From Palleronia salina (GTDB lineage Bacteria; Pseudomonadota; Alphaproteobacteria; Rhodobacterales; Rhodobacteraceae): a stretch of 64,000 nucleotides of DNA. The notes beneath the pieces were generated by a model, which saw only the letters and a list, made by a program, of their open reading frames with translations, had not been told where the DNA came from and made no database searches. Positions 1 through 64,000 of the stretch are shown piece after piece. A program made the translations under genes and the position numbers. Location: NCBI RefSeq assembly GCF_900141995.1, contig NZ_FQZA01000013.1:1-64000 (forward strand), given 5' to 3'. How positions within the stretch are numbered: the stretch's first letter is position 1; each line of letters opens with the position of its first letter.

Positions 1-247
1 TCATCTTGTCGAGGGTCAGGTCGGAGACAGCACGCCGGAGCCGCTGGTTCTCTGTCTCGAGCTCCTTGAGTCGCTTCAGCTGATCGCGGCTCATGCCGCC
101 ATACTGCCTGCGCCACCGGTAGTAGCTCTGCTGCGTGATGCCGACCTGGCGCACCGCATCACCGACCGACAGCCCTTGGCCTTGCAGCACCTCAACCTGC
201 CGCAGCTTCAGAACGATGTCTTCGGGCTTCTCTCGCTTCCCAGCCAT
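1..247 (-). CDS. IS3-family transposase OrfA (partial)
   Basis: The visible N-terminal 82 residues start with MAGKREKPEDIVLKLRQVE and contain a helix-turn-helix of the IS3 OrfA type (residues ~10-50, with SYYRWRRQYGG) followed by a leucine-zipper-like stretch (LKRLKELETENQRLRRAV). OrfA binds the IS ends and is fused by frameshifting to the DDE catalytic OrfB. The gene runs off the left edge, so OrfB and the other end of the element cannot be seen. The ATG at 247 lies after a GAGAGGACC stretch that can serve as ribosome binding site. The family is clear; the exact IS name is not. Confidence 0.88.
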   Translation of the reverse strand, partial: MAGKREKPEDIVLKLRQVEVLQGQGLSVGDAVRQVGITQQSYYRWRRQYGGMSRDQLKRLKELETENQRLRRAVSDLTLDKM

Positions 248-315
248 TCTCTGGTCCTCTCCATGACGGGATCATTCTATCCCAGTGGGCGGACCACTTC
301 AGAGGGGGCATTTCA
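1..315 (-). mobile_element. Left end of an IS3-family insertion sequence
   Basis: This is the OrfA start plus about 60 bp of terminal sequence. Reading outward on the minus strand, two positions begin with the TGA typical of IS3-family ends: TGAAGTGGTCC starting at 301 and TGAAATGCCCCC starting at 315. TGAAGTGGTCC resembles the ends of IS911-type elements. The other terminus is outside the window, so neither the inverted repeat nor a target duplication can be confirmed, and the boundary is uncertain by about 15 bp. Confidence 0.6.
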
Positions 316-580
316 CCCGACAAAGCTCACCTCCAATATTACACTTGTTGAAGCGTGGTCGGAGAGGTTCGAACTTGTCATGGTGTTTGACGTCGACACT
401 TACGGACCGGGGATTCCGAGGGAATTCGTCAACGAGGTTGCCGACTACTGCGCAAATCCTGTTTCTCGTCTCTTCCTCGACAGAGGCGCGACTATTACCA
501 CCATCTATCGAAATAATTACGGCATGGACATGTGGTCGAACTCGGTTGACGGCATGAAGTGTCCTCTGACAACAAAATGA
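316..580 (+). pseudogene. Possible 3' remnant of a gene cut by the IS
   Basis: An open frame runs from the IS end to a stop at 578-580 and reads like real protein (for example FDVDTYGPGIPREFVNEVAD and YRNNYGMDMWSNSVDGMK). It has no start of its own outside the IS. Base composition is clearly more AT-rich than the rest of the window. I infer the C-terminal part of a foreign gene whose 5' end was removed or displaced by the insertion. I do not recognise the family, and it could also be a chance frame. Confidence 0.35.
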
Positions 581-884
581 CGCGCTACCCGCCTGCGTCA
601 GCAGGCCGCTTTGTGCCAATATTTGTGCCAATACCTGTACCAAGCCTCATAGCGCAGATCATTAATTATCGTTATATTTCAGATACTTATGAGGCGTTGG
701 TGTAGGTTCTGGAGATTTCAAATCTCTCCGGCAGCACCATCGGATTACCGGAAACCCAGGTTAACAGCCTTCGTGACGGCGAGGACACGCAGCGGCGTTG
801 TCCTGAGCACGCGGTATTAACGTCCGGTCAGGGCGGTATTTTTCTTTCCAGCGTTAGTTTGTGCCGCTGCCGCCCGCGCGCCGC
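581..884. other. Gene-free stretch with tandem 12-mer and tRNA-like fragment
   Basis: No gene is visible here. The 12-mer TTTGTGCCAATA occurs twice back to back at 610-621 and 622-633. A low-GC segment at 655-700 precedes a tRNA-like 3' fragment at 705-739, annotated separately. From 740 to 884 I see nothing recognisable, and no clear terminator for the minus-strand transporter operon that ends at 885. Confidence 0.6.
705..739 (+). other. tRNA/tmRNA 3'-end-like fragment, possible attachment site
   Basis: The segment fits the 3' end of a tRNA or tmRNA: a T-arm with loop TTCAAAT, a 7-nt acceptor strand CGGCAGC, then ACCA with the CCA encoded. The base closing the T-loop is a T-C mismatch where functional tRNAs have G-C. 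No matching 5' acceptor strand (GCTGCCG) is found within the preceding 100 nt. It is therefore not an intact tRNA. Such 3' fragments are typically left where integrases insert elements into tRNA or tmRNA genes, which agrees with the foreign-looking DNA to its left. Confidence 0.4.
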
Positions 885-1880
885 TCAGGACGCCTTTTCC
901 ATCCGCGCCACCACTTCTTCCGCGCGGTGGCAGGCGACGCGGCCCGTGCCGAAGGGGCGCAGTTGCGGACGTTCCTCGCGGCAGCGATCCACCACGAAAG
1001 GGCAGCGCGGGTTGTACGCACAGCCGGGCGGCGGGTTGATCGGGTCGGGGATCTCGCCCTTCGGCGGATCGACCTCGCGCCCGAACCCGTCCAGCTGCGG
1101 CGCGGCCTCGAGCAGCATCTGCGTGTAAGGATGCGCGGGCCGCGCGTTCAGGTCCCCGGGGGCGGCTTCCTCGACAAGGCGTCCCAGGTATAGCACGCCC
1201 ACCGTGTCGGCCATGTGGCTGACCACCGTCAGGTCGTGGCTGATGAAAAGGTAGGTCAGCCCGTAATCGTCCTTCAGGTCCGACATCAGGTTCAGCACCT
1301 GCGCCTGAACGCTCACATCCAGCGCCGAGGTCGGCTCGTCGCAGACGATGAATTTCGGCTCGGACGCCAGCGCACGCGCGATGCAGATGCGCTGCCGCTG
1401 CCCGCCCGAGAACTCGTGCGGGAACTTTCCCGCGTCGTCGGCCGACAGGCCCACCTGTTTCAGAAGCCGCTCGGCCAGGCCTTGCGTCTTGCCGCCGCGC
1501 GCAGCCACCGGTTCGGCGATGATGTCGCGCACCTTCCAGCGGGGGTTCAGGCTGGCATAGGGATCCTGGAAGATCATCTGGATGTCGCTGCGGACCTTGT
1601 CGATCCGCGCGCGATCCGTCTCGGTATCCAGGTTCACGCCCTCGATCTCGACGGCGCCCTCGGACGGGTCCAGCAGGCCCACCAGCATCTTGCCGATGGT
1701 CGATTTGCCCGAGCCGCTTTCACCCACGAGCGCGTAGGTCGTGCCTTCTTCGATCTCGAAGGACACGTCGGACACGGCGACCAGCTTGCGCTTGGGCAGG
1801 CGTTCGATCACCCGGTTCAGCCAGGGTTTCGAGACGTCGAAACGGCGGGTCAGGTTCTTGACGGTGACAATGGCGGTCAT
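885..1880 (-). CDS. Oligopeptide/dipeptide ABC transporter ATP-binding protein (DppF/OppF type)
   Basis: This 331-residue protein is one of the two cytoplasmic ATPases that power a peptide/nickel-family importer. Walker A GESGSGKST lies at ~53-61, the Q-loop in IFQDP at ~104-108, the signature SGGQRQ at ~158-163, Walker B DEP at 181-183 and the switch His in FISHDL. The C-terminal oligopeptide domain carries Cys287, Cys293 and Cys300, the cysteine pattern linked to an Fe-S cluster in some OppD-type proteins. The ATG at 1880 overlaps the upstream TGA (ATGA), which fixes the start. It is the last gene of a minus-strand operon with permeases and binding proteins. The substrate is not determinable. 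Confidence 0.93.
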   Translation of the reverse strand: MTAIVTVKNLTRRFDVSKPWLNRVIERLPKRKLVAVSDVSFEIEEGTTYALVGESGSGKSTIGKMLVGLLDPSEGAVEIEGVNLDTETDRARIDKVRSDIQMIFQDPYASLNPRWKVRDIIAEPVAARGGKTQGLAERLLKQVGLSADDAGKFPHEFSGGQRQRICIARALASEPKFIVCDEPTSALDVSVQAQVLNLMSDLKDDYGLTYLFISHDLTVVSHMADTVGVLYLGRLVEEAAPGDLNARPAHPYTQMLLEAAPQLDGFGREVDPPKGEIPDPINPPPGCAYNPRCPFVVDRCREERPQLRPFGTGRVACHRAEEVVARMEKAS

Positions 1881-2866
1881 TCGGCGGCCTCGGATTCGGG
1901 GCTGTTGACGGGGTGCCAGCAGGCGGCCCGCCCGTTGCAGGCGGCCAGGGTCGGCGCCGGGTCGGCGCGGCAATCGTCCTGCGCCTTGGGGCAGCGCGGA
2001 TGGAAGGGGCAGCCGGGTGGAAGGTGGCCCAGCCGCGGCATGGAGCCGGGGATCTGGTGCAGCCGTGCGCGCCCCGCGCTGGCCGCGGGGGTCGAGCCCA
2101 TCAGGCCTTCCGTGTAGGGATGGCGGGGGCGGCCCAGCACCTCGGCCACGGGGCCCAGCTCGGCCAGGCGGCCGGCATAGACCACCGCGACCCGGTCGGC
2201 CGTTTCGGCGATCACGCCCATGTCGTGGGTAATCAGCATCACCGACGTGTCCCGCTCACGACAGAGCCGCCGCAGCAGCGCGATGATCTGCGCCTGCACG
2301 CTCACGTCCAGCGCGGTGGTCGGCTCGTCCGCGATGACCAGCGACGGCTCGGCACAAAGCGCAAGGGCGATGACCACCCGCTGGCGCATGCCGCCCGAGA
2401 ATTCGTGCGGATAGCTGTCGATGCGATCCGCCGCGCCGGGGATGCCGACCTCGTCCAGCGCTGCGATGGCGCGCTTGCGCGCCTCGGCCTGCGAGATGCC
2501 CAGGTGCTCGATCATCGTCTCCGAAAGCTGGTCGCCGATGGTCAGAAGCGGGTTCAGCGACGTCAGCGGATCCTGGAACACCATGCCGATCTCGGCCCCG
2601 CGCAGCTTGCGCATCCTGGCGTAGGGCAGGTTGTCGATCCGCTGGCCCTTCAGCAGGATCTCTCCGCCCGAGATATGGGCGGGCCGGTCCAGCAGGCCGA
2701 TCACGGCGTTGCCGGTCATGGACTTGCCGGCGCCGGATTCGCCCACCACGCCCAGGATCTCGCCCGGCGCGATGTCGAAGCTGACGCCGTCCACGGGCTT
2801 CAGCACCGCGTGGCGGGTGGGAATCTCGACCACCAGGTCGCGGACGGACAGGACGGCGTCGGTCAT
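1877..2866 (-). CDS. Oligopeptide/dipeptide ABC transporter ATP-binding protein (DppD/OppD type)
   Basis: This is the second ATPase of the importer, 329 residues. Walker A GESGAGKS is at ~42-49, followed by VFQDP, the signature SGGMRQR, Walker B IADEPTTALD and the ITHDMG switch. The C-terminal oligopeptide domain contains the CPFHPRCPKAQDDC cysteine cluster. It pairs with the DppF-like ATPase encoded next to it to form a heterodimer under the two permeases. Both ends are joined to neighbours by ATGA overlaps, giving secure translational coupling and start assignment. Confidence 0.93.
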   Translation of the reverse strand: MTDAVLSVRDLVVEIPTRHAVLKPVDGVSFDIAPGEILGVVGESGAGKSMTGNAVIGLLDRPAHISGGEILLKGQRIDNLPYARMRKLRGAEIGMVFQDPLTSLNPLLTIGDQLSETMIEHLGISQAEARKRAIAALDEVGIPGAADRIDSYPHEFSGGMRQRVVIALALCAEPSLVIADEPTTALDVSVQAQIIALLRRLCRERDTSVMLITHDMGVIAETADRVAVVYAGRLAELGPVAEVLGRPRHPYTEGLMGSTPAASAGRARLHQIPGSMPRLGHLPPGCPFHPRCPKAQDDCRADPAPTLAACNGRAACWHPVNSPESEAAE

Positions 2867-3840
2867 TTCAGCCTCGGGTTCAGGGCGTCGCGCAGCCAGT
2901 CGCCCAGCAGGTTCACGGACAGTGCCAGGGCCAGCAGCGTCAGGGCGGGGAAGAACAGGATCCACCACTCGCCCGAGAACAGGAAACCCTGGCCGATGCG
3001 GATGAGCGTGCCCAGCGACGGCTGCGTCGGCGGCGCGCCCACGCCCAGGAAACTCAGCGTCGCCTCGGCGATGATGGCGAGCGCCAGGCTGATGGTGGCG
3101 ATCACCAGAACCGGGCTCAGCACGTTGGGCAGGATGTGGCGCAGCATGATGGCGGGGCCCTTGCGCCCGATCAGCCGCGCCGCCTGGACGTATTCGCGCC
3201 CTGCCTGCACCAGCGTGGCGCCCCGCACCACCCGCGCGAACTGCACCCAGTCCGACAGGCCGATCGCAAGGATCAGCACCCAGATCGCCATCTGGTCACG
3301 GTATCCCACCGGGGTCACGCCCTTGGCGATCCCGAAGATCAGCATGGCCACCAGGATCGACGGGAAGGTCAGCTGGATGTCGGCGATGCGCATGATGATC
3401 GTGTCGACCCAGCCCCCGACATATCCCGCGATAAGCCCGAGCGTCACGCCCAGCACCATCGCGAACAGCACCGCCGAGACGCCGACGAACAGCGAGATGC
3501 GCAGCCCGTAGAGGATCGTCGAGAAGACGTCGCGCCCCTGGTCGTCGGTGCCCAGCAGGAATGTCTCGTTGGTGAAGGCGTTGGGCGTGCCGGGCGGGGT
3601 GAACCCGTTCATCAGGTTCAGCGCGCCGGGATCGAACGGATCCACCGGCGCGATGAGCGGCGCGAAGATCGCGGCCAGCACGATCAGCAACGCGACGGCG
3701 CTGGCGATGATCGCCACCGGCGAATGGCGGAACTTCCAGGCGAAGTCCGACTCCCACGCCCGGCCGAAGCGCGATCTGGGGGTCGGCTTCTCGGCGCTGG
3801 CATCGGTGTGGCGGCTGGCGCCCTGGCTCGCGTCGCTCAT
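2863..3840 (-). CDS. Peptide ABC transporter permease (DppC type)
   Basis: This 325-residue inner-membrane subunit has a cytoplasmic N-terminal tail (~40 residues, charged), a first membrane helix at ~43-65, and then the DppC-type periplasmic segment with GTDDQGRDVFS. The binding-protein-dependent permease domain has about five further helices. The EAA coupling motif is in YVQAARLIGRKGPAIMLRH (~218-236). It forms the transmembrane pore with the neighbouring DppB-like protein. The start ATG is 1 bp beyond the end of the upstream permease gene. Family is certain, substrate is not. Confidence 0.93.
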   Translation of the reverse strand: MSDASQGASRHTDASAEKPTPRSRFGRAWESDFAWKFRHSPVAIIASAVALLIVLAAIFAPLIAPVDPFDPGALNLMNGFTPPGTPNAFTNETFLLGTDDQGRDVFSTILYGLRISLFVGVSAVLFAMVLGVTLGLIAGYVGGWVDTIIMRIADIQLTFPSILVAMLIFGIAKGVTPVGYRDQMAIWVLILAIGLSDWVQFARVVRGATLVQAGREYVQAARLIGRKGPAIMLRHILPNVLSPVLVIATISLALAIIAEATLSFLGVGAPPTQPSLGTLIRIGQGFLFSGEWWILFFPALTLLALALSVNLLGDWLRDALNPRLK

Positions 3841-3841
3841 G

Positions 3842-4822
3842 TCAGTGTCCCTTGCCGCGGCCCGCCCGCAGGCGCGGGTCGATGGCGAAATAAAGAAGAT
3901 CCACGATCAGGTTGATGCCCACGAACATGACCGAGATCAGCATGAGGTAGGCGGCCATGACCGGGATATCGACGAACTGGATGGCGTTGATGAACAGAAG
4001 GCCCACGCCCGGCCACTGGAACACCGTCTCGGTGATGATGGCGAAGGCGATGATCGCGCCCAGCTGCAGGCCCGTGACGGTGATGACCGGCACCAGCGTG
4101 TTCTTCAGCGCGTGGCGGAAGTTGACGGCGCGCTCGCGCAGCCCGCGGGCCCGGGCGAACCGGATGTAGTCCTGGCGCAGCACCTCCAGCATTTCCGACC
4201 GCACCAGCCGCATGATCAGCGTCATCTGGTACAGCCCCAGCGTGATCGCCGGCAGGATCAGCGCCTTCAGCCCCGAAGACGTCAGGAAGCCCGTGGACCA
4301 GCCGCCCACCTGCACCACCTCGCCCCGCCCGAAGGATGGCAGCCACGAAAGCTCGACCGCGAAGACCCAGATCAGCAGGATGCCGATCAGGAAGGTCGGC
4401 AGCGACACCCCGATCAGCGAGATCGACATGATCAGGTTCGAGGCCACGCCGTCGCGCCGGATGGCGGTGAAGACCCCCAGGCCGATGCCCAGCGCCATGG
4501 CGAAGAGCGCCGAGACCGCCGCCAGCTCCAGCGTCGCTGGCGCGCGTTCCAGCAGGATCTCGGATACCGGGCGGCCCTGCCGGTAGGACACGCCGAAATT
4601 GCCCTGCGCGGCGTTCTGCAGGAAATTCCAGTACTGCACGACGAAGGGCTGATCGAGCCCAAGCTGCTGGCGCAGCCGCTCGATATCGGCCTGGGTGCGT
4701 TCCTGCCCCAGCATGTTGTCGATGGGGTCGCCCACGAAGGTGAACATGGAAAACGCCACCAGCCCCACCACCAGCAGGACGATGATCGACTGGAACACCC
4801 GGCGCAGCACGAAAGCCAGCAT
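3842..4822 (-). CDS. Peptide ABC transporter permease (DppB type)
   Basis: This 326-residue integral membrane protein has an N-terminal helix (LAFVLRRVFQSIIVLLVVGL) that begins almost at residue 1, as is usual for DppB/OppB. The TPD N-terminal region is followed by a permease domain of about five helices. The EAA motif lies in YIRFARARGLRERAVNFRH. It is the partner of the DppC-like permease downstream. Between this gene and the upstream binding-protein gene lies a dispersed palindromic repeat (4872-4919) that may reduce read-through into the permeases. Confidence 0.93.
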   Translation of the reverse strand: MLAFVLRRVFQSIIVLLVVGLVAFSMFTFVGDPIDNMLGQERTQADIERLRQQLGLDQPFVVQYWNFLQNAAQGNFGVSYRQGRPVSEILLERAPATLELAAVSALFAMALGIGLGVFTAIRRDGVASNLIMSISLIGVSLPTFLIGILLIWVFAVELSWLPSFGRGEVVQVGGWSTGFLTSSGLKALILPAITLGLYQMTLIMRLVRSEMLEVLRQDYIRFARARGLRERAVNFRHALKNTLVPVITVTGLQLGAIIAFAIITETVFQWPGVGLLFINAIQFVDIPVMAAYLMLISVMFVGINLIVDLLYFAIDPRLRAGRGKGH

Positions 4823-4871
4823 CTCAGGCGGCCCCCGCCATCGGCGTGATCGTCGGGAAAATCGGCATCGG

Positions 4872-4919
4872 CTTCATCTTTCCAGAAATACCTCCGGGGG
4901 TCCGGGGGCTGGCCCCCGG
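4872..4919 (-). repeat. Dispersed palindromic repeat, copy 1
   Basis: Copy 1 of a sequence family with core AAATACCTCCGGGGG preceded by CATCTTTCC. A GC hairpin (CCGGGGGC at 4902-4909 and GCCCCCGG at 4912-4919) sits 5 bp downstream of the binding-protein stop codon. Related copies are at 47134, 49060 and 51639. On the gene strand the hairpin comes first, so it may act as terminator or mRNA stabiliser for the binding-protein gene. Confidence 0.75.
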
Positions 4920-4924
4920 CCGTT

Positions 4925-6481
4925 TCAGTTCACGCGCACCCAGCGCAGGATGAAGAAATCGTCGGGCCGCTGGACCAGCTCGATGCTCTCGCGCGCGCCC
5001 CAGACCAGCGGCTGCACGTAGAGCGGCACGTAGGCCACTTCGTCCTGGATGATCGCGGCGGCCTCGTCCAGCAGCTCCTGGCGGCGGGTGTCGTCGATCT
5101 CGGACTGGATCATCGGCAGGATCTCGTCGATCCGGTCGTTCGAGAAGCCGCCGAAGTTCCAGGTGCCCAGGTTGCCCTCGGGCGTGGCGACCAGGAACCG
5201 GATCGGGTGCTCGGCGTCGAAGGTGCCGGGCGACCAGCCCAGCAGGAACATGTCGAACGCGTCGTCGCGCAGCTCGGGCCAGTAGTTGCGCACCGGCATG
5301 GTTTCCAGCTCGGCCTCGAGTCCGACCTGCGCCAGCATCGACACGATGGCCTGGCAGACGGCTTCGTCGTTCAGGTAGCGGTCGTTGGGGCATTTCAGGC
5401 CGAACGAGAACCCGTCGCCGTAGCCGGCCTCGTCCAGCAGGGCGCGGGCTGACTCGACATCCTGGGTGACGCCTTCGGCGTTCGGCTCGGAAAAGCCGCG
5501 CATGGCGGGGCTGACCAGCTGGCTGGCCGGTTCGGCATTGCCGCGCATGATCGTCTGCAGGATCGCGGGGACGGAGATCGCCTGCGCCACCGCGCGGCGC
5601 ACGCGCACGTCCTGGAACGGGTTCGGCGCACCGGCATCGGCGCCGAATTTCAGCTGCGCGTGGTCGTGGCCCACGCCCAGCATGATGACGCGCGCCTCGA
5701 TCCCCTTGATGACCTTCACGCCCTCGCGGGCGTCCAGCCGCTCGGCGTCCTGGATGGGCACGGGGTTGATCATGTCCACGTCCCCCGAGATCAGCGCGGC
5801 CACGGCCGTCGCCGGGTTCTGGATCGGGGTGAAGATCGCCTCGGTGATGTTGTGCTCGGCCTCGCCCCACCAATCGTCGAAAGGCGCCAGCGTGGTCTCC
5901 AGACCCGGCTCGCGCCCGGTCACCCTGAAGGCGCCCGTGCCGTTGGCGTTCAGCGTCGCGTGGTTTCCCTGCTCCTTGTCGGGGCGGGCGGTGTTGTTCT
6001 CCTCGGCCCAGCCACTGTCCATCATCATCCAGTTTGCGATGCTGTCGGGAAAGATCGGGTTGGGCGCCGAGGTGAAGATGTCGACGGTGTACTGGTCCAC
6101 CTTCTCGACGCGCGAGACGGGGGCGAACCACGACGACACGTCGGATTGCTCGGACGATGCACGCTCGTAGCTGAAGATCACGTCGTCGGCGTCGAAGGTC
6201 GCGCCGTCGTGGAACGTGACGCCCTCGCGCAGGGTGAACCGCCAGCCTTCGCCATCGCCGATGGGCTCCCATCCGGTGGCGAGCGCGGGTTCGATCGTCA
6301 TGTCCTGCCCGCGCCGGACGAGGCCCTCGTAGACATTGTTCAGGAAGCCCAGCACGGGCGTCGAGCTGACCGCGTGCGGGTCGAGCGTCTGCGGGTCGGT
6401 CTGCCCCGCCCAGCGGAAGGTCTCGGCCGCGGCGGGCGCGCCGAGCGCGAGGGCGGTGAGGGTCATCGTTAGGAATCGCAT
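4925..6481 (-). CDS. ABC transporter substrate-binding protein, family 5 (peptide/nickel)
   Basis: This 518-residue periplasmic binding protein has a signal peptide (MRFLTMTLTALALGAPAAAE, cleavage near residue 20) and SBP_bac_5 hallmarks such as TLDPHA, EGVTFHDGATFDADDV and QNPATAVAALISGDVDM. I chose the ATG at 6481 because AAAGG sits about 9 nt upstream. An in-frame ATG at 6499 has no such site. It delivers substrate to the DppBC-type permeases encoded downstream. It is clearly paralogous to the next protein upstream (shared phrases around DPHA, WAE and the DVRVR segment), so one permease set may serve two binding proteins. Confidence 0.92.
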   Translation of the reverse strand: MRFLTMTLTALALGAPAAAETFRWAGQTDPQTLDPHAVSSTPVLGFLNNVYEGLVRRGQDMTIEPALATGWEPIGDGEGWRFTLREGVTFHDGATFDADDVIFSYERASSEQSDVSSWFAPVSRVEKVDQYTVDIFTSAPNPIFPDSIANWMMMDSGWAEENNTARPDKEQGNHATLNANGTGAFRVTGREPGLETTLAPFDDWWGEAEHNITEAIFTPIQNPATAVAALISGDVDMINPVPIQDAERLDAREGVKVIKGIEARVIMLGVGHDHAQLKFGADAGAPNPFQDVRVRRAVAQAISVPAILQTIMRGNAEPASQLVSPAMRGFSEPNAEGVTQDVESARALLDEAGYGDGFSFGLKCPNDRYLNDEAVCQAIVSMLAQVGLEAELETMPVRNYWPELRDDAFDMFLLGWSPGTFDAEHPIRFLVATPEGNLGTWNFGGFSNDRIDEILPMIQSEIDDTRRQELLDEAAAIIQDEVAYVPLYVQPLVWGARESIELVQRPDDFFILRWVRVN

Positions 6482-6607
6482 GGCGGCAGCCTTTCGCATG
6501 GGGAACGGACGCGGTCGAGGGTAACGCCTTTGGCCAATCTGTCACGCATCTTGCGTCTACGCGTGTCGGGGCCCGGCCGTCGCATCGGCGCGAAACGCGC
6601 CCGATGG

Positions 6608-6644
6608 AAAAACGCGGGGGCGGCCGATCGTGGCGGCCGCCCCC
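6608..6644 (-). terminator. Rho-independent terminator after the second binding-protein gene
   Basis: A perfect 10-bp GC stem (6616-6625 with 6635-6644) and 9-nt loop are followed on the minus strand by GCG and five T. It lies 23 bp downstream of the stop at 6667. It separates that binding-protein gene from the transporter operon that follows. Confidence 0.8.
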
Positions 6645-6666
6645 GGAACTTCAGTCCCCGAGGGGA

Positions 6667-8250
6667 TCAGTTCATGCTGAAGTACTTGAACTTCGGCTGG
6701 TCTTCCGGCTGGACTTCGGTGTCGACCGAACCCGACAGACCCCAGTTCAGCACCTGGTGGTGGACCGGCAGGTACAGCGTTTCCGACTGCACGGTGTCCC
6801 AGATCTCGGCGATGGTCGCGTTGCGCGCGTCCAGGTCGGTGGTCGAGGCCAGGCTCACGATCTTCTCGTCAAGCTCGGGGTTGGAATAGCCGGTGGCGTT
6901 CCAGGACCCCAGCTCGTCGCCACGGGTGTGCACGAGGAAGTTGAAGACGTATTCCGAATCGAAGGTCGGAACGCCCCAGCCCAGCATGTAGAAATCCGTG
7001 GTCCCGTTCGAGATCAGCGGGAAGTGCTGCGCCTTGGGCTTGCTGTCCAGGTTCACGGTGATGCCGGCCTGGGCCATCATGCCCACGACCGCCTGGCAGA
7101 TCGCTTCGTCGTTGATGTAGCGGTCGTTGGGGCAGTCCAGCTGGATCGAGAACCCGTCGGGATAGCCCGCGTCGGCCAGCAGTTGCTTGGCGGCTTCCAT
7201 GTCGCCTTCCGGCACGGCGTCCAGCTCTTCGGTCCAGCCGTTCACGAAGGGCGGCATGATGACGCCGGTGGGCTGGCTCTGGCCGCGCATGACGACCTGC
7301 TGGATGGCGTCGCGGTTGATCGCCATGTTCATGGCTTCACGCACGCGCACGTCCGACAGCGGGTTCGCGCCCTCGACATCGTCGTTCTCGATGTCGTCGG
7401 CGCCCACGTTCATGCCGAAGAAGATCGTCCGGTTCTGCGGCGCGTTCTTCACCTGCAGGCCGTCCGAGCTGTCCACGCGCTCGAGGTCCTGGACGGGCAC
7501 GTCCTGGATGAAGTCGACTTCACCCGACAGCAGGGCGGCCACGCGGGTGGCGGCGTTCTGGATCGGGGTGAACTCGATCCGGGTCACGTCCATGGGGAAT
7601 TCGTCCATGCCCCAGTAGTCCTCGTTCTGGACCAGCACGGTGCGGACGTCCGCCTCGCGGCTTTCCAGCATGTACGGGCCGGTGCCGTTGGCATTCGCCG
7701 CGGCAAAGGTGGTCTCGCCGCCTTCGTAGTCCTGCACGTCCACGGCGCCGTTGGCCTCGGCCCAGCCCTTGTCCATCATGAACAGGTTGGTGAGGTTGGA
7801 CGGCAGGATCGGGTTCGGACCGTCGGTCACGAATTCCACGGTGTTGCCTTCGCCGGCGCGCACTTCGACGATCGAGTTCAGCAGCTCCTTCATGTCGCTG
7901 TCGGGCGACTTGGCGCGCTCGATCGAGAAGATCACGTCCTCGGCGTCGAAGGTCTCGCCGCCGTGGAAGGTTACGCCTTCGCGCAGGGTGAAGATCCAGA
8001 CATTGGGATCGTCTTCGCTCACGGCCCAGTCGGTGGCCAGCGCGCCTTCCAACTCGCCCGCGGTGTCGCGCAGCAGCAGCGGCTCGTAGATCTGGTGGGC
8101 CAGCGTGTGGGTCGGGCCCTCGTTCTGGGCGTGCGGATCCAGCGTCAGGCTGTCGCCCGCGCGCGCCCAGCGCAGCGTTTCGGCCGAGGCGGCGCCGGCA
8201 AGAATGCCCAGCGCAGTCGTGGCCAGCAAAGCGGTTTTGGTGAGTTTCAC
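6667..8250 (-). CDS. ABC transporter substrate-binding protein, family 5 (second copy)
   Basis: This 527-residue periplasmic SBP_bac_5 protein starts at a GTG (8250) with a strong GGGAGACC ribosome binding site about 9 nt upstream. The signal peptide ends at GAASA-ET (~residue 25). Motifs TLDPHAQNEG, GVTFHGGETFDAEDV and QNAATRVAALLSGEVDF match the family. It is a diverged tandem paralogue of the 518-residue protein next door. The terminator between them suggests separate expression, so the cell could change transporter specificity by changing the binding protein. The next gene, toward 8483, is transcribed in the opposite direction. Confidence 0.92.
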   Translation of the reverse strand: MKLTKTALLATTALGILAGAASAETLRWARAGDSLTLDPHAQNEGPTHTLAHQIYEPLLLRDTAGELEGALATDWAVSEDDPNVWIFTLREGVTFHGGETFDAEDVIFSIERAKSPDSDMKELLNSIVEVRAGEGNTVEFVTDGPNPILPSNLTNLFMMDKGWAEANGAVDVQDYEGGETTFAAANANGTGPYMLESREADVRTVLVQNEDYWGMDEFPMDVTRIEFTPIQNAATRVAALLSGEVDFIQDVPVQDLERVDSSDGLQVKNAPQNRTIFFGMNVGADDIENDDVEGANPLSDVRVREAMNMAINRDAIQQVVMRGQSQPTGVIMPPFVNGWTEELDAVPEGDMEAAKQLLADAGYPDGFSIQLDCPNDRYINDEAICQAVVGMMAQAGITVNLDSKPKAQHFPLISNGTTDFYMLGWGVPTFDSEYVFNFLVHTRGDELGSWNATGYSNPELDEKIVSLASTTDLDARNATIAEIWDTVQSETLYLPVHHQVLNWGLSGSVDTEVQPEDQPKFKYFSMN

Positions 8251-8291
8251 TTGAGGTCTCCCTGGTTTGTTTTCCGGGGAAGGTAATCGGC

Positions 8292-8320
8292 GCGTGGCGC
8301 GAATGGCAAGCCTGCCACGC
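8292..8320. promoter_or_regulatory. Nested inverted repeat in divergent promoter region
   Basis: The 232-bp region between the two divergent binding-protein genes (8250 and 8483) contains GCGTGGC (8292-8298) and GCCACGC (8314-8320) as outer arms. TGGCA (8304-8308) and TGCCA (8313-8317) form a second, overlapping inverted repeat. It may be an operator shared by the two promoters or a leader hairpin. No regulator gene is adjacent, so this is only a positional suggestion. Confidence 0.3.
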
Positions 8321-8482
8321 TTCACGTTGCGGCAACCGGCGGTCGGGCCGCGCCGCGTCGATGAAATCCCGCGCGCCCTGCGCCCTGCGCGGGCAAGGCG
8401 CGTCCCGTGTCGGGCTTTGGCGTTGCATATCCCGCGCGCCTGTCGAAAAGTCCGCCCCGGGACAAACACCGGGGAGACGAAG

Positions 8483-9613
8483 ATGAAACACCTTCTGCTT
8501 GCGACGGCGGCCTGCGCGATCGGCGCCACGGCGGCGATGGCCGACGTGAAGGTCGGCATGATCACGACGCTGTCGGGCGGCGGCGCCGGCCTGGGCATCG
8601 ACGTGCGCGACGGCTTCATGCTGGCCATCGAGCAATCGGGCCGCGACGACATCGAGGTCGTGATCGAGGACGACCAGCGCAAGCCCGACATCGCCGTGCA
8701 ATTGGCCGACCGGATGATCCAGTCCGAAGAGGTCGACGTGCTGACCGGCATCATCTGGTCCAACCTCGCCATGGCGGTGGTGCCGTCGGCCACCGCGCAG
8801 GGCAAGTTCTACCTGTCGCCCAACGCGGGGCCGTCGCAGCTGGCCGGGCGGGGCTGCCACCCGAACTATTTCAACGTGGCCTGGCAGAACGACAACCTGC
8901 ACGAGGCCGCTGGCGCATATGCGTCCGAGGTCGGCTATTCCAACAGCTTCATCCTCGCGCCGAACTACCCGGCCGGGCAGGACGCGCTGACCGGCTACAA
9001 GCGCCTGTTCGAGGGCGACATCGCGCAGGAGACCTTCACCCAGCTGGGCCAGACCGACTATGCCGCCGAGATCGCGGCCATCCGCGCCTCGGACGCGGAC
9101 TCGGTCTATTTCTTCCTGCCCGGTGGCATGGGGATCTCGTTCCTCAAGCAATATGCGGACAGCGGCGTGGACAAGCCGGTGATCGGCCCCGCGTTCAGCT
9201 TCGACCAGGGTATCCTGCAAGCCGTGGGCGACGCCGCGCTGGGCGTCACCAACACGTCGCAGTGGTCGAAGGACCTGGACAACGCGGCCAACCAGGCCTT
9301 CGTCGAAAGCTTCGTCGCGGAATACGACCGGCTGCCGTCGCTTTACGCCAGCCAGGGCTTCGACACCGCGAACCTGCTGATCTCGGCCATGGAAAAGGCG
9401 GACGTGTCCGACCAGGACGCCTTCCGCGCCGCGCTGGAAGAGGCCGATTTCGATAGCGTCCGGGGCGATTTCCGCTTCGGCTCGAACCACCACCCGATCC
9501 AGACGATCTATGCCCGCGAGGTGATCGAGGAAGACGGTGTCTACACCAACCGCATCATCGGTACCGCGCTGGAAGACCACGCCGACGTCTACGCGGCCGA
9601 GTGCAACATGTAA
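8483..9613 (+). CDS. Branched-chain amino acid-type ABC transporter substrate-binding protein (LivK-like)
   Basis: This 376-residue periplasmic protein has a signal peptide of ~21 residues (ATAAMA-DVKV) and a type I periplasmic binding fold of the Peripla_BP_6 family. Evidence is the N-terminal VGMITTLSGGGAGLGIDVRDGF and the WSNLAMAVVPSATAQGKFY region. The start at 8483 is backed by GGGGAGACGAAG. It heads a five-gene plus-strand operon with two LIV-type permeases and two ATPases. Members of this family bind branched-chain amino acids, but also urea, amides and aromatic acids, so the ligand is open. Confidence 0.9.
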   Translation: MKHLLLATAACAIGATAAMADVKVGMITTLSGGGAGLGIDVRDGFMLAIEQSGRDDIEVVIEDDQRKPDIAVQLADRMIQSEEVDVLTGIIWSNLAMAVVPSATAQGKFYLSPNAGPSQLAGRGCHPNYFNVAWQNDNLHEAAGAYASEVGYSNSFILAPNYPAGQDALTGYKRLFEGDIAQETFTQLGQTDYAAEIAAIRASDADSVYFFLPGGMGISFLKQYADSGVDKPVIGPAFSFDQGILQAVGDAALGVTNTSQWSKDLDNAANQAFVESFVAEYDRLPSLYASQGFDTANLLISAMEKADVSDQDAFRAALEEADFDSVRGDFRFGSNHHPIQTIYAREVIEEDGVYTNRIIGTALEDHADVYAAECNM

Positions 9614-9619
9614 TGCGAC

Positions 9620-9642
9620 CGCCCCGGCCCTGAGCCGGGGCG
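9620..9642 (+). other. Intercistronic GC hairpin behind the livK-like gene
   Basis: A perfect 9-bp stem (CGCCCCGGC / GCCGGGGCG) with a 5-nt loop starts 6 bp after the binding-protein stop. It has no T-run, so it is not a classical terminator. It probably protects the upstream mRNA and dampens expression of the permeases. Confidence 0.65.
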
Positions 9643-9661
9643 TGCCCACCCGAAAGACCCC

Positions 9662-10588
9662 ATGTCCGCCATCCTACTGATCGAGCAGGTCCTGAACGGG
9701 CTGCAATTCGGCGTCATGCTGTTTCTCATGGCGGCCGGGCTGACGCTGATTTTCGGGGTGATGGGCCTGATCAACCTGGCCCACGGCTCGCTTTACATGG
9801 TGGGCGCCTTCGCGGCCGCCGCCGCGGCGGCCGCAACCGGGTCCTTCGCGCTGGCGCTGGTCGCCGCGCTGTCGGCCGCAGCGCTGGCCGGGGTGCTGAT
9901 CGAGGTCGCGGTGATCCGCAGGCTCTACGACGCGCCGCATCTGGACCAGGTGCTGGCGACCTTCGCGCTGATCCTGGTCTTTTCCGAGGGCACGCGCTGG
10001 GTCTTCGGCTCGTTTCCCCTGTATCTCGACATTCCCGACGCGTTGTCGGGGCCGGTGACGCTGCCCGGCGGGATCCAGTATCCACTCTACCGCCTGGCGC
10101 TGATCGGCGTGGGGCTGGTGGTGGCGGCGGGATTGTGGTGGCTGACCCAGCGCACGCGGCTGGGCATGCAGATCCGCGCGGGCAAGGACGACCGCGAGAT
10201 GATCGCGGCGCTGGGCGTCGACATCTCGAAGCTCTACACGCTGGTCTTCGCGCTGGGCGCCGCCCTTGCCGGTCTGGCCGGCGCGCTGGTGGGCGCGATC
10301 CAGTCGGTGCAGGTCGGCATGGGCGAGCCGGTCCTGATCCTGGCCTTCGTCACCATCGTCATCGGCGGCATCGGGTCCATCAAGGGCGCCTTCATCGGCG
10401 CGCTGCTGGTGGGGCTGACGGATACGCTTGGCGGCATCTTCCTGCCGCTGATCCTGACGGTCGCCATGGCGCCCGAGGCCGCCGCCCAGACCGGCGCGGC
10501 GCTGGCGTCGATGCTGATCTACATCCTCATGGGCGCCGTGCTGGTCTGGAAGCCCACGGGCCTGTTCGGCGGCGCGCGGCCCGCATGA
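9662..10588 (+). CDS. Branched-chain amino acid-type ABC transporter permease (LivH-like)
   Basis: This 308-residue polytopic inner-membrane protein has about eight helices beginning ILLIEQVLNGLQFGVMLFLM. The characteristic LivH loop TRLGMQIRAGKDDREMIAALGVD is at ~160-182. It forms the translocation pore with the LivM-like subunit. Its stop overlaps the next start as ATGA. The alanine-rich segment AFAAAAAAAATGSFAL lies in a membrane helix and is not a frameshift. Confidence 0.92.
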   Translation: MSAILLIEQVLNGLQFGVMLFLMAAGLTLIFGVMGLINLAHGSLYMVGAFAAAAAAAATGSFALALVAALSAAALAGVLIEVAVIRRLYDAPHLDQVLATFALILVFSEGTRWVFGSFPLYLDIPDALSGPVTLPGGIQYPLYRLALIGVGLVVAAGLWWLTQRTRLGMQIRAGKDDREMIAALGVDISKLYTLVFALGAALAGLAGALVGAIQSVQVGMGEPVLILAFVTIVIGGIGSIKGAFIGALLVGLTDTLGGIFLPLILTVAMAPEAAAQTGAALASMLIYILMGAVLVWKPTGLFGGARPA

Positions 10589-11568
10589 TCCCCGAGCGTC
10601 TGGTCACCATCGGCGCCGTCGCCGGGCTTTTGGCCGTCGCCCTGGGCGCGTGGGCGCTGGGTGAGATATTCACCATCACGCTGGCCACGCGCGCGGCGAT
10701 CCTCGCGCTGGCCGCCACGGGCCTGAATATCGCGCTTGGGTACGGCGGGCTGGTCAGCCTGGGCCACGCGGCCTTCTTCGGCCTTGGCGGCTATGCCATG
10801 GGAATCCTCGCCTTCCACGCGCAGAGCTACACGCCGCTGGAGCTGGGGTCGCTGACCATCGAGGGCACCAAGTCCATGCCGGTCATCTGGCTGGTGGCCG
10901 TCTGCGTCTCGGCCCTTGCGGCCTGGGTGATCGGGCTTCTGTCGCTGCGCACGGGCGGGGTCTACTTCATCATGATCACGCTCGCCTTCGGGCAGATGTT
11001 CTACTATTTCGCGATCTCCTGGTCGGCCTACGGGGGCGAGGACGGCCTGCCGATCTACCTGCGCAACAGCTTTCCCGGCGTCGACACGCTGGTGCCGGTG
11101 CAGTTCTTCGGCCTGTGCTTCGCGGCGCTGGTGCTGGCGCTTCTGCTGTCGGCGCGGCTGCGATCGGCGCCGCTGGGTCTGGCGCTGAACGCCGCACGCC
11201 AAAGCCCGGCGCGGGTGGCGGCCGTGGGGATCTCGCCCACGCGGGTCAAGCTGGTTGCCTTCGTCATCTCGGGCGCGATCACCGGGCTGGCCGGTGCGCT
11301 GTACGCCGATCTGAACCGCTTCGTGTCGCCCGCGATGTTCAGCTGGCAGCTGTCGGGCGAGCTGATCGTTCTGGTGATCCTCGGCGGTGTCGGGCGGCTG
11401 GCGGGGCCGGTGATCGGCGCGTGCCTGTTCGTGACGCTGGAGCATTGGCTGGGGGGGCTGACTGATTTCTGGCACGTCTGGCTGGGCGCGATCCTGCTGG
11501 GCGTCGTGCTGTTCGCGCGCGGTGGTATCGTCGGGCTGCTGACCGGCAAGGCAGGGCCCCATGTCTGA
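10585..11568 (+). CDS. Branched-chain amino acid-type ABC transporter permease (LivM-like)
   Basis: This 327-residue membrane subunit shows the LivM signatures LNIALGYGGLVSLGHAAFFGLGGYA (~46-70) and an ARQSPARVAAVGISPTRVK coupling loop (~205-223). About eight to ten helices are predicted. ATG at 10585 overlaps the LivH stop (ATGA), and its own end overlaps the next gene by 8 bp, showing tight translational coupling in the operon. Confidence 0.92.
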   Translation: MIPERLVTIGAVAGLLAVALGAWALGEIFTITLATRAAILALAATGLNIALGYGGLVSLGHAAFFGLGGYAMGILAFHAQSYTPLELGSLTIEGTKSMPVIWLVAVCVSALAAWVIGLLSLRTGGVYFIMITLAFGQMFYYFAISWSAYGGEDGLPIYLRNSFPGVDTLVPVQFFGLCFAALVLALLLSARLRSAPLGLALNAARQSPARVAAVGISPTRVKLVAFVISGAITGLAGALYADLNRFVSPAMFSWQLSGELIVLVILGGVGRLAGPVIGACLFVTLEHWLGGLTDFWHVWLGAILLGVVLFARGGIVGLLTGKAGPHV

Positions 11569-12303
11569 CGCGGTGCTCAGCACCCACGGGCTGCGCAAGT
11601 CCTTCGGCGCGCTGCTGGCCACCGACGGCGTGTCGCTGGATCTCCGGCCCGGCGAAATCCACGCCGTGATCGGGCCGAACGGCGCCGGCAAATCCACCCT
11701 GATCGCCCAGATCTGCGGCAGCCTCGCCCCAGATGCGGGGCAGGTGCGGCTGGACGGGATCGACGTGACCGCCGCAAAGCCGGCCCAGCGGGCGCGCCGG
11801 GGGCTGGCGCGGACCTTCCAGGTCTCGGCCCTGGCGATGGAAGATACGGTGCTGGAGAACGTGACGCTGGGCGCCACCGGGCGCGACGGCGGCGGGTATG
11901 GTCTGCTCCGCCGGGCGTTGGGGCGGGGCGACCGGCACGACCGCGCGCTGGCGGCCATCGACCGCGTCGGGCTGGGCGGCGTCGCCGACATGCCGGCCGC
12001 GGCGCTGTCCCACGGCCAGCGCCGCCTGCTCGAGGTCGCCATCGCGCTCAGCCTCGCGCCCCGGGCCTTCGTCATGGATGAACCCATGGCGGGGCTCGGA
12101 GGCGAAGGCTCGGCCGAGCTGACCCGATTGCTCGATGCCTTGCGGACCGAGGCGCCGATCCTGCTGGTGGAGCACGACATGGACGCGGTCTTTGCCCTTG
12201 CCGACCGGATCAGCGTGCTCGTGGCGGGCCGGGTCATCGCGTCGGGCCGCGTGGACGAGGTGCGCGCCGACCGCCAGGTGCGCCGCGCCTACCTGGGGGA
12301 CCT

Positions 12304-12307
<4 letters not shown>
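11561..12307 (+). CDS. Branched-chain amino acid-type ABC transporter ATP-binding protein (LivG-like)
   Basis: This 248-residue ATPase has Walker A GPNGAGKST at ~38-46, LARTFQ (LivG-typical Q-loop), ALSHGQRRLLEVAIAL (signature; SHGQ instead of SGGQ), Walker B VMDEPMAGL and LLVEHDMDAVF. It pairs with the LivF-like ATPase encoded next. The ABC signature with His in place of Gly is common among LivG proteins. Confidence 0.92.
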
Positions 12308-12990
<683 letters not shown>

Positions 12991-13057
12991 GCGACCGCTT
13001 GCATGCCCCGCGCTTTCCCCTGATCTTGGCGCTAACATGAAATGGGAAGGACGGCAC

Positions 13058-14500
13058 ATGTATCTGGGCATCGATCTTGGAACCTCGGGGGTGAAGACCC
13101 TGCTCATCGACGAGGCGGGCGCGCCGGTCGGCCAGGCCGACTCCGCCCTCACGGTGGAGCGGCCCCATGACGGGTGGTCCGAGCAGGACCCCGCCCAGTG
13201 GATCGGCGCGACCGAGGATTGCCTGTCGCAGCTTTCCCGGACCCACGACCTGTCGCGGGTGGCGGGGATCGGGCTGTCGGGCCAGATGCACGGTGCGGTT
13301 TGCCTCGACGCCGCCGATGCCGTCCTGCGCCCCGCGATCCTCTGGAACGACACCCGCGCCCACGCCGAGGCCGCGCGCATGGATGCCGAGGGGCCGTTCC
13401 GCGCGGTGACCGGCAACATCGTCTTCCCGGGCTTCACCGCGCCCAAGCTGGCCTGGATGCGCACCCACGAGACCGAGCTGTTCGACCGCACCGACTGCGT
13501 GTTGCTGCCCAAGGACTACCTGCGCCTGTGGCTGACGGGCGAGCGGGTGTCCGAGATGTCGGATGCCGCCGGGACCAGCTGGCTGGACATGGCCGCGCGC
13601 GACTGGTCCGACGCGTGCCTGAGCGCCACCGGCCTGTCACGCGATCACATGCCGCGCCTTGTCGAAGGCGCCGCGCGGGCGGGCGACCTGCGCGCCGACC
13701 TGGCAAGCCGCTTCGGCCTGCGGGCGGGGATCCCCGTCGCGGGCGGGGCAGGGGACAACGCCGCCACCGCCGTGGGCATGGGCGTTCTGGGCGAAGGCCA
13801 GGGCTTCGTGTCGCTGGGCACCTCGGGCGTGCTGTTCGCCGCGACCGAGGGGTATCGCCCCAACGCCGACAGCGCGGTGCACACCTTCTGCCACGCGCTG
13901 CCCGAGACGTGGCACCAGATGGGCGTGATGCTGTCGGCGGCCTCGGCGCTCGACTGGCTGGCCGGCATCCTCGGCGCGACGCCCGGCGACCTGGTGGCCG
14001 AGCTGGGCGACACGCCCGCGGCGCCCGGCCCCGTCACCTTCCTGCCCTACCTGTCGGGCGAGCGGACGCCGCACAACGACGCAAGCCTGCGCGGCCTGTT
14101 CCACGGGCTGGGGCACGCGACCGGCCGGGCGGACCTGACGCGCGCGGTGCTCGAGGGCGTGGCGCTGGGCCTGGGGGAATCGTCGGCCGCGCTCGCGGCG
14201 GCGGGCACCAAGCTGGACCGGATCGCGGCCACCGGGGGCGGCGCCCGGTCGCAGCACTGGCTGAAGATCATCGCATCGGCACTTGAGGTGGAAATCGACC
14301 TGCCGGAGGCGGGGGATCACGGCGCGGCGCTGGGGGCGGCGCGGCTTGGCGCCATGGCCGCCGGAGAGGACTCGGACGCGTTCCGCAGCCAGCCCACCGT
14401 CGCCAGCACCGTTTCGCCCGATGCCGCGCTGACAAGCGCGCTGCGTGAACGGGCCGAACGGTTTGCCGGTCTGCGCGACGCGGCGCGGCTGGATCAGTAA
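13058..14500 (+). CDS. xylB: Xylulokinase (FGGY carbohydrate kinase)
   Basis: This 480-residue cytosolic kinase phosphorylates D-xylulose to xylulose 5-phosphate, feeding the pentose phosphate pathway. It has the N-terminal FGGY phosphate motif DLGTSGVKT (6-14), the xylulokinase signature GQMHG (75-79) and the catalytic Asp233 in GGAGDNAATAVG. The C-terminal domain ends with ATGGGARSQHW and a GAALGAA adenosine motif. Length matches E. coli XylB. I chose ATG 13058 (GGGAAGG upstream); an ATG at 13036 would add seven residues. No xylose isomerase or sugar transporter is adjacent, so the true substrate could be another ketose or polyol product. Confidence 0.85.
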   Translation: MYLGIDLGTSGVKTLLIDEAGAPVGQADSALTVERPHDGWSEQDPAQWIGATEDCLSQLSRTHDLSRVAGIGLSGQMHGAVCLDAADAVLRPAILWNDTRAHAEAARMDAEGPFRAVTGNIVFPGFTAPKLAWMRTHETELFDRTDCVLLPKDYLRLWLTGERVSEMSDAAGTSWLDMAARDWSDACLSATGLSRDHMPRLVEGAARAGDLRADLASRFGLRAGIPVAGGAGDNAATAVGMGVLGEGQGFVSLGTSGVLFAATEGYRPNADSAVHTFCHALPETWHQMGVMLSAASALDWLAGILGATPGDLVAELGDTPAAPGPVTFLPYLSGERTPHNDASLRGLFHGLGHATGRADLTRAVLEGVALGLGESSAALAAAGTKLDRIAATGGGARSQHWLKIIASALEVEIDLPEAGDHGAALGAARLGAMAAGEDSDAFRSQPTVASTVSPDAALTSALRERAERFAGLRDAARLDQ

Positions 14501-15108
14501 AGTCCGGCCTCGCGCGCGATCAGCGCCGCCTGGGTGCGGTTCGCCACGCCCAGCTTGCGGTAAAGCGTTTTCATGTGAAGCTTGACCGTCGGTTCCTGCA
14601 CGTCGAGATCGCGCGCGATCTCCTTGTTGGCCTTGCCTTCGGTCAGGCCGCGCAGGACCTGCTGCTCGCGCTTGGTCAGGTTCCGGGTCAGCGGGTGGGT
14701 CGCCGCGCTGTCCATGGCGTTCAGGAACTCGACCGGGGCGTAGATCTCACCCAGGGCCATGAACTTGACCGCGTTGACCATGGACTTCGCCGACATGGTC
14801 TTTGGCACGACACCCGCCGCGCCAAGCTCGATCGCGCGTTCCGCGGTTTCGCGCGTGCAGCTGCCCGACATCAAGGCCACGCGCTGCCCGCCACGCGCGC
14901 CCAGCATCCGGGTCAGGCCGTTCAGCCCGTCCATCCCGGGCATCTTCAGGTCCAGAAGGATCAGGTCGAAGGGCGCGCTGCTTTCGACGAGAGCAAGGGC
15001 CGTGTCGAGGTCGCCCGCGCAGTCCACCTCGAATCCGCCCTGGCTTTGAAGATATTCCACCAGTGTGTCGCGCAGCAGATCGTGATCGTCCGCGATCAAG
15101 ACTCTCAT
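14494..15108 (-). CDS. LuxR/NarL-family response regulator
   Basis: This 204-residue transcription regulator has a receiver domain (1-120) with acidic pocket D7/D8, phospho-acceptor Asp53 in LLDLKMPGMDG and Lys103. The C-terminal LuxR helix-turn-helix is at ~142-204 (LTKREQQVLRGLTEGKANKEIA). The start at 15108 is preferred because AAGGA lies 8 nt upstream; the ATG at 15114 is too close to it. It is divergent from the molybdopterin-fold protein and hybrid kinase genes, making it the likely output of that phosphorelay. Its 3' end overlaps xylB by 7 bp on the opposite strand. Confidence 0.9.
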   Translation of the reverse strand: MRVLIADDHDLLRDTLVEYLQSQGGFEVDCAGDLDTALALVESSAPFDLILLDLKMPGMDGLNGLTRMLGARGGQRVALMSGSCTRETAERAIELGAAGVVPKTMSAKSMVNAVKFMALGEIYAPVEFLNAMDSAATHPLTRNLTKREQQVLRGLTEGKANKEIARDLDVQEPTVKLHMKTLYRKLGVANRTQAALIAREAGLY

Positions 15109-15343
15109 AAGCATAGTCCTTGGCCCACTCGCCATTTTACACACCGCATACGTGTGCAGAACCCGAAAAATGATAAATGATACTGTGCGGAGCGAACATA
15201 ACACTTCGTGAAGGTTGGGTGAGTATGCATAATCCGCGGCATCGGCAAGGGCCTACCCGATCGGGCCCGACCCTATCCCTTTGCCCGAGGTGACCGCTCC
15301 CGGGTTTCGGATTTAGCAATTGATTGGCGTTATGGCGGTTTGA

Positions 15344-15856
15344 ATGGTGCATCTATCGAAGAAAGTCGGTCTCGCCGCCCTGGGGGTCCTGCTGGCGTCG
15401 TCGCTTTGCGCGCAAGAGATCGACCAGGACGCCGACGACGTGATCCTCACCGTCACCGGCGCCCTGCACTCCGAAGATGGCGACGATATCGCGCGCTTCG
15501 ATCTGGAGCGGCTGCGCGAGCTGGACGAGACCAGGATCGAGACATCCACGATCTGGACCGAAGGCACCCACGAGTTTCACGGCACCTCGCTCGCCGCGTT
15601 CGTCGAAGAGTTCGACATCACGGACGGGATCCTGAGGGCGCGTGCCATCAACGATTACGCCATCGACATCCCGGTCAGTGACGCGGTCGAGGGCGGCCCG
15701 ATCATGGCCTGGCACCTGGACGGCGCGCCCATGTCGCTGCGGGAGAAGGGGCCGCTCTGGGTGATCTACCCCTACGACTCGGCACCGGAATACCGGTCGG
15801 AGCTGATCTATTCCCGGTCGATCTGGCAACTCGACCGAATCGAGGTCATCCGCTAA
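15344..15856 (+). CDS. Secreted oxidoreductase-like molybdopterin-binding-fold protein
   Basis: This 170-residue protein has a signal peptide (cleavage after SSLCA, ~residue 23). The domain resembles the sulfite-oxidase-type molybdopterin-binding fold: VTGALHS, LERLRELDETRIETST, FHGTSLAAFVEEF, IMAWHLDGAPMSLREKGPLWVIYPYD and a C-terminal WQLDRIEV. It lacks the conserved cysteine that ligates Mo in true enzymes, so I infer a non-catalytic periplasmic sensor or ligand-binding relative. It sits 62 bp before a hybrid kinase and divergent from a response regulator. A role as accessory input protein for that system is an inference from position. Confidence 0.7.
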   Translation: MVHLSKKVGLAALGVLLASSLCAQEIDQDADDVILTVTGALHSEDGDDIARFDLERLRELDETRIETSTIWTEGTHEFHGTSLAAFVEEFDITDGILRARAINDYAIDIPVSDAVEGGPIMAWHLDGAPMSLREKGPLWVIYPYDSAPEYRSELIYSRSIWQLDRIEVIR

Positions 15857-15918
15857 CCCTTCACCGGCGGGCGCACGTCCCTGGTGCGGTCGCTTCATCT
15901 GCTGAAGGTCGGATAAAG

Positions 15919-18453
15919 GTGAAGCCCCTGAACCCCCTGCAATTGGCCCGGATCGCCATCGGGGCGTCGGTTTTCGCGGTGCTGGTGCTGATCCTGGGCG
16001 CGCTGACCCTGAATGTCCTGCGCGATCTGCAGGATCAACGCAGCGCCCGGCTGGACAACGTGCAATGGACCCTGTCGCAGGTCGAGATCGATTTCTTGCG
16101 GCTGCAACTGGCCGCCAATGCCCTGTCGCCGGGCGGCGCGAATCTGGGCGACGTCGAGCAGGTCACCCAGGCTTTCGACATCTTCTACAGCCGTGTGGAT
16201 CTGCTGGGAAACGGGTCGGCCTATGCGCCCGTGCGCGACCTCGATGAGTTCGACTACGCCATGTCGCGGGTCGTGTCCTTCCTCGACGACACCGTGCCGC
16301 TGATCGACGGCCCCCCCGAGGACCTGCTGCAAGCGGCGCCCGCGCTCCAGGCCCGGATCGAGACGCTGCGGCCGGCGGTGCGGCAGCTCTCGGGAGCCGG
16401 GATCACCTTCTTTTCCCGCCTGAGCGATGAACGCCGCGCCGAGGTTCTGCGCACCCTGGTCCAGCTTGCGACGGTGGCGGGGGGACTGCTTCTTGCGCTG
16501 GTTCTGCTGGCCATTCGCCTCGGCTGGCTCAACGCCCAGAGCATGCGCCGCCGAGCCGAGGTCGCCGCCGCCTACGAACGGGTGCGCGTGGTGTCCGAAA
16601 CCTCCCTCGACGCCGTGATCCTGAGTGACGAGACCGGGAAGATCCTCAGCTTCAATGCCGCGGCGGAACGCACGTTCGGTGTCTTCGCCGCCCAGGCTAT
16701 CGGCAAGAACCTTTCGGAAGTGATCGTGCCGGAACACCTGCAGGACTGGCACCAGGAGGAGATGCGGACCTTCGAACGGACCGGCAAGCACGCCATCCTG
16801 GGAAAGGGCCGCGTCAAGGGCGTCGCCAGCCGGGCGGACGGCACCGTCTTCCCGGTGGAACTGTCGGTCCAGCGCGCGACCACCGTTGAGGGCGACATCT
16901 ACGTGCTGGTCCTGCGCGACATCTCGCACCGCGTTCAGGCCGAGCGGGACCTGGTCGCCGCCCGCGACCGCGCGCTGGCCAGCGAACGCGCCAAGAGCGA
17001 TTTTCTGGCCACCATGAGCCACGAGATCCGCACGCCGCTGAACGGTCTCATGGGCAACCTTGGCCTGCTGAGCGAAACGGTCCTGTCGGAACGCCAGCGC
17101 GACTACGTGCGCAACATGGAGACGTCCGGCCGGATGCTCCTGCGGCACGTGACCGACGTGCTGGACATCACCCGCTACGACGCGGGCAAACTGCGGCTGC
17201 GGGAACGTCCGATGCATGTCGGCCGGATGATCCAGGATATCGTCGACAACCAGAGCGGTGCGGCCCGCGCCAACGACACGCGGCTGTCCTGGGCGTGGGA
17301 GGGCGACAGGGTCGACTGGATCCTGGCCGACCGCGACCGGATCGAGGGCATCCTGCTGAACATCGTCGGCAACGCGGTGAAGTTCACCCATGGCGGTCAA
17401 ATCGACATCACCGCGACGGTCGAGCCGGGGGCGGATCCGTCCGGCGACGACCGGCCCGAGCTGCACGTTGCCGTGCGCGACACGGGCGCGGGCATTGCGG
17501 AGGACATGCAGGCACGGATCTTCGAGGATTTCACCACAGGCGACACGACCTACGACCGGCAGGCCGGTGGCACGGGCCTTGGCCTGGGGCTCGCCCGCCG
17601 CTTCGCCGAGGCGCTGGGCGGCACCATAACCCTCAAAAGCGCGCCTGGACGCGGCAGCACGTTCTGCGTCCGCCTCCCGGTCGTGCCGACGGAGCCGCAG
17701 GAGGACGAGACGCCGCAAGCTGCCATCCAGCCCGTCGCGCCGGTGCGGCCGGCCCGCGTCTTGCTGGTCGAGGACAATGTCATCAACCGCACCATCGCGC
17801 GCGAAACGCTTGGGCGGGCCGGTCACGACGTGACCGAGGCCACCGACGGGGCCGAAGCGGTGCGCCTGGCTGCGCGCAGCCGGTTCGACGTGGTTCTCAT
17901 GGACGTCCGCATGCCGAAGATGGACGGCCGCAAGGCCACGCGCCTGATCCGCGGGGGCAACGGCGCGTCGTCCGACGTGCCGATCATCGCGCTGACGGCG
18001 AACGCGCAGGCGGAAGAGCAGGCGGCTTTCCTGGCCGACGGCATGAACGACGTGATGGTCAAGCCCGTGCTGGGGGATGCCCTGCTGTGTGTCGTCGATC
18101 GATGGACATCGGGCGAAGGCAATCGCCCCGCCGATCCCGTCGAGGCCGAGCCGCTGGCCGATCTGCGCCAGGCACTGGGTCCCGAGCGGGTCGACGACCT
18201 TCTGGGCCGCTTCGCGCGCGAGGTGGATACGCTGATCTCGAAGGGCCCCGATGCAGACCCCGCCATCATCGCCGACGAGGCTCATCGCTCGGCCGGCAGC
18301 GCGGCGATGTTCGGGGCGACCGCGTTGCAGGGCGCGCTGGGCGCGCTGGAGCAGGCGGCGCGGGACGACCTGCGGGGCGGCGCGGATCTGACCGCCGCCC
18401 ACCACGTCGCGCGGGCCGAGTGGGCGCGCAGCCGGACCGCGCTGGGGCTCTAG
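15919..18453 (+). CDS. Hybrid sensor histidine kinase with PAS, HisKA, HATPase, REC and HPt domains
   Basis: This 844-residue membrane protein starts at GTG. Two helices (~11-33 and ~184-203) bracket a ~150-residue periplasmic domain. A PAS domain is at ~218-340, the dimerisation domain has His368 in [15 protein letters not shown], and the HATPase covers ~470-590 ([24 protein letters not shown]). The receiver (~612-730) has Asp662 in LMDVRMP, and the C-terminal HPt has His789 in [14 protein letters not shown]. All four relay residues are present, so phosphate can pass H-D-H to the LuxR-type regulator encoded divergently. The signal is unknown. Its stop shares a CTAG with the convergent RpiR gene. 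Confidence 0.93.
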
Positions 18454-19331
18454 TCGGCCGCGCCCTGTCCCGAGCGGAAAATCCGGCTTTCCCCGATCAT
18501 GTCTTCGAGCGCGGCGATGCGCTGGGCGCTGCTGTCGGAGCGCCGGGCCTGCACCTCGGCGATCAGCGCCTCGATCAGCAGGTTCAGCGCCAGGGTGCTG
18601 TCCCAGGCCGACGGCACCTCGACCATGGCGCGGAAGGTGTGGTCGGCGTGCCGTTCGATGGGCGATCCCCAGATGTCGGTGAACAGCACGATCTCGGCCC
18701 CCTGGCCGCGGGCGAGCGTGGCGAGCTTCTCCAGCCCCTTCTCGTAGCGGCGGATGTCGAAAACGATCAGCACCGCGCCGCCATCGATGTCCAGCAGCGC
18801 CTGCGGCCACACGCTGGGCGCGCTGTCCAGCAGCGTGACGCCGGGGCGGATGATCTGCAGGTGGTTGAAGAAATACGCCGCGTTCGACCGGGTGATGCGC
18901 CCGCCCAGCAGGTGCAGCCGCCGCGACGGGTCGGCCAGAACCCCGGCCACGCGGTCGAAGGCGGCGGTGTCCAGCCGTTCCAGCGTGCGGTTGATGTTGT
19001 CCGACACCGCCGTCACGAAGCGCGACAGCATGTGGTCGCCCCCCGGCATCGGCCCGCCGGGGTCGAGCTTGGCCAGCGGCTGCTTCATGGCGTCGGCCAC
19101 GTCGCTGCGGATCGCGTCCTGCAGGTCGTTGAACCCGTCGAAGCCCAGCTTGCGGGCCAGCCGCACGATGGTGGGGGTCGAGACCTCGGCGCTTTCGGCC
19201 AGCTTGGTGATGGATTGCAGCCCCGGGACAAGCTGCCCGTCCTGCAGCACGGCGGCCAGCTTGCGCTCGGACGCGGTCAGGTCGGCCTGCTTTTCCCGCA
19301 GGAGATCGCGGACCAGCTTGCGTCTGCCCAT
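18450..19331 (-). CDS. MurR/RpiR-family transcriptional regulator
   Basis: This 293-residue regulator has an N-terminal HTH_6 domain (1-~77, with ASERKLAAVL and STPTIVRLARKLGFDGF) and a SIS sugar/phosphate-binding fold (~120-260, with LHLLGGRITRSNAAYF and DIWGSPIERHAD). I moved the start to the ATG at 19331, which has AAGGA six bases upstream. It is divergent from the amidohydrolase/TRAP/GS operon across a 115-bp gap and most likely controls it. Its ligand may be a pathway intermediate rather than a sugar phosphate. Confidence 0.88.
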   Translation of the reverse strand: MGRRKLVRDLLREKQADLTASERKLAAVLQDGQLVPGLQSITKLAESAEVSTPTIVRLARKLGFDGFNDLQDAIRSDVADAMKQPLAKLDPGGPMPGGDHMLSRFVTAVSDNINRTLERLDTAAFDRVAGVLADPSRRLHLLGGRITRSNAAYFFNHLQIIRPGVTLLDSAPSVWPQALLDIDGGAVLIVFDIRRYEKGLEKLATLARGQGAEIVLFTDIWGSPIERHADHTFRAMVEVPSAWDSTLALNLLIEALIAEVQARRSDSSAQRIAALEDMIGESRIFRSGQGAAD

Positions 19332-19446
19332 GATCGTTCCTTTTCCTACAGCGCCCATCGGGCTGAAACAAAGATTACAGAAAAATCCTTGACTTGCCAT
19401 CGGAATCCAGCGTCACTCGATCCCATCTGGCAAGGGGAAGTCCGGC

Positions 19447-20214
19447 TTGGACGATGATTGGCAAACGGTCGAGGTGATCGGGGCAGGGCGCGGCGCGCCG
19501 CTGGTCGTGGTCTGCGAACATGCCGCCAGTCACATTCCCGCCTCGCTGGACGGCCTGGGTCTGGACGCCGCGGCGCGCGCATCGCACGCGGCCTGGGATA
19601 TCGGCGCGCTGGACGTTGCGGCGCCCCTGGCCCGGGCATTGGACGCGCCACTGGTCGCCGCCCGGATCTCGCGCCTGGTCTATGACCTGAACCGCCCGCT
19701 GGAGGCCGCAAGCGCCATCCCCGATCGGTCCGAGGTGTTCGACGTGCCCGGAAACCGCGGGCTGGACGCCGCCGCCCGGCAGGAGCGCCACGACCGCGTC
19801 GCGCAGCCCTTCCACGATCGCCTGGCCGAGGTCATGGCCGCGCAGGAGCGGCAGGCCGGGACCCCCGTCACCCTGCTGACCATCCACAGCTTCACGCCGG
19901 TCTTCGACGGCCAGCCCCGTGCCGTCGAACTGGGATTCCTGCACAACGCGGATGGCAACCTCGCCCGGTGCGCCTGCGCCATCGAGGCCGCGCGCGGCAC
20001 CTACGACGCGCGGGTGAACGAACCCTACGGCCCGGCCGACGGGGTGGGCCACATGCTGAAGGTCCATGGCGACGACCACGGACGGCCCGCCCTGATGCTG
20101 GAGATCCGCAACGACCTGATCGACACGCCCGACCGCGCGGCCGCCATGGCCGACCACCTTCTGCCGATGCTGCGGCAGGCGCTGGCGGGACCTGACGCGA
20201 AGGCCGCCGAATGA
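19447..20214 (+). CDS. N-formylglutamate amidohydrolase family protein
   Basis: This 255-residue enzyme of the zinc-dependent FGase family (HutG type) hydrolyses N-acyl glutamates, classically N-formyl-L-glutamate to glutamate and formate. Motifs are VVCEHAASHIPASL (~21-34), VYDLNRPLEAASAIP and TIHSFTPVF (~143-151), with candidate metal-binding Glu/His. Translation must start at TTG (19447), since no ATG is in frame; AAGGGGA lies about 8 nt before. It has no histidine-degradation neighbours. It opens an operon with a TRAP transporter and a GS-like ligase, pointing to release of glutamate from a conjugate. Confidence 0.8.
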   Translation: MDDDWQTVEVIGAGRGAPLVVVCEHAASHIPASLDGLGLDAAARASHAAWDIGALDVAAPLARALDAPLVAARISRLVYDLNRPLEAASAIPDRSEVFDVPGNRGLDAAARQERHDRVAQPFHDRLAEVMAAQERQAGTPVTLLTIHSFTPVFDGQPRAVELGFLHNADGNLARCACAIEAARGTYDARVNEPYGPADGVGHMLKVHGDDHGRPALMLEIRNDLIDTPDRAAAMADHLLPMLRQALAGPDAKAAE

Positions 20215-20759
20215 ACGTCTTGCGCCGCTATGTCAGGCTGGTGGACGGCTTCAACTACGGCCTCGGCCGGGTGATGATGTTCGGCATCTTCGTGCTGATG
20301 GGCATCCTGCTCTATTCCAGCATGAACAAGGCGTTCTTCACCCCCCGGCTCTGGACGCTGGAAATGGCGCAGTTCGTCATGGTCGGCTACTACATCCTCG
20401 GCGGCCCCTACGCGATGCAGATGGGGGCCAACGTGCGGATGGACCTGTTCTACGGCGAATGGTCCATGCGCAAGAAATCGTGGATCGACTGCTTCACGGT
20501 CTTCTTCCTGATCGTCTACCTCGTGATCCTGCTCTGGGGCGGGATCGAAAGCACGTCCTACAGCTTCAAGTACGGGGGCGAGCGCAGTTCCAGCCCGTGG
20601 CGGCCCTACATGTGGCCGATCAAGGTGACCATGTGCGTCGGCATCGCGCTGATGCTGCTGCAGGCGCTCAGCGAGCTGGCGAAGGACATCATCTTCCTGC
20701 GCACCGGCGAAAAGGTCGGGCGCTTCCATCACGGCGAAAGGCAGGGCGATGCCTTATGA
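20211..20759 (+). CDS. TRAP transporter small permease (DctQ type)
   Basis: This 182-residue membrane protein has four predicted helices (~20-42, 52-70, 92-115, 137-160). The TRAP DctQ pattern is seen in LEMAQFVMVGYYILGGPYAMQMGANVRMDLFY. It forms the membrane complex with the DctM-type subunit, with which its gene overlaps by 11 bp. The start overlaps the previous stop as ATGA. The N-terminus begins at a positively charged stretch (NVLRRYVRLVDG), as is usual. Confidence 0.9.
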   Translation: MNVLRRYVRLVDGFNYGLGRVMMFGIFVLMGILLYSSMNKAFFTPRLWTLEMAQFVMVGYYILGGPYAMQMGANVRMDLFYGEWSMRKKSWIDCFTVFFLIVYLVILLWGGIESTSYSFKYGGERSSSPWRPYMWPIKVTMCVGIALMLLQALSELAKDIIFLRTGEKVGRFHHGERQGDAL

Positions 20760-22077
20760 GATGATCGCCCTTCTCATGTTCTCGTCGATGATGCTGCTGC
20801 TTCTCACCGGGCAGCGGGTCTTCGGCGCCATCGGCTTCGTCGCGGTGGTGGCGGCCGTCCTGCTCTGGGGCGACCGGGGCGGCTACGACATCGGATTCGC
20901 GGCGGCGATCAAGCTCATGCGCTGGTACCCGCTGCTGACGCTGCCGATGTTCATCTTCATGGGCTACGTCCTGTCCGATAGCAAAATCGCCGACGACCTC
21001 TATCGCATGTTCCACGTCTGGATGGGCGGTTTGCGCGGGGGGCTGGCCATCGGAACCATCGGGCTGATGGTGCTGATCTCGGCCATGAACGGGTTGTCGG
21101 TGGCGGGCATGGCGATCGGCGCGACCATCGCGCTGCCCGAGCTGTTGAAACGCAACTACGACAAGCTGATGGTCACGGGGGTGATCCAGGCGGGCTCGTC
21201 CCTTGGCATCCTCGTCCCGCCCTCGGTGGTGCTGGTGCTCTACGCGATGATCGCGCGGCAGCCGGTGGGCCAGCTCTGGCTCGCGGGGGCGGTGCCGGGG
21301 CTGATGATGGCGGCGCTGTTCATCATCTACATCGCCATCCGCTGCCGGATCTCGCCGAACCTGGGCCCGACCATCGACCGCAGCGAGCTGGACCAGATCA
21401 CACGGGGTGAGAAATACCGCCTGCTGCTGGCGGGGCTTCTGCCCGTGGGCATCTTCGCGGTGATGATGGTGCCCTTCGTGAACGGCTGGACGTCGCTGGT
21501 GGAAAGCTCGGCCATCGGCGCGCTGGCGGCCTTTTTCGCCGCCGTCGCCAAGGGCCGGATGACCCGGCAGGTGTTCGAGACCTCGATCCGCCAGACCCTG
21601 GCCATCACCTGCATGTTCATGTGGATCATCCTGGCCGCGCTGGCCTTCGGCGCGGTGTTCGACGGGCTGGGCGCGGTGAAGGCGATCGAGAACCTGTTCA
21701 CCACGCAATGGGGGCTGAACCCCTGGGTGATCCTGATCCTGATGCAGCTGTCGTTCCTTCTGATGGGCACGTTCCTGGACGATACCGCCATGCTGGTGAT
21801 CGTCGCGCCGCTTTACGTGCCGCTGGTGGGCGCGCTGGGGTTCGACTTGATCTGGTACGGCGTGCTTTACACGATCACCTGCCAGATCGCCTACATGACG
21901 CCGCCCTTCGGCTATAACCTGTTCCTGATGCGGGCCATGGCGCCGCCCGAGATCACCATCACCGACATCTATCGCTCGATCATTCCCTTCGTGGGCGTGA
22001 TGATCGTGGCGCTGATCCTGGTCATGGTGTTCCCGCAGATCGCGCTTTGGCTGCCGGGGCTGATCTACGATTACTGA
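20749..22077 (+). CDS. TRAP transporter large permease (DctM type)
   Basis: This 442-residue protein has about 12 helices and is the ion-coupled channel subunit of a TRAP importer. Family patterns are MGGLRGGLAIGTIGLMVLIS, IQAGSSLGILVPPSVVLVLY and the C-terminal MTPPFGYNLFLMR. It belongs to the operon with DctQ upstream and the binding protein downstream. A short hairpin at 22098-22115 separates it from the binding-protein gene. Confidence 0.93.
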   Translation: MPYEMIALLMFSSMMLLLLTGQRVFGAIGFVAVVAAVLLWGDRGGYDIGFAAAIKLMRWYPLLTLPMFIFMGYVLSDSKIADDLYRMFHVWMGGLRGGLAIGTIGLMVLISAMNGLSVAGMAIGATIALPELLKRNYDKLMVTGVIQAGSSLGILVPPSVVLVLYAMIARQPVGQLWLAGAVPGLMMAALFIIYIAIRCRISPNLGPTIDRSELDQITRGEKYRLLLAGLLPVGIFAVMMVPFVNGWTSLVESSAIGALAAFFAAVAKGRMTRQVFETSIRQTLAITCMFMWIILAALAFGAVFDGLGAVKAIENLFTTQWGLNPWVILILMQLSFLLMGTFLDDTAMLVIVAPLYVPLVGALGFDLIWYGVLYTITCQIAYMTPPFGYNLFLMRAMAPPEITITDIYRSIIPFVGVMIVALILVMVFPQIALWLPGLIYDY

Positions 22078-22097
22078 CATTCGCGCATAACCAAAGC

Positions 22098-22115
22098 GGG
22101 CGGCCCGAACCGCCC
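22098..22115 (+). other. Short GC hairpin before dctP-like gene
   Basis: GGGCGG (22098-22103) pairs with CCGCCC (22110-22115) around a 6-nt loop, followed by CGCCC and three T. It may be a weak attenuator or an end point protecting the binding-protein mRNA segment. Confidence 0.4.
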
Positions 22116-22141
22116 CGCCCTTTCCAACCAACAAGGAGTTC

Positions 22142-23185
22142 ATGACCATGACCACGAGACGCAAGTTCTTGCAGGGTGCCGCCGTTGCCGCGCCCGCCAC
22201 GCTCGCCGCGCCCGCCGTCCTGCACGCGCAGGAGCCCATCCGCTGGCGGTTCCAGACCTATGCCGGCGCCGCGCTGGGCGAGCAGGTGACCAAGCCCATC
22301 ATCGACTACATCAACACCAACGCGAACGGAGAGCTCGAGATCGAGCTGTTCTACGCCGACCAGATCGTCCCCACGGGCGAGCTGTTCCAGGCGCTGCAGC
22401 GGGGCACCATCGACGGCGTCCACTCGGACGACGACTCCATGGCGTCGCCCACGCCCATGCGCGTCTTCGGCGGGTATTTCCCCTTTGCCACCAAGTCGAT
22501 CCTCGACGTGCCGGTGCTGTTCAACCAGTACGGCCTGGCCGACATCTGGCGCGAGGAATATCAGAAGGTCGGCGTGCAGTGGCTGTCGGCGGCGGGGCAG
22601 GACCCGTGCAACTTCAACACCACGAAGGAAATCACGTCGGTCGCCGACCTCGACGGCCTGAAGCTCTATACCTTCCCCACGGCCGGGCGCTTCCTCACGC
22701 AGTTCGGCGTGGTGCCGGTGAACATCCCCTACGAGGATGCCGAGGTCGCGGTGCAGACCGGCGAGCTGGACGGCATGGCGTGGTCCGGCATCACCGAGGA
22801 CTATACCGTGGGCTGGGCGGACGTGACCGACTACTTCCTGACCAACAACATCTCGGGCGCGTGGATCGGATCGTTCTTCGTGAACCAGGAACGCTGGGCC
22901 GACCTGCCGGATCACCTGAAATCCATCGTCATGGCGGGGATCGAGGCCGGTCACTTCTACCGCAACCAGTGGTACTGGGGCGGCGAGGCGCGGCTGCGCG
23001 CCCGCGGTGACAAGCTGGCCCTGCGCGAGGTGCCCGCCTCGGAATGGGCCGAGGTCGAGCAGGCCGCCGTGGCCTTCTGGGACGAGATCGCGCAGGAATC
23101 CGAGACGCACCAGCGCGTCGTCGACATCTTCCGCGAGTACAACCAGGTCATCAACACCGCAGGCGCACCCTACACCTTCGGCTGA
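22142..23185 (+). CDS. TRAP transporter substrate-binding protein (DctP type), Tat-exported
   Basis: This 347-residue periplasmic protein has a twin-arginine signal: TTRRKFLQGAAVAAPATLA, cleavage near LHA-QEP (~30). Tat export is common in this subgroup of TRAP binding proteins. DctP motifs include LGEQVTKPIIDYIN, GELFQALQRGTIDGV and the WSGITEDYTVGWADV pocket. The start at 22142 has a perfect AAGGAG five bases upstream. Unlike classical C4-dicarboxylate TRAPs, it is followed by amine-type catabolic enzymes. I therefore expect an amine or amino-alcohol ligand rather than a dicarboxylate, but sequence alone cannot prove it. Confidence 0.88.
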   Translation: MTMTTRRKFLQGAAVAAPATLAAPAVLHAQEPIRWRFQTYAGAALGEQVTKPIIDYINTNANGELEIELFYADQIVPTGELFQALQRGTIDGVHSDDDSMASPTPMRVFGGYFPFATKSILDVPVLFNQYGLADIWREEYQKVGVQWLSAAGQDPCNFNTTKEITSVADLDGLKLYTFPTAGRFLTQFGVVPVNIPYEDAEVAVQTGELDGMAWSGITEDYTVGWADVTDYFLTNNISGAWIGSFFVNQERWADLPDHLKSIVMAGIEAGHFYRNQWYWGGEARLRARGDKLALREVPASEWAEVEQAAVAFWDEIAQESETHQRVVDIFREYNQVINTAGAPYTFG

Positions 23186-23195
23186 GACCAACGCG

Positions 23196-23228
23196 CGGGG
23201 CGGCGCCTGTCCGGTGCCGCCCCGTTTT
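23196..23228 (+). terminator. Hairpin with T-run after dctP-like gene
   Basis: A perfect 9-bp stem (CGGGGCGGC at 23196-23204, GCCGCCCCG at 23216-23224) is followed by TTTT. Because catabolic genes continue on the same strand 30 bp later, it probably works as a partial terminator or as an mRNA-stabilising end for the highly needed binding protein. Confidence 0.65.
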
Positions 23229-23253
23229 CACGAACGCAACAAGGACCGCACCC

Positions 23254-24618
23254 ATGGCTGGCAATCTCTCGCTCGACACGCTCACCGAACTGGCCGCCAC
23301 GGGTGAGATCGACACCGTCCTGGTGGCGCTTGTCGACATGCAGGGCCGGCTCCAGGGCAAGCGGTTCCACGTGCGCGACTTCCTCGACAACGCGATCGAG
23401 GAAACCCACTGCTGCAACTACCTGCTGGCCACCGACCTGATGATGGCGACGCCCGACGGCTACCGCGCCACCAGCTGGGAGGGCGGCTATGGCGATTATA
23501 CCCTGCGCCCCGACCTGACCACGTTGCGCCATGTGCCGTGGCTGGAAAAGACCGCGCTGGTGCTGGGCGACGTGCTGGATCACCACAGCCACGAACCCGT
23601 GGCCCACAGCCCCCGCCAGATGCTGAAGCGGCAGGTCGCGCGGCTGGCCGACCTTGGCCTCGACGCCGCCATGGCGACCGAGCTTGAATTTTTCCTGTTC
23701 GAGGGCGCGCTGCGCAACCTTCAGAAATCCGGCTATCGCGACCTCGTGCCGCTGAACGGCTTCAACGAGGATTACGCGCTGTTCCAGACGACCAAGGAGG
23801 AAGGCCTGCTGCGGCCCCTGCGCAACCACCTCTACGCTGCGGGCATCCCCGTGGAGTGCACCAAGGGCGAGGCCGAGACCGGCCAGCAGGAGCTGAACAT
23901 CCGCTACGCCGGTGCGCTGGACTGCGCCGATCACCACACCATCGGAAAGCACGCGGTGAAGGAGATCGCTTGGCAGCACGGCGTGTCGGCCTCGTTCCTG
24001 CCCAAGTGGCGCGCCGACAAGGTCGGGTCGTCCAGCCACGTCCACATGTCGCTGTGGCAGAACGGCGATCCGGCCTTCTTCGACGACAGCAACGAGCTGG
24101 GCATGTCCGAGCTGATGCAGAACTTCCTTGCCGGGCTGATCCACTACGCCCGCGACATCACCTTCTTCCTCGCGCCCTACGTCAACAGCTACAAGCGCTT
24201 CGCCAAGGGCACCTTCGCGCCGACGCGCACCGTGTGGTCGGTGGACAACCGAACCGCCGGGTTCCGCCTGTGCGGCGCGGGCACCAAGGGCGTGCGGGTC
24301 GAGTGCCGGATCGGCGGATCGGACCTGAATCCCTATCTGGCTCAGGCGGCCCTGCTGGCCGCGGGGCTGCGCGGCATCACCGACGAGATGGAGCTTCAGG
24401 CCCCGACCAGCGGCGATGTCTACGAATCCGCGGACACGCCCGAGATCCCCCGCACCCTGCGCGAGGCGACCGAGACCCTGCGCGAGAGCGACATGCTCCG
24501 CGCCGCCATGGGGGACGAGGTGGTCGACCACTACACCCGCGCCGCCGAGTGGGAGCAGGAAGAATACGACCGCGCCGTGACCGACTGGGAAATCGCCCGC
24601 GGGTTCGAGCAGGCCTGA
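23254..24618 (+). CDS. Glutamine synthetase-family ligase (gamma-glutamyl-amine synthetase type)
   Basis: This 454-residue protein of the GS fold has an N-terminal beta-grasp (with VLVALVDMQGRLQGKRF) and a catalytic domain with ATELEFFLFE (metal-binding Glu) and GQQELNIRYA. It also has the ATP loop SSSHVHMSLW (~250-260), NSYKRFAKGTFAPT and an R-rich RVECRIGGSDLNPYLAQAA. The shape is that of PuuA/IpuC/GlnA3-4 enzymes, which ligate glutamate to an amine, rather than of housekeeping GlnA: the adenylylation-site Tyr region of GlnA is not seen. With the flanking ALDH and ADH genes it likely activates an amine by gamma-glutamylation. The start at 23254 is backed by AAGGA. Confidence 0.82.
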   Translation: MAGNLSLDTLTELAATGEIDTVLVALVDMQGRLQGKRFHVRDFLDNAIEETHCCNYLLATDLMMATPDGYRATSWEGGYGDYTLRPDLTTLRHVPWLEKTALVLGDVLDHHSHEPVAHSPRQMLKRQVARLADLGLDAAMATELEFFLFEGALRNLQKSGYRDLVPLNGFNEDYALFQTTKEEGLLRPLRNHLYAAGIPVECTKGEAETGQQELNIRYAGALDCADHHTIGKHAVKEIAWQHGVSASFLPKWRADKVGSSSHVHMSLWQNGDPAFFDDSNELGMSELMQNFLAGLIHYARDITFFLAPYVNSYKRFAKGTFAPTRTVWSVDNRTAGFRLCGAGTKGVRVECRIGGSDLNPYLAQAALLAAGLRGITDEMELQAPTSGDVYESADTPEIPRTLREATETLRESDMLRAAMGDEVVDHYTRAAEWEQEEYDRAVTDWEIARGFEQA

Positions 24619-24628
24619 AGGAACCACC

Positions 24629-26005
24629 ATGACCAAGACCCTGAAATGCATCTCGCCCATCGACGGCTCGGTGTACCTGGAACGTGAGACCCTGGATATC
24701 GATGCCGCACGCTCCGCCTGCGACCGCGCCCGCGCCGCACAGGCAGACTGGGCCGCGCGCCCGCTGGAGGACCGCATCGCGCTGGTCCGCGCCGGCGTGG
24801 CCGAGGTGGGCAGGACCACCGACCGCATGGCGGTGGAGCTCGCCCACCAGATGGGCCGCCCGGTGCGCTATGGCGGCGAGTTCGGCGGCTTCGACGAGCG
24901 CGCCAGCCACATGGCCGACATCGCCAAGGACGCTCTGGCCCCCATGGTGGTCGAAGACAGCGACAAGGCGCTGCGCCAGATCACGCGCGAGCCGCGCGGC
25001 GTCGTGCTGGTCGTGGCGCCGTGGAACTATCCCTACATGACCGCGATCAACACCTTGGCCCCCGCGCTCATCGCCGGGAACACCGTGATGCTGAAGCACG
25101 CCACCCAGACACTGCAGGTGGGCGAGCGGCTGGCCGAGGCGTTCCACGCGGCGGGCGTGCCCGAGGACGTGTTCCAGAACGTCTTCCTCGACCACGACAC
25201 GACCGCCCAGCTGATCGCCGAGCGCCGCTTCGGCTTCGTGAACTTCACTGGCTCGGTCGGTGGCGGCAAGGCGATGGAGATCGCGGCGGCCGGCACCTTC
25301 ACCCCCGTGGCGACCGAGCTGGGCGGCAAGGATCCGGGCTATGTCCGCGCCGATGCCGATGTCGACGCCGCCGTCGACGGGCTGATGGACGGCGCGATCT
25401 TCAACGCGGGCCAGTGCTGCTGCGGGATCGAGCGGATCTACGTGCACGAAAGCCTGTACGACGCGTTCGTCGAGCGGGCCGTGGCGTGGGTCAAGGCGCT
25501 GAAGCTCGGCAACCCGCTGGACCCCGAGACCACCCTGGGCCCCATGGCGAACGTGCGCTTCGCCGACGAGGTTCGCGCCCAGACCCGCGAGGCGGTGGCG
25601 CAGGGCGCCCGCGCGCTGATCGAAACCGACCCGGCCGACGACGGGGGCGCTTACCTCACGCCGCAGATCCTGGTGGACGTGACCCACGACATGCGCGTGA
25701 TGCGGGACGAGACCTTCGGCCCGCTGGTCTGCATCATGACGGTGAAGGACGACGAGGACGCCATCGCCAGGATGAACGACAGCCAGTTCGGCCTGACCGC
25801 CGCGATCTTCACCCGCGATATCGACGCGGCGCAGGCCATCGCCGCGCGGCTGGAAACCGGTACCGTCTTCATGAACCGCTGCGACTATCTCGACCCCGCG
25901 CTGTGCTGGACCGGCTGCAAGGATACCGGCCTTGGCGCGGGGCTGTCGGTGCTGGGCTACCACGCGCTGACCCGCCCGAAATCCTACCACCTGAAGAAAG
26001 CCTGA
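24629..26005 (+). CDS. NAD(P)-dependent aldehyde dehydrogenase
   Basis: This 458-residue ALDH superfamily enzyme has the cofactor motif APWNYPY (~130-136), nucleotide loop FTGSVGGGKAM (~206-216), general base Glu230 in ATELGGKDP and catalytic Cys in FNAGQCCCG (most likely Cys264). It oxidises an aldehyde to an acid in the cytosol. It starts 10 bp after the GS-like gene with GAAGGA as ribosome binding site. The likely substrate is the aldehyde made by the iron alcohol dehydrogenase encoded next, possibly still carrying the gamma-glutamyl group. Confidence 0.9.
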   Translation: MTKTLKCISPIDGSVYLERETLDIDAARSACDRARAAQADWAARPLEDRIALVRAGVAEVGRTTDRMAVELAHQMGRPVRYGGEFGGFDERASHMADIAKDALAPMVVEDSDKALRQITREPRGVVLVVAPWNYPYMTAINTLAPALIAGNTVMLKHATQTLQVGERLAEAFHAAGVPEDVFQNVFLDHDTTAQLIAERRFGFVNFTGSVGGGKAMEIAAAGTFTPVATELGGKDPGYVRADADVDAAVDGLMDGAIFNAGQCCCGIERIYVHESLYDAFVERAVAWVKALKLGNPLDPETTLGPMANVRFADEVRAQTREAVAQGARALIETDPADDGGAYLTPQILVDVTHDMRVMRDETFGPLVCIMTVKDDEDAIARMNDSQFGLTAAIFTRDIDAAQAIAARLETGTVFMNRCDYLDPALCWTGCKDTGLGAGLSVLGYHALTRPKSYHLKKA

Positions 26006-26010
26006 CGCCC

Positions 26011-27156
26011 ATGTCGATGACCGCCAACTGGTCCTATCCCACCGCCATCCGCTTCGGCGCGGGCCGCATCGACGAGATCGGCGCCGCCTGCATCGCCGCG
26101 GGCATCAGCAAGCCGCTGCTGGTCACCGACCGCGGCCTCGCGGCCATGGACATCACCCGCCGCACGCTGGACCTGATCGAGACCGCGGGGCTCGGCCGCG
26201 CGATCTTTTCCGACGTGGACCCCAACCCGAACGAGCGCAATCTCGAGGCCGGGCTGAAGGTCTACCGCGAGAACGACCATGACGGGGTGATCGCCTTCGG
26301 CGGCGGCTCGGGGCTGGACCTGGGGAAAATGATCGCCTTCATGGCTGGCCAGGTGCGCCCGGTCTGGGATTTCGAGGATATCGGCGACTGGTGGACCCGC
26401 GCCGACGCCGACGCCATCGCGCCGATCGTGGCGGTGCCGACCACCGCCGGGACGGGGTCCGAAGTGGGGCGGGCGTCGGTCATCACCGATTCCGAGACCC
26501 ACGTGAAGAAGATCATCTTCCACCCCAAGGTGCTGCCGAGCGTGGTGATCTGCGATCCCGAGCTGACGGTGGGCATGCCGAAATCGATCACCGCCGGCAC
26601 GGGCCTCGACGCCTTCGCCCATTGCGTCGAGGCGTTCTCGTCGCCCCATTATCACCCCATGAGCCAGGGCATCGCGCTGGAAGGCATGCGGCTGGTGATC
26701 GACAACCTGCCGCGCGCCTACGACGACGGCAGCGATATCGAAGCGCGCGCCAACATGATGAGCGCGGGGGCCATGGGCGCCGTGGCCTTCCAGAAGGGGC
26801 TGGGTGCGATCCACGCGCTGAGCCACCCGGTGGGCGCGGTCTACGGCACCCATCACGGCACGACGAACGCCGTCTGCATGCCCGCCGTGCTGGACCTGAA
26901 CGCAAGCGCGATCCGCGACCGGTTCGACCGCGCGGCGTCCTACCTGGGCGTCGATGGCGGCTTCGACGGGTTCCGCGCCTTCGTGCAGGACTTCAACGAC
27001 CGCTTCGACATCCCCCGCAAGCTCGGCGCCATGGGCGTGGGCGATGACCGCGTGGAAGAACTGGTCGAGATGGCGCTGAAAGACCCCAGCTGCGGTGGCA
27101 ACCCGGTGGAGCTGACGAAGGACAACGTGCGCGGGCTGTTCGAAACCCTGATCTAG
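26011..27156 (+). CDS. Iron-containing alcohol dehydrogenase
   Basis: This 381-residue protein belongs to the group III metal-dependent ADH family. The nucleotide-binding GGGSGLDLGK is at ~97-106, PTTAGTGSE at ~143-151, and the four metal ligands match Asp200, His204, His268 and His282. It would oxidise a primary alcohol to an aldehyde with NAD+. It is last in the TRAP/GS/ALDH operon, five bases after the ALDH stop. Its stop codon lies in a CTAG shared with the convergent hydrolase gene. Confidence 0.92.
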   Translation: MSMTANWSYPTAIRFGAGRIDEIGAACIAAGISKPLLVTDRGLAAMDITRRTLDLIETAGLGRAIFSDVDPNPNERNLEAGLKVYRENDHDGVIAFGGGSGLDLGKMIAFMAGQVRPVWDFEDIGDWWTRADADAIAPIVAVPTTAGTGSEVGRASVITDSETHVKKIIFHPKVLPSVVICDPELTVGMPKSITAGTGLDAFAHCVEAFSSPHYHPMSQGIALEGMRLVIDNLPRAYDDGSDIEARANMMSAGAMGAVAFQKGLGAIHALSHPVGAVYGTHHGTTNAVCMPAVLDLNASAIRDRFDRAASYLGVDGGFDGFRAFVQDFNDRFDIPRKLGAMGVGDDRVEELVEMALKDPSCGGNPVELTKDNVRGLFETLI

Positions 27157-28565
27157 GCTGAGAAGAGCGGCGTGGACGCGGCGATGGACCATGCCAGCGC
27201 CGCGCCCAGTCCCAGACCCGCCGCCCCCGGTCGGCGACGGGCGATGGGGCGCGCGACCGTGCCGAAAACCAGCCAGAACAGCACCAGCACCGGCAGCACT
27301 GTGAAGGTCAGGCCGATCCGGGCGGGGGCTGCGAACATGAGCCCGCCCAGCAGCGCCAGCACCGCCAGGCGCAGGGCGACCCGCCGGACGATCCCGCTGC
27401 TCGCCAGCAGGACGGCCTCGCCCAGGGCATAGGCCAGCGTCGCCGGCAGCAGCGCGAGGGCCAGCGCGACGCGCGGCCCGGTGGGCAGGAACGACGCGCC
27501 GTAGCGGTCCAGCAGCAGGGCGAAGGCGAGCGACCAGAGAGCGAACAGCGCCAGCCCCGCGCCGGGCCTCCCCAGCCGAGACCATCCCACCACCAGCCAC
27601 GCCATGCCGGGCACGGCCAGCGCAAGACCCAGCGGCGCGAAGCCCGCCATGCCGAACAGCGCCGCGTCCGATACCGCCAGCGCGCCGAGGCCGGCCAGCG
27701 GCAGTGGCAGAAGCCCGGCAAGCCAGAAGCTGCGGGCGGGCAGGGCCGGTGCCAGGTCGCCCTTGGCGGCCCAGCCGGTGGCGATCCGGCCCGCCGCCAG
27801 CATCGATCCCAGCAGAAGGACGATCCACGGCCCGGTCAGCGCGGGCGGCGTGGCGGCGCCGGTCAGCCAGTTGCGGGCGGCCCGCGCGGTGGTCGGCGAC
27901 CACAGCACCCCGACGTGCCCCACCCAGGGCGCGACGGCGGTGCGGCGCCGGACCTCGCCTTCTTCCGCTGTCTCGCCCTCGAGAACGTCGGCCTCGACCA
28001 TCCGTGCGGCGTCCAGCGCCACGTCCCTCAGTCGCGATTCCCACTGGCCCGAGACCACCAGCAGGGCGGGGGGCCAATCGGGCGACAGGGTCTCGGAATA
28101 CATCGAGATGGCGACCAGCTGCCCGATCCCGGCCGCGCGCCCGGCGCGCAGGATGATGTCGGTCGCCATAGAATGCCCCAGCAGCGCCACGACCGGGCCG
28201 GGCGCTGCCGCGATCACCGGGCCCATCTGGTCGACCAGTTGCGCCGTGGTGCCTTCGATCCGCGTCACGTCAGGCGACAGCACCCCCGGATGTCGTCCGT
28301 GGCCGATGCTGTCGATGCTGATCACGCCCAGCCCCGTGCGCGCCAGGCTCAGCGACAGCGCGTGCATCATCTGCCGCGACCCGGCGAACCCGTGCGAGAC
28401 GATGACCCAGCCCTCGGGCGTGCGACCGGTGCGGGTGAGGAACGTGGCGGGCGTGTCGCCAAGGCGGTCGTGACGGATGTCGAGCCCGCCCTCGGCCCGT
28501 TCCAGCTGCCACGCAGACAGCAGGAGCAAGCCCACGGCCAGCAGGAGGGACAGCACACGCACCAT
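27153..28565 (-). CDS. Alpha/beta-hydrolase fused to a multi-helix membrane domain
   Basis: This 470-residue protein has an N-terminal membrane anchor (VRVLSLLLAVGLLLLSAWQL) and an alpha/beta-hydrolase domain at ~40-235. The oxyanion motif is HGF (58-60), the nucleophile Ser132 is in LLGHSMATD and a candidate His217 is in WVGHVGV. From ~246 to the end there are about eight hydrophobic helices. The function is unknown: it could be a membrane esterase, acyltransferase or lipase-like enzyme. It lies 10 bp downstream of the mutarotase gene at the tail of the galactoside operon, so co-expression is likely although the role there is unclear. The ribosome binding site is weak. Confidence 0.75.
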   Translation of the reverse strand: MVRVLSLLLAVGLLLLSAWQLERAEGGLDIRHDRLGDTPATFLTRTGRTPEGWVIVSHGFAGSRQMMHALSLSLARTGLGVISIDSIGHGRHPGVLSPDVTRIEGTTAQLVDQMGPVIAAAPGPVVALLGHSMATDIILRAGRAAGIGQLVAISMYSETLSPDWPPALLVVSGQWESRLRDVALDAARMVEADVLEGETAEEGEVRRRTAVAPWVGHVGVLWSPTTARAARNWLTGAATPPALTGPWIVLLLGSMLAAGRIATGWAAKGDLAPALPARSFWLAGLLPLPLAGLGALAVSDAALFGMAGFAPLGLALAVPGMAWLVVGWSRLGRPGAGLALFALWSLAFALLLDRYGASFLPTGPRVALALALLPATLAYALGEAVLLASSGIVRRVALRLAVLALLGGLMFAAPARIGLTFTVLPVLVLFWLVFGTVARPIARRRPGAAGLGLGAALAWSIAASTPLFSA

Positions 28566-28575
28566 GTGCGGCAAT

Positions 28576-29574
28576 TTAGCGCGCGGCGCGGTCGAAGCGA
28601 TACTCGGTGGTCTGGGAATAGACGGCGCCCGGGCGCAGCTCGACCGAGGGGAAGCCGGGGTTGTTTGGCGCGTCGGGCCAGTGCTGCGGCTCGAACGCCA
28701 TGGCGGCGCGGCGGGGGTAGGGCTGTCTGTGGTTCGTCTCTTCCTCCACCGCGAATTTATGCATGTCGAAGACCTGCATCCCCGGCGCGGTGGTCGCAAT
28801 TTCCAGGGAGGGACCGTCCGGCGCCGACAGGCGCAGCGCCGGGGTCAGCGCGCGCGGCGCATCGGCGAGGCAGAAGTTGTGATCCAGCCGCGGTGTCGTG
28901 TCGAGGTCCAGCGTCACGCCCTCGCGGAAGTCGTAGGGCGTGCCCGCGACCTCGGCGATCTCGCCCGTGGGCAGGTCGTCGCCATCGGTCGGCAGATAGC
29001 GGTCGGCCAGCACCTGCAAAAGCTGGCCGCCCCACCCCGCGGGCGGCTGCATGGTCCAGTAACCGTGGCTGGCGAGGTTCATCCAGGTGGGCGCATCCGT
29101 TGCGCCGCGGAAGGTGACGCGCAGGGTCGCGCCATCCAAAGCGTATTCCACCTCGATCCGCCGGTTGCCGGGAAAGCCGCCCGCGCCGTCGGGCAGGCTG
29201 AGCGCAAGGGTCGCTTCGGTGTCGTCCTGGTCAACGACTTCCCAGACCTGCGTGTGGGTCGCCGCCGCGCCGCCGTGCAGCGTGTGCCGGTCGTCCTGGT
29301 TGGCGTCGAGCTGGTATTCCGTGCCGTCCAGCGTGGCTTTGGCCCCGCCGATCCGGTTGGCGACCGGCCCCATCACTGCCCCGAAATGGGTGCAGATGCG
29401 GGTGTATGCGGACAGGTCTGGGCTGCCCAGGGTCAGGGAGAAATCGACGCCCGCCAGCCGCACGTCCTGGATCAGCGCGCCCAATGTCAGGATCTGCACG
29501 GTCAGCGCGTCGTTGCGAAGGGTGATGCGCTCGACCGTGCGGCCGTCGGGCAGGGTTCCGAAGCGTTCGATCAT
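28576..29574 (-). CDS. galM: Aldose 1-epimerase (galactose mutarotase)
   Basis: This 332-residue cytosolic enzyme interconverts the alpha and beta anomers of galactose and other aldoses. The galM fold is shown by RICTHFGAVMGPVANRIGGAKA, HTLHGG (catalytic His ~105), ASHGYWTM (second catalytic His ~175), DHNFCL and the base Glu in FEPQHWPD. It starts at 29574 in an ATGA overlap with the beta-galactosidase gene. It fits the galactoside operon by preparing free galactose for oxidation. Confidence 0.92.
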   Translation of the reverse strand: MIERFGTLPDGRTVERITLRNDALTVQILTLGALIQDVRLAGVDFSLTLGSPDLSAYTRICTHFGAVMGPVANRIGGAKATLDGTEYQLDANQDDRHTLHGGAAATHTQVWEVVDQDDTEATLALSLPDGAGGFPGNRRIEVEYALDGATLRVTFRGATDAPTWMNLASHGYWTMQPPAGWGGQLLQVLADRYLPTDGDDLPTGEIAEVAGTPYDFREGVTLDLDTTPRLDHNFCLADAPRALTPALRLSAPDGPSLEIATTAPGMQVFDMHKFAVEEETNHRQPYPRRAAMAFEPQHWPDAPNNPGFPSVELRPGAVYSQTTEYRFDRAAR

Positions 29575-31466
29575 GGTCGATCCTCCCAAAGGACGCCCGC
29601 CGCCGGGATCTCGCGGCCCGCGAAGCGGACCGGCTCGGGCGCGTAATTGAACCAGAAACGGTGGGTGTCGGTGTCGCGCAGGCGCAGCCCGTCCGGAAGG
29701 TCGAGCGTTTCGATCCCCTCCGCCGCGCAGGCCCGCCGCAGGATCCGGTCGAGCGCCTGGGCATCCGGCCAGCCGCCCAGGTAGTGAAGCTTGCCCGCAG
29801 CCACCAGTGCCGGCGCGCCGTCTGCGGTTGTCTCGACCGCTTCGGCACTGCCCTCCAGCACCTCGATCCAGTGCTGCAACGTGCCGCCTCGTGCCAATGG
29901 CACAGCGCCCGAGGCTGGAACCGTCTCCACCCGCGCGACCACGGTATCGAGGCCGGGCAGCGCCGGGGGCAGCGGGACGGGGATCGCCATCTCGGCCGTT
30001 TTGGCGTTCGTGCGCGGCCCGAGGATCGCCGTGCCCGTCAGCCCGTCGCAGAATCCCTCCGGCAGGGTGGCGAGCCCGGGGGACAGCACCAGCGCATGGC
30101 CGGACAGGTCGGCGTCGGGGGGCAGGATGTCGACGTTCAGGCCCAGCCGCCGAAGGCCGGAGTAGACGGCGAAGCAGATCGCGAAATGGTCGAACTCGAC
30201 ACCCTGCGGCTGCACGTCCCACGCCCATGCCGAGGCATAGTCGAAGACCAGCGCCACGTCGCCGCGCGCGGTTCCGGCCTCGGGGGCCTCGGACAGTTCG
30301 CCGGCCACCTGCGCGCATTCCTCCAGCCCCGGCGCAGGCGCGCTGTCGGGGCGCAGCAGGCCCGCGTGGTGCTGTTCCTGCGCGAAGGGCAACTGCCGCC
30401 AGCGGAAATAGCAGACCGCCTCGGCCCCGTGGGCAAAAGCCTCCCACGCCCAGAGCCGCGCCATGCCCGGAAGCGGCGCGGGGTTGTGCGCGGCCCAGTT
30501 CACCGGACCGGGCTGCTGTTCGATGACCCACCAGCGGCCGCGCCCGACCGCGCGGTAAAGGTCATGGTGAAACGCCTGCATGTCCGGGTGCCCCTGCCGC
30601 AGGAAGCGCGCGCGCTCGGCCTCGGTCGCGGGCGTGCGATCCTCGAGAAAGCCAATCGGGTAGCTGTCCCAGGTGGCGATATCCAGGTCGGCGCCCACGG
30701 CGAAATGGTCGAAGGCGACCTCGCGACCCATGTAGTTGTGCAGGATCGGCGCGTCGGTGCGCGCCCGCAGGATCTCGACCTGCACCCGGTTGAACCGCAC
30801 CACCTGGTCCGAGCAGAAGCGCCGGAAGGCCAGGGCGTGGGCCGGGTTGGGTTCCGTCACGGTCAGGTTGGGCAGGCCGATCTGCCCGAAGCTGTCATAC
30901 TCCATCGACCAGAAGACGTTGCCCCAGGCCCGGTTCAGCGCGTCCGGCGACTGGTAGCGCTGCGCGCACCAGTCCTGGAAGGCCCGCCGCGCGGCGTCGG
31001 AATAGCTGACGACCGTGTCGTGACAGCCGTACTCGTTATCGGTCTGCCAGGCGTGGATATGCGGATTGCGGCCATAGCGGTCGGCGACCTTCGTGACGAT
31101 GCGGCGGCATTCGTCGAGATAGCCCTCGTGCGAGAAGCAGTAGTGCCGCCGCGACCCGAAACCGCGCGGGCGGCCCTGCGCGTCCAGCGCGAACATGTCG
31201 GGATGCCTGTCCACGACCCAGGCCGGCGGCGTTGCGGTGGGGGTGCCCAGCACGACCTTCAGCCCCGCGTCGCCCAGCGTTTCGATGGCCCGGTCGAGCC
31301 AGCCCCAGTCGAACTGTCCCGGCTGCGGCTCGATCCGGGACCAGGCGAACTCGCCGATGCGGACCCAGGTCAGCCCGGCCTCGACCATGCGCCGCGCGTC
31401 CTCGACCCAGGTCTCCTCGGGCCAGTGTTCGGGGTAGTAGCAGGTGCCGAGGGTTCTGGCGGGCAT
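29571..31466 (-). CDS. Beta-galactosidase, glycoside hydrolase family 42
   Basis: This 631-residue cytosolic enzyme has an N-terminal TIM barrel beginning GTCYYPEHWPEETW. The acid/base is Glu145 in TDNEYG and the nucleophile Glu316 in VIEQQPGPVNW, at the spacing usual for GH42. A trimerisation-like domain follows (~390-560), then a small beta domain. There is no signal peptide, so galactosides must be imported first, in agreement with the ABC transporter genes of the same operon. The operon also encodes an alpha-galactosidase, so both linkages are covered. Confidence 0.92.
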   Translation of the reverse strand: MPARTLGTCYYPEHWPEETWVEDARRMVEAGLTWVRIGEFAWSRIEPQPGQFDWGWLDRAIETLGDAGLKVVLGTPTATPPAWVVDRHPDMFALDAQGRPRGFGSRRHYCFSHEGYLDECRRIVTKVADRYGRNPHIHAWQTDNEYGCHDTVVSYSDAARRAFQDWCAQRYQSPDALNRAWGNVFWSMEYDSFGQIGLPNLTVTEPNPAHALAFRRFCSDQVVRFNRVQVEILRARTDAPILHNYMGREVAFDHFAVGADLDIATWDSYPIGFLEDRTPATEAERARFLRQGHPDMQAFHHDLYRAVGRGRWWVIEQQPGPVNWAAHNPAPLPGMARLWAWEAFAHGAEAVCYFRWRQLPFAQEQHHAGLLRPDSAPAPGLEECAQVAGELSEAPEAGTARGDVALVFDYASAWAWDVQPQGVEFDHFAICFAVYSGLRRLGLNVDILPPDADLSGHALVLSPGLATLPEGFCDGLTGTAILGPRTNAKTAEMAIPVPLPPALPGLDTVVARVETVPASGAVPLARGGTLQHWIEVLEGSAEAVETTADGAPALVAAGKLHYLGGWPDAQALDRILRRACAAEGIETLDLPDGLRLRDTDTHRFWFNYAPEPVRFAGREIPAAGVLWEDRP

Positions 31467-31521
31467 GGCGGGGCCTGACTTGAGGTGAGGATTTGCGGAC
31501 AGATGGAAACCGGGGGAAGGG

Positions 31522-32394
31522 CTAGAGAAGGATGCGGTGCTCCGCCTGACCCGTGGCGTTGGTCTCGACCCGGAAGGTGCGGCCGTGGCCGTCCTCGGTC
31601 GCGATGATCGGCTCATCGATGCCGACGGCGGCCGAGGTGACGAACAGCGTCGACAGGTCGGGCCCGCCGAAGGCCGGGCAGGTCGTCTGCAACGCGGGCA
31701 GGTTCACGACGTGCAACTGGGTCGCGTCCGGGCCGTAGACCGCCACGCGGCTGTTGCCCCACTGAGCCGACCACAGGTTGCCGTCGGCGTCGCAGACCGC
31801 GCCGTCGGGATGGTAGGGCGTGCCGCGCAAATCGAGCCATGTTTCGGCCTGCCCCACCGGCCACCCGTCACCGTCCAGCCGCCACTGCATGATCATCTGC
31901 GCCGGCGTGTCGGCGAAAAAGGCGGTGGTGCCGTCGGGGGTGAAACAGATCGCGTTGGCGATGGACATGCCGCCCTTCAGCTTTCGCAGCTCGCCCTTGT
32001 AGAACCGGTAGAGCGCGCCGTCGCCCACGCCCTTTTCCAGCCCCATGGTCGAGATCCAGAACCCCCCCTGCGGGTCGGCGCGCCCGTCATTGGGGCGGTT
32101 GGCAGGCTTGTCGGCCTCGAGATCGCACAGGTGGGTGTGGCTGCCGGTTTCGATATTCAGCAGCATCAGGTCGGTGTCGGTCGCCACCAGCAGCGTGTCG
32201 TGGTCGACCCACCCCATGCAGGAGACGTGCCGGTCGAAGGTCCAGTCGCGAAGCGCCCCGTCGATCCGGCTGAGCACCCTTTTCGACAGGATATCGCACC
32301 AGAAAAGCTGCCCGCGCTGGGGGTGGAAGAACGCGCCTTCGCCCAGCAGGCAGCGCGTCGTGTCATAGGTTTGCGGCTCTCCGGTCTCGATCAT
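31522..32394 (-). CDS. SMP-30/gluconolactonase family sugar lactonase
   Basis: This 290-residue six-bladed beta-propeller has metal-binding residues visible in LLGEGAFFHP (Glu ~18), NRPNDGRADPQGGFW (Asn/Asp) and GTPYHPDGAVCDADGN. It hydrolyses aldonolactones to aldonic acids. In this operon the expected substrate is galactono-lactone made by a galactose dehydrogenase. It lies 4 bp after the aldolase gene and 55 bp before the GH42 gene. No galactose dehydrogenase or galactonate dehydratase gene is in the window. Confidence 0.88.
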   Translation of the reverse strand: MIETGEPQTYDTTRCLLGEGAFFHPQRGQLFWCDILSKRVLSRIDGALRDWTFDRHVSCMGWVDHDTLLVATDTDLMLLNIETGSHTHLCDLEADKPANRPNDGRADPQGGFWISTMGLEKGVGDGALYRFYKGELRKLKGGMSIANAICFTPDGTTAFFADTPAQMIMQWRLDGDGWPVGQAETWLDLRGTPYHPDGAVCDADGNLWSAQWGNSRVAVYGPDATQLHVVNLPALQTTCPAFGGPDLSTLFVTSAAVGIDEPIIATEDGHGRTFRVETNATGQAEHRILL

Positions 32395-32398
32395 CGTT

Positions 32399-33004
32399 TC
32401 ACCCTTCTGCCGCGTCGTAGGCGGCGACCATGTCGCGGGCGCGGGCCGAGATCTCGTCCACCGCGTCGCCCGGACGGTAGAGCGCCGACCCGATGCCGAA
32501 GCCCGACGCGCCCGCGCGCAGCCAGTCGCCGAAATTCTCGGGGCCCACGCCGCCGACCATGTAGACCTGCGTCTCGGTGGGCAGCACGGCGCGCAGGGCC
32601 TTCAGCCCCTCGGTCCCCATCTGGAAGGCCGGGAATACCTTTAGCCCCGTGGCGCCCGCGTGCAGCGCGGCGAAGCATTCGGTGGGGCTGAGCACGCCCG
32701 GGAAGCTGTCCATCCCGGCCGCGCGCGTGGCCGCGACCACCGCGGGATCGAAGCAGGGCGACACGACCAGTTGCCCGCCCGCGTCGTGCACCTGAGACAC
32801 CTGCGCGGGCGTCAGCACGGTGCCGGCACCGATCTGCGCGTTCTGACCGTGGGCCTTCACCATGGCCGCGATGCTGTCGAACGGCGAGGGCGAGTTCAGC
32901 GGCACCTCGATGCGGGTGATCCCCGCCTCGATCAGCGCTGCCGCCACGTCCACCGCCTCGGACGGGTCGATGCCGCGCAGGATGGCGATGAGGGGTCTGG
33001 TCAT
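32399..33004 (-). CDS. dgoA: 2-dehydro-3-deoxy-6-phosphogalactonate aldolase
   Basis: This 201-residue class I KDPG/KDPGal aldolase has the Schiff-base Lys122 in [11 protein letters not shown], the catalytic Glu in RIEVPLNSP (Glu33) and the phosphate loop GGVGPENF. It cleaves KDPGal to pyruvate and glyceraldehyde 3-phosphate in the De Ley-Doudoroff galactose pathway. The Pro-Leu-Asn-Ser segment after the Glu favours KDPGal over KDPG enzymes. The gene partner dgoK overlaps it by ATGA. Confidence 0.9.
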
Positions 33005-33903
33005 GAAGGCTCCTTGCTCAATCCGCGCCACGCCGCCGTCAGGCCCTGCAGCGTCAGCGTGTCGCCGCGCGTGCGGATCACCTGCACGCCCTGCATGGCC
33101 AGTGCCGTGGCGTAATGTTGGGTCAGTCCCGCCGCGCCGATCAGCGCCACGGGCAGTCCAAGCCAATAGGGCTTGGCGGCGGCAAGTTCCGCACCGATCA
33201 GCAGACCCGACAGCGCGGCGGTGGATTCGGCGGTGCCGCGATTGTTCAAAAGCGCTTCGGCCCGGATCGAGAACAGGCGCGCGGCCAGTTGCTCGGGGCG
33301 GCTGAGGCTTTGCGACAGCGCGTCGGCGAAGGCGTCATCGTCCCAGCCGTCCGGCGCGACCGAGTGGCGTAGCACCGAGTGGTGGGCCAGCGCCGCGAAC
33401 AGCTCGCCTGTCATCATGGTGCGGAACGACACGACCTCGCCCGCGCTGATCTGCACCCACTTGGAATGGCTGCCGGGCAGGCAGATGGCGCCGTCGAAAT
33501 CCGGGTTCAGCGCAAGGAAACCGGCGATCTGCGTCTCCTCGCCGCGCATGACGTCGGCGGGGTTGGTCTGTTTCAGGCCCGGCACGATATGGACCGCCAG
33601 CCGCGCGTCGTCCGTGGGCACGGGCACCAGCCTGTCGGACAGCGGCGTGGCCGGCACCTTGCGATAGCCCGCGTCGCGCCAGCCCTGCGCGGCGCCCGCC
33701 ATGCCGCAGGCGATCACGGGGGTGCCCGGCGCGATGTCCCATCCGTCGGTCATGCGCAGCAGCGCAGGCTCGAACCCGTCCGACGCGAGGCCCCCCATGC
33801 CGGGGCCGCCCGGCGCGGTGTCCAGCACCTCGGCCCCCGCCATGGCCCAGGCGCGGGCGTTGGTGGTGCCCCAGTCGACGGCGATCCAGTCGGGACGGGT
33901 CAA
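33001..33903 (-). CDS. dgoK: 2-dehydro-3-deoxygalactonokinase
   Basis: This 300-residue kinase of the ASKHA fold has an N-terminal phosphate loop [15 protein letters not shown] and the family motifs [24 protein letters not shown] and [12 protein letters not shown]. It phosphorylates 2-keto-3-deoxygalactonate for the DgoA aldolase. The start is TTG at 33903: it overlaps the alpha-galactosidase stop as TTGA and has GGGGGAG just upstream. It is next to dgoA in the usual order. Confidence 0.9.
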
Positions 33904-35978
33904 AGGCGCTCCCCCTCGATCACCCACATCGTGGCGGGCCACGCCCAGGGCAGCGAAAGCCCCATTCCCATCAGCGCCGCACCGCTGAGCGTCACGGGGC
34001 CGTCCTTCAATGCGACCGGGCCGCGGCTTTGCGGCGGAATGTCCGAAGGGTTCACCAGCCGCACGCGGTACCGCGCCTCCGGGTCGAGCCCGGCCAGCCG
34101 CAGCGGGCGGGGCAGGGCCTGTGGAGAGGTCTCGGTCTGGGCGACGAAGGCGACGAAGCGGTGGCCGTCGGCCGCGCGCTGCAGTTCGGCCCGCACGGCC
34201 GGATCGGCGCAGTCCAGGGGCAGGATGTCGCCCGCGTGCATCCAGACCCGGTTGTCCTTGTACCATTTCGTGATCCCGCGCAGCGTTTCGGCATCCTCGG
34301 CCGGCAGGCTGCGCGGATCCATCTCGAACCCCATGTGCCGCTGGGCGGCGACCCAGGCGCGGAAAGCCATGGGCAACCGCCGCCCCGAGGTGTGCGACGG
34401 GTCGGGGCCCACGTGGCTGCCCGTCACCGCCGAGGGCAAAAGCAGGGACGCGGCATGCTGGATGCGCACCCGTTCCAGCGCGTCGTTGCTGTCCGACAAC
34501 CAGACGCGGTGGGTGCGCGACAGGATGCCCGCGTCGATCCGCCCGCCGCCCGACGCGCAGCTTTCGATCTCGACCCCGGGATGGGCCGCGCGCAGCCGGT
34601 CGAGCAACGCGTAGATCCCGTCGGTCTGCGCTGCGTCGCCGATGGGCAGCAGCCGGTTATGGTCCCATTTCAGGTAGTCGACCGGGTGGTCCTTCAGGAT
34701 CGCGTGCAGCGCATCGAACAGGTGGTCGCGCACGTCGGCGCGGCCCAGGTCCAGCACCAGCTGCTGCCGCCCACGCGGTTGGTCGGGCGGGCCCAGGACC
34801 CAGCCCGGGTGCAGTCGGTAGAGATCGCTGTTTTCGTTCACCATCTCGGGCTCGACCCACAGCCCGAAGGCCATGCCGCAGGCATGCACATGCTCGATCA
34901 GGGGCATCAGCCCGTCGGGATACTTGCGCGTGTCGATCCACCAGTCGCCCAGCGACGTGGTGTCGTCGACGCGCTGCCCGAACCAGCCATCGTCGAGCAC
35001 GAAGCGCTCGGCGCCGAGGTCGGCGGCGGCGCTGGCGATGTCCTTCAGCGCGTCGAGGCTGTGATCGAAATAGATCGCTTCCCAGCAATTGTAGTGAACG
35101 GGGCGCGGGCGGGACTTGTCGGGCCAGTTGATCCCCATGTCGCGGATGTGCCGCTGGAACAGCACGCCAGTGCCGCCCGTGCCCTCGGTGCTAAGCCCGG
35201 CCAGCAGCGTGCCGGTGCTGAACCGCGTCGCCGCGCCCTGCCAGGCGCCCGGGCTGTGGCCCATCTGCAGCTGGCGGCGGCCATCGGGCAGTTCCTCGGC
35301 AACCATGCGGTGGCCGCCGGACCAGGCGTAATGCAGGGCTAACGCCTGTCCGCGGGTCTTGGTCGTGCCGCGCGCCGGGAAGACCGCGTGCGGCGGGTGT
35401 TCGTGGCCGGACCGGCCTTGCCGCCCGTCGCGCACCCGCTGCCCCGGCTGCCAGGGCGTCTCGACCGCGCGCCATTCGCTGATCCAGCCGCCGTGAATGT
35501 CGATCATCGGGGCCGCGTCCTGCGGTCCGGGCAACACCGGGGCGGCCAGCCAGTCGCAGATCACGGGCGCGTCGGCGTCGAGATCGGCGCGCAGCGCGAC
35601 GAGCCCGGTTGGCAGGATCTCGATCACCGCGCTGTAGCGCAGGCCGACGCCGCGATTGCGCGCCGTGACGCGGAAGGCGGTGTCGGTCGCCTCGACCCGG
35701 GCCCCCTCGAACGCCAGCGTCAGGGGCAGCCCGTCGCTGTCGCGCAGCATGGCGCCGGGATGGCCGCCGAAACCGCGCCCCGGCTCGGGGCAGAGGCTGA
35801 TGGGGGCGACCACGTCCAGCGTGCCGCCGCCCAGGTCCATCGCCTGCGCGCGGGCGAGTTCTTCGAGGTCCTCGTCCCGCGGCAGGGGCGTGCCGAAATA
35901 GATCACCGCCGGAAGGGCGTCGCCCTCGGCCGCCATCACCAGCGTCTGTCGTCCGTCGTCGAGGCGCCACTGCGGCAT
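33900..35978 (-). CDS. Alpha-galactosidase, glycoside hydrolase family 36
   Basis: This 692-residue cytosolic enzyme has an N-terminal beta-sandwich to ~300, then a TIM barrel with FVLDDGWFG (~327-335) and WVEPEMVNENSDLY. The nucleophile Asp439 is in DYLKWDHNR, with ESCASGGGRID, and the acid/base Asp496 in WLSDSND. It hydrolyses alpha-1,6-galactosides such as melibiose or raffinose-type sugars. The start overlaps the permease stop by one base (TAATG). No signal peptide is present, so substrate is hydrolysed after import. Confidence 0.93.
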   Translation of the reverse strand: MPQWRLDDGRQTLVMAAEGDALPAVIYFGTPLPRDEDLEELARAQAMDLGGGTLDVVAPISLCPEPGRGFGGHPGAMLRDSDGLPLTLAFEGARVEATDTAFRVTARNRGVGLRYSAVIEILPTGLVALRADLDADAPVICDWLAAPVLPGPQDAAPMIDIHGGWISEWRAVETPWQPGQRVRDGRQGRSGHEHPPHAVFPARGTTKTRGQALALHYAWSGGHRMVAEELPDGRRQLQMGHSPGAWQGAATRFSTGTLLAGLSTEGTGGTGVLFQRHIRDMGINWPDKSRPRPVHYNCWEAIYFDHSLDALKDIASAAADLGAERFVLDDGWFGQRVDDTTSLGDWWIDTRKYPDGLMPLIEHVHACGMAFGLWVEPEMVNENSDLYRLHPGWVLGPPDQPRGRQQLVLDLGRADVRDHLFDALHAILKDHPVDYLKWDHNRLLPIGDAAQTDGIYALLDRLRAAHPGVEIESCASGGGRIDAGILSRTHRVWLSDSNDALERVRIQHAASLLLPSAVTGSHVGPDPSHTSGRRLPMAFRAWVAAQRHMGFEMDPRSLPAEDAETLRGITKWYKDNRVWMHAGDILPLDCADPAVRAELQRAADGHRFVAFVAQTETSPQALPRPLRLAGLDPEARYRVRLVNPSDIPPQSRGPVALKDGPVTLSGAALMGMGLSLPWAWPATMWVIEGERL

Positions 35979-36826
35979 TATTTCACCGCGCCAAGGGTCA
36001 GGCCGGCGATGAAGTGCTTCTGCATCAGGAAGAACATCGCGACCGGCGGCAGGGCGGCGACGATGCTGCCCGCGCTCATCAGGTGATAGGCCGCACGGTA
36101 CTGCGCGTTGAAGCTGGTGATGCCCGCCGTCACCGGCTGGCTTTCGGCGCCCTGGGTCAGCACCACGGCCCAGAAATAGTCGTTCCAGATGAAGGTGAAG
36201 ACCAGCACCGACAGCGCCGCCAGCGCGGGCTTCATCAGCGGCAGAACCACGAACCAGAAGATCCGCCACTCGGCCACGCCCTCGACCCGGGCGGCCTCGA
36301 TCAGCTCGAAGGGCAGTTGGCGGATGAAGTTGCGCATGAACAGCGTGCAAAACCCCGTCTGGAAGGCGATGTGAAACAGGACGAGCCCGGTCTTGGTATT
36401 ATAAAGCCCCAGGTCCAGCGTGAGGTCCCGCACCGGCACCATCAGGATCTGGAACGGCACGAAATTGCCCGCCACGAACATGAAGAAGATCCACAGGTTC
36501 GCGCGGAAGCGATAGATCCCCAGCGCGAAGCCGGTCATGGCCGACAGGGCGATGCAGCCGATGACGGTGGGCACCGTGATCAGGACCGAGTTCAGAAGGT
36601 AGCGCGGCATCTGGGATTCCAGGAACACCTTGCCGTAGTTCGTGAATCCTTCGAAGCTGGATGGCCAGCCCCAGTAATTCGCGTTGCCGAAATCCGCGCC
36701 GGGCTTGATCGAGAAGATCATCACGGCAATGAGCGGCAGCAGCCACAGGAGCAGCGCCAGCGGGAGAAACGCCTGGTAGGTCAGCTGCGCCGCGCGGGGC
36801 TGTTTCTCGATCGGGGTGGGAAACAT
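35978..36826 (-). CDS. Sugar ABC transporter permease (MalG/CUT1 type)
   Basis: This 282-residue inner-membrane subunit has six helices, the first at ~20-40. The EAA coupling loop ELIEAARVEGVAEWRIFWFVVLP lies at ~188-210, and the C-terminus ENDS as in MalG/UgpE-type proteins (LMQKHFIAGLTLGAVK). It pairs with the MalF-like permease encoded 370 bp upstream, from which it is separated by the small MmcQ/YjbR gene. Its start overlaps that gene by one base (TGATG). Confidence 0.93.
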   Translation of the reverse strand: MFPTPIEKQPRAAQLTYQAFLPLALLLWLLPLIAVMIFSIKPGADFGNANYWGWPSSFEGFTNYGKVFLESQMPRYLLNSVLITVPTVIGCIALSAMTGFALGIYRFRANLWIFFMFVAGNFVPFQILMVPVRDLTLDLGLYNTKTGLVLFHIAFQTGFCTLFMRNFIRQLPFELIEAARVEGVAEWRIFWFVVLPLMKPALAALSVLVFTFIWNDYFWAVVLTQGAESQPVTAGITSFNAQYRAAYHLMSAGSIVAALPPVAMFFLMQKHFIAGLTLGAVK

Positions 36827-37194
36827 CAGCGATCCTCCTCGCGCGGGGGCAGGGCGGCCTGCGCCTTCTTCGTCAGGCCGGCGCGCACCGTGTCGTAAGA
36901 CACCGCGATCCGGTGCCGCGCCTCGTCGGGGTCCAGGTCGGGCAGGTCCAGGTGCAGCCACGCGCCGCGGAAATAGGCGGGTTTGCGCCCCACGCCCGCG
37001 TCGATCAGCATCCGGGCGCTGTCACTGTCCGAACAGCGCAGGACGACGTGCCCGGTGTTCCGGTCGCGGGTTTCGGTGTGACTGAAACAGGCGAACATCT
37101 TGCCGCCGATCTTCCACGCGTCGAGTTCACCGGGGCCCGACAGCACGGCGCCGGGCAGGCGGGCGGCAATGGTGTCGATCTCGCCCCGGGTCAT
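36826..37194 (-). CDS. MmcQ/YjbR family protein
   Basis: This 122-residue soluble protein of the MmcQ/YjbR (CyaY-like fold) family shows the typical pattern: DAWKIGGKMFACFSHTE (~25-41), a middle segment with HVVLRCS, PAYFRGAWLHLDLPD and a C-terminal DTVRAGLTKKAQAAL. Proteins of this family have a double-wing DNA-binding-like fold of unknown function. Here it is wedged between two transporter permease genes with TGATG overlaps on both sides. It is therefore translated with them, which is unusual for this family. Confidence 0.82.
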   Translation of the reverse strand: MTRGEIDTIAARLPGAVLSGPGELDAWKIGGKMFACFSHTETRDRNTGHVVLRCSDSDSARMLIDAGVGRKPAYFRGAWLHLDLPDLDPDEARHRIAVSYDTVRAGLTKKAQAALPPREEDR

Positions 37195-38111
37195 CAGCGC
37201 CGCTCCTCGCGGTACATGGAGAACAGGAAGTAGGCGATGAAGCACAGCATGATAAGGAACAGCACCACCGCGATCGCAGCGCCATAGCCCATGCGGAACC
37301 CGTATTCCGACAACGCGACCTCGAACATGTAGAAGCTCAGCACGCGGCTCGACCCGAAAGGACCGCCCTGCGTCATGATCGAGATCAGGTCGAAACTGCG
37401 CAGCGCCCCGATGATGGTGACGACGAAGGCGATGAAGGTCGCGGGCTTCAGCTGCGGCAGAACGATGTGCCACAGCATCCGCCAGCCCTTGGCGTTGTCC
37501 AGCCGCCCGGCCTCGATCTGCTCGGGGTTCACGGCATTCAGGCCGGTGAGATACAGGATCATGCAATAGGCCGTCTGCGGCCAGAGACCGGCCAGGATGA
37601 TCCCGAAGGTCACGTAGCGGGGGTCGCCCAGCACGTTGATGGGCCCCGCGCCGAACCATCCCAGCATCACGTTCAGCAGCCCGAAGGCGGGATCGTAGAA
37701 CCAGGTGAAGACCAGGCCCACGACGACCTGGCTGATGACGAAGGGAAAGAAGAACAGCGACTTGTAGATGCGGATACCCGTCACCGTCTGGTTCAGGAAC
37801 AGCGCGATTCCCAGCCCCGCGGGGATGGCCAGCAGGTAGAGCAGCAGCCACCAGACATTGTTCTTCAGCGAGGTGTAGAAGGCCGGGTCATTGCCCAGCT
37901 CGCGGTAGTTCTCGAAGCCGACATAGGTCGGCTGACCAAGCCCGTCCCAGTCCTGCAGCGAGATGCCGAAGCTCTGGAAGATCGGGATGATGACGTAGAC
38001 CGCGAAGAACAGGACGCCCGGCGCCAGGAACAGGTAGGGCGTGATGGCGATCTGGTTGCGACGCCACCAAGACTTCCGGACGGTCGATTGCGGCAGGGCG
38101 GCTTGGGTCAT
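37194..38111 (-). CDS. Sugar ABC transporter permease (MalF/CUT1 type)
   Basis: This 305-residue inner-membrane protein has six helices (first at ~22-45, PYLFLAPGVLFFAVYVIIPI). The EAA loop EQIEAGRLDNAKGWRMLWHIVLPQL is at ~200-224. I prefer ATG 38111 with GAGG about nine bases upstream over the GTG at 38120. It is the first permease after the binding-protein gene and follows a 134-bp spacer with three tandem hairpins. It forms a galactoside importer with the MalG-like permease and probably the plus-strand MalK-type ATPase. Confidence 0.92.
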   Translation of the reverse strand: MTQAALPQSTVRKSWWRRNQIAITPYLFLAPGVLFFAVYVIIPIFQSFGISLQDWDGLGQPTYVGFENYRELGNDPAFYTSLKNNVWWLLLYLLAIPAGLGIALFLNQTVTGIRIYKSLFFFPFVISQVVVGLVFTWFYDPAFGLLNVMLGWFGAGPINVLGDPRYVTFGIILAGLWPQTAYCMILYLTGLNAVNPEQIEAGRLDNAKGWRMLWHIVLPQLKPATFIAFVVTIIGALRSFDLISIMTQGGPFGSSRVLSFYMFEVALSEYGFRMGYGAAIAVVLFLIMLCFIAYFLFSMYREERR

Positions 38112-38160
38112 CGGGGGCACCTCGGTCGGACGGGCGGCAGGGCGTCGGGGACACCCTGGA

Positions 38161-38238
38161 GGAGATTATCCGCGATAATCTCCGGATTTTCATCCCGGAT
38201 GAAAATGGCGCGGGGCGGGAGCCGTGACCCCCGCCCCG
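38161..38238 (-). other. Three tandem hairpins between binding-protein and permease genes
   Basis: Hairpin A has 10-bp arms GGAGATTATC/GATAATCTCC (38161-38170, 38174-38183). Hairpin B has 9-bp arms ATTTTCATC/GATGAAAAT (38186-38194, 38198-38206). Hairpin C has 9-bp arms CGGGGCGGG/CCCGCCCCG (38211-38219, 38230-38238). All stems are perfect; A and B have 3-nt loops. They lie just after the binding-protein stop on its strand. The likely role is mRNA stabilisation and reduced read-through into the permeases. Confidence 0.7.
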
Positions 38239-38245
38239 CCACGCG

Positions 38246-39508
38246 TCACTTGTCGTAGATCCGGCCGGTGGCCTGCTCGAGCCGCTGGAGGATGTTGTCC
38301 AGCTGGTCCGGCTGCACCATGAACTGCTGGAAGCCTTCCATGGCGACCTTTGCCATCTCGGCCGGGGCGTCGCGGTCGAAGAACTGCGCCACGCCGCCCG
38401 GCGCGTTGGACGACAGCACCTCGAAGCCCTGTTGCAGGAACTTGTCGTCGCCCACCGACGCCTGGCTGTTTATCGGCAGCTGGCCCAGCGCGTCGCTGGC
38501 GTTGATCCGGGTCTGCACCTCGGGCGAGGTCACGTATTTCAGGAAGGCCTTGCCCGCCTCGGGGTTGCTGGCCTGCGCGGGCACGTGGAACGTGTCGGTC
38601 GGCGCGTCCTCGGCCAGCTCCACGTCCGGGTTGATGGCCGGGAACTGGTAGTAGTCCAGCTGGTCGTCCGACAGCCCGGCCTCGCGCAGCGGCGCCACGG
38701 CGAAGTTGCCCATCAGGTAGGCGGCCGCTTCTCCGTTGACCATGAAGGGCAGCGCCTCCTGCCAGGAATAGGCGGTGTGGTTGTCCACGAAGGCGCCCAT
38801 GTCGATGAGCTCGCGCCAGTTGGCGAAGGTCTGGCGCACGCCGTCATCGGTCCACGGGATCTCGCCCGCGGTCAGCTGCATGTGGTAGTCGTAGCCGTTG
38901 GTGCGCATGTTGAGGTAGTCGAACCAGCCGCCGGCGGTCCACAAGAACTTGGTGCCGATGGTGAAGCACTTGATGCCGTTATCCAGCAGCGTCTGGCAGT
39001 TGGACTTCAGCGTTTCCCAGTCCTGCGGCTCTTCCAGCCCGTACTCGTCATACAGGTCCGCGCGGTAATAGACGCCCCACTGGTAATAGGTGTAGGGCAC
39101 GCCCCACTGCTTGTCGTCCATGGTCATGGCCGACTTGGTCGAGGCGAGGTTCTCGCTCATCTCGCCTTCCCAGATGTCGCTGACGTCCATGAACAGGCCC
39201 GCGTCCACGTAGGGGGCCATGCGGTTGCCGGCGTACCAGTTGGCCACGTCGGGGGCGTTCGCGGTCAGGAAGTTGCGGATCTGCGTCTTGTAGGCCTCGC
39301 GGTCGATGACCGTGAGCTCGATGTTCAGGTCCGGATGCATCTCGCCGAACTCGGCCACGAGGCCTTCCATGACCGCGCGCGGCGCCGGGTTCGACATGTC
39401 GGAAAAGATGACCAGATCGCCCGAGAGCGATTCGTGTTCGGCGGCGAACGCATGGCCGCCGGCGACGAGTCCCGCCACCGCGACCGAGGCCTTCAGTGTC
39501 TTCAGCAT
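38246..39508 (-). CDS. Sugar ABC transporter substrate-binding protein (CUT1, SBP family 1)
   Basis: This 420-residue periplasmic protein has a signal peptide ending near AFA-AEHE (~23) and family 1 binding-protein motifs (GDLVIFSDMSNP, NAPDVANWYAGNRMAPYVDAG, WGVPYTYYQWGVYYR). The aromatic residues YTYYQW and WTAGGWFDYL suit sugar stacking. I chose ATG 39508 with GGGAGGAA upstream. It heads the galactoside operon and would capture oligosaccharides later cut by the GH36 and GH42 enzymes. Its promoter region is shared with the divergent IclR gene. Confidence 0.92.
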   Translation of the reverse strand: MLKTLKASVAVAGLVAGGHAFAAEHESLSGDLVIFSDMSNPAPRAVMEGLVAEFGEMHPDLNIELTVIDREAYKTQIRNFLTANAPDVANWYAGNRMAPYVDAGLFMDVSDIWEGEMSENLASTKSAMTMDDKQWGVPYTYYQWGVYYRADLYDEYGLEEPQDWETLKSNCQTLLDNGIKCFTIGTKFLWTAGGWFDYLNMRTNGYDYHMQLTAGEIPWTDDGVRQTFANWRELIDMGAFVDNHTAYSWQEALPFMVNGEAAAYLMGNFAVAPLREAGLSDDQLDYYQFPAINPDVELAEDAPTDTFHVPAQASNPEAGKAFLKYVTSPEVQTRINASDALGQLPINSQASVGDDKFLQQGFEVLSSNAPGGVAQFFDRDAPAEMAKVAMEGFQQFMVQPDQLDNILQRLEQATGRIYDK

Positions 39509-39530
39509 GTTAAGAATTCCTCCCGAAAAC

Positions 39531-39569
39531 GGTTTCATTATTTGAAACCTTGTTTTGCATATTGAAAAC
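39531..39569. promoter_or_regulatory. Probable IclR operator in the divergent promoter region
   Basis: GGTTTCA-TTATT-TGAAACC (39531-39549) is a perfect 7-bp-arm palindrome. It is followed by a related imperfect copy, GTTTT-GCATATTG-AAAAC (39552-39569). The AT-rich, TTTCA/TGAAA-type palindrome resembles operators of IclR-family regulators, and an IclR gene starts 70 bp away. The binding-protein gene starts at 39508 on the other side, so one regulator could control both. Confidence 0.6.
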
Positions 39570-39642
39570 TGTGCGGCAGCCGGATTACGTTGTCAACAGC
39601 CCGATCCGCCCGAGCGGGGCGGTGCCGATGACGGGGAGGAAC

Positions 39643-40446
39643 ATGGCCGAAGCGCGCGACGGAACGGTAGGCAAGGCGCTGGACGTGCTCGACCGGGTGG
39701 CGGCCGCGGGCGGCCCGGTGCGGTTTTCGGACCTGCTCGAGGATGGGCCCTATCCCAAGGCGACGCTGTATCGGCTTCTGCAGACGCTGACCTCGCAGGG
39801 GATGCTGAGCCACGATGCCGAGCTGGGGACCTACACGCTGGGCGTGCGGCTGGTGCGCCTGGCCCACAAGGCGTGGTCGCAGGCGTCGCTGGCACCGGTG
39901 GCGCATGAATGGCTCGACCGGCTGTCGCGCGAAACCGGCGAGGCGGTGCACCTGGCGCAGCTGGACGGCGCGCAGGTGCTTTACGTCGACAAGGTCAACA
40001 CCGCGCTGCGGGTCGACATGTTCTCGGCCACGGGCCGGGTGGGGCCGTCCTATTGCACCGGGTTGGGCAAGGCGATGCTGGCCTTCCTGCCCGACGCCGA
40101 ACTGGACCAGGCGCTGGGCCAGCAGAGTTATCACCGCTTCACCGACGCAACGCTGACGTCGCCCGAAGCGCTAAGGGCCGAGCTCGCCCACATCCGCGAG
40201 GCCGGTGTCGCCTACGATCGCGAGGAGCACGAGCCCGGGATCATCTGCATCGCGACGCCGATCCTCAGCCGCGGGGGCCGCATCCTGGGCGGCCTGTCGA
40301 TCACGTCGACCACCGCGCGCCGCAGCCTCGACGACCTGTCGCAGCTTGCGCCGCTGCTGCTGGACACCCGCGCCAAGATCGAAAGCGACATCCACGCCTG
40401 GCGTTTTCCCGAGGACGGCCCGCGGCTGCGGACCGTGCCAACCTGA
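39643..40446 (+). CDS. IclR-family transcriptional regulator
   Basis: This 267-residue regulator has a winged helix at ~8-70 (VGKALDVLDRVAAAGGPVRFSDLL, KATLYRLLQTLTSQGML) and an effector domain at ~85-260 (LRVDMFSATGRVGPSYCTGLGKAMLAFLP and YDREEHEPGIICIATPI). I chose the ATG at 39643 behind GGGGAGGA. An in-frame ATG at 39628 would add five residues. It is divergent from the galactoside binding-protein gene and upstream of the transporter ATPase gene, so it is the likely local regulator. Confidence 0.9.
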   Translation: MAEARDGTVGKALDVLDRVAAAGGPVRFSDLLEDGPYPKATLYRLLQTLTSQGMLSHDAELGTYTLGVRLVRLAHKAWSQASLAPVAHEWLDRLSRETGEAVHLAQLDGAQVLYVDKVNTALRVDMFSATGRVGPSYCTGLGKAMLAFLPDAELDQALGQQSYHRFTDATLTSPEALRAELAHIREAGVAYDREEHEPGIICIATPILSRGGRILGGLSITSTTARRSLDDLSQLAPLLLDTRAKIESDIHAWRFPEDGPRLRTVPT

Positions 40447-40468
40447 ACCACCAACGAGAGGGGTCGCC

Positions 40469-41524
<1,056 letters not shown>

Positions 41525-41596
41525 AAGCGCGACGACGCCCGATCCCGGGCTGGCCGCTTCGCGGGGCGCCTTGAAGGGCCACGGGCGTCCGGCGCG

Positions 41597-42472
41597 TCAG
41601 GCGGCGGATTGACCGTAGTATAGGCCAACCACGTGTTCGGCCTCGGCAAAGAACAGCCAGCGTTGCGCCAGCATCCCGACGACATGGCTGATCACCGCGA
41701 CCGCGGCGAGCCAATGGCTGAACGGCAGCAGAAGCAACAGGGCGGGCAGGGCGAAGGCGAGGACCAGGACCAGCGTCCGCAACGTCACCCGGTGCTTGCG
41801 CCCGACACGGAACACCATTTCGCGCGTCAGGTAGTTGCCCCCGGTATGGGGCGGCTCGAACAGGCGGACCCGGCCACGGCCGCCCAGCCCGGTCGCGGTG
41901 CCAATGGTCGTGCCCGACTTGGCCAGCGCCGCGTCGCCCCGCCTCCACGCCAGCATCTGCAGCGCGGCCATGACGATCAGCAGGACCACGGTCCAGCTGA
42001 CGCGGCCCGACAGCAACGCCCCGGCCGTGATGGCATAGCCCAGGAACAGCAGCGGGGTCGTCGGCTGGTGCCAGCGCGGCACGGTCTTCAGCTGCGCGTA
42101 GATCATCGCGGTCGATCCGACGGTGCCCAGGCACAGCACCGCGCCCAGCCAGCCCAGGGGTGCGAGCCTGAGGCCGGGCATCGCCAGCAGCGCGTAAAGC
42201 CCCATGACCGCCAGGGCGGCCACGGCGACCCACGCCTCGCGGCTCAGCCACGATGTGCGCCACTGGGTGAACGCCTTCAGCGCGCGTTCCGGGTGGCCCA
42301 GGTGCAGGGTCGACGACAGCAGGCCCGCGCCGGTCAGCGCGAAGGCCAGGGCGAAGAAGATCAGCCCGGTCAGCCCTTCCGTCGGCGCAAGTCCGAGGCC
42401 CAAGAAGGCCAGCAAGCCCAGGCCAAGCCCTGACAGGGTCGAGAAGAAGATCAGCGACGGCGCGGGATGCAT
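41597..42472 (-). CDS. soeC: Sulfite dehydrogenase membrane subunit (SoeC/DmsC family)
   Basis: This 291-residue NrfD/DmsC-like integral membrane protein has about eight helices. The DmsC motifs are SSTLHLGHPERALKAFTQWRTSWLSREAW (~44-72) and a C-terminal quinol-site region. It anchors SoeAB to the cytoplasmic face of the inner membrane and passes electrons to quinone. Its start lies one base after the soeB stop. DmsC alone would suit several enzymes; the neighbouring xsc makes sulfite oxidation the best assignment. Confidence 0.82.
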   Translation of the reverse strand: MHPAPSLIFFSTLSGLGLGLLAFLGLGLAPTEGLTGLIFFALAFALTGAGLLSSTLHLGHPERALKAFTQWRTSWLSREAWVAVAALAVMGLYALLAMPGLRLAPLGWLGAVLCLGTVGSTAMIYAQLKTVPRWHQPTTPLLFLGYAITAGALLSGRVSWTVVLLIVMAALQMLAWRRGDAALAKSGTTIGTATGLGGRGRVRLFEPPHTGGNYLTREMVFRVGRKHRVTLRTLVLVLAFALPALLLLLPFSHWLAAVAVISHVVGMLAQRWLFFAEAEHVVGLYYGQSAA

Positions 42473-42473
42473 G

Positions 42474-43211
42474 TCAGAGCCGCTCCAAGGCGCGGTCGAG
42501 CCAGCCGAGGAAACCTTTCGGCCCCTCGTCCACACGCTCGAGGAAGGGGGCCAGCACGTCGATCTCGTCCCGCGGGCGGGGGGTCAGGTACTTGTTCACC
42601 GGCTTCGTCTCCTGCTCGGGCATCAGGTCCATGCCGCCGCGCGCCGCGACCAGCTGGCTCACGTCGCTGTCGGGATCGGCGAGGTCGCCGAAATGGCGCG
42701 CCCCGGCGGGACAGGTGCGCACGCAGGCGGGCACGCGATCCTCTTCCGGAAGCGCCTCGTTGTAGATCCGGTCGACGCAGAGCGTGCATTTCTTCATCAC
42801 GCCTTCGATCGGGTCCATCTCGCGCGCGCCGTAGGGGCAGGCCCAGGCGCAGAGGCCGCAACCGATGCAGTCGGTCTCGTTCACCAGGACGATGCCGTCC
42901 TCGACCCGTTTGTAGGACGCACCCGTAGGACAGACGGTAACGCAGGGCGCGTCGTCGCAATGCAGGCAGGACTTGGGGAAATGCACGGTCTGGGCCGCGC
43001 CCTCGTCCGGCTGCACTTCGAAGCTGTGGATGCGGTTCAGGAACGCGCCCGACGGCGCCGCGCCGTAAGCGTCGTCATCGCCCAAGGGGGCGCCGTAGTT
43101 CTGGGTGTTCCAGCCCTTGCAGGCCGTGACGCAGGCATGGCAGCCGACACAGGTGTCGAGGTCGATCACCAGGCCCAGCTTGCGCTCGGTCGTCTCGGGC
43201 AGCGCGGTCAT
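42474..43211 (-). CDS. soeB: Sulfite dehydrogenase iron-sulfur subunit (SoeB)
   Basis: This 245-residue ferredoxin-like subunit has four [4Fe-4S] motifs: CVGCHACVTAC (~21-31), CLHCDDAPCVTVCPTG, CIGCGLCAWACPYG and CTLCVDR with CVRTCPAGAR. It carries electrons from the molybdenum subunit to the SoeC membrane anchor. It starts in an ATGA overlap with soeA. It lacks a signal peptide, consistent with a cytoplasmic complex. Confidence 0.88.
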   Translation of the reverse strand: MTALPETTERKLGLVIDLDTCVGCHACVTACKGWNTQNYGAPLGDDDAYGAAPSGAFLNRIHSFEVQPDEGAAQTVHFPKSCLHCDDAPCVTVCPTGASYKRVEDGIVLVNETDCIGCGLCAWACPYGAREMDPIEGVMKKCTLCVDRIYNEALPEEDRVPACVRTCPAGARHFGDLADPDSDVSQLVAARGGMDLMPEQETKPVNKYLTPRPRDEIDVLAPFLERVDEGPKGFLGWLDRALERL

Positions 43212-46045
43212 GGCTTCACCTGCTGCGCCACGCGGTGCGGGCCGCGGCCCACCGGGCTGCCCTGACGGCCCGTGTCGGGATAGGACTGCTTCGGCGCCGG
43301 CACCTTCTCGACCTTCACCCGCAGGTCGAACCAGGCCGCCTGGCCCGTCACCGGATCGCTGTTCGACCAGCGCAGACCGTCGCCCTTCGGCGGCAGCAAC
43401 TCGTGAATCAGGTGGTTCAGCAGGAAGCCATTCTTCGCCTCGGGCGCGTCGTCGTCCAGCGCCCATGCCCCGCGCCGCTTGCCGATGGCGTTCCAGGTCC
43501 AGATCGTGTTGCGGTTCAGAGCCGCCTGGTGCGCCACGGGAACGGTGATCTCGCCATGCTGCGAGGTGACGCGCGCCCAGTCGCCTGCTTGGAAACCGTG
43601 TTTCTCCCACAATTCCGTGGGCAGATACATGGGATTATGCCCGTGGATTTGCCGCAGCCAGGCGTTCTGGCTGCCCCAGCTGTGATACATGGCGGCCGGG
43701 CGCTGGGTCAGGGCATGGATCGGGTATTCGACCGGGTCGGCGTGGCCGTCCTCCAGCGGCGGATACCAGATCGGCAACGGATCGAGCGTGGTCTTGATGC
43801 GTGCCCGCAGGTGATCGGGGGGCTGGCGATGGCCATGCCCCTCGGCCGCCAGTTGGAACCGGCGCAACGGCTCGGACCAGAGCGAGAAGAGGTAGGGCGT
43901 CGCCTTGTCGAACAGCCCGATATCGACCGCCCATTCCTGGTAGGCCATGTTCCACGGTTTGAAATACTGCGCGTTTTCGGGGACGTGCTCCATCCAGAAG
44001 CCGCCATTGGCGATATAGGCGTCGATCTGCCCCGCGTTGGGCGTGCCGCGCCCGTGGGTCAGACCCTTTTCGCCCACGCGCCACCCGGCCAGCGGCCCCA
44101 CCCCGGGCCGCCGTTCGTGGTTCACCATGTAATCGGCGTAGTCCTGGAATTTCGCGCTACCGTCGTCGTTCACGAACCCCGGCAGGCCCAGCCGGGCGCC
44201 CAGGTCCACGAGGACCGACTGGAAACCGCGCACGTCGCGGTCGGGCGCGACCACGGGCCAGCGGATCGCGTCGGCGACGGCGTCGGCCTCGCAGATCGGC
44301 CGGTCCAGCAGCGAGATGCAGTCGTGCCGTTCCAGGTAGGTGGTGTCCGGCAGCACCAGGTCGGCATAGGCCACCATCTCGGACGAATAGGCGTCCGAGT
44401 AGATGATGTTGGGGATGACGTAGTCGCCGTTCTCGTCGGTGTCGGTCAGCAACTCCATGACGCGCCCGGTGCTCATGGACGAGTTCCACGCCATGTTCGC
44501 CATGTATAGAAACAGCGTGTCGATCGGGTAGGGGTCGCCCGCATGCGCGTTCGAGATGACCATGTGCATCATGCCATGCGCGCTCATGGGATTTTCCCAG
44601 GTAAACGCCTTGTCGATGCGCGCCGGGCTGCCGTCCTCCTTCAGGCACAGGTCGTCGGGCCCCTGCACGAAGCCCAGGTGCGGTCCGTCCAGCGGCTGAC
44701 CCGGTGTCACTCCGCAGTGCGGTTTCGGGTGCGCGGTCGCGGGCTTGGGGTAGGGCGGTTTGAACCGGAAGCCGCCGGGCGCCTCGACGCTGCCCAGCAG
44801 GATCTGGAGAAGATGCAGCGCGCGGGCGGTCTGGAACCCGTTGGAATGGGCGCTGATGCCGCGCATGGCGTGAAAGCTCACGGGCCGCGCGCGCATGCTC
44901 CGGTGGGTCTCGCCGCGGAAGTCCGTCCACGCGCGATCCAGTTCGAACGACTTGTCGAAGGCGGCATGGGCCAGTTCGGCGGCGATGGCCTCGATCCGCT
45001 CGGGCGCGATGCCGCAGGAGGGGCCCACCACCTCGGGCGCGTAGGCATGGTCGAGATAGCGCTCGGCGATGTGCTGGAACACGCTGCGGTGGGTCAGCCC
45101 CGCGCGGCGCAGCTTGCCGGCAAGGTCCGGGTGCACCCCCTTCGCGTCGAACGACGCTGGTTTGCCGGTGGCGCGATCCATGACCAGCGCCCGCCCGTTG
45201 TCGTCCGTCAGCAAGAGCCCGTGCTCGGGCGATTTCGGATCCTCGTTCACCAGCACCGGCGCGTTGGTGAACCGCGCGAGGTAGTCGAGGTCGATCTTGC
45301 CCGCACGCAGCAGGCAGTGGATCAGCGACAGGATGAACAGCCCGTCGGTGCCCGGCGTGATGCCCACCCACTCGTCGGCCACGGCATTGTAGCCCGTGCG
45401 CACCGGGTTCACGCCGATGACCTTCACGCCGCGGGCCTTCAGCCGGCCAAGGCCCATCTTGATCGGGTTGCTGTCGTGATCCTCGGCCACGCCGAAGATC
45501 ATGAACAGCTCGGTCCGCTCCCAGTCGGGCTGGCCGAATTCCCAGAACGCCCCGCCCATGGTGTAGATGCCGGCGGCCGCCATGTTGACGCTGCAAAAGC
45601 CACCATGTGCGGCGTAGTTGGGCGTGCCGTAGGCCTGCGCCCAGAAGCTGGTGAAGCTCTGCGACTGGTCGCGCCCGGTGAAGAAGGCCAGCTTCTCCGG
45701 TGCCGTCTTGCGTAGTGGCCCGAGCCGGTCGGTCACCATCTGCAGCGCCTCGTCCCAGCCGATTTCCTCGAACTGGCCCGAACCGCGCGGGCCCGTGCGC
45801 TTCAGCGGCGCGCGGAGCCGGGCGGGCGACAGGTGCTGCATGATCCCCGCGCTGCCCTTGGCGCACAGCACGCCGCGGTTCACCGGGTGGTCGCGGTTGC
45901 CCTCGATATAGGCGACCCGCTCGGTGCCCTCGGCGTCCTTTTTCAGGTGGACGTCGATGCCGCAGCGGCAGGCGCACATGTAGCAGGTGGTCTTGGCGAC
46001 CCGGTCGCCGGGCTTCGGGTGCAGGTCGATCTTGGGCGTTGTCAT
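43208..46045 (-). CDS. soeA: Sulfite dehydrogenase molybdopterin subunit (SoeA)
   Basis: This 945-residue molybdopterin oxidoreductase of the DMSO reductase superfamily has an N-terminal [4Fe-4S] site from Cys21, Cys24, Cys28 and Cys61. It has bis-MGD-binding segments such as FFTGRDQSQSF, IFGVAEDHDSNPIK and a C-terminal dinucleotide-binding domain. No Tat signal is present, which separates it from periplasmic DmsA/PsrA/TtrA and agrees with the cytoplasmic SoeABC that oxidises sulfite to sulfate. It sits 9 bp downstream of ackA in the taurine gene strand, where sulfite from Xsc must be removed. Confidence 0.85.
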   Translation of the reverse strand: MTTPKIDLHPKPGDRVAKTTCYMCACRCGIDVHLKKDAEGTERVAYIEGNRDHPVNRGVLCAKGSAGIMQHLSPARLRAPLKRTGPRGSGQFEEIGWDEALQMVTDRLGPLRKTAPEKLAFFTGRDQSQSFTSFWAQAYGTPNYAAHGGFCSVNMAAAGIYTMGGAFWEFGQPDWERTELFMIFGVAEDHDSNPIKMGLGRLKARGVKVIGVNPVRTGYNAVADEWVGITPGTDGLFILSLIHCLLRAGKIDLDYLARFTNAPVLVNEDPKSPEHGLLLTDDNGRALVMDRATGKPASFDAKGVHPDLAGKLRRAGLTHRSVFQHIAERYLDHAYAPEVVGPSCGIAPERIEAIAAELAHAAFDKSFELDRAWTDFRGETHRSMRARPVSFHAMRGISAHSNGFQTARALHLLQILLGSVEAPGGFRFKPPYPKPATAHPKPHCGVTPGQPLDGPHLGFVQGPDDLCLKEDGSPARIDKAFTWENPMSAHGMMHMVISNAHAGDPYPIDTLFLYMANMAWNSSMSTGRVMELLTDTDENGDYVIPNIIYSDAYSSEMVAYADLVLPDTTYLERHDCISLLDRPICEADAVADAIRWPVVAPDRDVRGFQSVLVDLGARLGLPGFVNDDGSAKFQDYADYMVNHERRPGVGPLAGWRVGEKGLTHGRGTPNAGQIDAYIANGGFWMEHVPENAQYFKPWNMAYQEWAVDIGLFDKATPYLFSLWSEPLRRFQLAAEGHGHRQPPDHLRARIKTTLDPLPIWYPPLEDGHADPVEYPIHALTQRPAAMYHSWGSQNAWLRQIHGHNPMYLPTELWEKHGFQAGDWARVTSQHGEITVPVAHQAALNRNTIWTWNAIGKRRGAWALDDDAPEAKNGFLLNHLIHELLPPKGDGLRWSNSDPVTGQAAWFDLRVKVEKVPAPKQSYPDTGRQGSPVGRGPHRVAQQVKP

Positions 46046-46054
46046 GGCGTCACC

Positions 46055-47107
46055 CTAGTGTGCCGCCCCGCCGGGCGTCATCCCCAAAATCCCGGCCGCC
46101 TCGCGCGCGATCGTGCCTTCCTCGTCGGCGGGCACCACGTGGACGGGCACGTCTCCGGCAAAGGCCAGCCCGGCGACGATACCCTCGCGGATGGCGGCAT
46201 CGTTCTCGCCGATGCCGCCGGTGAAGGCGATGGCGTCGATGCCGCCCATGGTGGCGACGAGCCCCCCGGCCTGCCGCACGGCCCAGTGCACGAAGTGTCG
46301 CCGGGCAAGACCGCCTGCGGGCAGGGACCGCATGTCGCTGGTGCCCCCCAGCGCGCGCAGGCCGCTGTCGTTGTTCAGCAGGCGGCGCGCGGCGTCGAGA
46401 CCGATCTCGCCGGCGATCCGCAGGACGGCGTTGGCGTCGATCTCGCCCACGCGGCTGCCCATGGTCAGGCCCGAAACCGGCGAATAGCCCATGGAGGTCG
46501 CCACCGACCGCCCGTCGCGAATGGCGCAGATCGACGCGCCGTTGCCCAGGTGACAGGCCAGCAAGCGGCGCGGCAGCGGATCGAGCGCGCCCACCAGCCC
46601 GGCATAGCTCAGGCCGTGGAAGCCATAGCGCCGCACGCCCGCCGCGTGCCACCGGTCGGGCAGGGCATAGCGCAGGGCGACGTCCTCCTGTCCGGCGTGG
46701 AAGGCGGTGTCGAAACTGGCGACCTGCGGCACACCGGGGGCCATTTCCGCCAGCGCGTCGATGCAGGCCAGGGCGACCGGGTTGTGCAACGGCGCCAGTG
46801 TCCCCAGCGCGTCGATCCGGGCGCGCACCGTGGCGTCTATGCGCCGGGGGCCGTCCATCTCCGCCCCGCCATGCACGACCCGGTGCGCGGTGCCCGCCAG
46901 TGTGTCGGGCGCCAGGTCCAGAGCCTCCAGCACGGCGACCAGAGCGGTTCCGTGATCGGCCAACGCGGCCGCGCGCCGCCCGCCATTCACGATAACGGCC
47001 GAGCGCCCCCCGATCTCGACGACCTGCGCGTCGGCCACGCGGGCAAGGTCGCGCGCGAACACCGCGCATTTCAACGAGGAGGATCCAGCATTCACCACCA
47101 GAATCAT
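46055..47107 (-). CDS. ackA: Acetate kinase
   Basis: This 350-residue ASKHA-fold kinase converts acetyl phosphate and ADP to acetate and ATP. Motifs are MILVVNAGSSSLK (phosphate loop), HRVVHGG, FDTAFH, RRYGFHGLSY, LACHLGNGAS and FTGGIGENDAAIRE. It is about 50 residues shorter than E. coli AckA but all the signature segments are there. It lies between xsc and soeA, so it probably uses the acetyl phosphate made by Xsc. Many taurine loci have pta there instead; no pta is in this window. Confidence 0.92.
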   Translation of the reverse strand: MILVVNAGSSSLKCAVFARDLARVADAQVVEIGGRSAVIVNGGRRAAALADHGTALVAVLEALDLAPDTLAGTAHRVVHGGAEMDGPRRIDATVRARIDALGTLAPLHNPVALACIDALAEMAPGVPQVASFDTAFHAGQEDVALRYALPDRWHAAGVRRYGFHGLSYAGLVGALDPLPRRLLACHLGNGASICAIRDGRSVATSMGYSPVSGLTMGSRVGEIDANAVLRIAGEIGLDAARRLLNNDSGLRALGGTSDMRSLPAGGLARRHFVHWAVRQAGGLVATMGGIDAIAFTGGIGENDAAIREGIVAGLAFAGDVPVHVVPADEEGTIAREAAGILGMTPGGAAH

Positions 47108-47133
47108 GCGCCGCGCCCCTTCACATCACTGGT

Positions 47134-47173
47134 CCGGAAATACCTCCGGGGGTCCGGGGGCAGCGCCCCCGGC
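47134..47173 (-). repeat. Dispersed palindromic repeat, copy 2
   Basis: The core AAATACCTCCGGGGG is followed by the hairpin CCGGGGGC-AGC-GCCCCCGG, directly downstream of the xsc stop codon (47182) and before ackA. It is a slightly shortened copy that lacks the CATCTTTCC arm. On the gene strand it can act as a terminator-like stem between xsc and ackA. Confidence 0.75.
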
Positions 47174-47181
47174 CTCGCCAT

Positions 47182-48945
47182 CTATTCCGCAGCCATGTCC
47201 GACGCGCTGACGCCCGCCACGCGCACCGGCTTCTTCATGGCATCGCGGCGGAACGGCTCGCCCAGTTCCTGGTTCAGGATCACCTCGATCAGCGTGGTCT
47301 CGTTGTCTTCCATCTGCGCGCGCACGGCCTCGGCCAGCATCTCGGTCAGCTCGTCCATGCCGCGCGCCTGCACGCCCTTCAGGCCGCAGGCCTGGGCGAT
47401 GCCGGCATAGCTCACCTTCAGGTCCAGCTCGGTGCCCACGAAATTGTCGTCGAACCACAGGGTCGAGTTCCGCTTCTCCGCGCCCCACTGGTAGTTGCGG
47501 AAGACGACCATGGTGATGGCGGGCCACTCGTCCCGGCCGATGGCGGTCAGCTCGGTCACCGCGATGCCGAAGGCGCCGTCGCCCGCGAACCCCACCACCG
47601 GCACGGAGGGTTGCCCGATCTTGGCGCCCACGATGGACGGCAGGCCGTATCCGCAGGGTCCGAACAGGCCGGGCGCCAGGTATTTCCGGCCCGCCTCGAA
47701 GGACGGGTAGGCGTTGCCGATGGCGCAGTTGTTGCCGATGTCGCTGCTGATGATGGCGTCCTTGGGCAGCGCCGACTGGATCGCGCGCCATGCCATGCGC
47801 GGGCTCATCCGGTCGGGATGGGCCGCGCGGGCGCGCTCGTTCCAGCTGGTGCCGGGGTCGTCCTCCTCGTGGTCCATGGACGACAGCTCCTGCGCCCAGC
47901 GGGACTTCGTCTCGGCGATCAGGTTCAGCCGCTCCTTGGCGGGCGCGTCCTTGTCGCCCAGCCGCTCCAGGAGCCCCTGCGCGACCTTCTTCGCGTCGCC
48001 CACGATCCCGACGGTGACGGGCTTGGTCAGACCGATCCGGTCGGGGTTGATGTCAACCTGGATCACCTTGGCGTCCTTGGGCCAGTAATCGATCCCGTAT
48101 CCCGGCAGGGTCGAGAACGGGTTCAACCGCGTGCCGAGGCACAGAACCACGTCGGCCCGCGCGATCAGCTCCATCCCCGCCTTGGACCCGTTGTAGCCCA
48201 GCGGCCCCGCGTGCAGCGGGTGCGAGCCGGGAAAGGCATCGTTGTGCTGGTAGCCGCAGCAGACCGGCGCATCCAGACGCTCGGCCAGGTCGACCGTATC
48301 GCCGATCGCCCCGGCCAGAACCACGCCGGCGCCGTTCAGGATCACCGGGAAATCGGCGCTTTTCAACAGCGCGGCGGCCCGATCCAGGGATGCGGCCCCC
48401 GGCGTCGGCGCCTCGAACTCCACCGGATCCGGCAGGGCGATATCGACCACCTGGGTCCACATGTCCCGCGGCACGTTGATCTGCGCGGGTGCGCTCATGC
48501 GGTGCGCCTTGGCGATGACCCGGGCCAGCACCTCGGCGATGCGCGAGGGGTCACGCACCTCTTCCTGGTAGGCGACCATGTCCTCGAACAGCTTCATCTG
48601 CTCGACTTCCTGGAAGCCGCCCTGTCCGATGGTCTTGTTGGCCGCCTGCGGCGTGACCAGCAGAAGCGGGGTGTGGTTCCAGTAGGCGGTCTTCACGGCG
48701 GTCACGAAATTGGTGATGCCGGGGCCGTTCTGGGCGATCATCATGGACATCTCGCCGGTGGCGCGGGTGTAGCCATCGGCCATCATGCCCGCGCTGCCTT
48801 CATGGGCGCAGTCCCAGAAGGTGATGCCGGCGGTGGGGAAAAGGTCCGAAATCGGCATCATGGCCGATCCGATGATCCCGAAGGCATGGCGGATTCCGTG
48901 GCGCTGCAACACCTTCACGAAGGCTTCTTCGGTGGTCATCTTCAT
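47182..48945 (-). CDS. xsc: Sulfoacetaldehyde acetyltransferase
   Basis: This 587-residue thiamine-diphosphate enzyme cleaves sulfoacetaldehyde with phosphate to sulfite and acetyl phosphate. The N-terminal TPP Glu is in DCAHEGSAGMMADGYTRATG, and the C-terminal TPP/Mg motif begins GFAGDGAFGIAVTEL and includes FRNYQWGAEK. The segment RHGIRHAFGIIGSAMMPISD is typical of Xsc and not of acetolactate synthase. The start at 48945 has GGAGGGAG upstream; a second in-frame ATG is two codons on. A putative TauR operator pair lies 55-87 bp upstream. Neighbours tauR, tpa, ackA and soeABC confirm the pathway. Confidence 0.95.
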   Translation of the reverse strand: MKMTTEEAFVKVLQRHGIRHAFGIIGSAMMPISDLFPTAGITFWDCAHEGSAGMMADGYTRATGEMSMMIAQNGPGITNFVTAVKTAYWNHTPLLLVTPQAANKTIGQGGFQEVEQMKLFEDMVAYQEEVRDPSRIAEVLARVIAKAHRMSAPAQINVPRDMWTQVVDIALPDPVEFEAPTPGAASLDRAAALLKSADFPVILNGAGVVLAGAIGDTVDLAERLDAPVCCGYQHNDAFPGSHPLHAGPLGYNGSKAGMELIARADVVLCLGTRLNPFSTLPGYGIDYWPKDAKVIQVDINPDRIGLTKPVTVGIVGDAKKVAQGLLERLGDKDAPAKERLNLIAETKSRWAQELSSMDHEEDDPGTSWNERARAAHPDRMSPRMAWRAIQSALPKDAIISSDIGNNCAIGNAYPSFEAGRKYLAPGLFGPCGYGLPSIVGAKIGQPSVPVVGFAGDGAFGIAVTELTAIGRDEWPAITMVVFRNYQWGAEKRNSTLWFDDNFVGTELDLKVSYAGIAQACGLKGVQARGMDELTEMLAEAVRAQMEDNETTLIEVILNQELGEPFRRDAMKKPVRVAGVSASDMAAE

Positions 48946-48999
48946 GGCGTGTCTCCCTCCGCTGGTCCCGGCCTTCTTGGGCGCGGCGGCGCCGCTTCT

Positions 49000-49032
49000 G
49001 TAGGGCCAGTTGGTTCGGCAGGATAGGGCCAG
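49000..49032 (-). promoter_or_regulatory. Putative TauR operator pair upstream of xsc
   Basis: On the xsc strand the 10-mers CTGGCCCTAT (49032-49023) and CTGGCCCTAC (49009-49000) form a direct repeat with a 23-bp period, ending 55 bp upstream of the xsc start. The same 10-mer type and the same 23-bp period recur upstream of tpa and of tauR. MocR-type regulators bind direct repeats, so TauR activation of xsc is the natural reading. Confidence 0.7.
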
Positions 49033-49059
49033 ACGGCGATTCGATTTGCCGCCGGCGAT

Positions 49060-49116
49060 GGGGGCTCTGCCCCCGTCGCTGCGCGACTCCCCCGGAGGTA
49101 CTTGTGGAAAGATGAA
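49060..49116 (+). repeat. Dispersed palindromic repeat, copy 3 (inverted)
   Basis: This copy is in the opposite orientation to the other three: GGGGGC-TCT-GCCCCC, then GTCGC-TGC-GCGAC, then CCCCCGGAGGTACTT and GGAAAGATGAAG. It lies 12 bp downstream of the tauR stop (49129) and next to the xsc operator pair. It could separate tauR and xsc transcription. Confidence 0.75.
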
Positions 49117-49128
49117 GCGCGTGGAGGA

Positions 49129-50592
49129 TCAGGGTCCATGCCGCCGCGCGTCGATGGCGGCGGCGATGCGCGCGACGCCTTCGGCGATGCGGTCCTCGGG
49201 GATCGAGGAATAGGCCAATCGGTAGGTCTCGCGCCCCTGCGCGGGTTCCGCGAAGAAGGGCGCGCCCGGTTCGATCAGCACCGACCTGTCGCGCAGGTCG
49301 GCCGCCAGCGCCGCGGCGTCGAGGCCCGGCGCGCGCATCCAAAGCGACGACCCGCCGAAGCTGCCCCGCCCGGCGACATCCAGCCCGTGATGCGCCACGG
49401 CGGCATCCATCACCTCGCGCCGGCGACGGTAGGCGCGCCCCATCCGCTTGATGAGCGCGTCGTAATGCCCGAGCTCGAGGAAATAGGCCGCGGTCCGCTG
49501 GATCTGCCCGGGCGGGTGGCGCAGCGTGGTCGACCTGAGCGCGCGCGCGGCGTCGATGAAGGGCTTGCTGCCCACGAGATAGCCCAGCCGCAGCCCCGGA
49601 AAAAGCGACTTGGAAAAGCTGCCCACGTGGATCACGCGCCCGTCCCGGTCGAGCGACTTGAGCGCGGGGGCCGGGGGGCCGAGGAACGACATCTCGAACT
49701 CGTAATCGTCCTCGACCACCAGCATGTCGTGGCGCGCGGCGTGATCGAGCAGGGCCCGCCGACGTGCCAGCGGCAGGGTGGCCGAGGTCGGGCAGTGGTG
49801 GCTGGGCGTGACGAAGGCCACGTCGGCCAACGGCAGGTCCTCGACCGGCAGGCCCTGCGCGTCCACCGGTACGGGGCGGACCCGCGCGCCGGACTGGTGC
49901 AGGATCTCGCGCAGGGGCGGGTAGGCCGGGTCTTCGATCAGCGCGTGGCGGTCCGGCCCCAGCAGCACCTGCGCGGTCAACCACAGGGCATTTTGCGCGC
50001 CCATGGTCACCAGGATCTCGTCCTCACCGGCCAGGATACCGCGCCGGGGCAGTGAATGGCGCGCGATGAAATCCACCAGCCTCGGGTCGTCCCGTTCGTA
50101 GTGATCCGCCGTCATCGCTTCGAAATCGCGCTGCCCCAGCGTCCGCAGCGCGCAGAGCCGCCAGTTGGCGTGATCGAACAGGGTCGGGTCGGTCTGGCCG
50201 TAGATGAAGGGAAAGCGGTAGCGGCGCCAGTCGGCCGGACGCTCCACCCGCGGGGCGGGCACCGGGATTGGCTGAAGGGCGTGCTGCCAGTCCACGCGGT
50301 CCTCGCGCGGGGCCGGGACGTGGCCCGAGGGCTGCGGCGCCGTGTCGGAGACGAAATACCCCGACCGCCCGCGCGCGATCAGGTAGTCGTCGGCCACCAG
50401 GTCGGTATAGGCCAGCGTCACCGTCATGCGGCTGACGCCCAGGTGACGGGCCAGCGCGCGAGAGGACGGCATCCGCTCGCCCGGGCGGAAGCGCCCCGAC
50501 AGGATCCCCTGCGCGACCATTGCCTGGATCCGCGCCTGAAGCGTTCCCGCGGCATCGGGGTCGAGGAAGAAGGTTTCGGTGGCAAGGCCCAT
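49129..50592 (-). CDS. tauR: MocR-type (GntR/aminotransferase) regulator TauR
   Basis: This 487-residue protein has an N-terminal GntR winged helix (~15-82, SGRFRPGERMPSSRALARHLGVSR) fused to a fold-type I aminotransferase domain (~130-480). The PLP lysine is Lys328 in SFSKSLFPGLRLGY, and DPAYPPL and VVEDDYEFE are also seen. In Rhodobacter, TauR of this family activates taurine genes, probably sensing taurine through the PLP pocket. The position between xsc and tpa supports the name. A pair of CTGGAC-type repeats covers its own ribosome-binding region in reversed orientation, suggesting self-repression. Confidence 0.88.
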   Translation of the reverse strand: MGLATETFFLDPDAAGTLQARIQAMVAQGILSGRFRPGERMPSSRALARHLGVSRMTVTLAYTDLVADDYLIARGRSGYFVSDTAPQPSGHVPAPREDRVDWQHALQPIPVPAPRVERPADWRRYRFPFIYGQTDPTLFDHANWRLCALRTLGQRDFEAMTADHYERDDPRLVDFIARHSLPRRGILAGEDEILVTMGAQNALWLTAQVLLGPDRHALIEDPAYPPLREILHQSGARVRPVPVDAQGLPVEDLPLADVAFVTPSHHCPTSATLPLARRRALLDHAARHDMLVVEDDYEFEMSFLGPPAPALKSLDRDGRVIHVGSFSKSLFPGLRLGYLVGSKPFIDAARALRSTTLRHPPGQIQRTAAYFLELGHYDALIKRMGRAYRRRREVMDAAVAHHGLDVAGRGSFGGSSLWMRAPGLDAAALAADLRDRSVLIEPGAPFFAEPAQGRETYRLAYSSIPEDRIAEGVARIAAAIDARRHGP

Positions 50593-50595
50593 GAT

Positions 50596-50628
50596 CTGGA
50601 CATATCGCGCGCCGTCCACTGGACCAAT
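50596..50628 (+). promoter_or_regulatory. Putative TauR operator pair upstream of tauR
   Basis: CTGGACATAT (50596-50605) and CTGGACCAAT (50619-50628) form a direct repeat with a 23-bp period on the plus strand, opposite to tauR. The first unit starts 4 bp upstream of the tauR ATG, so protein bound here would block initiation. A GTCCA-C-TGGAC palindrome (50614-50624) overlaps the second unit. Confidence 0.6.
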
Positions 50629-50650
50629 AGCCGAGGCGCCCCGATCAGAT

Positions 50651-51583
50651 TTAGCCGGACGTCTCCCAAGGCGCCGGATCGCCCGAAAGGGCACGTCCGA
50701 AGACGTTCTCACGATGCCAGCGCAAGTTGTCTCTGTGCGGCGCATCGCGCGGATCTGCCGGTCTGACCAGCTTGCCGTCCGGCGCAAGAAGCCGCCCGAC
50801 CACGTCCCGCGGCACCTTGTTGTGCGATACGAGGATCGTCTCGCAATCCTCCGCGACCGAGATCAGCCCGCGATCGAACATCCAGTGCAGCGTCCCCGAC
50901 AACGCCAGCCCGTTGCGGACCGAGTCGCTGCCCCTGTCCGCGACGGGCTTGATATGCGCCGCCTGCACCTCGGGCCGCCCACCACCGTTGCGCAGCATCA
51001 GGCCCGACATGGCGCAGCGATATCCATAGGCCTCACGCACCTTCCGGCGGAACGCGACATCGCGGTAGGGCCGGCGGGTGAGCCGCTCAAGCACCGGGCG
51101 TTCGAAGCTCTTGCTTTCATCATCAACCTCGTCCCTCTGAGGGTCATAGCGCGTCGCCTCCATTCGCTCCAGATCCTGCGGCAAGCCCAGGTCGACGATG
51201 CGGGCGAAGTCCGCCTCGGGCAGACGCCGGACGGCAAGCTGGATCGCACCACCCTTCTTCGGAGTCCCGTCCGGTCCGGTCAGCGCGCTTTCCAGCGGGC
51301 GGCCAGAAATCAACCGCGGCACCTCGCGGTCGAATGGCAGGAAGCTGCCCGGTTCGATCATGGCCAGAAAGCGGCCCTCCGCGCCCGGCTTCGGGATCAC
51401 CCGATCGATCTTCGCCACCGCGAAGTAGCCGCGCGGCCCGGCCTTCACCGGCTCGTAGTAGACGATCCAGTCGCAGACGGCCTCATCGACCGCTTTCAGG
51501 TAGGAGCGCGGGAAGTCGTAAACGATGTCCGGCTCGTCCTCGTAGATCGAATCCGCCTTGTGCAGGAGAACCAGCTTTCCCAT
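50651..51583 (-). CDS. HNH endonuclease
   Basis: This 310-residue protein has a ~190-residue N-terminal domain of unknown type (DSIYEDEPDIVYDFPRSYLK, PRGYFAVAKIDRVIPKPGAEG). An HNH nuclease domain of the restriction-like HNH_2 kind covers ~200-265: YGYRCAMSGL, AAHIKPVADRGSD and NGLALSGTLHWMFDRGLISV. It probably cuts DNA and may be a solitary defence or McrA-like nuclease, but no methylase or partner gene is near. It interrupts the taurine genes between tpa and tauR, next to a dispersed repeat. I place the start at ATG 51583 (MGKLVLLHK) rather than 54 bp further upstream. Confidence 0.83.
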   Translation of the reverse strand: MGKLVLLHKADSIYEDEPDIVYDFPRSYLKAVDEAVCDWIVYYEPVKAGPRGYFAVAKIDRVIPKPGAEGRFLAMIEPGSFLPFDREVPRLISGRPLESALTGPDGTPKKGGAIQLAVRRLPEADFARIVDLGLPQDLERMEATRYDPQRDEVDDESKSFERPVLERLTRRPYRDVAFRRKVREAYGYRCAMSGLMLRNGGGRPEVQAAHIKPVADRGSDSVRNGLALSGTLHWMFDRGLISVAEDCETILVSHNKVPRDVVGRLLAPDGKLVRPADPRDAPHRDNLRWHRENVFGRALSGDPAPWETSG

Positions 51584-51638
51584 GCGCCCCAGGAAAGCCG
51601 TCTCGGCCCGGGATGCAACGGTGTCCTGCCGTCCCACC

Positions 51639-51698
51639 CTTCATCTTTCCCCAAATACCTCGGGGGAGTCCGCGACAGCGGACGGGGGCAGAGCCCCC
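51639..51698 (-). repeat. Dispersed palindromic repeat, copy 4
   Basis: This copy shows CTTCATCTTTCC, core AAATACCTCGGGGG, GTCCGC-GACA-GCGGAC and the hairpin GGGGGC-AGA-GCCCCC. It lies 10 bp downstream of the tpa stop (51708) and 56 bp upstream of the HNH endonuclease start. Copies 3 and 4 keep the same three-part layout and are the fullest. Confidence 0.78.
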
Positions 51699-51707
51699 TC
51701 CCGGCGA

Positions 51708-53111
51708 TCAGCCGAAGACGCGGGTCAGGGCACCGTCGACGGCGTCGGTGATGTGGTCGATCTCGTCCGCCGTGGCGATCAGCGCGGGGCTGAAGCACAG
51801 GGTGTTGTTGTAGCCCGGGACCGAGCGGTTGGTCGCGCCGATGATGACACCCTGGGCCATGCAGTCCTTGACCACCGCCTGCACGTGCGCCTCGGGCATG
51901 ACCTCCTTGGTCTCGCGGTCGGTGACCAGCTCGGCGCCCAGGAACAGGCCCTTGCCGCGCACGTCGCCGATGACGGCGTGCTTCTCGGCCAGGCGGTGCA
52001 GGTTGCCGATCATCCGCTCGGACATCCGGTCGACATTCGACAGGAGATCCTCGTCCTCGATGATCGCCATGTTCTCCAGCGCCGCGGCCGGTCCGGCGGT
52101 GCAGCCGCCGAAGGTGCTGATATCGCGGAAATAATTCAACGGGTCGGCCTCGTCGTCGCTGAACATCTCGAACACGCGCTCGGAGGTGACGCAGCAGGAA
52201 ATCGCGGCATAGCCCGAGGCGACGCCCTTCGCCATCGTCACCAGGTCCGGCTCGACCCCGTATTGCTGGTAGCCGAACCAGGTGCCGGTGCGGCCCAGGC
52301 CGCAGACGACCTCGTCGATATGCAGCAGCACGTCGTACTTGCGGCAGATCTCCTGCACGCGGTCCCAGTAAGCTTCGGGCGGGGGGATCACGCCGCCGCC
52401 GGCCGTCACCGGCTCGAGGCAGAGCGCGCCCACGGTGTCGGGACCCTCGCGCAGGATCACCTTCTCGATCTCGTTGGCGACGGCGATGCCATAATCGGCG
52501 CCCGAGAGGTGTCCCAGACCCTGCTCGTGCTTGCGGTACTCGAGGCAGTGGGGCACCTCGACGAAGCCGGGGGCGAAGGGGCCGTACTGGGCGTTACGCT
52601 CCTGCTGGCCGCCGGCCGAGAGGCAGCCGATGGTGGTGCCGTGATAATCGCGGTCGCGGAACAGGATCTTGTGCTTCTTGCCGCCGTACCGCTTGTGGGC
52701 GATCTGCCGGACGATCTTGAACGCCTTCTCGTTCGCCTCGGAGCCCGAGTTGGCATAATAGACGCGGCTGAGACCCGGCATCTTCTCGATCAGCCGCTCG
52801 GCGAAGCGGGCGCCGGGAATGGATCCCAGCGACCCGCCGAAGAAGTTCATCTTCACCAGCTGGTCGCGCACCGCGTCGGCGATGCGTTCACGGCCATAGC
52901 CCACGTTCACGGTCCATACACCGCCCGAAACGGCGTCGATATGTTCTTTGCCGGTGATGTCCCACAGCTTCAGACCCTTGCCCTCGACGATGATGCGCGG
53001 GTCGATCTCGGACCGCAGGTAAGCCGCGTGCTGGCTCAGGTGATGCCAGACGTGGTTGCGGTCGGCCTCGATCACCGCGCGCGGGTCGTTCATCTGCAGC
53101 GGAAGGGTCAT
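51708..53111 (-). CDS. tpa: Taurine:pyruvate aminotransferase
   Basis: This 467-residue class III (fold type I) aminotransferase has the PLP lysine Lys295 in LVTMAKGVASGY and Asp266 in LLHIDEVVCGLGRTG. Substrate-side motifs include SGSEANEKAFK (~122-132) and RDRDYHGTT. It transfers the amino group of taurine to pyruvate, giving sulfoacetaldehyde and alanine. ATG 53111 has GGAG eight bases upstream. It is divergent from tauABC across a 268-bp region with predicted TauR sites. The assignment over other omega-aminotransferases rests on this context plus overall family resemblance. Confidence 0.92.
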   Translation of the reverse strand: MTLPLQMNDPRAVIEADRNHVWHHLSQHAAYLRSEIDPRIIVEGKGLKLWDITGKEHIDAVSGGVWTVNVGYGRERIADAVRDQLVKMNFFGGSLGSIPGARFAERLIEKMPGLSRVYYANSGSEANEKAFKIVRQIAHKRYGGKKHKILFRDRDYHGTTIGCLSAGGQQERNAQYGPFAPGFVEVPHCLEYRKHEQGLGHLSGADYGIAVANEIEKVILREGPDTVGALCLEPVTAGGGVIPPPEAYWDRVQEICRKYDVLLHIDEVVCGLGRTGTWFGYQQYGVEPDLVTMAKGVASGYAAISCCVTSERVFEMFSDDEADPLNYFRDISTFGGCTAGPAAALENMAIIEDEDLLSNVDRMSERMIGNLHRLAEKHAVIGDVRGKGLFLGAELVTDRETKEVMPEAHVQAVVKDCMAQGVIIGATNRSVPGYNNTLCFSPALIATADEIDHITDAVDGALTRVFG

Positions 53112-53143
53112 GGGTCGGCTCCGAACAAGGATCGATCGTTTCA

Positions 53144-53208
53144 TTCTGACCAGAACGCCTGTCGCGGCAAGAGTGATAGGGCCAGATCACGCCACCCCAT
53201 CTGTCCAG
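53144..53208 (-). promoter_or_regulatory. Putative TauR operators between tpa and tauA
   Basis: On the tpa strand CTGGACAGAT (53208-53199) and CTGGCCCTAT (53185-53176) form a direct repeat with a 23-bp period, 65-97 bp upstream of tpa. A third, weaker unit CTGGTCAGAA (53153-53144) lies closer to tpa. The remaining DNA up to tauA (53209-53379) contains no gene and no further clear copy; one site cluster may drive both directions. Confidence 0.7.
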
Positions 53209-53379
53209 CGGCGCGGTGGGCGGACCGGGGCCGAGTTTATCATTGACGCTGCGAAACCGGCCCGCTTTGCTGGTTGGGTCCATGACACAGTTCGGCCCGG
53301 AGGCTGAAAAGGACCGGGAGTCCTCGGCGCGGCCGGGCGCAAACAATTATAAAACAACGATATCAACCGGGAGAAAGCG

Positions 53380-54387
53380 ATGAAACTGAAGGCAATTCTG
53401 ATGGGCGCCGCAGCGGGCGCCGTCTCCATGACGACATTCGCGGCCCACGCGGCCGAGCATTCCGAAGGCATCACCGTGGCCTACTTCCTCGAGTGGCCGA
53501 TGCCTTTCCAGTACGCGAAGGAAATGGGCACCTACGAGGAAGAAATGGGCGTGCCGATCAACTGGGTCAGCTTCGACACCGGAACGGCGATGTCCGCCGC
53601 CATGGCGTCGGGCGACGTGCAGATCTCGGTCAGCCAGGGTGTGCCCCCCTTCGTCGTCGCGGCGAGCGCGGGCCAGGACATCCAGATCATCGACGTGGCC
53701 GTCAGCTATTCCGACAACGACAACTGCGTGGTCGCCACGGCACTGGAAATCGACAAGGACACCGCCGGTGACCTGGAGGGCAAGAAGGTGGCCGTGCCGC
53801 TGGGCACCGCCGCGCATTACGGCTTCCTCAAGCAGATGGACCATTTCGGCGTCGATCCCGCCTCGATGGAGATCGTCGACATGGCCCCCGCCGAGGGCGC
53901 GGCCGCGCTCGCGCAGGGCAGCCTCGACATGGCCTGCGGCTGGGGCGGTGCGCTGCGCCGCATGAAGGAGTCGGGCAATGTGCTGCTGACCGGCGCCGAG
54001 AAGGAAGAGCTGGGCATCCTCGTTTTCGACGTGACCAGCGCGCCCGCCGATTTCGTGGCCGAGAACCCGGACATGGTGGCGTCCTTCCTCAAGGTGACGG
54101 CCGATGCCAACGCCATGTGGAACGCCGGCGAGAACCGCGAGGAGATGCTGGAAGTCATCGCCCGCGACTCGGGCATGGACGTGACCGCCACGGACGAGAC
54201 GATTTCCACCTTCGTCTTCCCGCCGGTCGACGAGCAGCTGAGCCAGAAATGGCTGGGCGGCGGCGCGCAGGAGTTCATGAACGGCGTGGCCGAAGTGTTC
54301 CTGGAAGCCGGCGCCATCGACGAGAAGCGCGACAGCTATGCCAACGCCGTGGCCACCGGGCCGCTGGAAGCCGCGCAAGGCATGTGA
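53380..54387 (+). CDS. tauA: Taurine ABC transporter substrate-binding protein
   Basis: This 335-residue periplasmic protein has a signal peptide (cleavage ~AHA-AEH, residue 24). It is an NMT1/SsuA-type binding protein with VAYFLEWPMPFQYAKEMGTYEEE, the MSAAMASGDVQIS helix and KKVAVPLGTAAHYGFL. Start ATG 53380 has GGGAGAAAG upstream. It is first in tauABC and divergent from tpa, so taurine is the expected ligand. A 10-bp hairpin follows its stop. Confidence 0.92.
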   Translation: MKLKAILMGAAAGAVSMTTFAAHAAEHSEGITVAYFLEWPMPFQYAKEMGTYEEEMGVPINWVSFDTGTAMSAAMASGDVQISVSQGVPPFVVAASAGQDIQIIDVAVSYSDNDNCVVATALEIDKDTAGDLEGKKVAVPLGTAAHYGFLKQMDHFGVDPASMEIVDMAPAEGAAALAQGSLDMACGWGGALRRMKESGNVLLTGAEKEELGILVFDVTSAPADFVAENPDMVASFLKVTADANAMWNAGENREEMLEVIARDSGMDVTATDETISTFVFPPVDEQLSQKWLGGGAQEFMNGVAEVFLEAGAIDEKRDSYANAVATGPLEAAQGM

Positions 54388-54394
54388 GCCTGCG

Positions 54395-54429
54395 GCGGGC
54401 CGGGGGCGAGATCGTGCCCGGCCCGCTTT
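54395..54429 (+). other. Intercistronic hairpin after tauA
   Basis: GCGGGCCGGG (54395-54404) pairs perfectly with CCCGGCCCGC (54417-54426) around a 12-nt loop, followed by TTT. It begins 7 bp after the tauA stop and lies well before tauB (54515), so it can act as partial terminator and 3' protector of the tauA message. Confidence 0.7.
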
Positions 54430-54514
54430 GCCGAGTATTCAGCGACGGGTCACGTTCAGCCGCGCGCACCCGTCCGGGCCATTTCCCGGCCCGACACTCA
54501 AGCCCGGAGCCGCC

Positions 54515-55315
54515 ATGTCCGACCTTGTGATCGACGATGTCTCGATGCGCTTCGATCTGCCCGACGGTGGATCGGTGCAGGCCCTCAAGAACGTGTCCCT
54601 GACCCTGAAGCAGGGTGAGATCATGTCCGTTCTCGGCCCGTCGGGCTGCGGCAAGACCACGCTTTTGAACATCCTCGCGGGCTTTCTTGCCCCCACCGAG
54701 GGCAAGGTCGTCCTGGGCGACAAGCGCGTGAAGGGCCCGGGGGCGGAACGCGGCATGGTCTTCCAGCAGGGCGCGCTGTTCGAGTGGATGAGCGTGCGCG
54801 AGAACGTGGGCTTCGGTCCGGCGATGAAGGGCATGCCCAAGGGTGAGAAACGCGAGATCGTCGATCACCTGCTTGGCGTCGTCGGCCTGGCGCAGTTCAA
54901 GGAAAAGGCCGTCTACGAGCTGTCGGGCGGGATGCAGCAGCGCGTGGCCCTGGCCCGTTGCCTGGCGAACGAGCCCGAGGTCATCCTCATGGACGAACCG
55001 CTGGGCGCGCTCGACGCGCTGACCCGCGAGAAGATGCAGGGCCTCGTCCTGAAGCTGTGGAAGGAGACCGGCAAGACCGTGATCCTCATCACCCACTCGG
55101 TCGAGGAGGCGCTGCTTCTGGGCGAACGGCTGCTGGTCATGGCGCCGCGCCCGGGGCGGATCCACCGTGAATACCGTCTGCCCTTCGCCGATGCGGGCGT
55201 CGGCCAGGACCTGCGCGAGGTGAAGAAGATGCCCGAGTTCGGCCAGCGCCGGGAAGAGATCCTGTCGATGATCTGGGAAATGGAAGAAGAGATCATGGGA
55301 GGGGCCGCGCAATGA
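54515..55315 (+). CDS. tauB: Taurine ABC transporter ATP-binding protein
   Basis: This 266-residue ATPase of the SsuB/TauB class has Walker A GPSGCGKTT (41-49), GMVFQQGALFEWMSVREN (Q-loop), signature SGGMQQR, Walker B VILMDEPLGALDALTRE and LITHSVEEALLLGERL. The start at 54515 follows GGAG. Its stop overlaps the tauC start as ATGA. Confidence 0.93.
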   Translation: MSDLVIDDVSMRFDLPDGGSVQALKNVSLTLKQGEIMSVLGPSGCGKTTLLNILAGFLAPTEGKVVLGDKRVKGPGAERGMVFQQGALFEWMSVRENVGFGPAMKGMPKGEKREIVDHLLGVVGLAQFKEKAVYELSGGMQQRVALARCLANEPEVILMDEPLGALDALTREKMQGLVLKLWKETGKTVILITHSVEEALLLGERLLVMAPRPGRIHREYRLPFADAGVGQDLREVKKMPEFGQRREEILSMIWEMEEEIMGGAAQ

Positions 55316-56652
55316 CCGCCCTCATCATCGCCGATCTCTGGGGCGAACTGGTGGCGGTCCTGTCCACCCTGTTCTTCGCGCTGCCCTATATCGCGGGCTA
55401 TATCGGGATCATCCTGCTGACGCTTCTGATCTGGACCGGGATCAAGAAGGTGCTGCGCCCGGCCTCGGACTACACGTCGCTCAAGACCGTGACCTTCGGG
55501 GACGAGTCGACCGTCGTGTCGAACTCGGTCGCGTCGGTCGTGTCGGTCGTGCTGATCTTCGTGCTCTGGGCGTCCTTCACCGGCTCGTCCCTGCTGCCGG
55601 GGTTCCTGCACGCGCCGGGCCCCTTCGTGGGCACCGGCACCTTCACCTATACGGTCACCACGCCGGACGGCCGCAGCGACGACGCCGAGGTGACGGTGCT
55701 CGTCTATCCCCGCGACGACGAGGCGCCGGCCCCCGAGGTGCCGCCCGGCGACGGGTTCGCCAAGAACGACTCGATCGCCATCGCCGAGTATCGCAGCGAC
55801 CTTTTGCGCGTGGACCAGAACGACGAGATCGGGCGCGACGAAGAGGCCGTCGTCACCCATATCGACGGCAAGGAAATCGCGCCGGGCGAGACGGTGCGCG
55901 TGGATTTCGGGACCGTGGCGCTGTCGGGGCGGGGCACACCCAATATCCGTCCTTCGGCTGGTCTGCAGATGGAGCCGATCTGGCTGCCATCGCCCGAAGC
56001 GGTCTGGTCCCGCCTGACCGAGATCGCGACGACCGGCTATCGCAACTCGACCCTGGTCGAGCATCTGGGCTACTCGCTCTTCCGGGTGATCGTGGGCTTC
56101 ACGCTGGGGGCCATGGTCGGCATCCCGCTGGGCTATGCCATGGGCCTGTCGGACTGGTTCCGTGGCTGGTTCGACCCGATCGTCGAGTTCATGCGCCCGG
56201 TTCCGCCGCTGGCCCTGATCCCGCTGGTCATCATCTGGGCGGGCATCGGCGAGGTGGGCAAGATCATCCTGCTGTTCCTGGCCGCATTGTGGATCATGGC
56301 CATCGGCGCGCGATCCGGCGTGTCGGGCGTGAAGATCAGCAAGGTCCACGCGGCCTATTCGCTGGGGGCGAGCAAGTGGCAGGTTCTGCGCCACGTCATC
56401 ATCCCCAACTCGCTGCCCGAAATCTTCACCGCGGCCCGCGTCGCCATGGGCGTGTGCTGGGGCACCGTGGTCGCGGCCGAGCTGGTCGCAGCCGAAAAGG
56501 GCGCGGGCATGATGATCATGGTGGCCTCCAAGTTCCAGTCCACCGACATCGTCATCATGGGGATCATCCTGATCGGCATCATCGGCTTCGGTATCGACAT
56601 GCTGATGCGCGCGGCCGAGCGATTCCTCGTCCCATGGAAGGGCCGCGGCTGA
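55312..56652 (+). CDS. tauC: Taurine ABC transporter permease with extra periplasmic domain
   Basis: This 446-residue permease is far longer than E. coli TauC (about 275). It has an additional N-terminal helix (~12-42), a second helix (~72-90), then an inserted ~125-residue segment (~98-222). After that the usual TauC sequence resumes at LPSPEAVWSRL and continues through the permease domain, with the EAA loop AAYSLGASKWQVLRHVIIPN (~346-365). The insert includes GTFTYTVTTPDGRSDDAEV, like cadherin/VCBS-type beta-sandwich repeats, and should face the periplasm where TauA docks. ATGA overlap with tauB fixes the start. Confidence 0.9.
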   Translation: MTALIIADLWGELVAVLSTLFFALPYIAGYIGIILLTLLIWTGIKKVLRPASDYTSLKTVTFGDESTVVSNSVASVVSVVLIFVLWASFTGSSLLPGFLHAPGPFVGTGTFTYTVTTPDGRSDDAEVTVLVYPRDDEAPAPEVPPGDGFAKNDSIAIAEYRSDLLRVDQNDEIGRDEEAVVTHIDGKEIAPGETVRVDFGTVALSGRGTPNIRPSAGLQMEPIWLPSPEAVWSRLTEIATTGYRNSTLVEHLGYSLFRVIVGFTLGAMVGIPLGYAMGLSDWFRGWFDPIVEFMRPVPPLALIPLVIIWAGIGEVGKIILLFLAALWIMAIGARSGVSGVKISKVHAAYSLGASKWQVLRHVIIPNSLPEIFTAARVAMGVCWGTVVAAELVAAEKGAGMMIMVASKFQSTDIVIMGIILIGIIGFGIDMLMRAAERFLVPWKGRG

Positions 56653-56662
56653 GCGTCGTGGC

Positions 56663-57985
56663 TCAGCCCGTCCCGTCCGTGGCGCCGATCTCGAACCCCT
56701 GCGCCCGACAGACCCGGCGCAATTCCGCGTCGAGCGGCGCAAACGCGGGATCGTCGCGTCCCAGGTCGTGTTGCTGCCACAGGTCGCTTTCGACATCGAA
56801 AAGCTGAACGCTGCCATCGTGGTAGCGGATCAGCCGGTGGCGGTCCTGCCGGACGGTCGCCCCGTCGTTCGAGAAGCTCGTGATCGCCCGATCCGGATCG
56901 CCCGCGCCGCGCAGATAGGGCAGGAGCGACCGGCCATCGCAGCCCTCGATCGGGGCGAGGCCCGCGTAATCGAGGATCGTTGGCCCCACGTCCAGCAACG
57001 CCACCGGATCGTCCACCGTGCGCGGCGTGGGGTCGGCTGGATCGAACACGATCAGCGGCACCGCGAGCGATTGCTCGAACAGCGTGAACTTCGAGAACCG
57101 GTTGCGGTCGCCCAGGTGATAACCGTGATCCGATAGCACGACCACCAATGTCGAGCCGGCATGCGGCGACGCTTCCAGCGCGTCGAGCACGCGGCCCAGG
57201 TGGTAGTCCCCGTGACTGACGGCCGAGAAATAATTGCGAAGGCTCTGCTGCCACCACCCGGTGTTGCCGGCTTCCAGTTGCGGGTTGGGCGGCACGCGGT
57301 CCCGGATGAAGGGCTCATCCGGAAATCCGTTCCGGTCCCAGGTCTCGGGGCGCTGGAACCTGTCGGGGTCGTAGAGTTCGCGGAACCGCGCGGGCGTATA
57401 GAAGGGGCCGTGGGGGCTGTAGAAGCCGACCTCGCGGTAGAACGGCTGCGCGGCGTCGAACCCCGCCAGGAACGTCGCCGCCGAGGTCGACACCTCGTGG
57501 TCGTAGAAACGGTGGTCGTCGGCCGGATCGGTGGCCGCCCAGCCGCCGCGATGACCGCCGAACTTCTGTTTCTCGACGCCCTGCGGGAAATGCATGTCCG
57601 GGTCGAACCGTTTCTGGTTGTCGTGGTACAGCGTTTTGTGGTGGCGCCTTCGCAGGGCGCCGTACCCGTGGTGCACCTTGCCGCCGGACGAGTTGAAGTA
57701 GCCCGCTTCCTTCAGGCGGAAGGGCCAGAGCGCGCGGTCCGGAACGCGGTCGAAGATACTGGTGCGGTTGTCGAAGATCCCGGTTGTCGCGGGCGACAGT
57801 CCCGACATGAAACTGGCCCGCGACGGCCCGCAGATCGGCGCCTGGGCGTACGCGTTGCGGAACACGGTCGCGCGCGCGCACAGCCGGTCGAGGTTCGGGA
57901 CCTGCAACGGTTCGCCGAAGACATCCCGATAGCGCCAGTAGGCCAGGAGGTCGTCGAACGAGACGAGGAGAACGTTCTTCTTCAT
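56663..57985 (-). CDS. Sulfatase (type I, formylglycine-dependent)
   Basis: This 440-residue alkaline-phosphatase-fold sulfatase has metal ligands in VSFDD (Asp11/12), the modification site Cys52 in the CGPSRAS (CxPSR) motif, GKVHHGYG with its Lys/His, YSPHGPFY and the C-terminal metal site LSDHGYHLGDRN. It resembles iduronate-2-sulfatase/choline-sulfatase-type enzymes. There is no obvious signal peptide, so a cytoplasmic ester sulfate is the likely target. It is divergent from an FGE gene that would activate Cys52. I corrected the start to ATG 57985, since upstream residues are not family-like. Confidence 0.88.
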   Translation of the reverse strand: MKKNVLLVSFDDLLAYWRYRDVFGEPLQVPNLDRLCARATVFRNAYAQAPICGPSRASFMSGLSPATTGIFDNRTSIFDRVPDRALWPFRLKEAGYFNSSGGKVHHGYGALRRRHHKTLYHDNQKRFDPDMHFPQGVEKQKFGGHRGGWAATDPADDHRFYDHEVSTSAATFLAGFDAAQPFYREVGFYSPHGPFYTPARFRELYDPDRFQRPETWDRNGFPDEPFIRDRVPPNPQLEAGNTGWWQQSLRNYFSAVSHGDYHLGRVLDALEASPHAGSTLVVVLSDHGYHLGDRNRFSKFTLFEQSLAVPLIVFDPADPTPRTVDDPVALLDVGPTILDYAGLAPIEGCDGRSLLPYLRGAGDPDRAITSFSNDGATVRQDRHRLIRYHDGSVQLFDVESDLWQQHDLGRDDPAFAPLDAELRRVCRAQGFEIGATDGTG

Positions 57986-58132
57986 GTCCGTCACGTGCGC
58001 TGTCTCTCTCTCCCGGACTAAGCAAGATTGATAACCGGGCGGTCGGAGTAAATCCGTCCCGGCGCCGTTGGCTTGCACGGGTCCCGCGCGCTGCTATTCT
58101 GCAACGATCCCACGATGCGCGGAACACTCGGA

Positions 58133-59068
58133 ATGACAGGATCCTGCTGCGGCATGGCGGCGGTGAAAAAGCCCCGCGGCAACGGGGCGGCGACGTCCCC
58201 GGTCCAGCCCGCGGACGCCGCAACGCGCGCCGCGCTCGCCAAAAAACTAGTCGCGATCCCCGGCGGTTTTTTCGACATGGGGGCGAGACAGTCCCGTTTC
58301 CCCGGCGACCACGACGCCCCCCGCCGCCGGGTGAAGCTCGCGCCGTTCCGCATCTCGCATGTGGCCTGCAGCAATGCCCAGTTCGCCCGGTTCGTCGCCG
58401 CCACCGGCCATGTCACGCTGGCCGAGGCCGAAGGCTGGTCGTCGGTCTTCGCGGGGCTTCTGGATCGGCCCGACGACTGGCCGCAATCGCCACCCGGCCT
58501 GCCGTGGTGGCGGCGCGTGGAGGGGGCGTGCTGGCGCGCACCGCGGGGGCCGGGAAGCGTCGCGCTGGACGATCACCCGGTGGTGCATGTGACGTGGCAC
58601 GACGCGCAGGCCTATTGCCGCTGGGCCGGGCTTTGCCTGCCGACCGAGGCACAGTGGGAACGCGCGGCGCGCGGCGGGCTCGACCGCCGCAAGTTCCCCT
58701 GGGGATCGGAGATGCGCCCCGGCGGCCGTATCGCGATGAACGTTTTCGAGGGGGCATTTCCCGTGCCGGGCCCCGCGGATACCGGCACGGTCCCGGTGAC
58801 CGCTTTCGCGCCGAACGGCTACGGGCTCTACAATACCTGCGGCAATGTCTGGGAATGGGTGGCCGACCGTTTTGCCGATGCAGCTTTGCCAAAGGGTCCG
58901 CTGAGCGATCCGACCGGACCCGACACCGGCCCCGGCCGGGTGCAGCGCGGGGGCTCGTACCTTTGCCACGCGAGCTATTGCGACCGCTACTTCGTTCATT
59001 CCCGCACGGCGAACGACCCCGGCAGCCCGACGGGCAACGCGGGGTTTCGGGTCGCGGCCCCGGCCTGA
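58133..59068 (+). CDS. Formylglycine-generating enzyme (sulfatase-modifying factor)
   Basis: This 311-residue FGE-sulfatase family protein has VAIPGGFFDMGARQS near the start, WEWVADRF and the active-site pair Cys278/Cys283 in RGGSYLCHASYCDRYF. That pair binds copper and oxidises the sulfatase CxPSR cysteine to formylglycine. The start is uncertain: ATG 58133 (used here) or 58115. The gene is divergent from the sulfatase across about 150 bp, making a matched enzyme/activator pair. Confidence 0.92.
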   Translation: MTGSCCGMAAVKKPRGNGAATSPVQPADAATRAALAKKLVAIPGGFFDMGARQSRFPGDHDAPRRRVKLAPFRISHVACSNAQFARFVAATGHVTLAEAEGWSSVFAGLLDRPDDWPQSPPGLPWWRRVEGACWRAPRGPGSVALDDHPVVHVTWHDAQAYCRWAGLCLPTEAQWERAARGGLDRRKFPWGSEMRPGGRIAMNVFEGAFPVPGPADTGTVPVTAFAPNGYGLYNTCGNVWEWVADRFADAALPKGPLSDPTGPDTGPGRVQRGGSYLCHASYCDRYFVHSRTANDPGSPTGNAGFRVAAPA

Positions 59069-59143
59069 GCCCGCGCTATCGCGTCGCTCTGTCGTTTTCC
59101 CGACGCGACCCGTCGAAACCGCGCCTTGGTGCCGGTCCCGACG

Positions 59144-59167
59144 ACGATACGGAGGGCCAAGTATCGT
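59144..59167. promoter_or_regulatory. Palindrome upstream of the FAD/GcvT gene
   Basis: ACGATAC (59144-59150) and GTATCGT (59161-59167) are perfect 7-bp arms 10 bp apart, ending 15 bp before the ATG at 59183. It may be a repressor operator or a hairpin near the ribosome binding site. No regulator gene is beside it. Confidence 0.4.
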
Positions 59168-59182
59168 TGAAGGGGCGCTGCC

Positions 59183-61714
59183 ATGAAAACCCACGTGAAA
59201 GCACTTGTTGTCGGGGGCGGCGCCGTCGGCGCCTCGATCGCCTATCACCTCGCGAAATACGGCTGGAGCGACGTCGTCCTGCTGGAGCGCGACGAACTGA
59301 CCAGCGGCTCGACCTGGCACGCGGCGGGCCTGCTGCCCTATTTCAACATGTCCTACGCCACCACGTGGATCCACGACTATTCCATCAAGTTCTACAAGAC
59401 GCTCGAGGAAGAGACGGGGCTGAACGCGGGCTTCTACGTCGTGGGCAACCTGCGCATGGCGCAAAGCCAGGCGCGCATGGACGAGTACATGCTCTACGCC
59501 TCGACGGCCGAGACCGTGGGCGTGCCGTTCGAGTGGATGACGCCCGGCGACATCAAGGACCGCTTCCCCCTGGTCCATACCGACGACCTGGTGGGCGCGA
59601 TCTATCACCCGACCGACGGCTACATTAACCCCGCCGATGTCACCATGGCGATGGCCAAGGGCGCGCGCCAGCGCGGCGTCACGATCGAGCGGCGCTGGCA
59701 GGCCGATGCCTACGAATGGACCGGCAGCGAATGGCGCGTCACCCTGACCAAGATGGTCGAAAAGGGCGGCAACCTGATCCCGTCCGACGAACAGCAGGTC
59801 ATCACCGCCGAGCACGTGGTCACCGCCACCGGCAACCACGCCCAGCACACGGCGAAACTGCTGGGCATCAAGACCCCGGCCATCCCGGTCGAGCACCAGT
59901 TCATCGTGACCGAGCCCGACCCGGCGCTGGTCGCCTGGCGCAAGGAAAACGGCGAGCACCCGGTGCTGCGCGACGCCGACGCCAAGTGGTACGTCCGCGA
60001 GGAGCGTGGCGGCTGGATCCTCGGCCCCTACGAGCATGGCGCCCCCGCGCGGTTCAAGTACGGGGTGCCCGACAGCTTCCGCGCCGACCTGTTCCCGCTG
60101 GACCTGGAGCGGATCGAGGAGGAATACATGTCCTTCATCCACCGCATCCCCTCCAGCGAAGAGGTCGGTCTGAAGGACGATTTCAACGGCCCCATCTGCT
60201 ATACCCCCGACGGCAACCCGCTGATCGGTCCGGCGCCGGGTCTGCGCAACATGTGGCTGGCCGAGGGCTTCAGCTTCGGGATCACCGCCGCGGGGGGCGC
60301 GGGCAATTACCTCGCGCAGATGATGGTTGAGGGCGAGGCCGAGATCGACATGGCGTCGCTGGATCCCAAGCGCTACGGCGACTGGATGACGACGGAATAC
60401 GCGGCGGCGAAGAACGAAGAGGCCTATGCCCACGTCTACATCCTCCACCACCCCGACGAGGAGCGCGAGGTCGCGCGGCCGCTGCGCACCGCCCCAAGCT
60501 ATGACCGGATGGCGGCGCGCGGCGCCCAGTTCGGGCAGGTCGGCGGTTGGGAGCGTCCCAACTACTTCGCCATCGACCCCGAGAGCGGCGAGGTCGCGCG
60601 AGACGCGCGGTCGGTCGTCGACTTCTCGGACCACGATGCACGCAGCTTCCGCCGCGGGCGCTGGTGGGATTACGCCCGCGCCGAGGCGCAGGGCCTGCGC
60701 GAAGCGGCGGGCCTGATCGACGCCAGCGCCTTCGCCAAGCACGTCGTGCACGGGCCCGGCGCGGCGGCCTTCCTCGACTGGTTCACCACCAACGCGCTGC
60801 CCAAGGTGGGCCGGATCAACCTGACCTACGCGCTGACCGCGCACGGCACCACGCGGACCGAGTACACGATCCTGCGCGAGGCGCCCGACCGCTTCACGCT
60901 GATCTCGGCCGGGGCCTGGGCCGCCTATGACGGCGACTACCTTATGAAGGCGGTCGAGGATAACGAGGCGCGGTTCGGCCGCATATCGGTCGAGGACTGG
61001 ACGACGCGCACCGGTGTCTTCGCGCTGGCCGGTCCCAGGTCCCGCGACATCATGCGGGCGCTGATCGCCGATGCCGATCCGGACACGGCCCTGTCGAACA
61101 AGCGTTTCCCGTGGCTGTCCCATCGCCGGATCGAACTTGGGATGGTCCCGCTCACCGCCGTGCGCGTGGCCTACACGGGCGAGCTGGGATGGGAGCTGCA
61201 CCACCCGATCGAGATGCAGAACCACCTGTTCGACCGGCTCATGGACGCGGGCGCCGATCACGGCCTGAAGCTGGTGGGCGCGCGGGCGCAGAACTGGCTG
61301 CGGCAGGAGAAGTCCTACCGTGCCTTCGGCAACGAACTCGGCCGCGACGCCACGCCGCTCGAGGCCGGGCTGGACCGCTTCGTCGACCTGTCCAAGGAGT
61401 TTCACGGCAAGGACGCCATGGTCGAGACGGGCATCCGCACCAAGTGCGTCACGCTGCTGATCGACGGGCCCGGCGATGCCGACCCGTGGGGGCGCGAGGC
61501 GCTGCTGCATGACGGCACCAAGGTGGGGCGCCTGACCTCGGGCGGCTATTCGGTGGCTTTCGGAAAATCCATCGGCATGGGATACGTGCCCGAGGCGCTC
61601 GCGACGCCCGGCACCCGTCTGAAGGTCCGGATGTTCCGCGAGCTGTGGGACGCCGAAGTGACCGAGGACAGCCCCTATGACCCCAGCAACGCCCGCATCC
61701 GGCAGGACGGCTAG
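59183..61714 (+). CDS. FAD-dependent dehydrogenase with GcvT domain (dimethylglycine/sarcosine dehydrogenase-like)
   Basis: This 843-residue protein has an N-terminal DAO-type FAD domain (GGGAVGAS at 11-18, SGSTWHAAGL with His46, the position used for covalent FAD in DMGDH). A linker domain and a C-terminal GcvT-type tetrahydrofolate domain (~440-830, AFAKHVVHGPGAAAFLDW, YTGELGWELH) follow. Such enzymes oxidatively demethylate N-methyl amines and pass the one-carbon unit to folate. Next to the taurine genes the substrate could be N-methyltaurine, dimethylglycine or sarcosine; sequence cannot decide. The following gene overlaps it by 38 bp. Confidence 0.88.
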   Translation: MKTHVKALVVGGGAVGASIAYHLAKYGWSDVVLLERDELTSGSTWHAAGLLPYFNMSYATTWIHDYSIKFYKTLEEETGLNAGFYVVGNLRMAQSQARMDEYMLYASTAETVGVPFEWMTPGDIKDRFPLVHTDDLVGAIYHPTDGYINPADVTMAMAKGARQRGVTIERRWQADAYEWTGSEWRVTLTKMVEKGGNLIPSDEQQVITAEHVVTATGNHAQHTAKLLGIKTPAIPVEHQFIVTEPDPALVAWRKENGEHPVLRDADAKWYVREERGGWILGPYEHGAPARFKYGVPDSFRADLFPLDLERIEEEYMSFIHRIPSSEEVGLKDDFNGPICYTPDGNPLIGPAPGLRNMWLAEGFSFGITAAGGAGNYLAQMMVEGEAEIDMASLDPKRYGDWMTTEYAAAKNEEAYAHVYILHHPDEEREVARPLRTAPSYDRMAARGAQFGQVGGWERPNYFAIDPESGEVARDARSVVDFSDHDARSFRRGRWWDYARAEAQGLREAAGLIDASAFAKHVVHGPGAAAFLDWFTTNALPKVGRINLTYALTAHGTTRTEYTILREAPDRFTLISAGAWAAYDGDYLMKAVEDNEARFGRISVEDWTTRTGVFALAGPRSRDIMRALIADADPDTALSNKRFPWLSHRRIELGMVPLTAVRVAYTGELGWELHHPIEMQNHLFDRLMDAGADHGLKLVGARAQNWLRQEKSYRAFGNELGRDATPLEAGLDRFVDLSKEFHGKDAMVETGIRTKCVTLLIDGPGDADPWGREALLHDGTKVGRLTSGGYSVAFGKSIGMGYVPEALATPGTRLKVRMFRELWDAEVTEDSPYDPSNARIRQDG

Positions 61715-62525
61715 ACGGACGGGACTGGCCGCGCTTTTCCTGGCGCTGGCCCTGGTCTCGGCGGGGCTGAGCTGGGGCTGGCGCGACAGCCCGGTGACGT
61801 CACGGGCGCAGGACTATGCCCAATCCGTCGCCACCGGGTTGGCGGCGACATACGTCACCTTGCGGGGGCTCAACGCGTTCCTGTCGACAGCGCAGGAGGT
61901 CGAGGTCGGCGGATCGCTGTTCGTGCAGGGCACGGTTCAGCCGCTTAAGGTGCTCGAGCCCATCGACGACACGGTCGAACGCATCGCCGGCGTGGTTTTC
62001 GCGGTGATGCTCGCGACCGGTGTGCTGGCCGTCGCGCTGGGCCCGGTGGGCGGTGTCGGCCTTGGCATGGTGGCGCTGGCCTGCGCGGTGGCAGGGATTC
62101 AGGCCGCCACCCGGCGCGGCGGCGCGGTGCCCCTGCCGGCGCGGGGCTTGCTGACCTACGGGCTGTTCCTTTCGCTGGCGCTGCCGCTGACCTTCGTGGG
62201 CGCCGACCTGATGGCCGACGCGATGACGGCCGGCGTCTGGGAGGATCACCAGCGAATCATCGCGGAGATCACCGGCGGGGTCGCCGACCTTGCCGATGCC
62301 GAGGCCGCCACCGACCCCGGCTTCCTCGAAAGCCTCACGGCGCCCATGACCTCGATCGCCGATTACCGCGACTTCGCTGCCCGCATCTACGACAACGCCG
62401 ACCAGCTTCTGGGCAGCTACGTGATGATCCTGGCCGTCTTCGCCTTCAAGATCTTCGTCCTGCCGGCCACCCTGCTGGGCGCGATGTTCCTGGTGGCGCG
62501 GCGGGCGGCGCGCAGTGGCGTGTGA
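61677..62525 (+). CDS. Uncharacterised membrane protein
   Basis: This 282-residue protein has an N-terminal helix (~17-34), a periplasmic stretch, two close helices (~104-145), another (~160-178) and a C-terminal helix (~249-270) with a basic tail. A segment rich in Asp/Glu/Ala (~205-235) lies between the last two helices. I do not recognise the family. The start overlaps the FAD/GcvT gene by 38 bp; GAGGA lies eight bases upstream, supporting that start and translational coupling. It may be a membrane partner or simply co-expressed. Confidence 0.7.
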   Translation: MTPATPASGRTARRTGLAALFLALALVSAGLSWGWRDSPVTSRAQDYAQSVATGLAATYVTLRGLNAFLSTAQEVEVGGSLFVQGTVQPLKVLEPIDDTVERIAGVVFAVMLATGVLAVALGPVGGVGLGMVALACAVAGIQAATRRGGAVPLPARGLLTYGLFLSLALPLTFVGADLMADAMTAGVWEDHQRIIAEITGGVADLADAEAATDPGFLESLTAPMTSIADYRDFAARIYDNADQLLGSYVMILAVFAFKIFVLPATLLGAMFLVARRAARSGV

Positions 62526-62634
62526 CGGGCGCGCCATTGCTCGAGAATTGATCGCCTTTCACCACAATTTCCCCTCGCCCTCGCCCATGTCCTTTGCTCT
62601 CAATACGACCATGGGTTGTATCCGGGGGCGTAAA

Positions 62635-63261
62635 ATGTCGCGTATCGAGCCGCTTGCCATCACTGAAACCGCACCGCTGACGGGCGTTGCCGGCACCTCC
62701 ATGCTGCGCACGCCCACGGGCGAACGGCGGGCCGAGAACGTCCAGATCGGCGATCTGATCGTGACACGGCACCACGGGTTGCAACCCGTCAGGTTCATAT
62801 GGAAACGCACGCTGGCCGAGGCCGTGGGCAAAGACCCTGCCGCCGCGCCCATCCGGATCGCCAAGCGCGCGGTCGGCCCGATGATGCCCAGCGGCCCGCT
62901 GGTGCTGGCGCCGGACCAGCCGGTGGTCGTGCCGTCCTACCTTCTGTCGGGGATCGATGGTGTGGGCGGTCTGCTGAAGGCCCGCGCGCTGGCCGGGCAC
63001 AGCGACGATGTCTGGGTGGACCGCACCATGGACAACGCGACCTTCTACGATTTCGGCTTCGACCGGCACGAGGTGATCTGCGTGTCGGGCCTGCCGGTGG
63101 CCAGCTTCCGGCCCGTGGCCGACCGGCTGGCGGTGTTCGACGCCGACATGCGCGACCGCCTGGTGCGGCGGTATCCGCAACTGCGCGAAAAGCGCGATCC
63201 GTTCCCGTGCTGCGGCTATGACGAGGCGGGCGAAGACGCCTACATGCCGCGCGCCCACTAG
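62635..63261 (+). CDS. Hint-domain protein lacking the N-terminal cysteine
   Basis: This 208-residue stand-alone Hint (Hedgehog/intein) domain is of the type common in Rhodobacteraceae: GTSMLRTPTGERRAENVQIGDLIVTRHHGLQPVRFIWKR, then VGPMMPSGPLVLAPDQPVVVPSY and VDRTMDNATFYDFGFDRHEVI. In autoprocessing Hint domains the first residue is a nucleophilic Cys. Here the place is taken by GTS, so self-cleavage is doubtful. The preferred start is ATG 62635 with GGGGGCG before it; upstream ATGs (62587, 62515) lack one. Function is unknown. Confidence 0.75.
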   Translation: MSRIEPLAITETAPLTGVAGTSMLRTPTGERRAENVQIGDLIVTRHHGLQPVRFIWKRTLAEAVGKDPAAAPIRIAKRAVGPMMPSGPLVLAPDQPVVVPSYLLSGIDGVGGLLKARALAGHSDDVWVDRTMDNATFYDFGFDRHEVICVSGLPVASFRPVADRLAVFDADMRDRLVRRYPQLREKRDPFPCCGYDEAGEDAYMPRAH

Positions 63262-63288
63262 GGGCACGCCCGCGCGACTGCGAGCCCG

Positions 63289-63747
63289 TCAGTTGCCCTG
63301 GGATTGCATCTGCGCCTGCATCATCGCGTTCATCAGGCCCGACTCCTGCATCTTCTGCATCTGCAGGTCGACCATGCCGCAGCTGCGGTTGATCTCGATC
63401 GCCCGCTCTTCGGGGAGGGGGGCGGCGAAATTGCTCATCTGCTCTTCCATGGCGGCCATGTCGGCGGCCGGCTGGGCGATGATCTCTTCCATCTGGTCGA
63501 AGACTGCCTCCAGGTCCTCTTCCGAGCTTTCGGCCACGTAGGCATCCAGCACGCATTCCGCGCTGGCGCGCATCTCGTCGTCCCAGGCCACGGCCGAGGC
63601 CACGTCGAAGTCGGTGCCTTGCAGCATCGCCGAGAACATCTTGACCTGCATCGCTTCGGACAGGCGCTCCATCCGCTCGAGCTGGGTTTCGGCCAGGGCC
63701 GGGGTCGCGAGGGTCAGGGACAGGGCGGCAAGAGGAATGAGGCGCAT
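63289..63747 (-). CDS. Small secreted protein of unknown function
   Basis: This 152-residue protein has a clear signal peptide (MRLIPLAALSLTLATPALA-ET, ~19). The mature part is acidic, helical and rich in Met and Gln (EAMQVKMFSAMLQG, MEEIIAQPAADMAAMEEQM, QMQKMQESGLMNAMMQAQMQ), with two cysteines that could form a disulfide. I do not recognise the family. The start ATG at 63747 has AAAGG four bases upstream. It lies 14 bp downstream of the FAD oxidoreductase gene on the same strand. Confidence 0.7.
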   Translation of the reverse strand: MRLIPLAALSLTLATPALAETQLERMERLSEAMQVKMFSAMLQGTDFDVASAVAWDDEMRASAECVLDAYVAESSEEDLEAVFDQMEEIIAQPAADMAAMEEQMSNFAAPLPEERAIEINRSCGMVDLQMQKMQESGLMNAMMQAQMQSQGN

Positions 63748-63761
63748 GGACCTTTCTGTGA

Positions 63762-64000
63762 TCAAATCAGACGCTCTACGCCTAACGCGGTCACCGTCTC
63801 GCTGTCCAGATCCGGGGTCCGGCCCTGCATCTGCGCAGCCAGCAGACGCGACACGGCCGGTGCCGTCTGGAAGCCGTAGCCGGCCTGTCCCGCCGACCAC
63901 CAGACGCCCGCCATGCGCGGGTCGGGGCCCACGACCAGCGTGCGGTCGGGCGCGATGGTGCGCAGGCCCGCCCAGGTGGTCAGCGGCTTCGTCACCTCGA
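63762..64000 (-). CDS. FAD-dependent amino-acid oxidase family protein (C-terminal part)
   Basis: Only the last ~79 residues are visible; the gene enters from the right edge. The segment TWAGLRTIAPDRTLVVGPDPRMAG followed by WWSAGQAGYGFQTAPA is the FAD-binding C-terminal signature of DAO-type glycine/D-amino-acid oxidases and dehydrogenases. The frame continues without a stop through base 64000, so an apparent GTG start at 63995 is only an internal valine. The substrate cannot be told. Confidence 0.85.
   Translation of the reverse strand, partial: EVTKPLTTWAGLRTIAPDRTLVVGPDPRMAGVWWSAGQAGYGFQTAPAVSRLLAAQMQGRTPDLDSETVTALGVERLI

Follow-up and report, generated by a model that had tools for sequence, protein, structure and literature searches.

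Three pairs of direct repeats in the taurine gene cluster of Palleronia salina, located within a 64,000-nucleotide stretch of DNA (hereafter the window), are very probably operators of the MocR-type regulator TauR, which would activate xsc and tpa and, from a reversed site, repress tauR. Judging from the DNA and its relatives, this is the best explanation of the arrangement as a whole, and the assignment to TauR is based on the published TauR consensus, the genome-wide specificity of the pairs, their co-occurrence with TauR, and their conservation in the 80 nearest loci. The features concerned are listed in Table 1.

Table 1. Operator pairs and genes of the tau cluster in the window
Feature	Position	Strand	Remarks
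xsc pair	49000..49032	-	CTGGCCCTAT-N13-CTGGCCCTAC, period 23, along xsc
tauR pair	50596..50628	+	CTGGACATAT-N13-CTGGACCAAT, period 23, against tauR
tpa-tauABC intergenic pair	53176..53208	-	CTGGACAGAT-N13-CTGGCCCTAT, period 23, along tpa
Molybdopterin oxidoreductase, 4Fe-4S subunit, DmsC/NrfD-type anchor	41597..46045	-	behind acetate kinase gene
Acetate kinase-family gene	46055..47107	-	behind xsc; below cut-off
xsc, sulfoacetaldehyde acetyltransferase	47182..48945	-	TIGR03457 896 bits, cut-off 676
tauR, MocR-type regulator, 487 aa	49129..50592	-	GntR wHTH and class I/II aminotransferase domain
HNH endonuclease gene	50651..51583	-	between tpa and tauR, same direction as both; 59 bp from tauR
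tpa, class-III aminotransferase	51708..53111	-	taurine:pyruvate type by context; alternative start ATG 53144
tauA-like taurine ABC substrate-binding protein	53380..54387	+	TIGR01729 171 bits, below 304 cut-off
tauB- and tauC-like ORFs, ATPase and permease	54338..56652	+	best hits taurine ABC subunits, below cut-offs

The gene names xsc, tauR and tpa given in the original prediction hold, with TIGR03457 for the first, GntR and Aminotran_1_2 domains for the second, and a class-III aminotransferase for the third. The tauR product contains PF00392 (5.9e-16) and PF00155 (Aminotran_1_2; 8.7e-22), its best match in NCBIfam is the related MocR regulator PdxR (340 bits, cut-off 320), and a TauR model was not among the matches listed for this search (25 of 65 families). 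Its neighbourhood includes xsc, tpa and tauABC, as a TauR assignment requires. Since the HNH gene is co-directional with tpa and tauR, the tauR operator of the window has no divergent gene next to it.

All three predicted pairs, each a 33-bp direct repeat, were indeed found at the positions and on the strands proposed, running along xsc and tpa and against tauR close to its start codon. Their edges lie 54 bp from the xsc ATG, 64 bp from the tpa ATG at 53111 (the in-frame ATG at 53144 being closer), and 3 bp from the tauR ATG. The boxes read CTGG(A/C)CNNA(T/C); parts of the tpa and tauR sites deviate from the TauR consensus CTGGACYTAA in their seventh and eighth positions. The CTGGAC core given in the original prediction for Rhodobacter TauR sites agrees with the published direct repeats (Suvorova and Rodionov 2016, PMC5320631), and each pair in the window consists of two repeats of this type spaced by whole helical turns. 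The tpa pair also stands 171 bp from the start of the divergent tauA, from which it is oriented away, a relation absent from the original prediction. In 31 tpa-tauA regions, no pair of 22 or 23 bp pointed at tauA, so that such pairs do not account for control of the transporter; candidates for a separate tauA site, namely two half-sites 24 apart in L104 alone and one half-site each in L070 and L099, were rejected.

The pair pattern, CTGGMCNNAY-N13-CTGGMCNNAY, occurred three times in the window and never in 100 dinucleotide-preserving shuffles. The genome-wide scan suggested with the original prediction (3,574,415 bases in 30 contigs) returned exactly these three tau pairs and no full-pattern pair away from the cluster, against 0 matches for the reversed control. 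When up to two mismatches were permitted and the last letter of each unit was left free, specificity was lost (120 matches vs 193 in the control). The sole exact match to the relaxed pattern beyond the tau cluster (contig 13, L004), which scores about 18 on the matrix with its last base filled in by hand, was judged to be due to chance; it is located 37 bp upstream of a cobN-like gene, facing away from that gene. Among 296 genomes of the family, the strict pair form was present in 106 of the 191 with a TauR-like protein, and in 1 of the 105 without; the Fisher value for this co-occurrence was left unused.

The scan was likewise extended to other Rhodobacteraceae tau loci, as had been proposed, and the pairs proved to be conserved in the 80 nearest ones. 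In the set of 81 loci, a co-directed site was found in all 61 that have xsc and in 48 of the 52 that have tpa, where the best site ran along the gene in 48/48. At tauR, a site of at least 14 bits was present in 68 loci, opposite to the gene in every one of them and 1-18 bp from the start; it was absent in 13, including 6 without any pair above 1 bit, and the best co-directed pair near tauR reached at most 1.7 bits in 80/81. A second sample gave the same picture, with the tauR site opposite in 23/23 and sites just downstream of tauR along the gene in 47/47. Among 25 more distant homologues from beyond the family, just 3 had an opposite pair of at least 13 bits at tauR, though a co-directed 23-bp pair was present at xsc in 5 of the 6 with an adjoining xsc; the tauR pair was not found on two Paracoccus plasmids, and L046 and L048 carry an inverted pair at tauR instead. 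Taken together, these results describe an operator grammar for the taurine regulator that is precise and conserved across Rhodobacteraceae and their near relatives, good enough for proposing TauR regulons from sequence.

The identical 23-bp period noted in the original prediction holds for the three pairs of the window, but not as a general rule, since the tauR period is 22 in 56 of the 68 loci; it is a trait of the Palleronia lineage and of a small number of other lineages. Counting pairs of 15 bits or more across the 81 loci gives 69 with a period of 22 and 126 with a period of 23, against 0-6 for each of the other periods from 14 to 39. The combination of 22 at tauR with 23 at xsc outnumbered the reverse by 42 to 1, a count that includes related loci, and because the tree requires the tauR period to have changed just 5 times, the p-value of this excess was not used. 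When the period was compared with the occurrence of divergent neighbours on the tree, there were 4 to 5 independent pairs, too few to decide. A genome with both spacings offers a natural experiment on what leads a MocR dimer to activate or to repress. A third box at xsc, suggested by overlapping pairs in several loci, was rejected after no half-site enrichment at a fixed offset was detected (at most one locus per offset), and a third box in Sinorhizobium meliloti (spacings of 22 and then 23) has no counterpart in S. medicae and is not claimed.

The promoter layout was taken from the relatives, because the window lacks TAnnnT at the distances expected for xsc (where CAAGAA stands) and for tpa. 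At xsc, TAnnnT stands at a distance of exactly 53 bases from the start of the site in 42/59. In the period-22 class of tauR sites, those with the ATG 10-18 bp away have TTG at 11 in 24/35 and TAnnnT at 34 in 21/35, and those with the ATG 1-6 bp away have TTG at -16 in 19/21. By these signals in relatives, the xsc site sits at the -35 region, and the tauR site covers the promoter of tauR itself, the overlap expected of an autorepressor. In the window itself, the reverse complement of the tauR pair contains just TTGGTC-N17-TATGTC, a possible weak -35/-10 pair, and a promoter scan reported no promoter there.

In the preferred model, a TauR dimer, with its two winged-helix domains arranged head-to-tail, would read two CTGG(A/C)CYTA(T/A)-like boxes separated by some two helical turns. 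The xsc and tpa pairs run along their genes, and the second box of each would fall on the -35 region, suggesting that TauR sits next to RNA polymerase as an activator; position, orientation and the promoter signal of the relatives are observed here, and from them we infer activation. At tauR, the reversed pair would cover the core promoter and start region, so that bound TauR would hide the promoter and limit its own level, repression being deduced from the reversed position and the relatives' promoter signals. The earlier model of activated catabolism and self-repression is thereby backed, by way of site orientation, distance and promoter placement in relatives, and is reduced to three short testable fragments.

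The tauR site could instead be a relic of, or still serve, a divergent target, with TauR acting only as an activator. In S. meliloti, two Aminobacter, Cereibacter and Gemmobacter, the gap separating tauR from a divergent tauA-like or TRAP gene indeed contains a 22-bp pair in the tauR-type orientation, and in four loci (L044, L057, L065 and L072) the tauR pair precedes a divergent aminotransferase gene by 29-58 bp. However, the site is also kept where the upstream gene has the same direction as tauR and no divergent gene is there to serve, with a co-directional tpa ending 61 bp away in L086 and L082 and the HNH gene at 59 bp in the window, and TTG and TAnnnT occupy fixed places inside the pair on the tauR strand. 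We therefore consider a purely activating TauR unlikely. The simplest explanation of the reversal would be inheritance from a divergon, an arrangement seen in Sinorhizobium and Cereibacter, in which tauR and a divergent target have one operator between them; where a co-directional tpa or, in the window, the HNH gene now lies upstream, the operator would remain for self-repression alone. The same divergent arrangements, together with the TauR-activated PtauA reported for S. meliloti (PMC4254191), weaken the idea that 22 bp marks repressor sites only. It is doubtful that a geometric code exists in which a 23-bp pair along the gene on the -35 region denotes an activator site and a reversed, usually 22-bp pair in the partly leaderless tauR core promoter a self-repressor site, the one-base difference making TauR favour different operators depending on whether taurine is bound, which would allow self-repression and activation to be set independently.

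It is highly improbable that a regulator other than TauR, likewise in control of taurine genes, is the owner of these pairs: a TGG or TGT group is often common to the motifs of MocR relatives, but the R. capsulatus TauR consensus matches, the pair tracks TauR across the genomes surveyed, and it is found at tauR itself in most loci. Chance or compositional repeats can hardly be credited at all, given the empty shuffles and the placement conserved across the 81 loci, even though single 10-mers are only mildly enriched in the window (16 vs 9.4 expected) and the loosened pattern is unspecific.

Published work already covers the TauR repeats, the activating role of TauR and the autorepression exerted by MocR regulators, and the preferred reading, of TauR operators with a reversed one at tauR, adds a less familiar detail at the regulator's own gene to an otherwise known system. 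In the TauR and MocR literature at hand, in which the primary R. capsulatus account is represented by papers citing it, we met no description of such a reversed tauR operator. TauR of Rhodobacter capsulatus is cited as the MocR regulator of tauABC, tpa and xsc (Wiethaus et al. 2008, via PMC5320631, PMC4494728), and alphaproteobacterial TauR regulons comprise tauABC, tpa, xsc and ackA, with oxidoreductase subunits in some Rhodobacterales (PMC5320631). The window shares with these the MocR regulator, the CTGGACYTAA direct repeats and the tauABC/tpa/xsc targets, and differs from them in the tauR gene's own reversed operator, the separate one at xsc, and the HNH gene between tpa and tauR. For S. 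meliloti, taurine-responsive activation of taurine genes by TauR has been reported (Mostafavi et al. 2014, PMC4254191); strain SM11, like the window, has a reversed pair upstream of tauR, in its case at 16 bp, whereas there a divergent tauA-like gene faces it and the period is 22. The dimeric MocR regulator GabR of Bacillus subtilis, as described in PMC6917764, PMC9452892 and PMC4494728, also binds direct repeats, activating gabTD and autorepressing gabR, the two roles proposed for the window. In those accounts GabR uses a single 41-bp region with the box ATACCA that overlaps both divergent promoters, whereas the window has three separate operators, none of them between tauR and a divergent gene.

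The direct-repeat pairs originally predicted upstream of xsc (sulfoacetaldehyde acetyltransferase), tauR (a MocR-type regulator) and tpa (a class-III aminotransferase) were all recovered at exactly the predicted coordinates, as 3 matches of the pattern CTGGMCNNAY-N13-CTGGMCNNAY in the window, with none in 100 shuffles. A scan of the whole 3.57-Mb genome likewise gave 3 matches, and 0 for the reversed control. We also surveyed 296 genomes of the family, 191 of which encode a TauR-like protein at E ≤ 1e-60, a cut-off under which some of the proteins counted may instead be MocR paralogues. A strict pattern, consisting of two CTGGMCNTA units at a period of 22 or 23, occurred at 160 sites in 107 of the 296 genomes (reversed control, 12). 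It was found in 106 of the 191 TauR genomes versus 1 of the 105 others, although the pattern is too narrow for counting misses, since two of the three sites of the window itself fail it. The proposed TauR regulon, with activation of catabolism and self-repression, gains comparative support at the level of predicted operators.

Predicted operators and associated features in the window
Feature	Position	Strand	Remarks
xsc site	49000-49032	-	direct-repeat pair
tauR site	50596-50628	+	direct-repeat pair
tpa site	53176-53208	-	direct-repeat pair
tpa-tauA region	53209-53379
HNH endonuclease gene	50651-51583	-	PF13391; PADLOC HNH model 1.1e-14; between tpa and tauR
Molybdopterin oxidoreductase, 4Fe-4S protein and DmsC/NrfD-type anchor	41597-46045	-	downstream of xsc and acetate kinase-like gene

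The kind of system is already known. The excerpts of Suvorova and Rodionov (2016; PMC5320631) give direct repeats CTGGACYTAA as the binding sites of R. capsulatus TauR and describe a similar motif as common to all TauR regulons of that study; according to them, MocR box distances correspond to one or several helical turns with slight variation, and MocR regulators are frequently autorepressors and frequently part of divergons. In an excerpt of a further article, S. meliloti PtauA is activated by TauR (PMC4254191). The titles and abstracts surveyed and excerpts of PMC5320631, PMC4494728, PMC4254191, PMC11423573, PMC6917764 and PMC9452892 gave no account of a tauR operator that is reversed and embedded in the promoter, or of the difference between periods of 22 and 23, either of which the primary TauR paper (Wiethaus 2008) and RegPrecise may record.

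We then compared 81 loci, namely the window and the 80 nearest to its TauR among 564 loci encoding a relative. The scoring matrix was derived from the strict pairs of these loci, the window and the P. pelagia locus L034 excepted, and was applied to the two strands at every period between 14 and 39. At 15 bits or more, 69 pairs had period 22 and 126 had period 23, while every other period gave at most 6. With the best site per locus called for each gene at 14 bits, a site was present at xsc in 61/61 loci, in every case oriented with the gene and in 59 of them with period 23. At tpa a site was present in 48/52, again oriented with the gene throughout and 45 times with period 23, the tpa count covering loci whose tpa exceeds 50% identity. 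Four further loci (L044, L057, L065 and L072), in which the aminotransferase gene is a distant one of about 30% identity, were kept separate; there, this gene diverges from tauR and the operator lies 29-58 bp before it, with period 23. At tauR, a site was called in 68 of the 81 loci, opposite to the gene in all 68 and 1-18 bp from its start, and the best co-directed pair nearby stayed at or below 1.7 bits in all of the 81 loci but L082, where it scored 10.8. No 22- or 23-bp TauR pair pointing at tauA was detected in 31 tpa-tauA regions, that of the window included.

The 13 loci lacking a tauR site of at least 14 bits (L043, L046, L048, L051, L053, L058, L061, L067, L073, L085, L093, L096 and L104) comprise seven whose opposite pairs score between 7.9 and 13.8 bits and six with none above 1 bit. 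L046 and L048 carry, in the 95 bases before tauR (8001), the inverted pair CTGGxCTTATGCTATAxGTCCAG instead of a direct pair, which is a different operator design.

A second sample, whose genomes overlap to some degree in species with the 81-locus set, comprised the 129 of the 160 strict sites that were paired with a TauR position among the matches listed. These matches included 23 sites at the tauR start, opposite in 23/23 and of period 22 in 22, and 47 immediately beyond the end of tauR, towards xsc, co-directed in 47/47 and of period 23 in 44; the remaining ones lay on other contigs or more than 12 kb off (27) or elsewhere nearby (32). A wider sample of 289 genomes of the class yielded the loci, with short flanks, of 30 homologues; besides the window, 4 came from the family and 25 from other families. 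All 4 family loci had a 22-bp pair opposite to tauR. Just 3 of the 25 homologues of other families, many of which may be other MocR proteins, had an opposite pair of at least 13 bits at tauR (L123, L124 and L126), and a co-directed 23-bp pair preceded xsc in 5 of the 6 with xsc beside tauR.

In many relatives, the xsc sites and the period-22 tauR sites hold fixed positions relative to promoter-like elements. At xsc, 42 of 59 loci had TAnnnT at exactly 53 bases from where the site begins, with at most 3 at any other offset, so that the -35 region coincides with the end of box 2; the tpa signal was weaker (xAnnnT at 54 in 19/45, mean 2.9 per offset). On the tauR strand, the period-22 loci fall into two designs by ATG distance. 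Where the ATG is 10-18 bp away (35 loci), 24 loci have TTG at 11, while TAnnnT falls at 34 in 21 loci and at 33 in 6 more, and the 23 bases from 11 to 34 are as expected for -35/-10. The commonest ATG start here is 46, six bases past the -10, which suggests that the tauR RNA is leaderless. Where the ATG is 1-6 bp away (21 loci), 19 loci have TTG at -16, and in 19/21 the proximal box contains an AAGG/AGGG-like stretch at the position expected of a ribosome-binding site. In both designs, the core promoter or the gene start is covered by the predicted operator; no such common layout was seen among the 12 tauR loci of period 23. The predicted tauR operator of the window reads TTGGTC-N17-TATGTC on the tauR strand, six bases before the ATG, and this may be a weak -35/-10 pair. 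A simple promoter scan reported nothing at this operator, and the TAnnnT of the relatives is missing at the window xsc and tpa sites.

The reversed orientation at tauR would most simply be explained as that of a former divergon operator, because the pair faces a divergent tauA-like or TRAP gene on plasmids of S. meliloti (by ORF), two Aminobacter, C. sphaeroides and Gemmobacter (by annotation). Among 11 of 158 plasmid records with a TauR-like protein, nine carried a period-22 pair opposite to tauR (these five, S. medicae, Ensifer, Tritonibacter and Pseudorhodobacter); the two Aminobacter pairs score 13.0 bits and the other seven between 18 and 29. Two Paracoccus plasmids had no tauR pair. The operator would have been left with tauR when a co-directional tpa arrived upstream; in Palleronia, an HNH gene, not tpa, would have come to stand there in the same direction. 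The identical 23-bp period originally predicted does hold at all three window sites, yet it is a Palleronia-lineage trait and not general, the tauR period being 22 in 56 of the 68 loci and 23 in 12. A simple code in which 22 bp would mark repression is disfavoured, since divergent genes, too, are faced by pairs of that period. On a TauR tree built by a quick method, the tauR period changed at least five times, four of these changes being forced by well-supported branches.

The minus-strand order in the window is tpa, HNH gene, tauR, xsc, acetate kinase-like gene and the molybdopterin/4Fe-4S/DmsC-type trio, with tauABC-like (taurine transporter) genes divergent from tpa. The trio could be a sulfite dehydrogenase (SoeABC) disposing of the sulfite made by Xsc. 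The window TauR is 97% identical to that of the relative Palleronia pelagia, and among the 81 loci an HNH gene occurs at the tau cluster in the window and the P. pelagia locus L034 alone, where it looks like a lineage-specific insertion.
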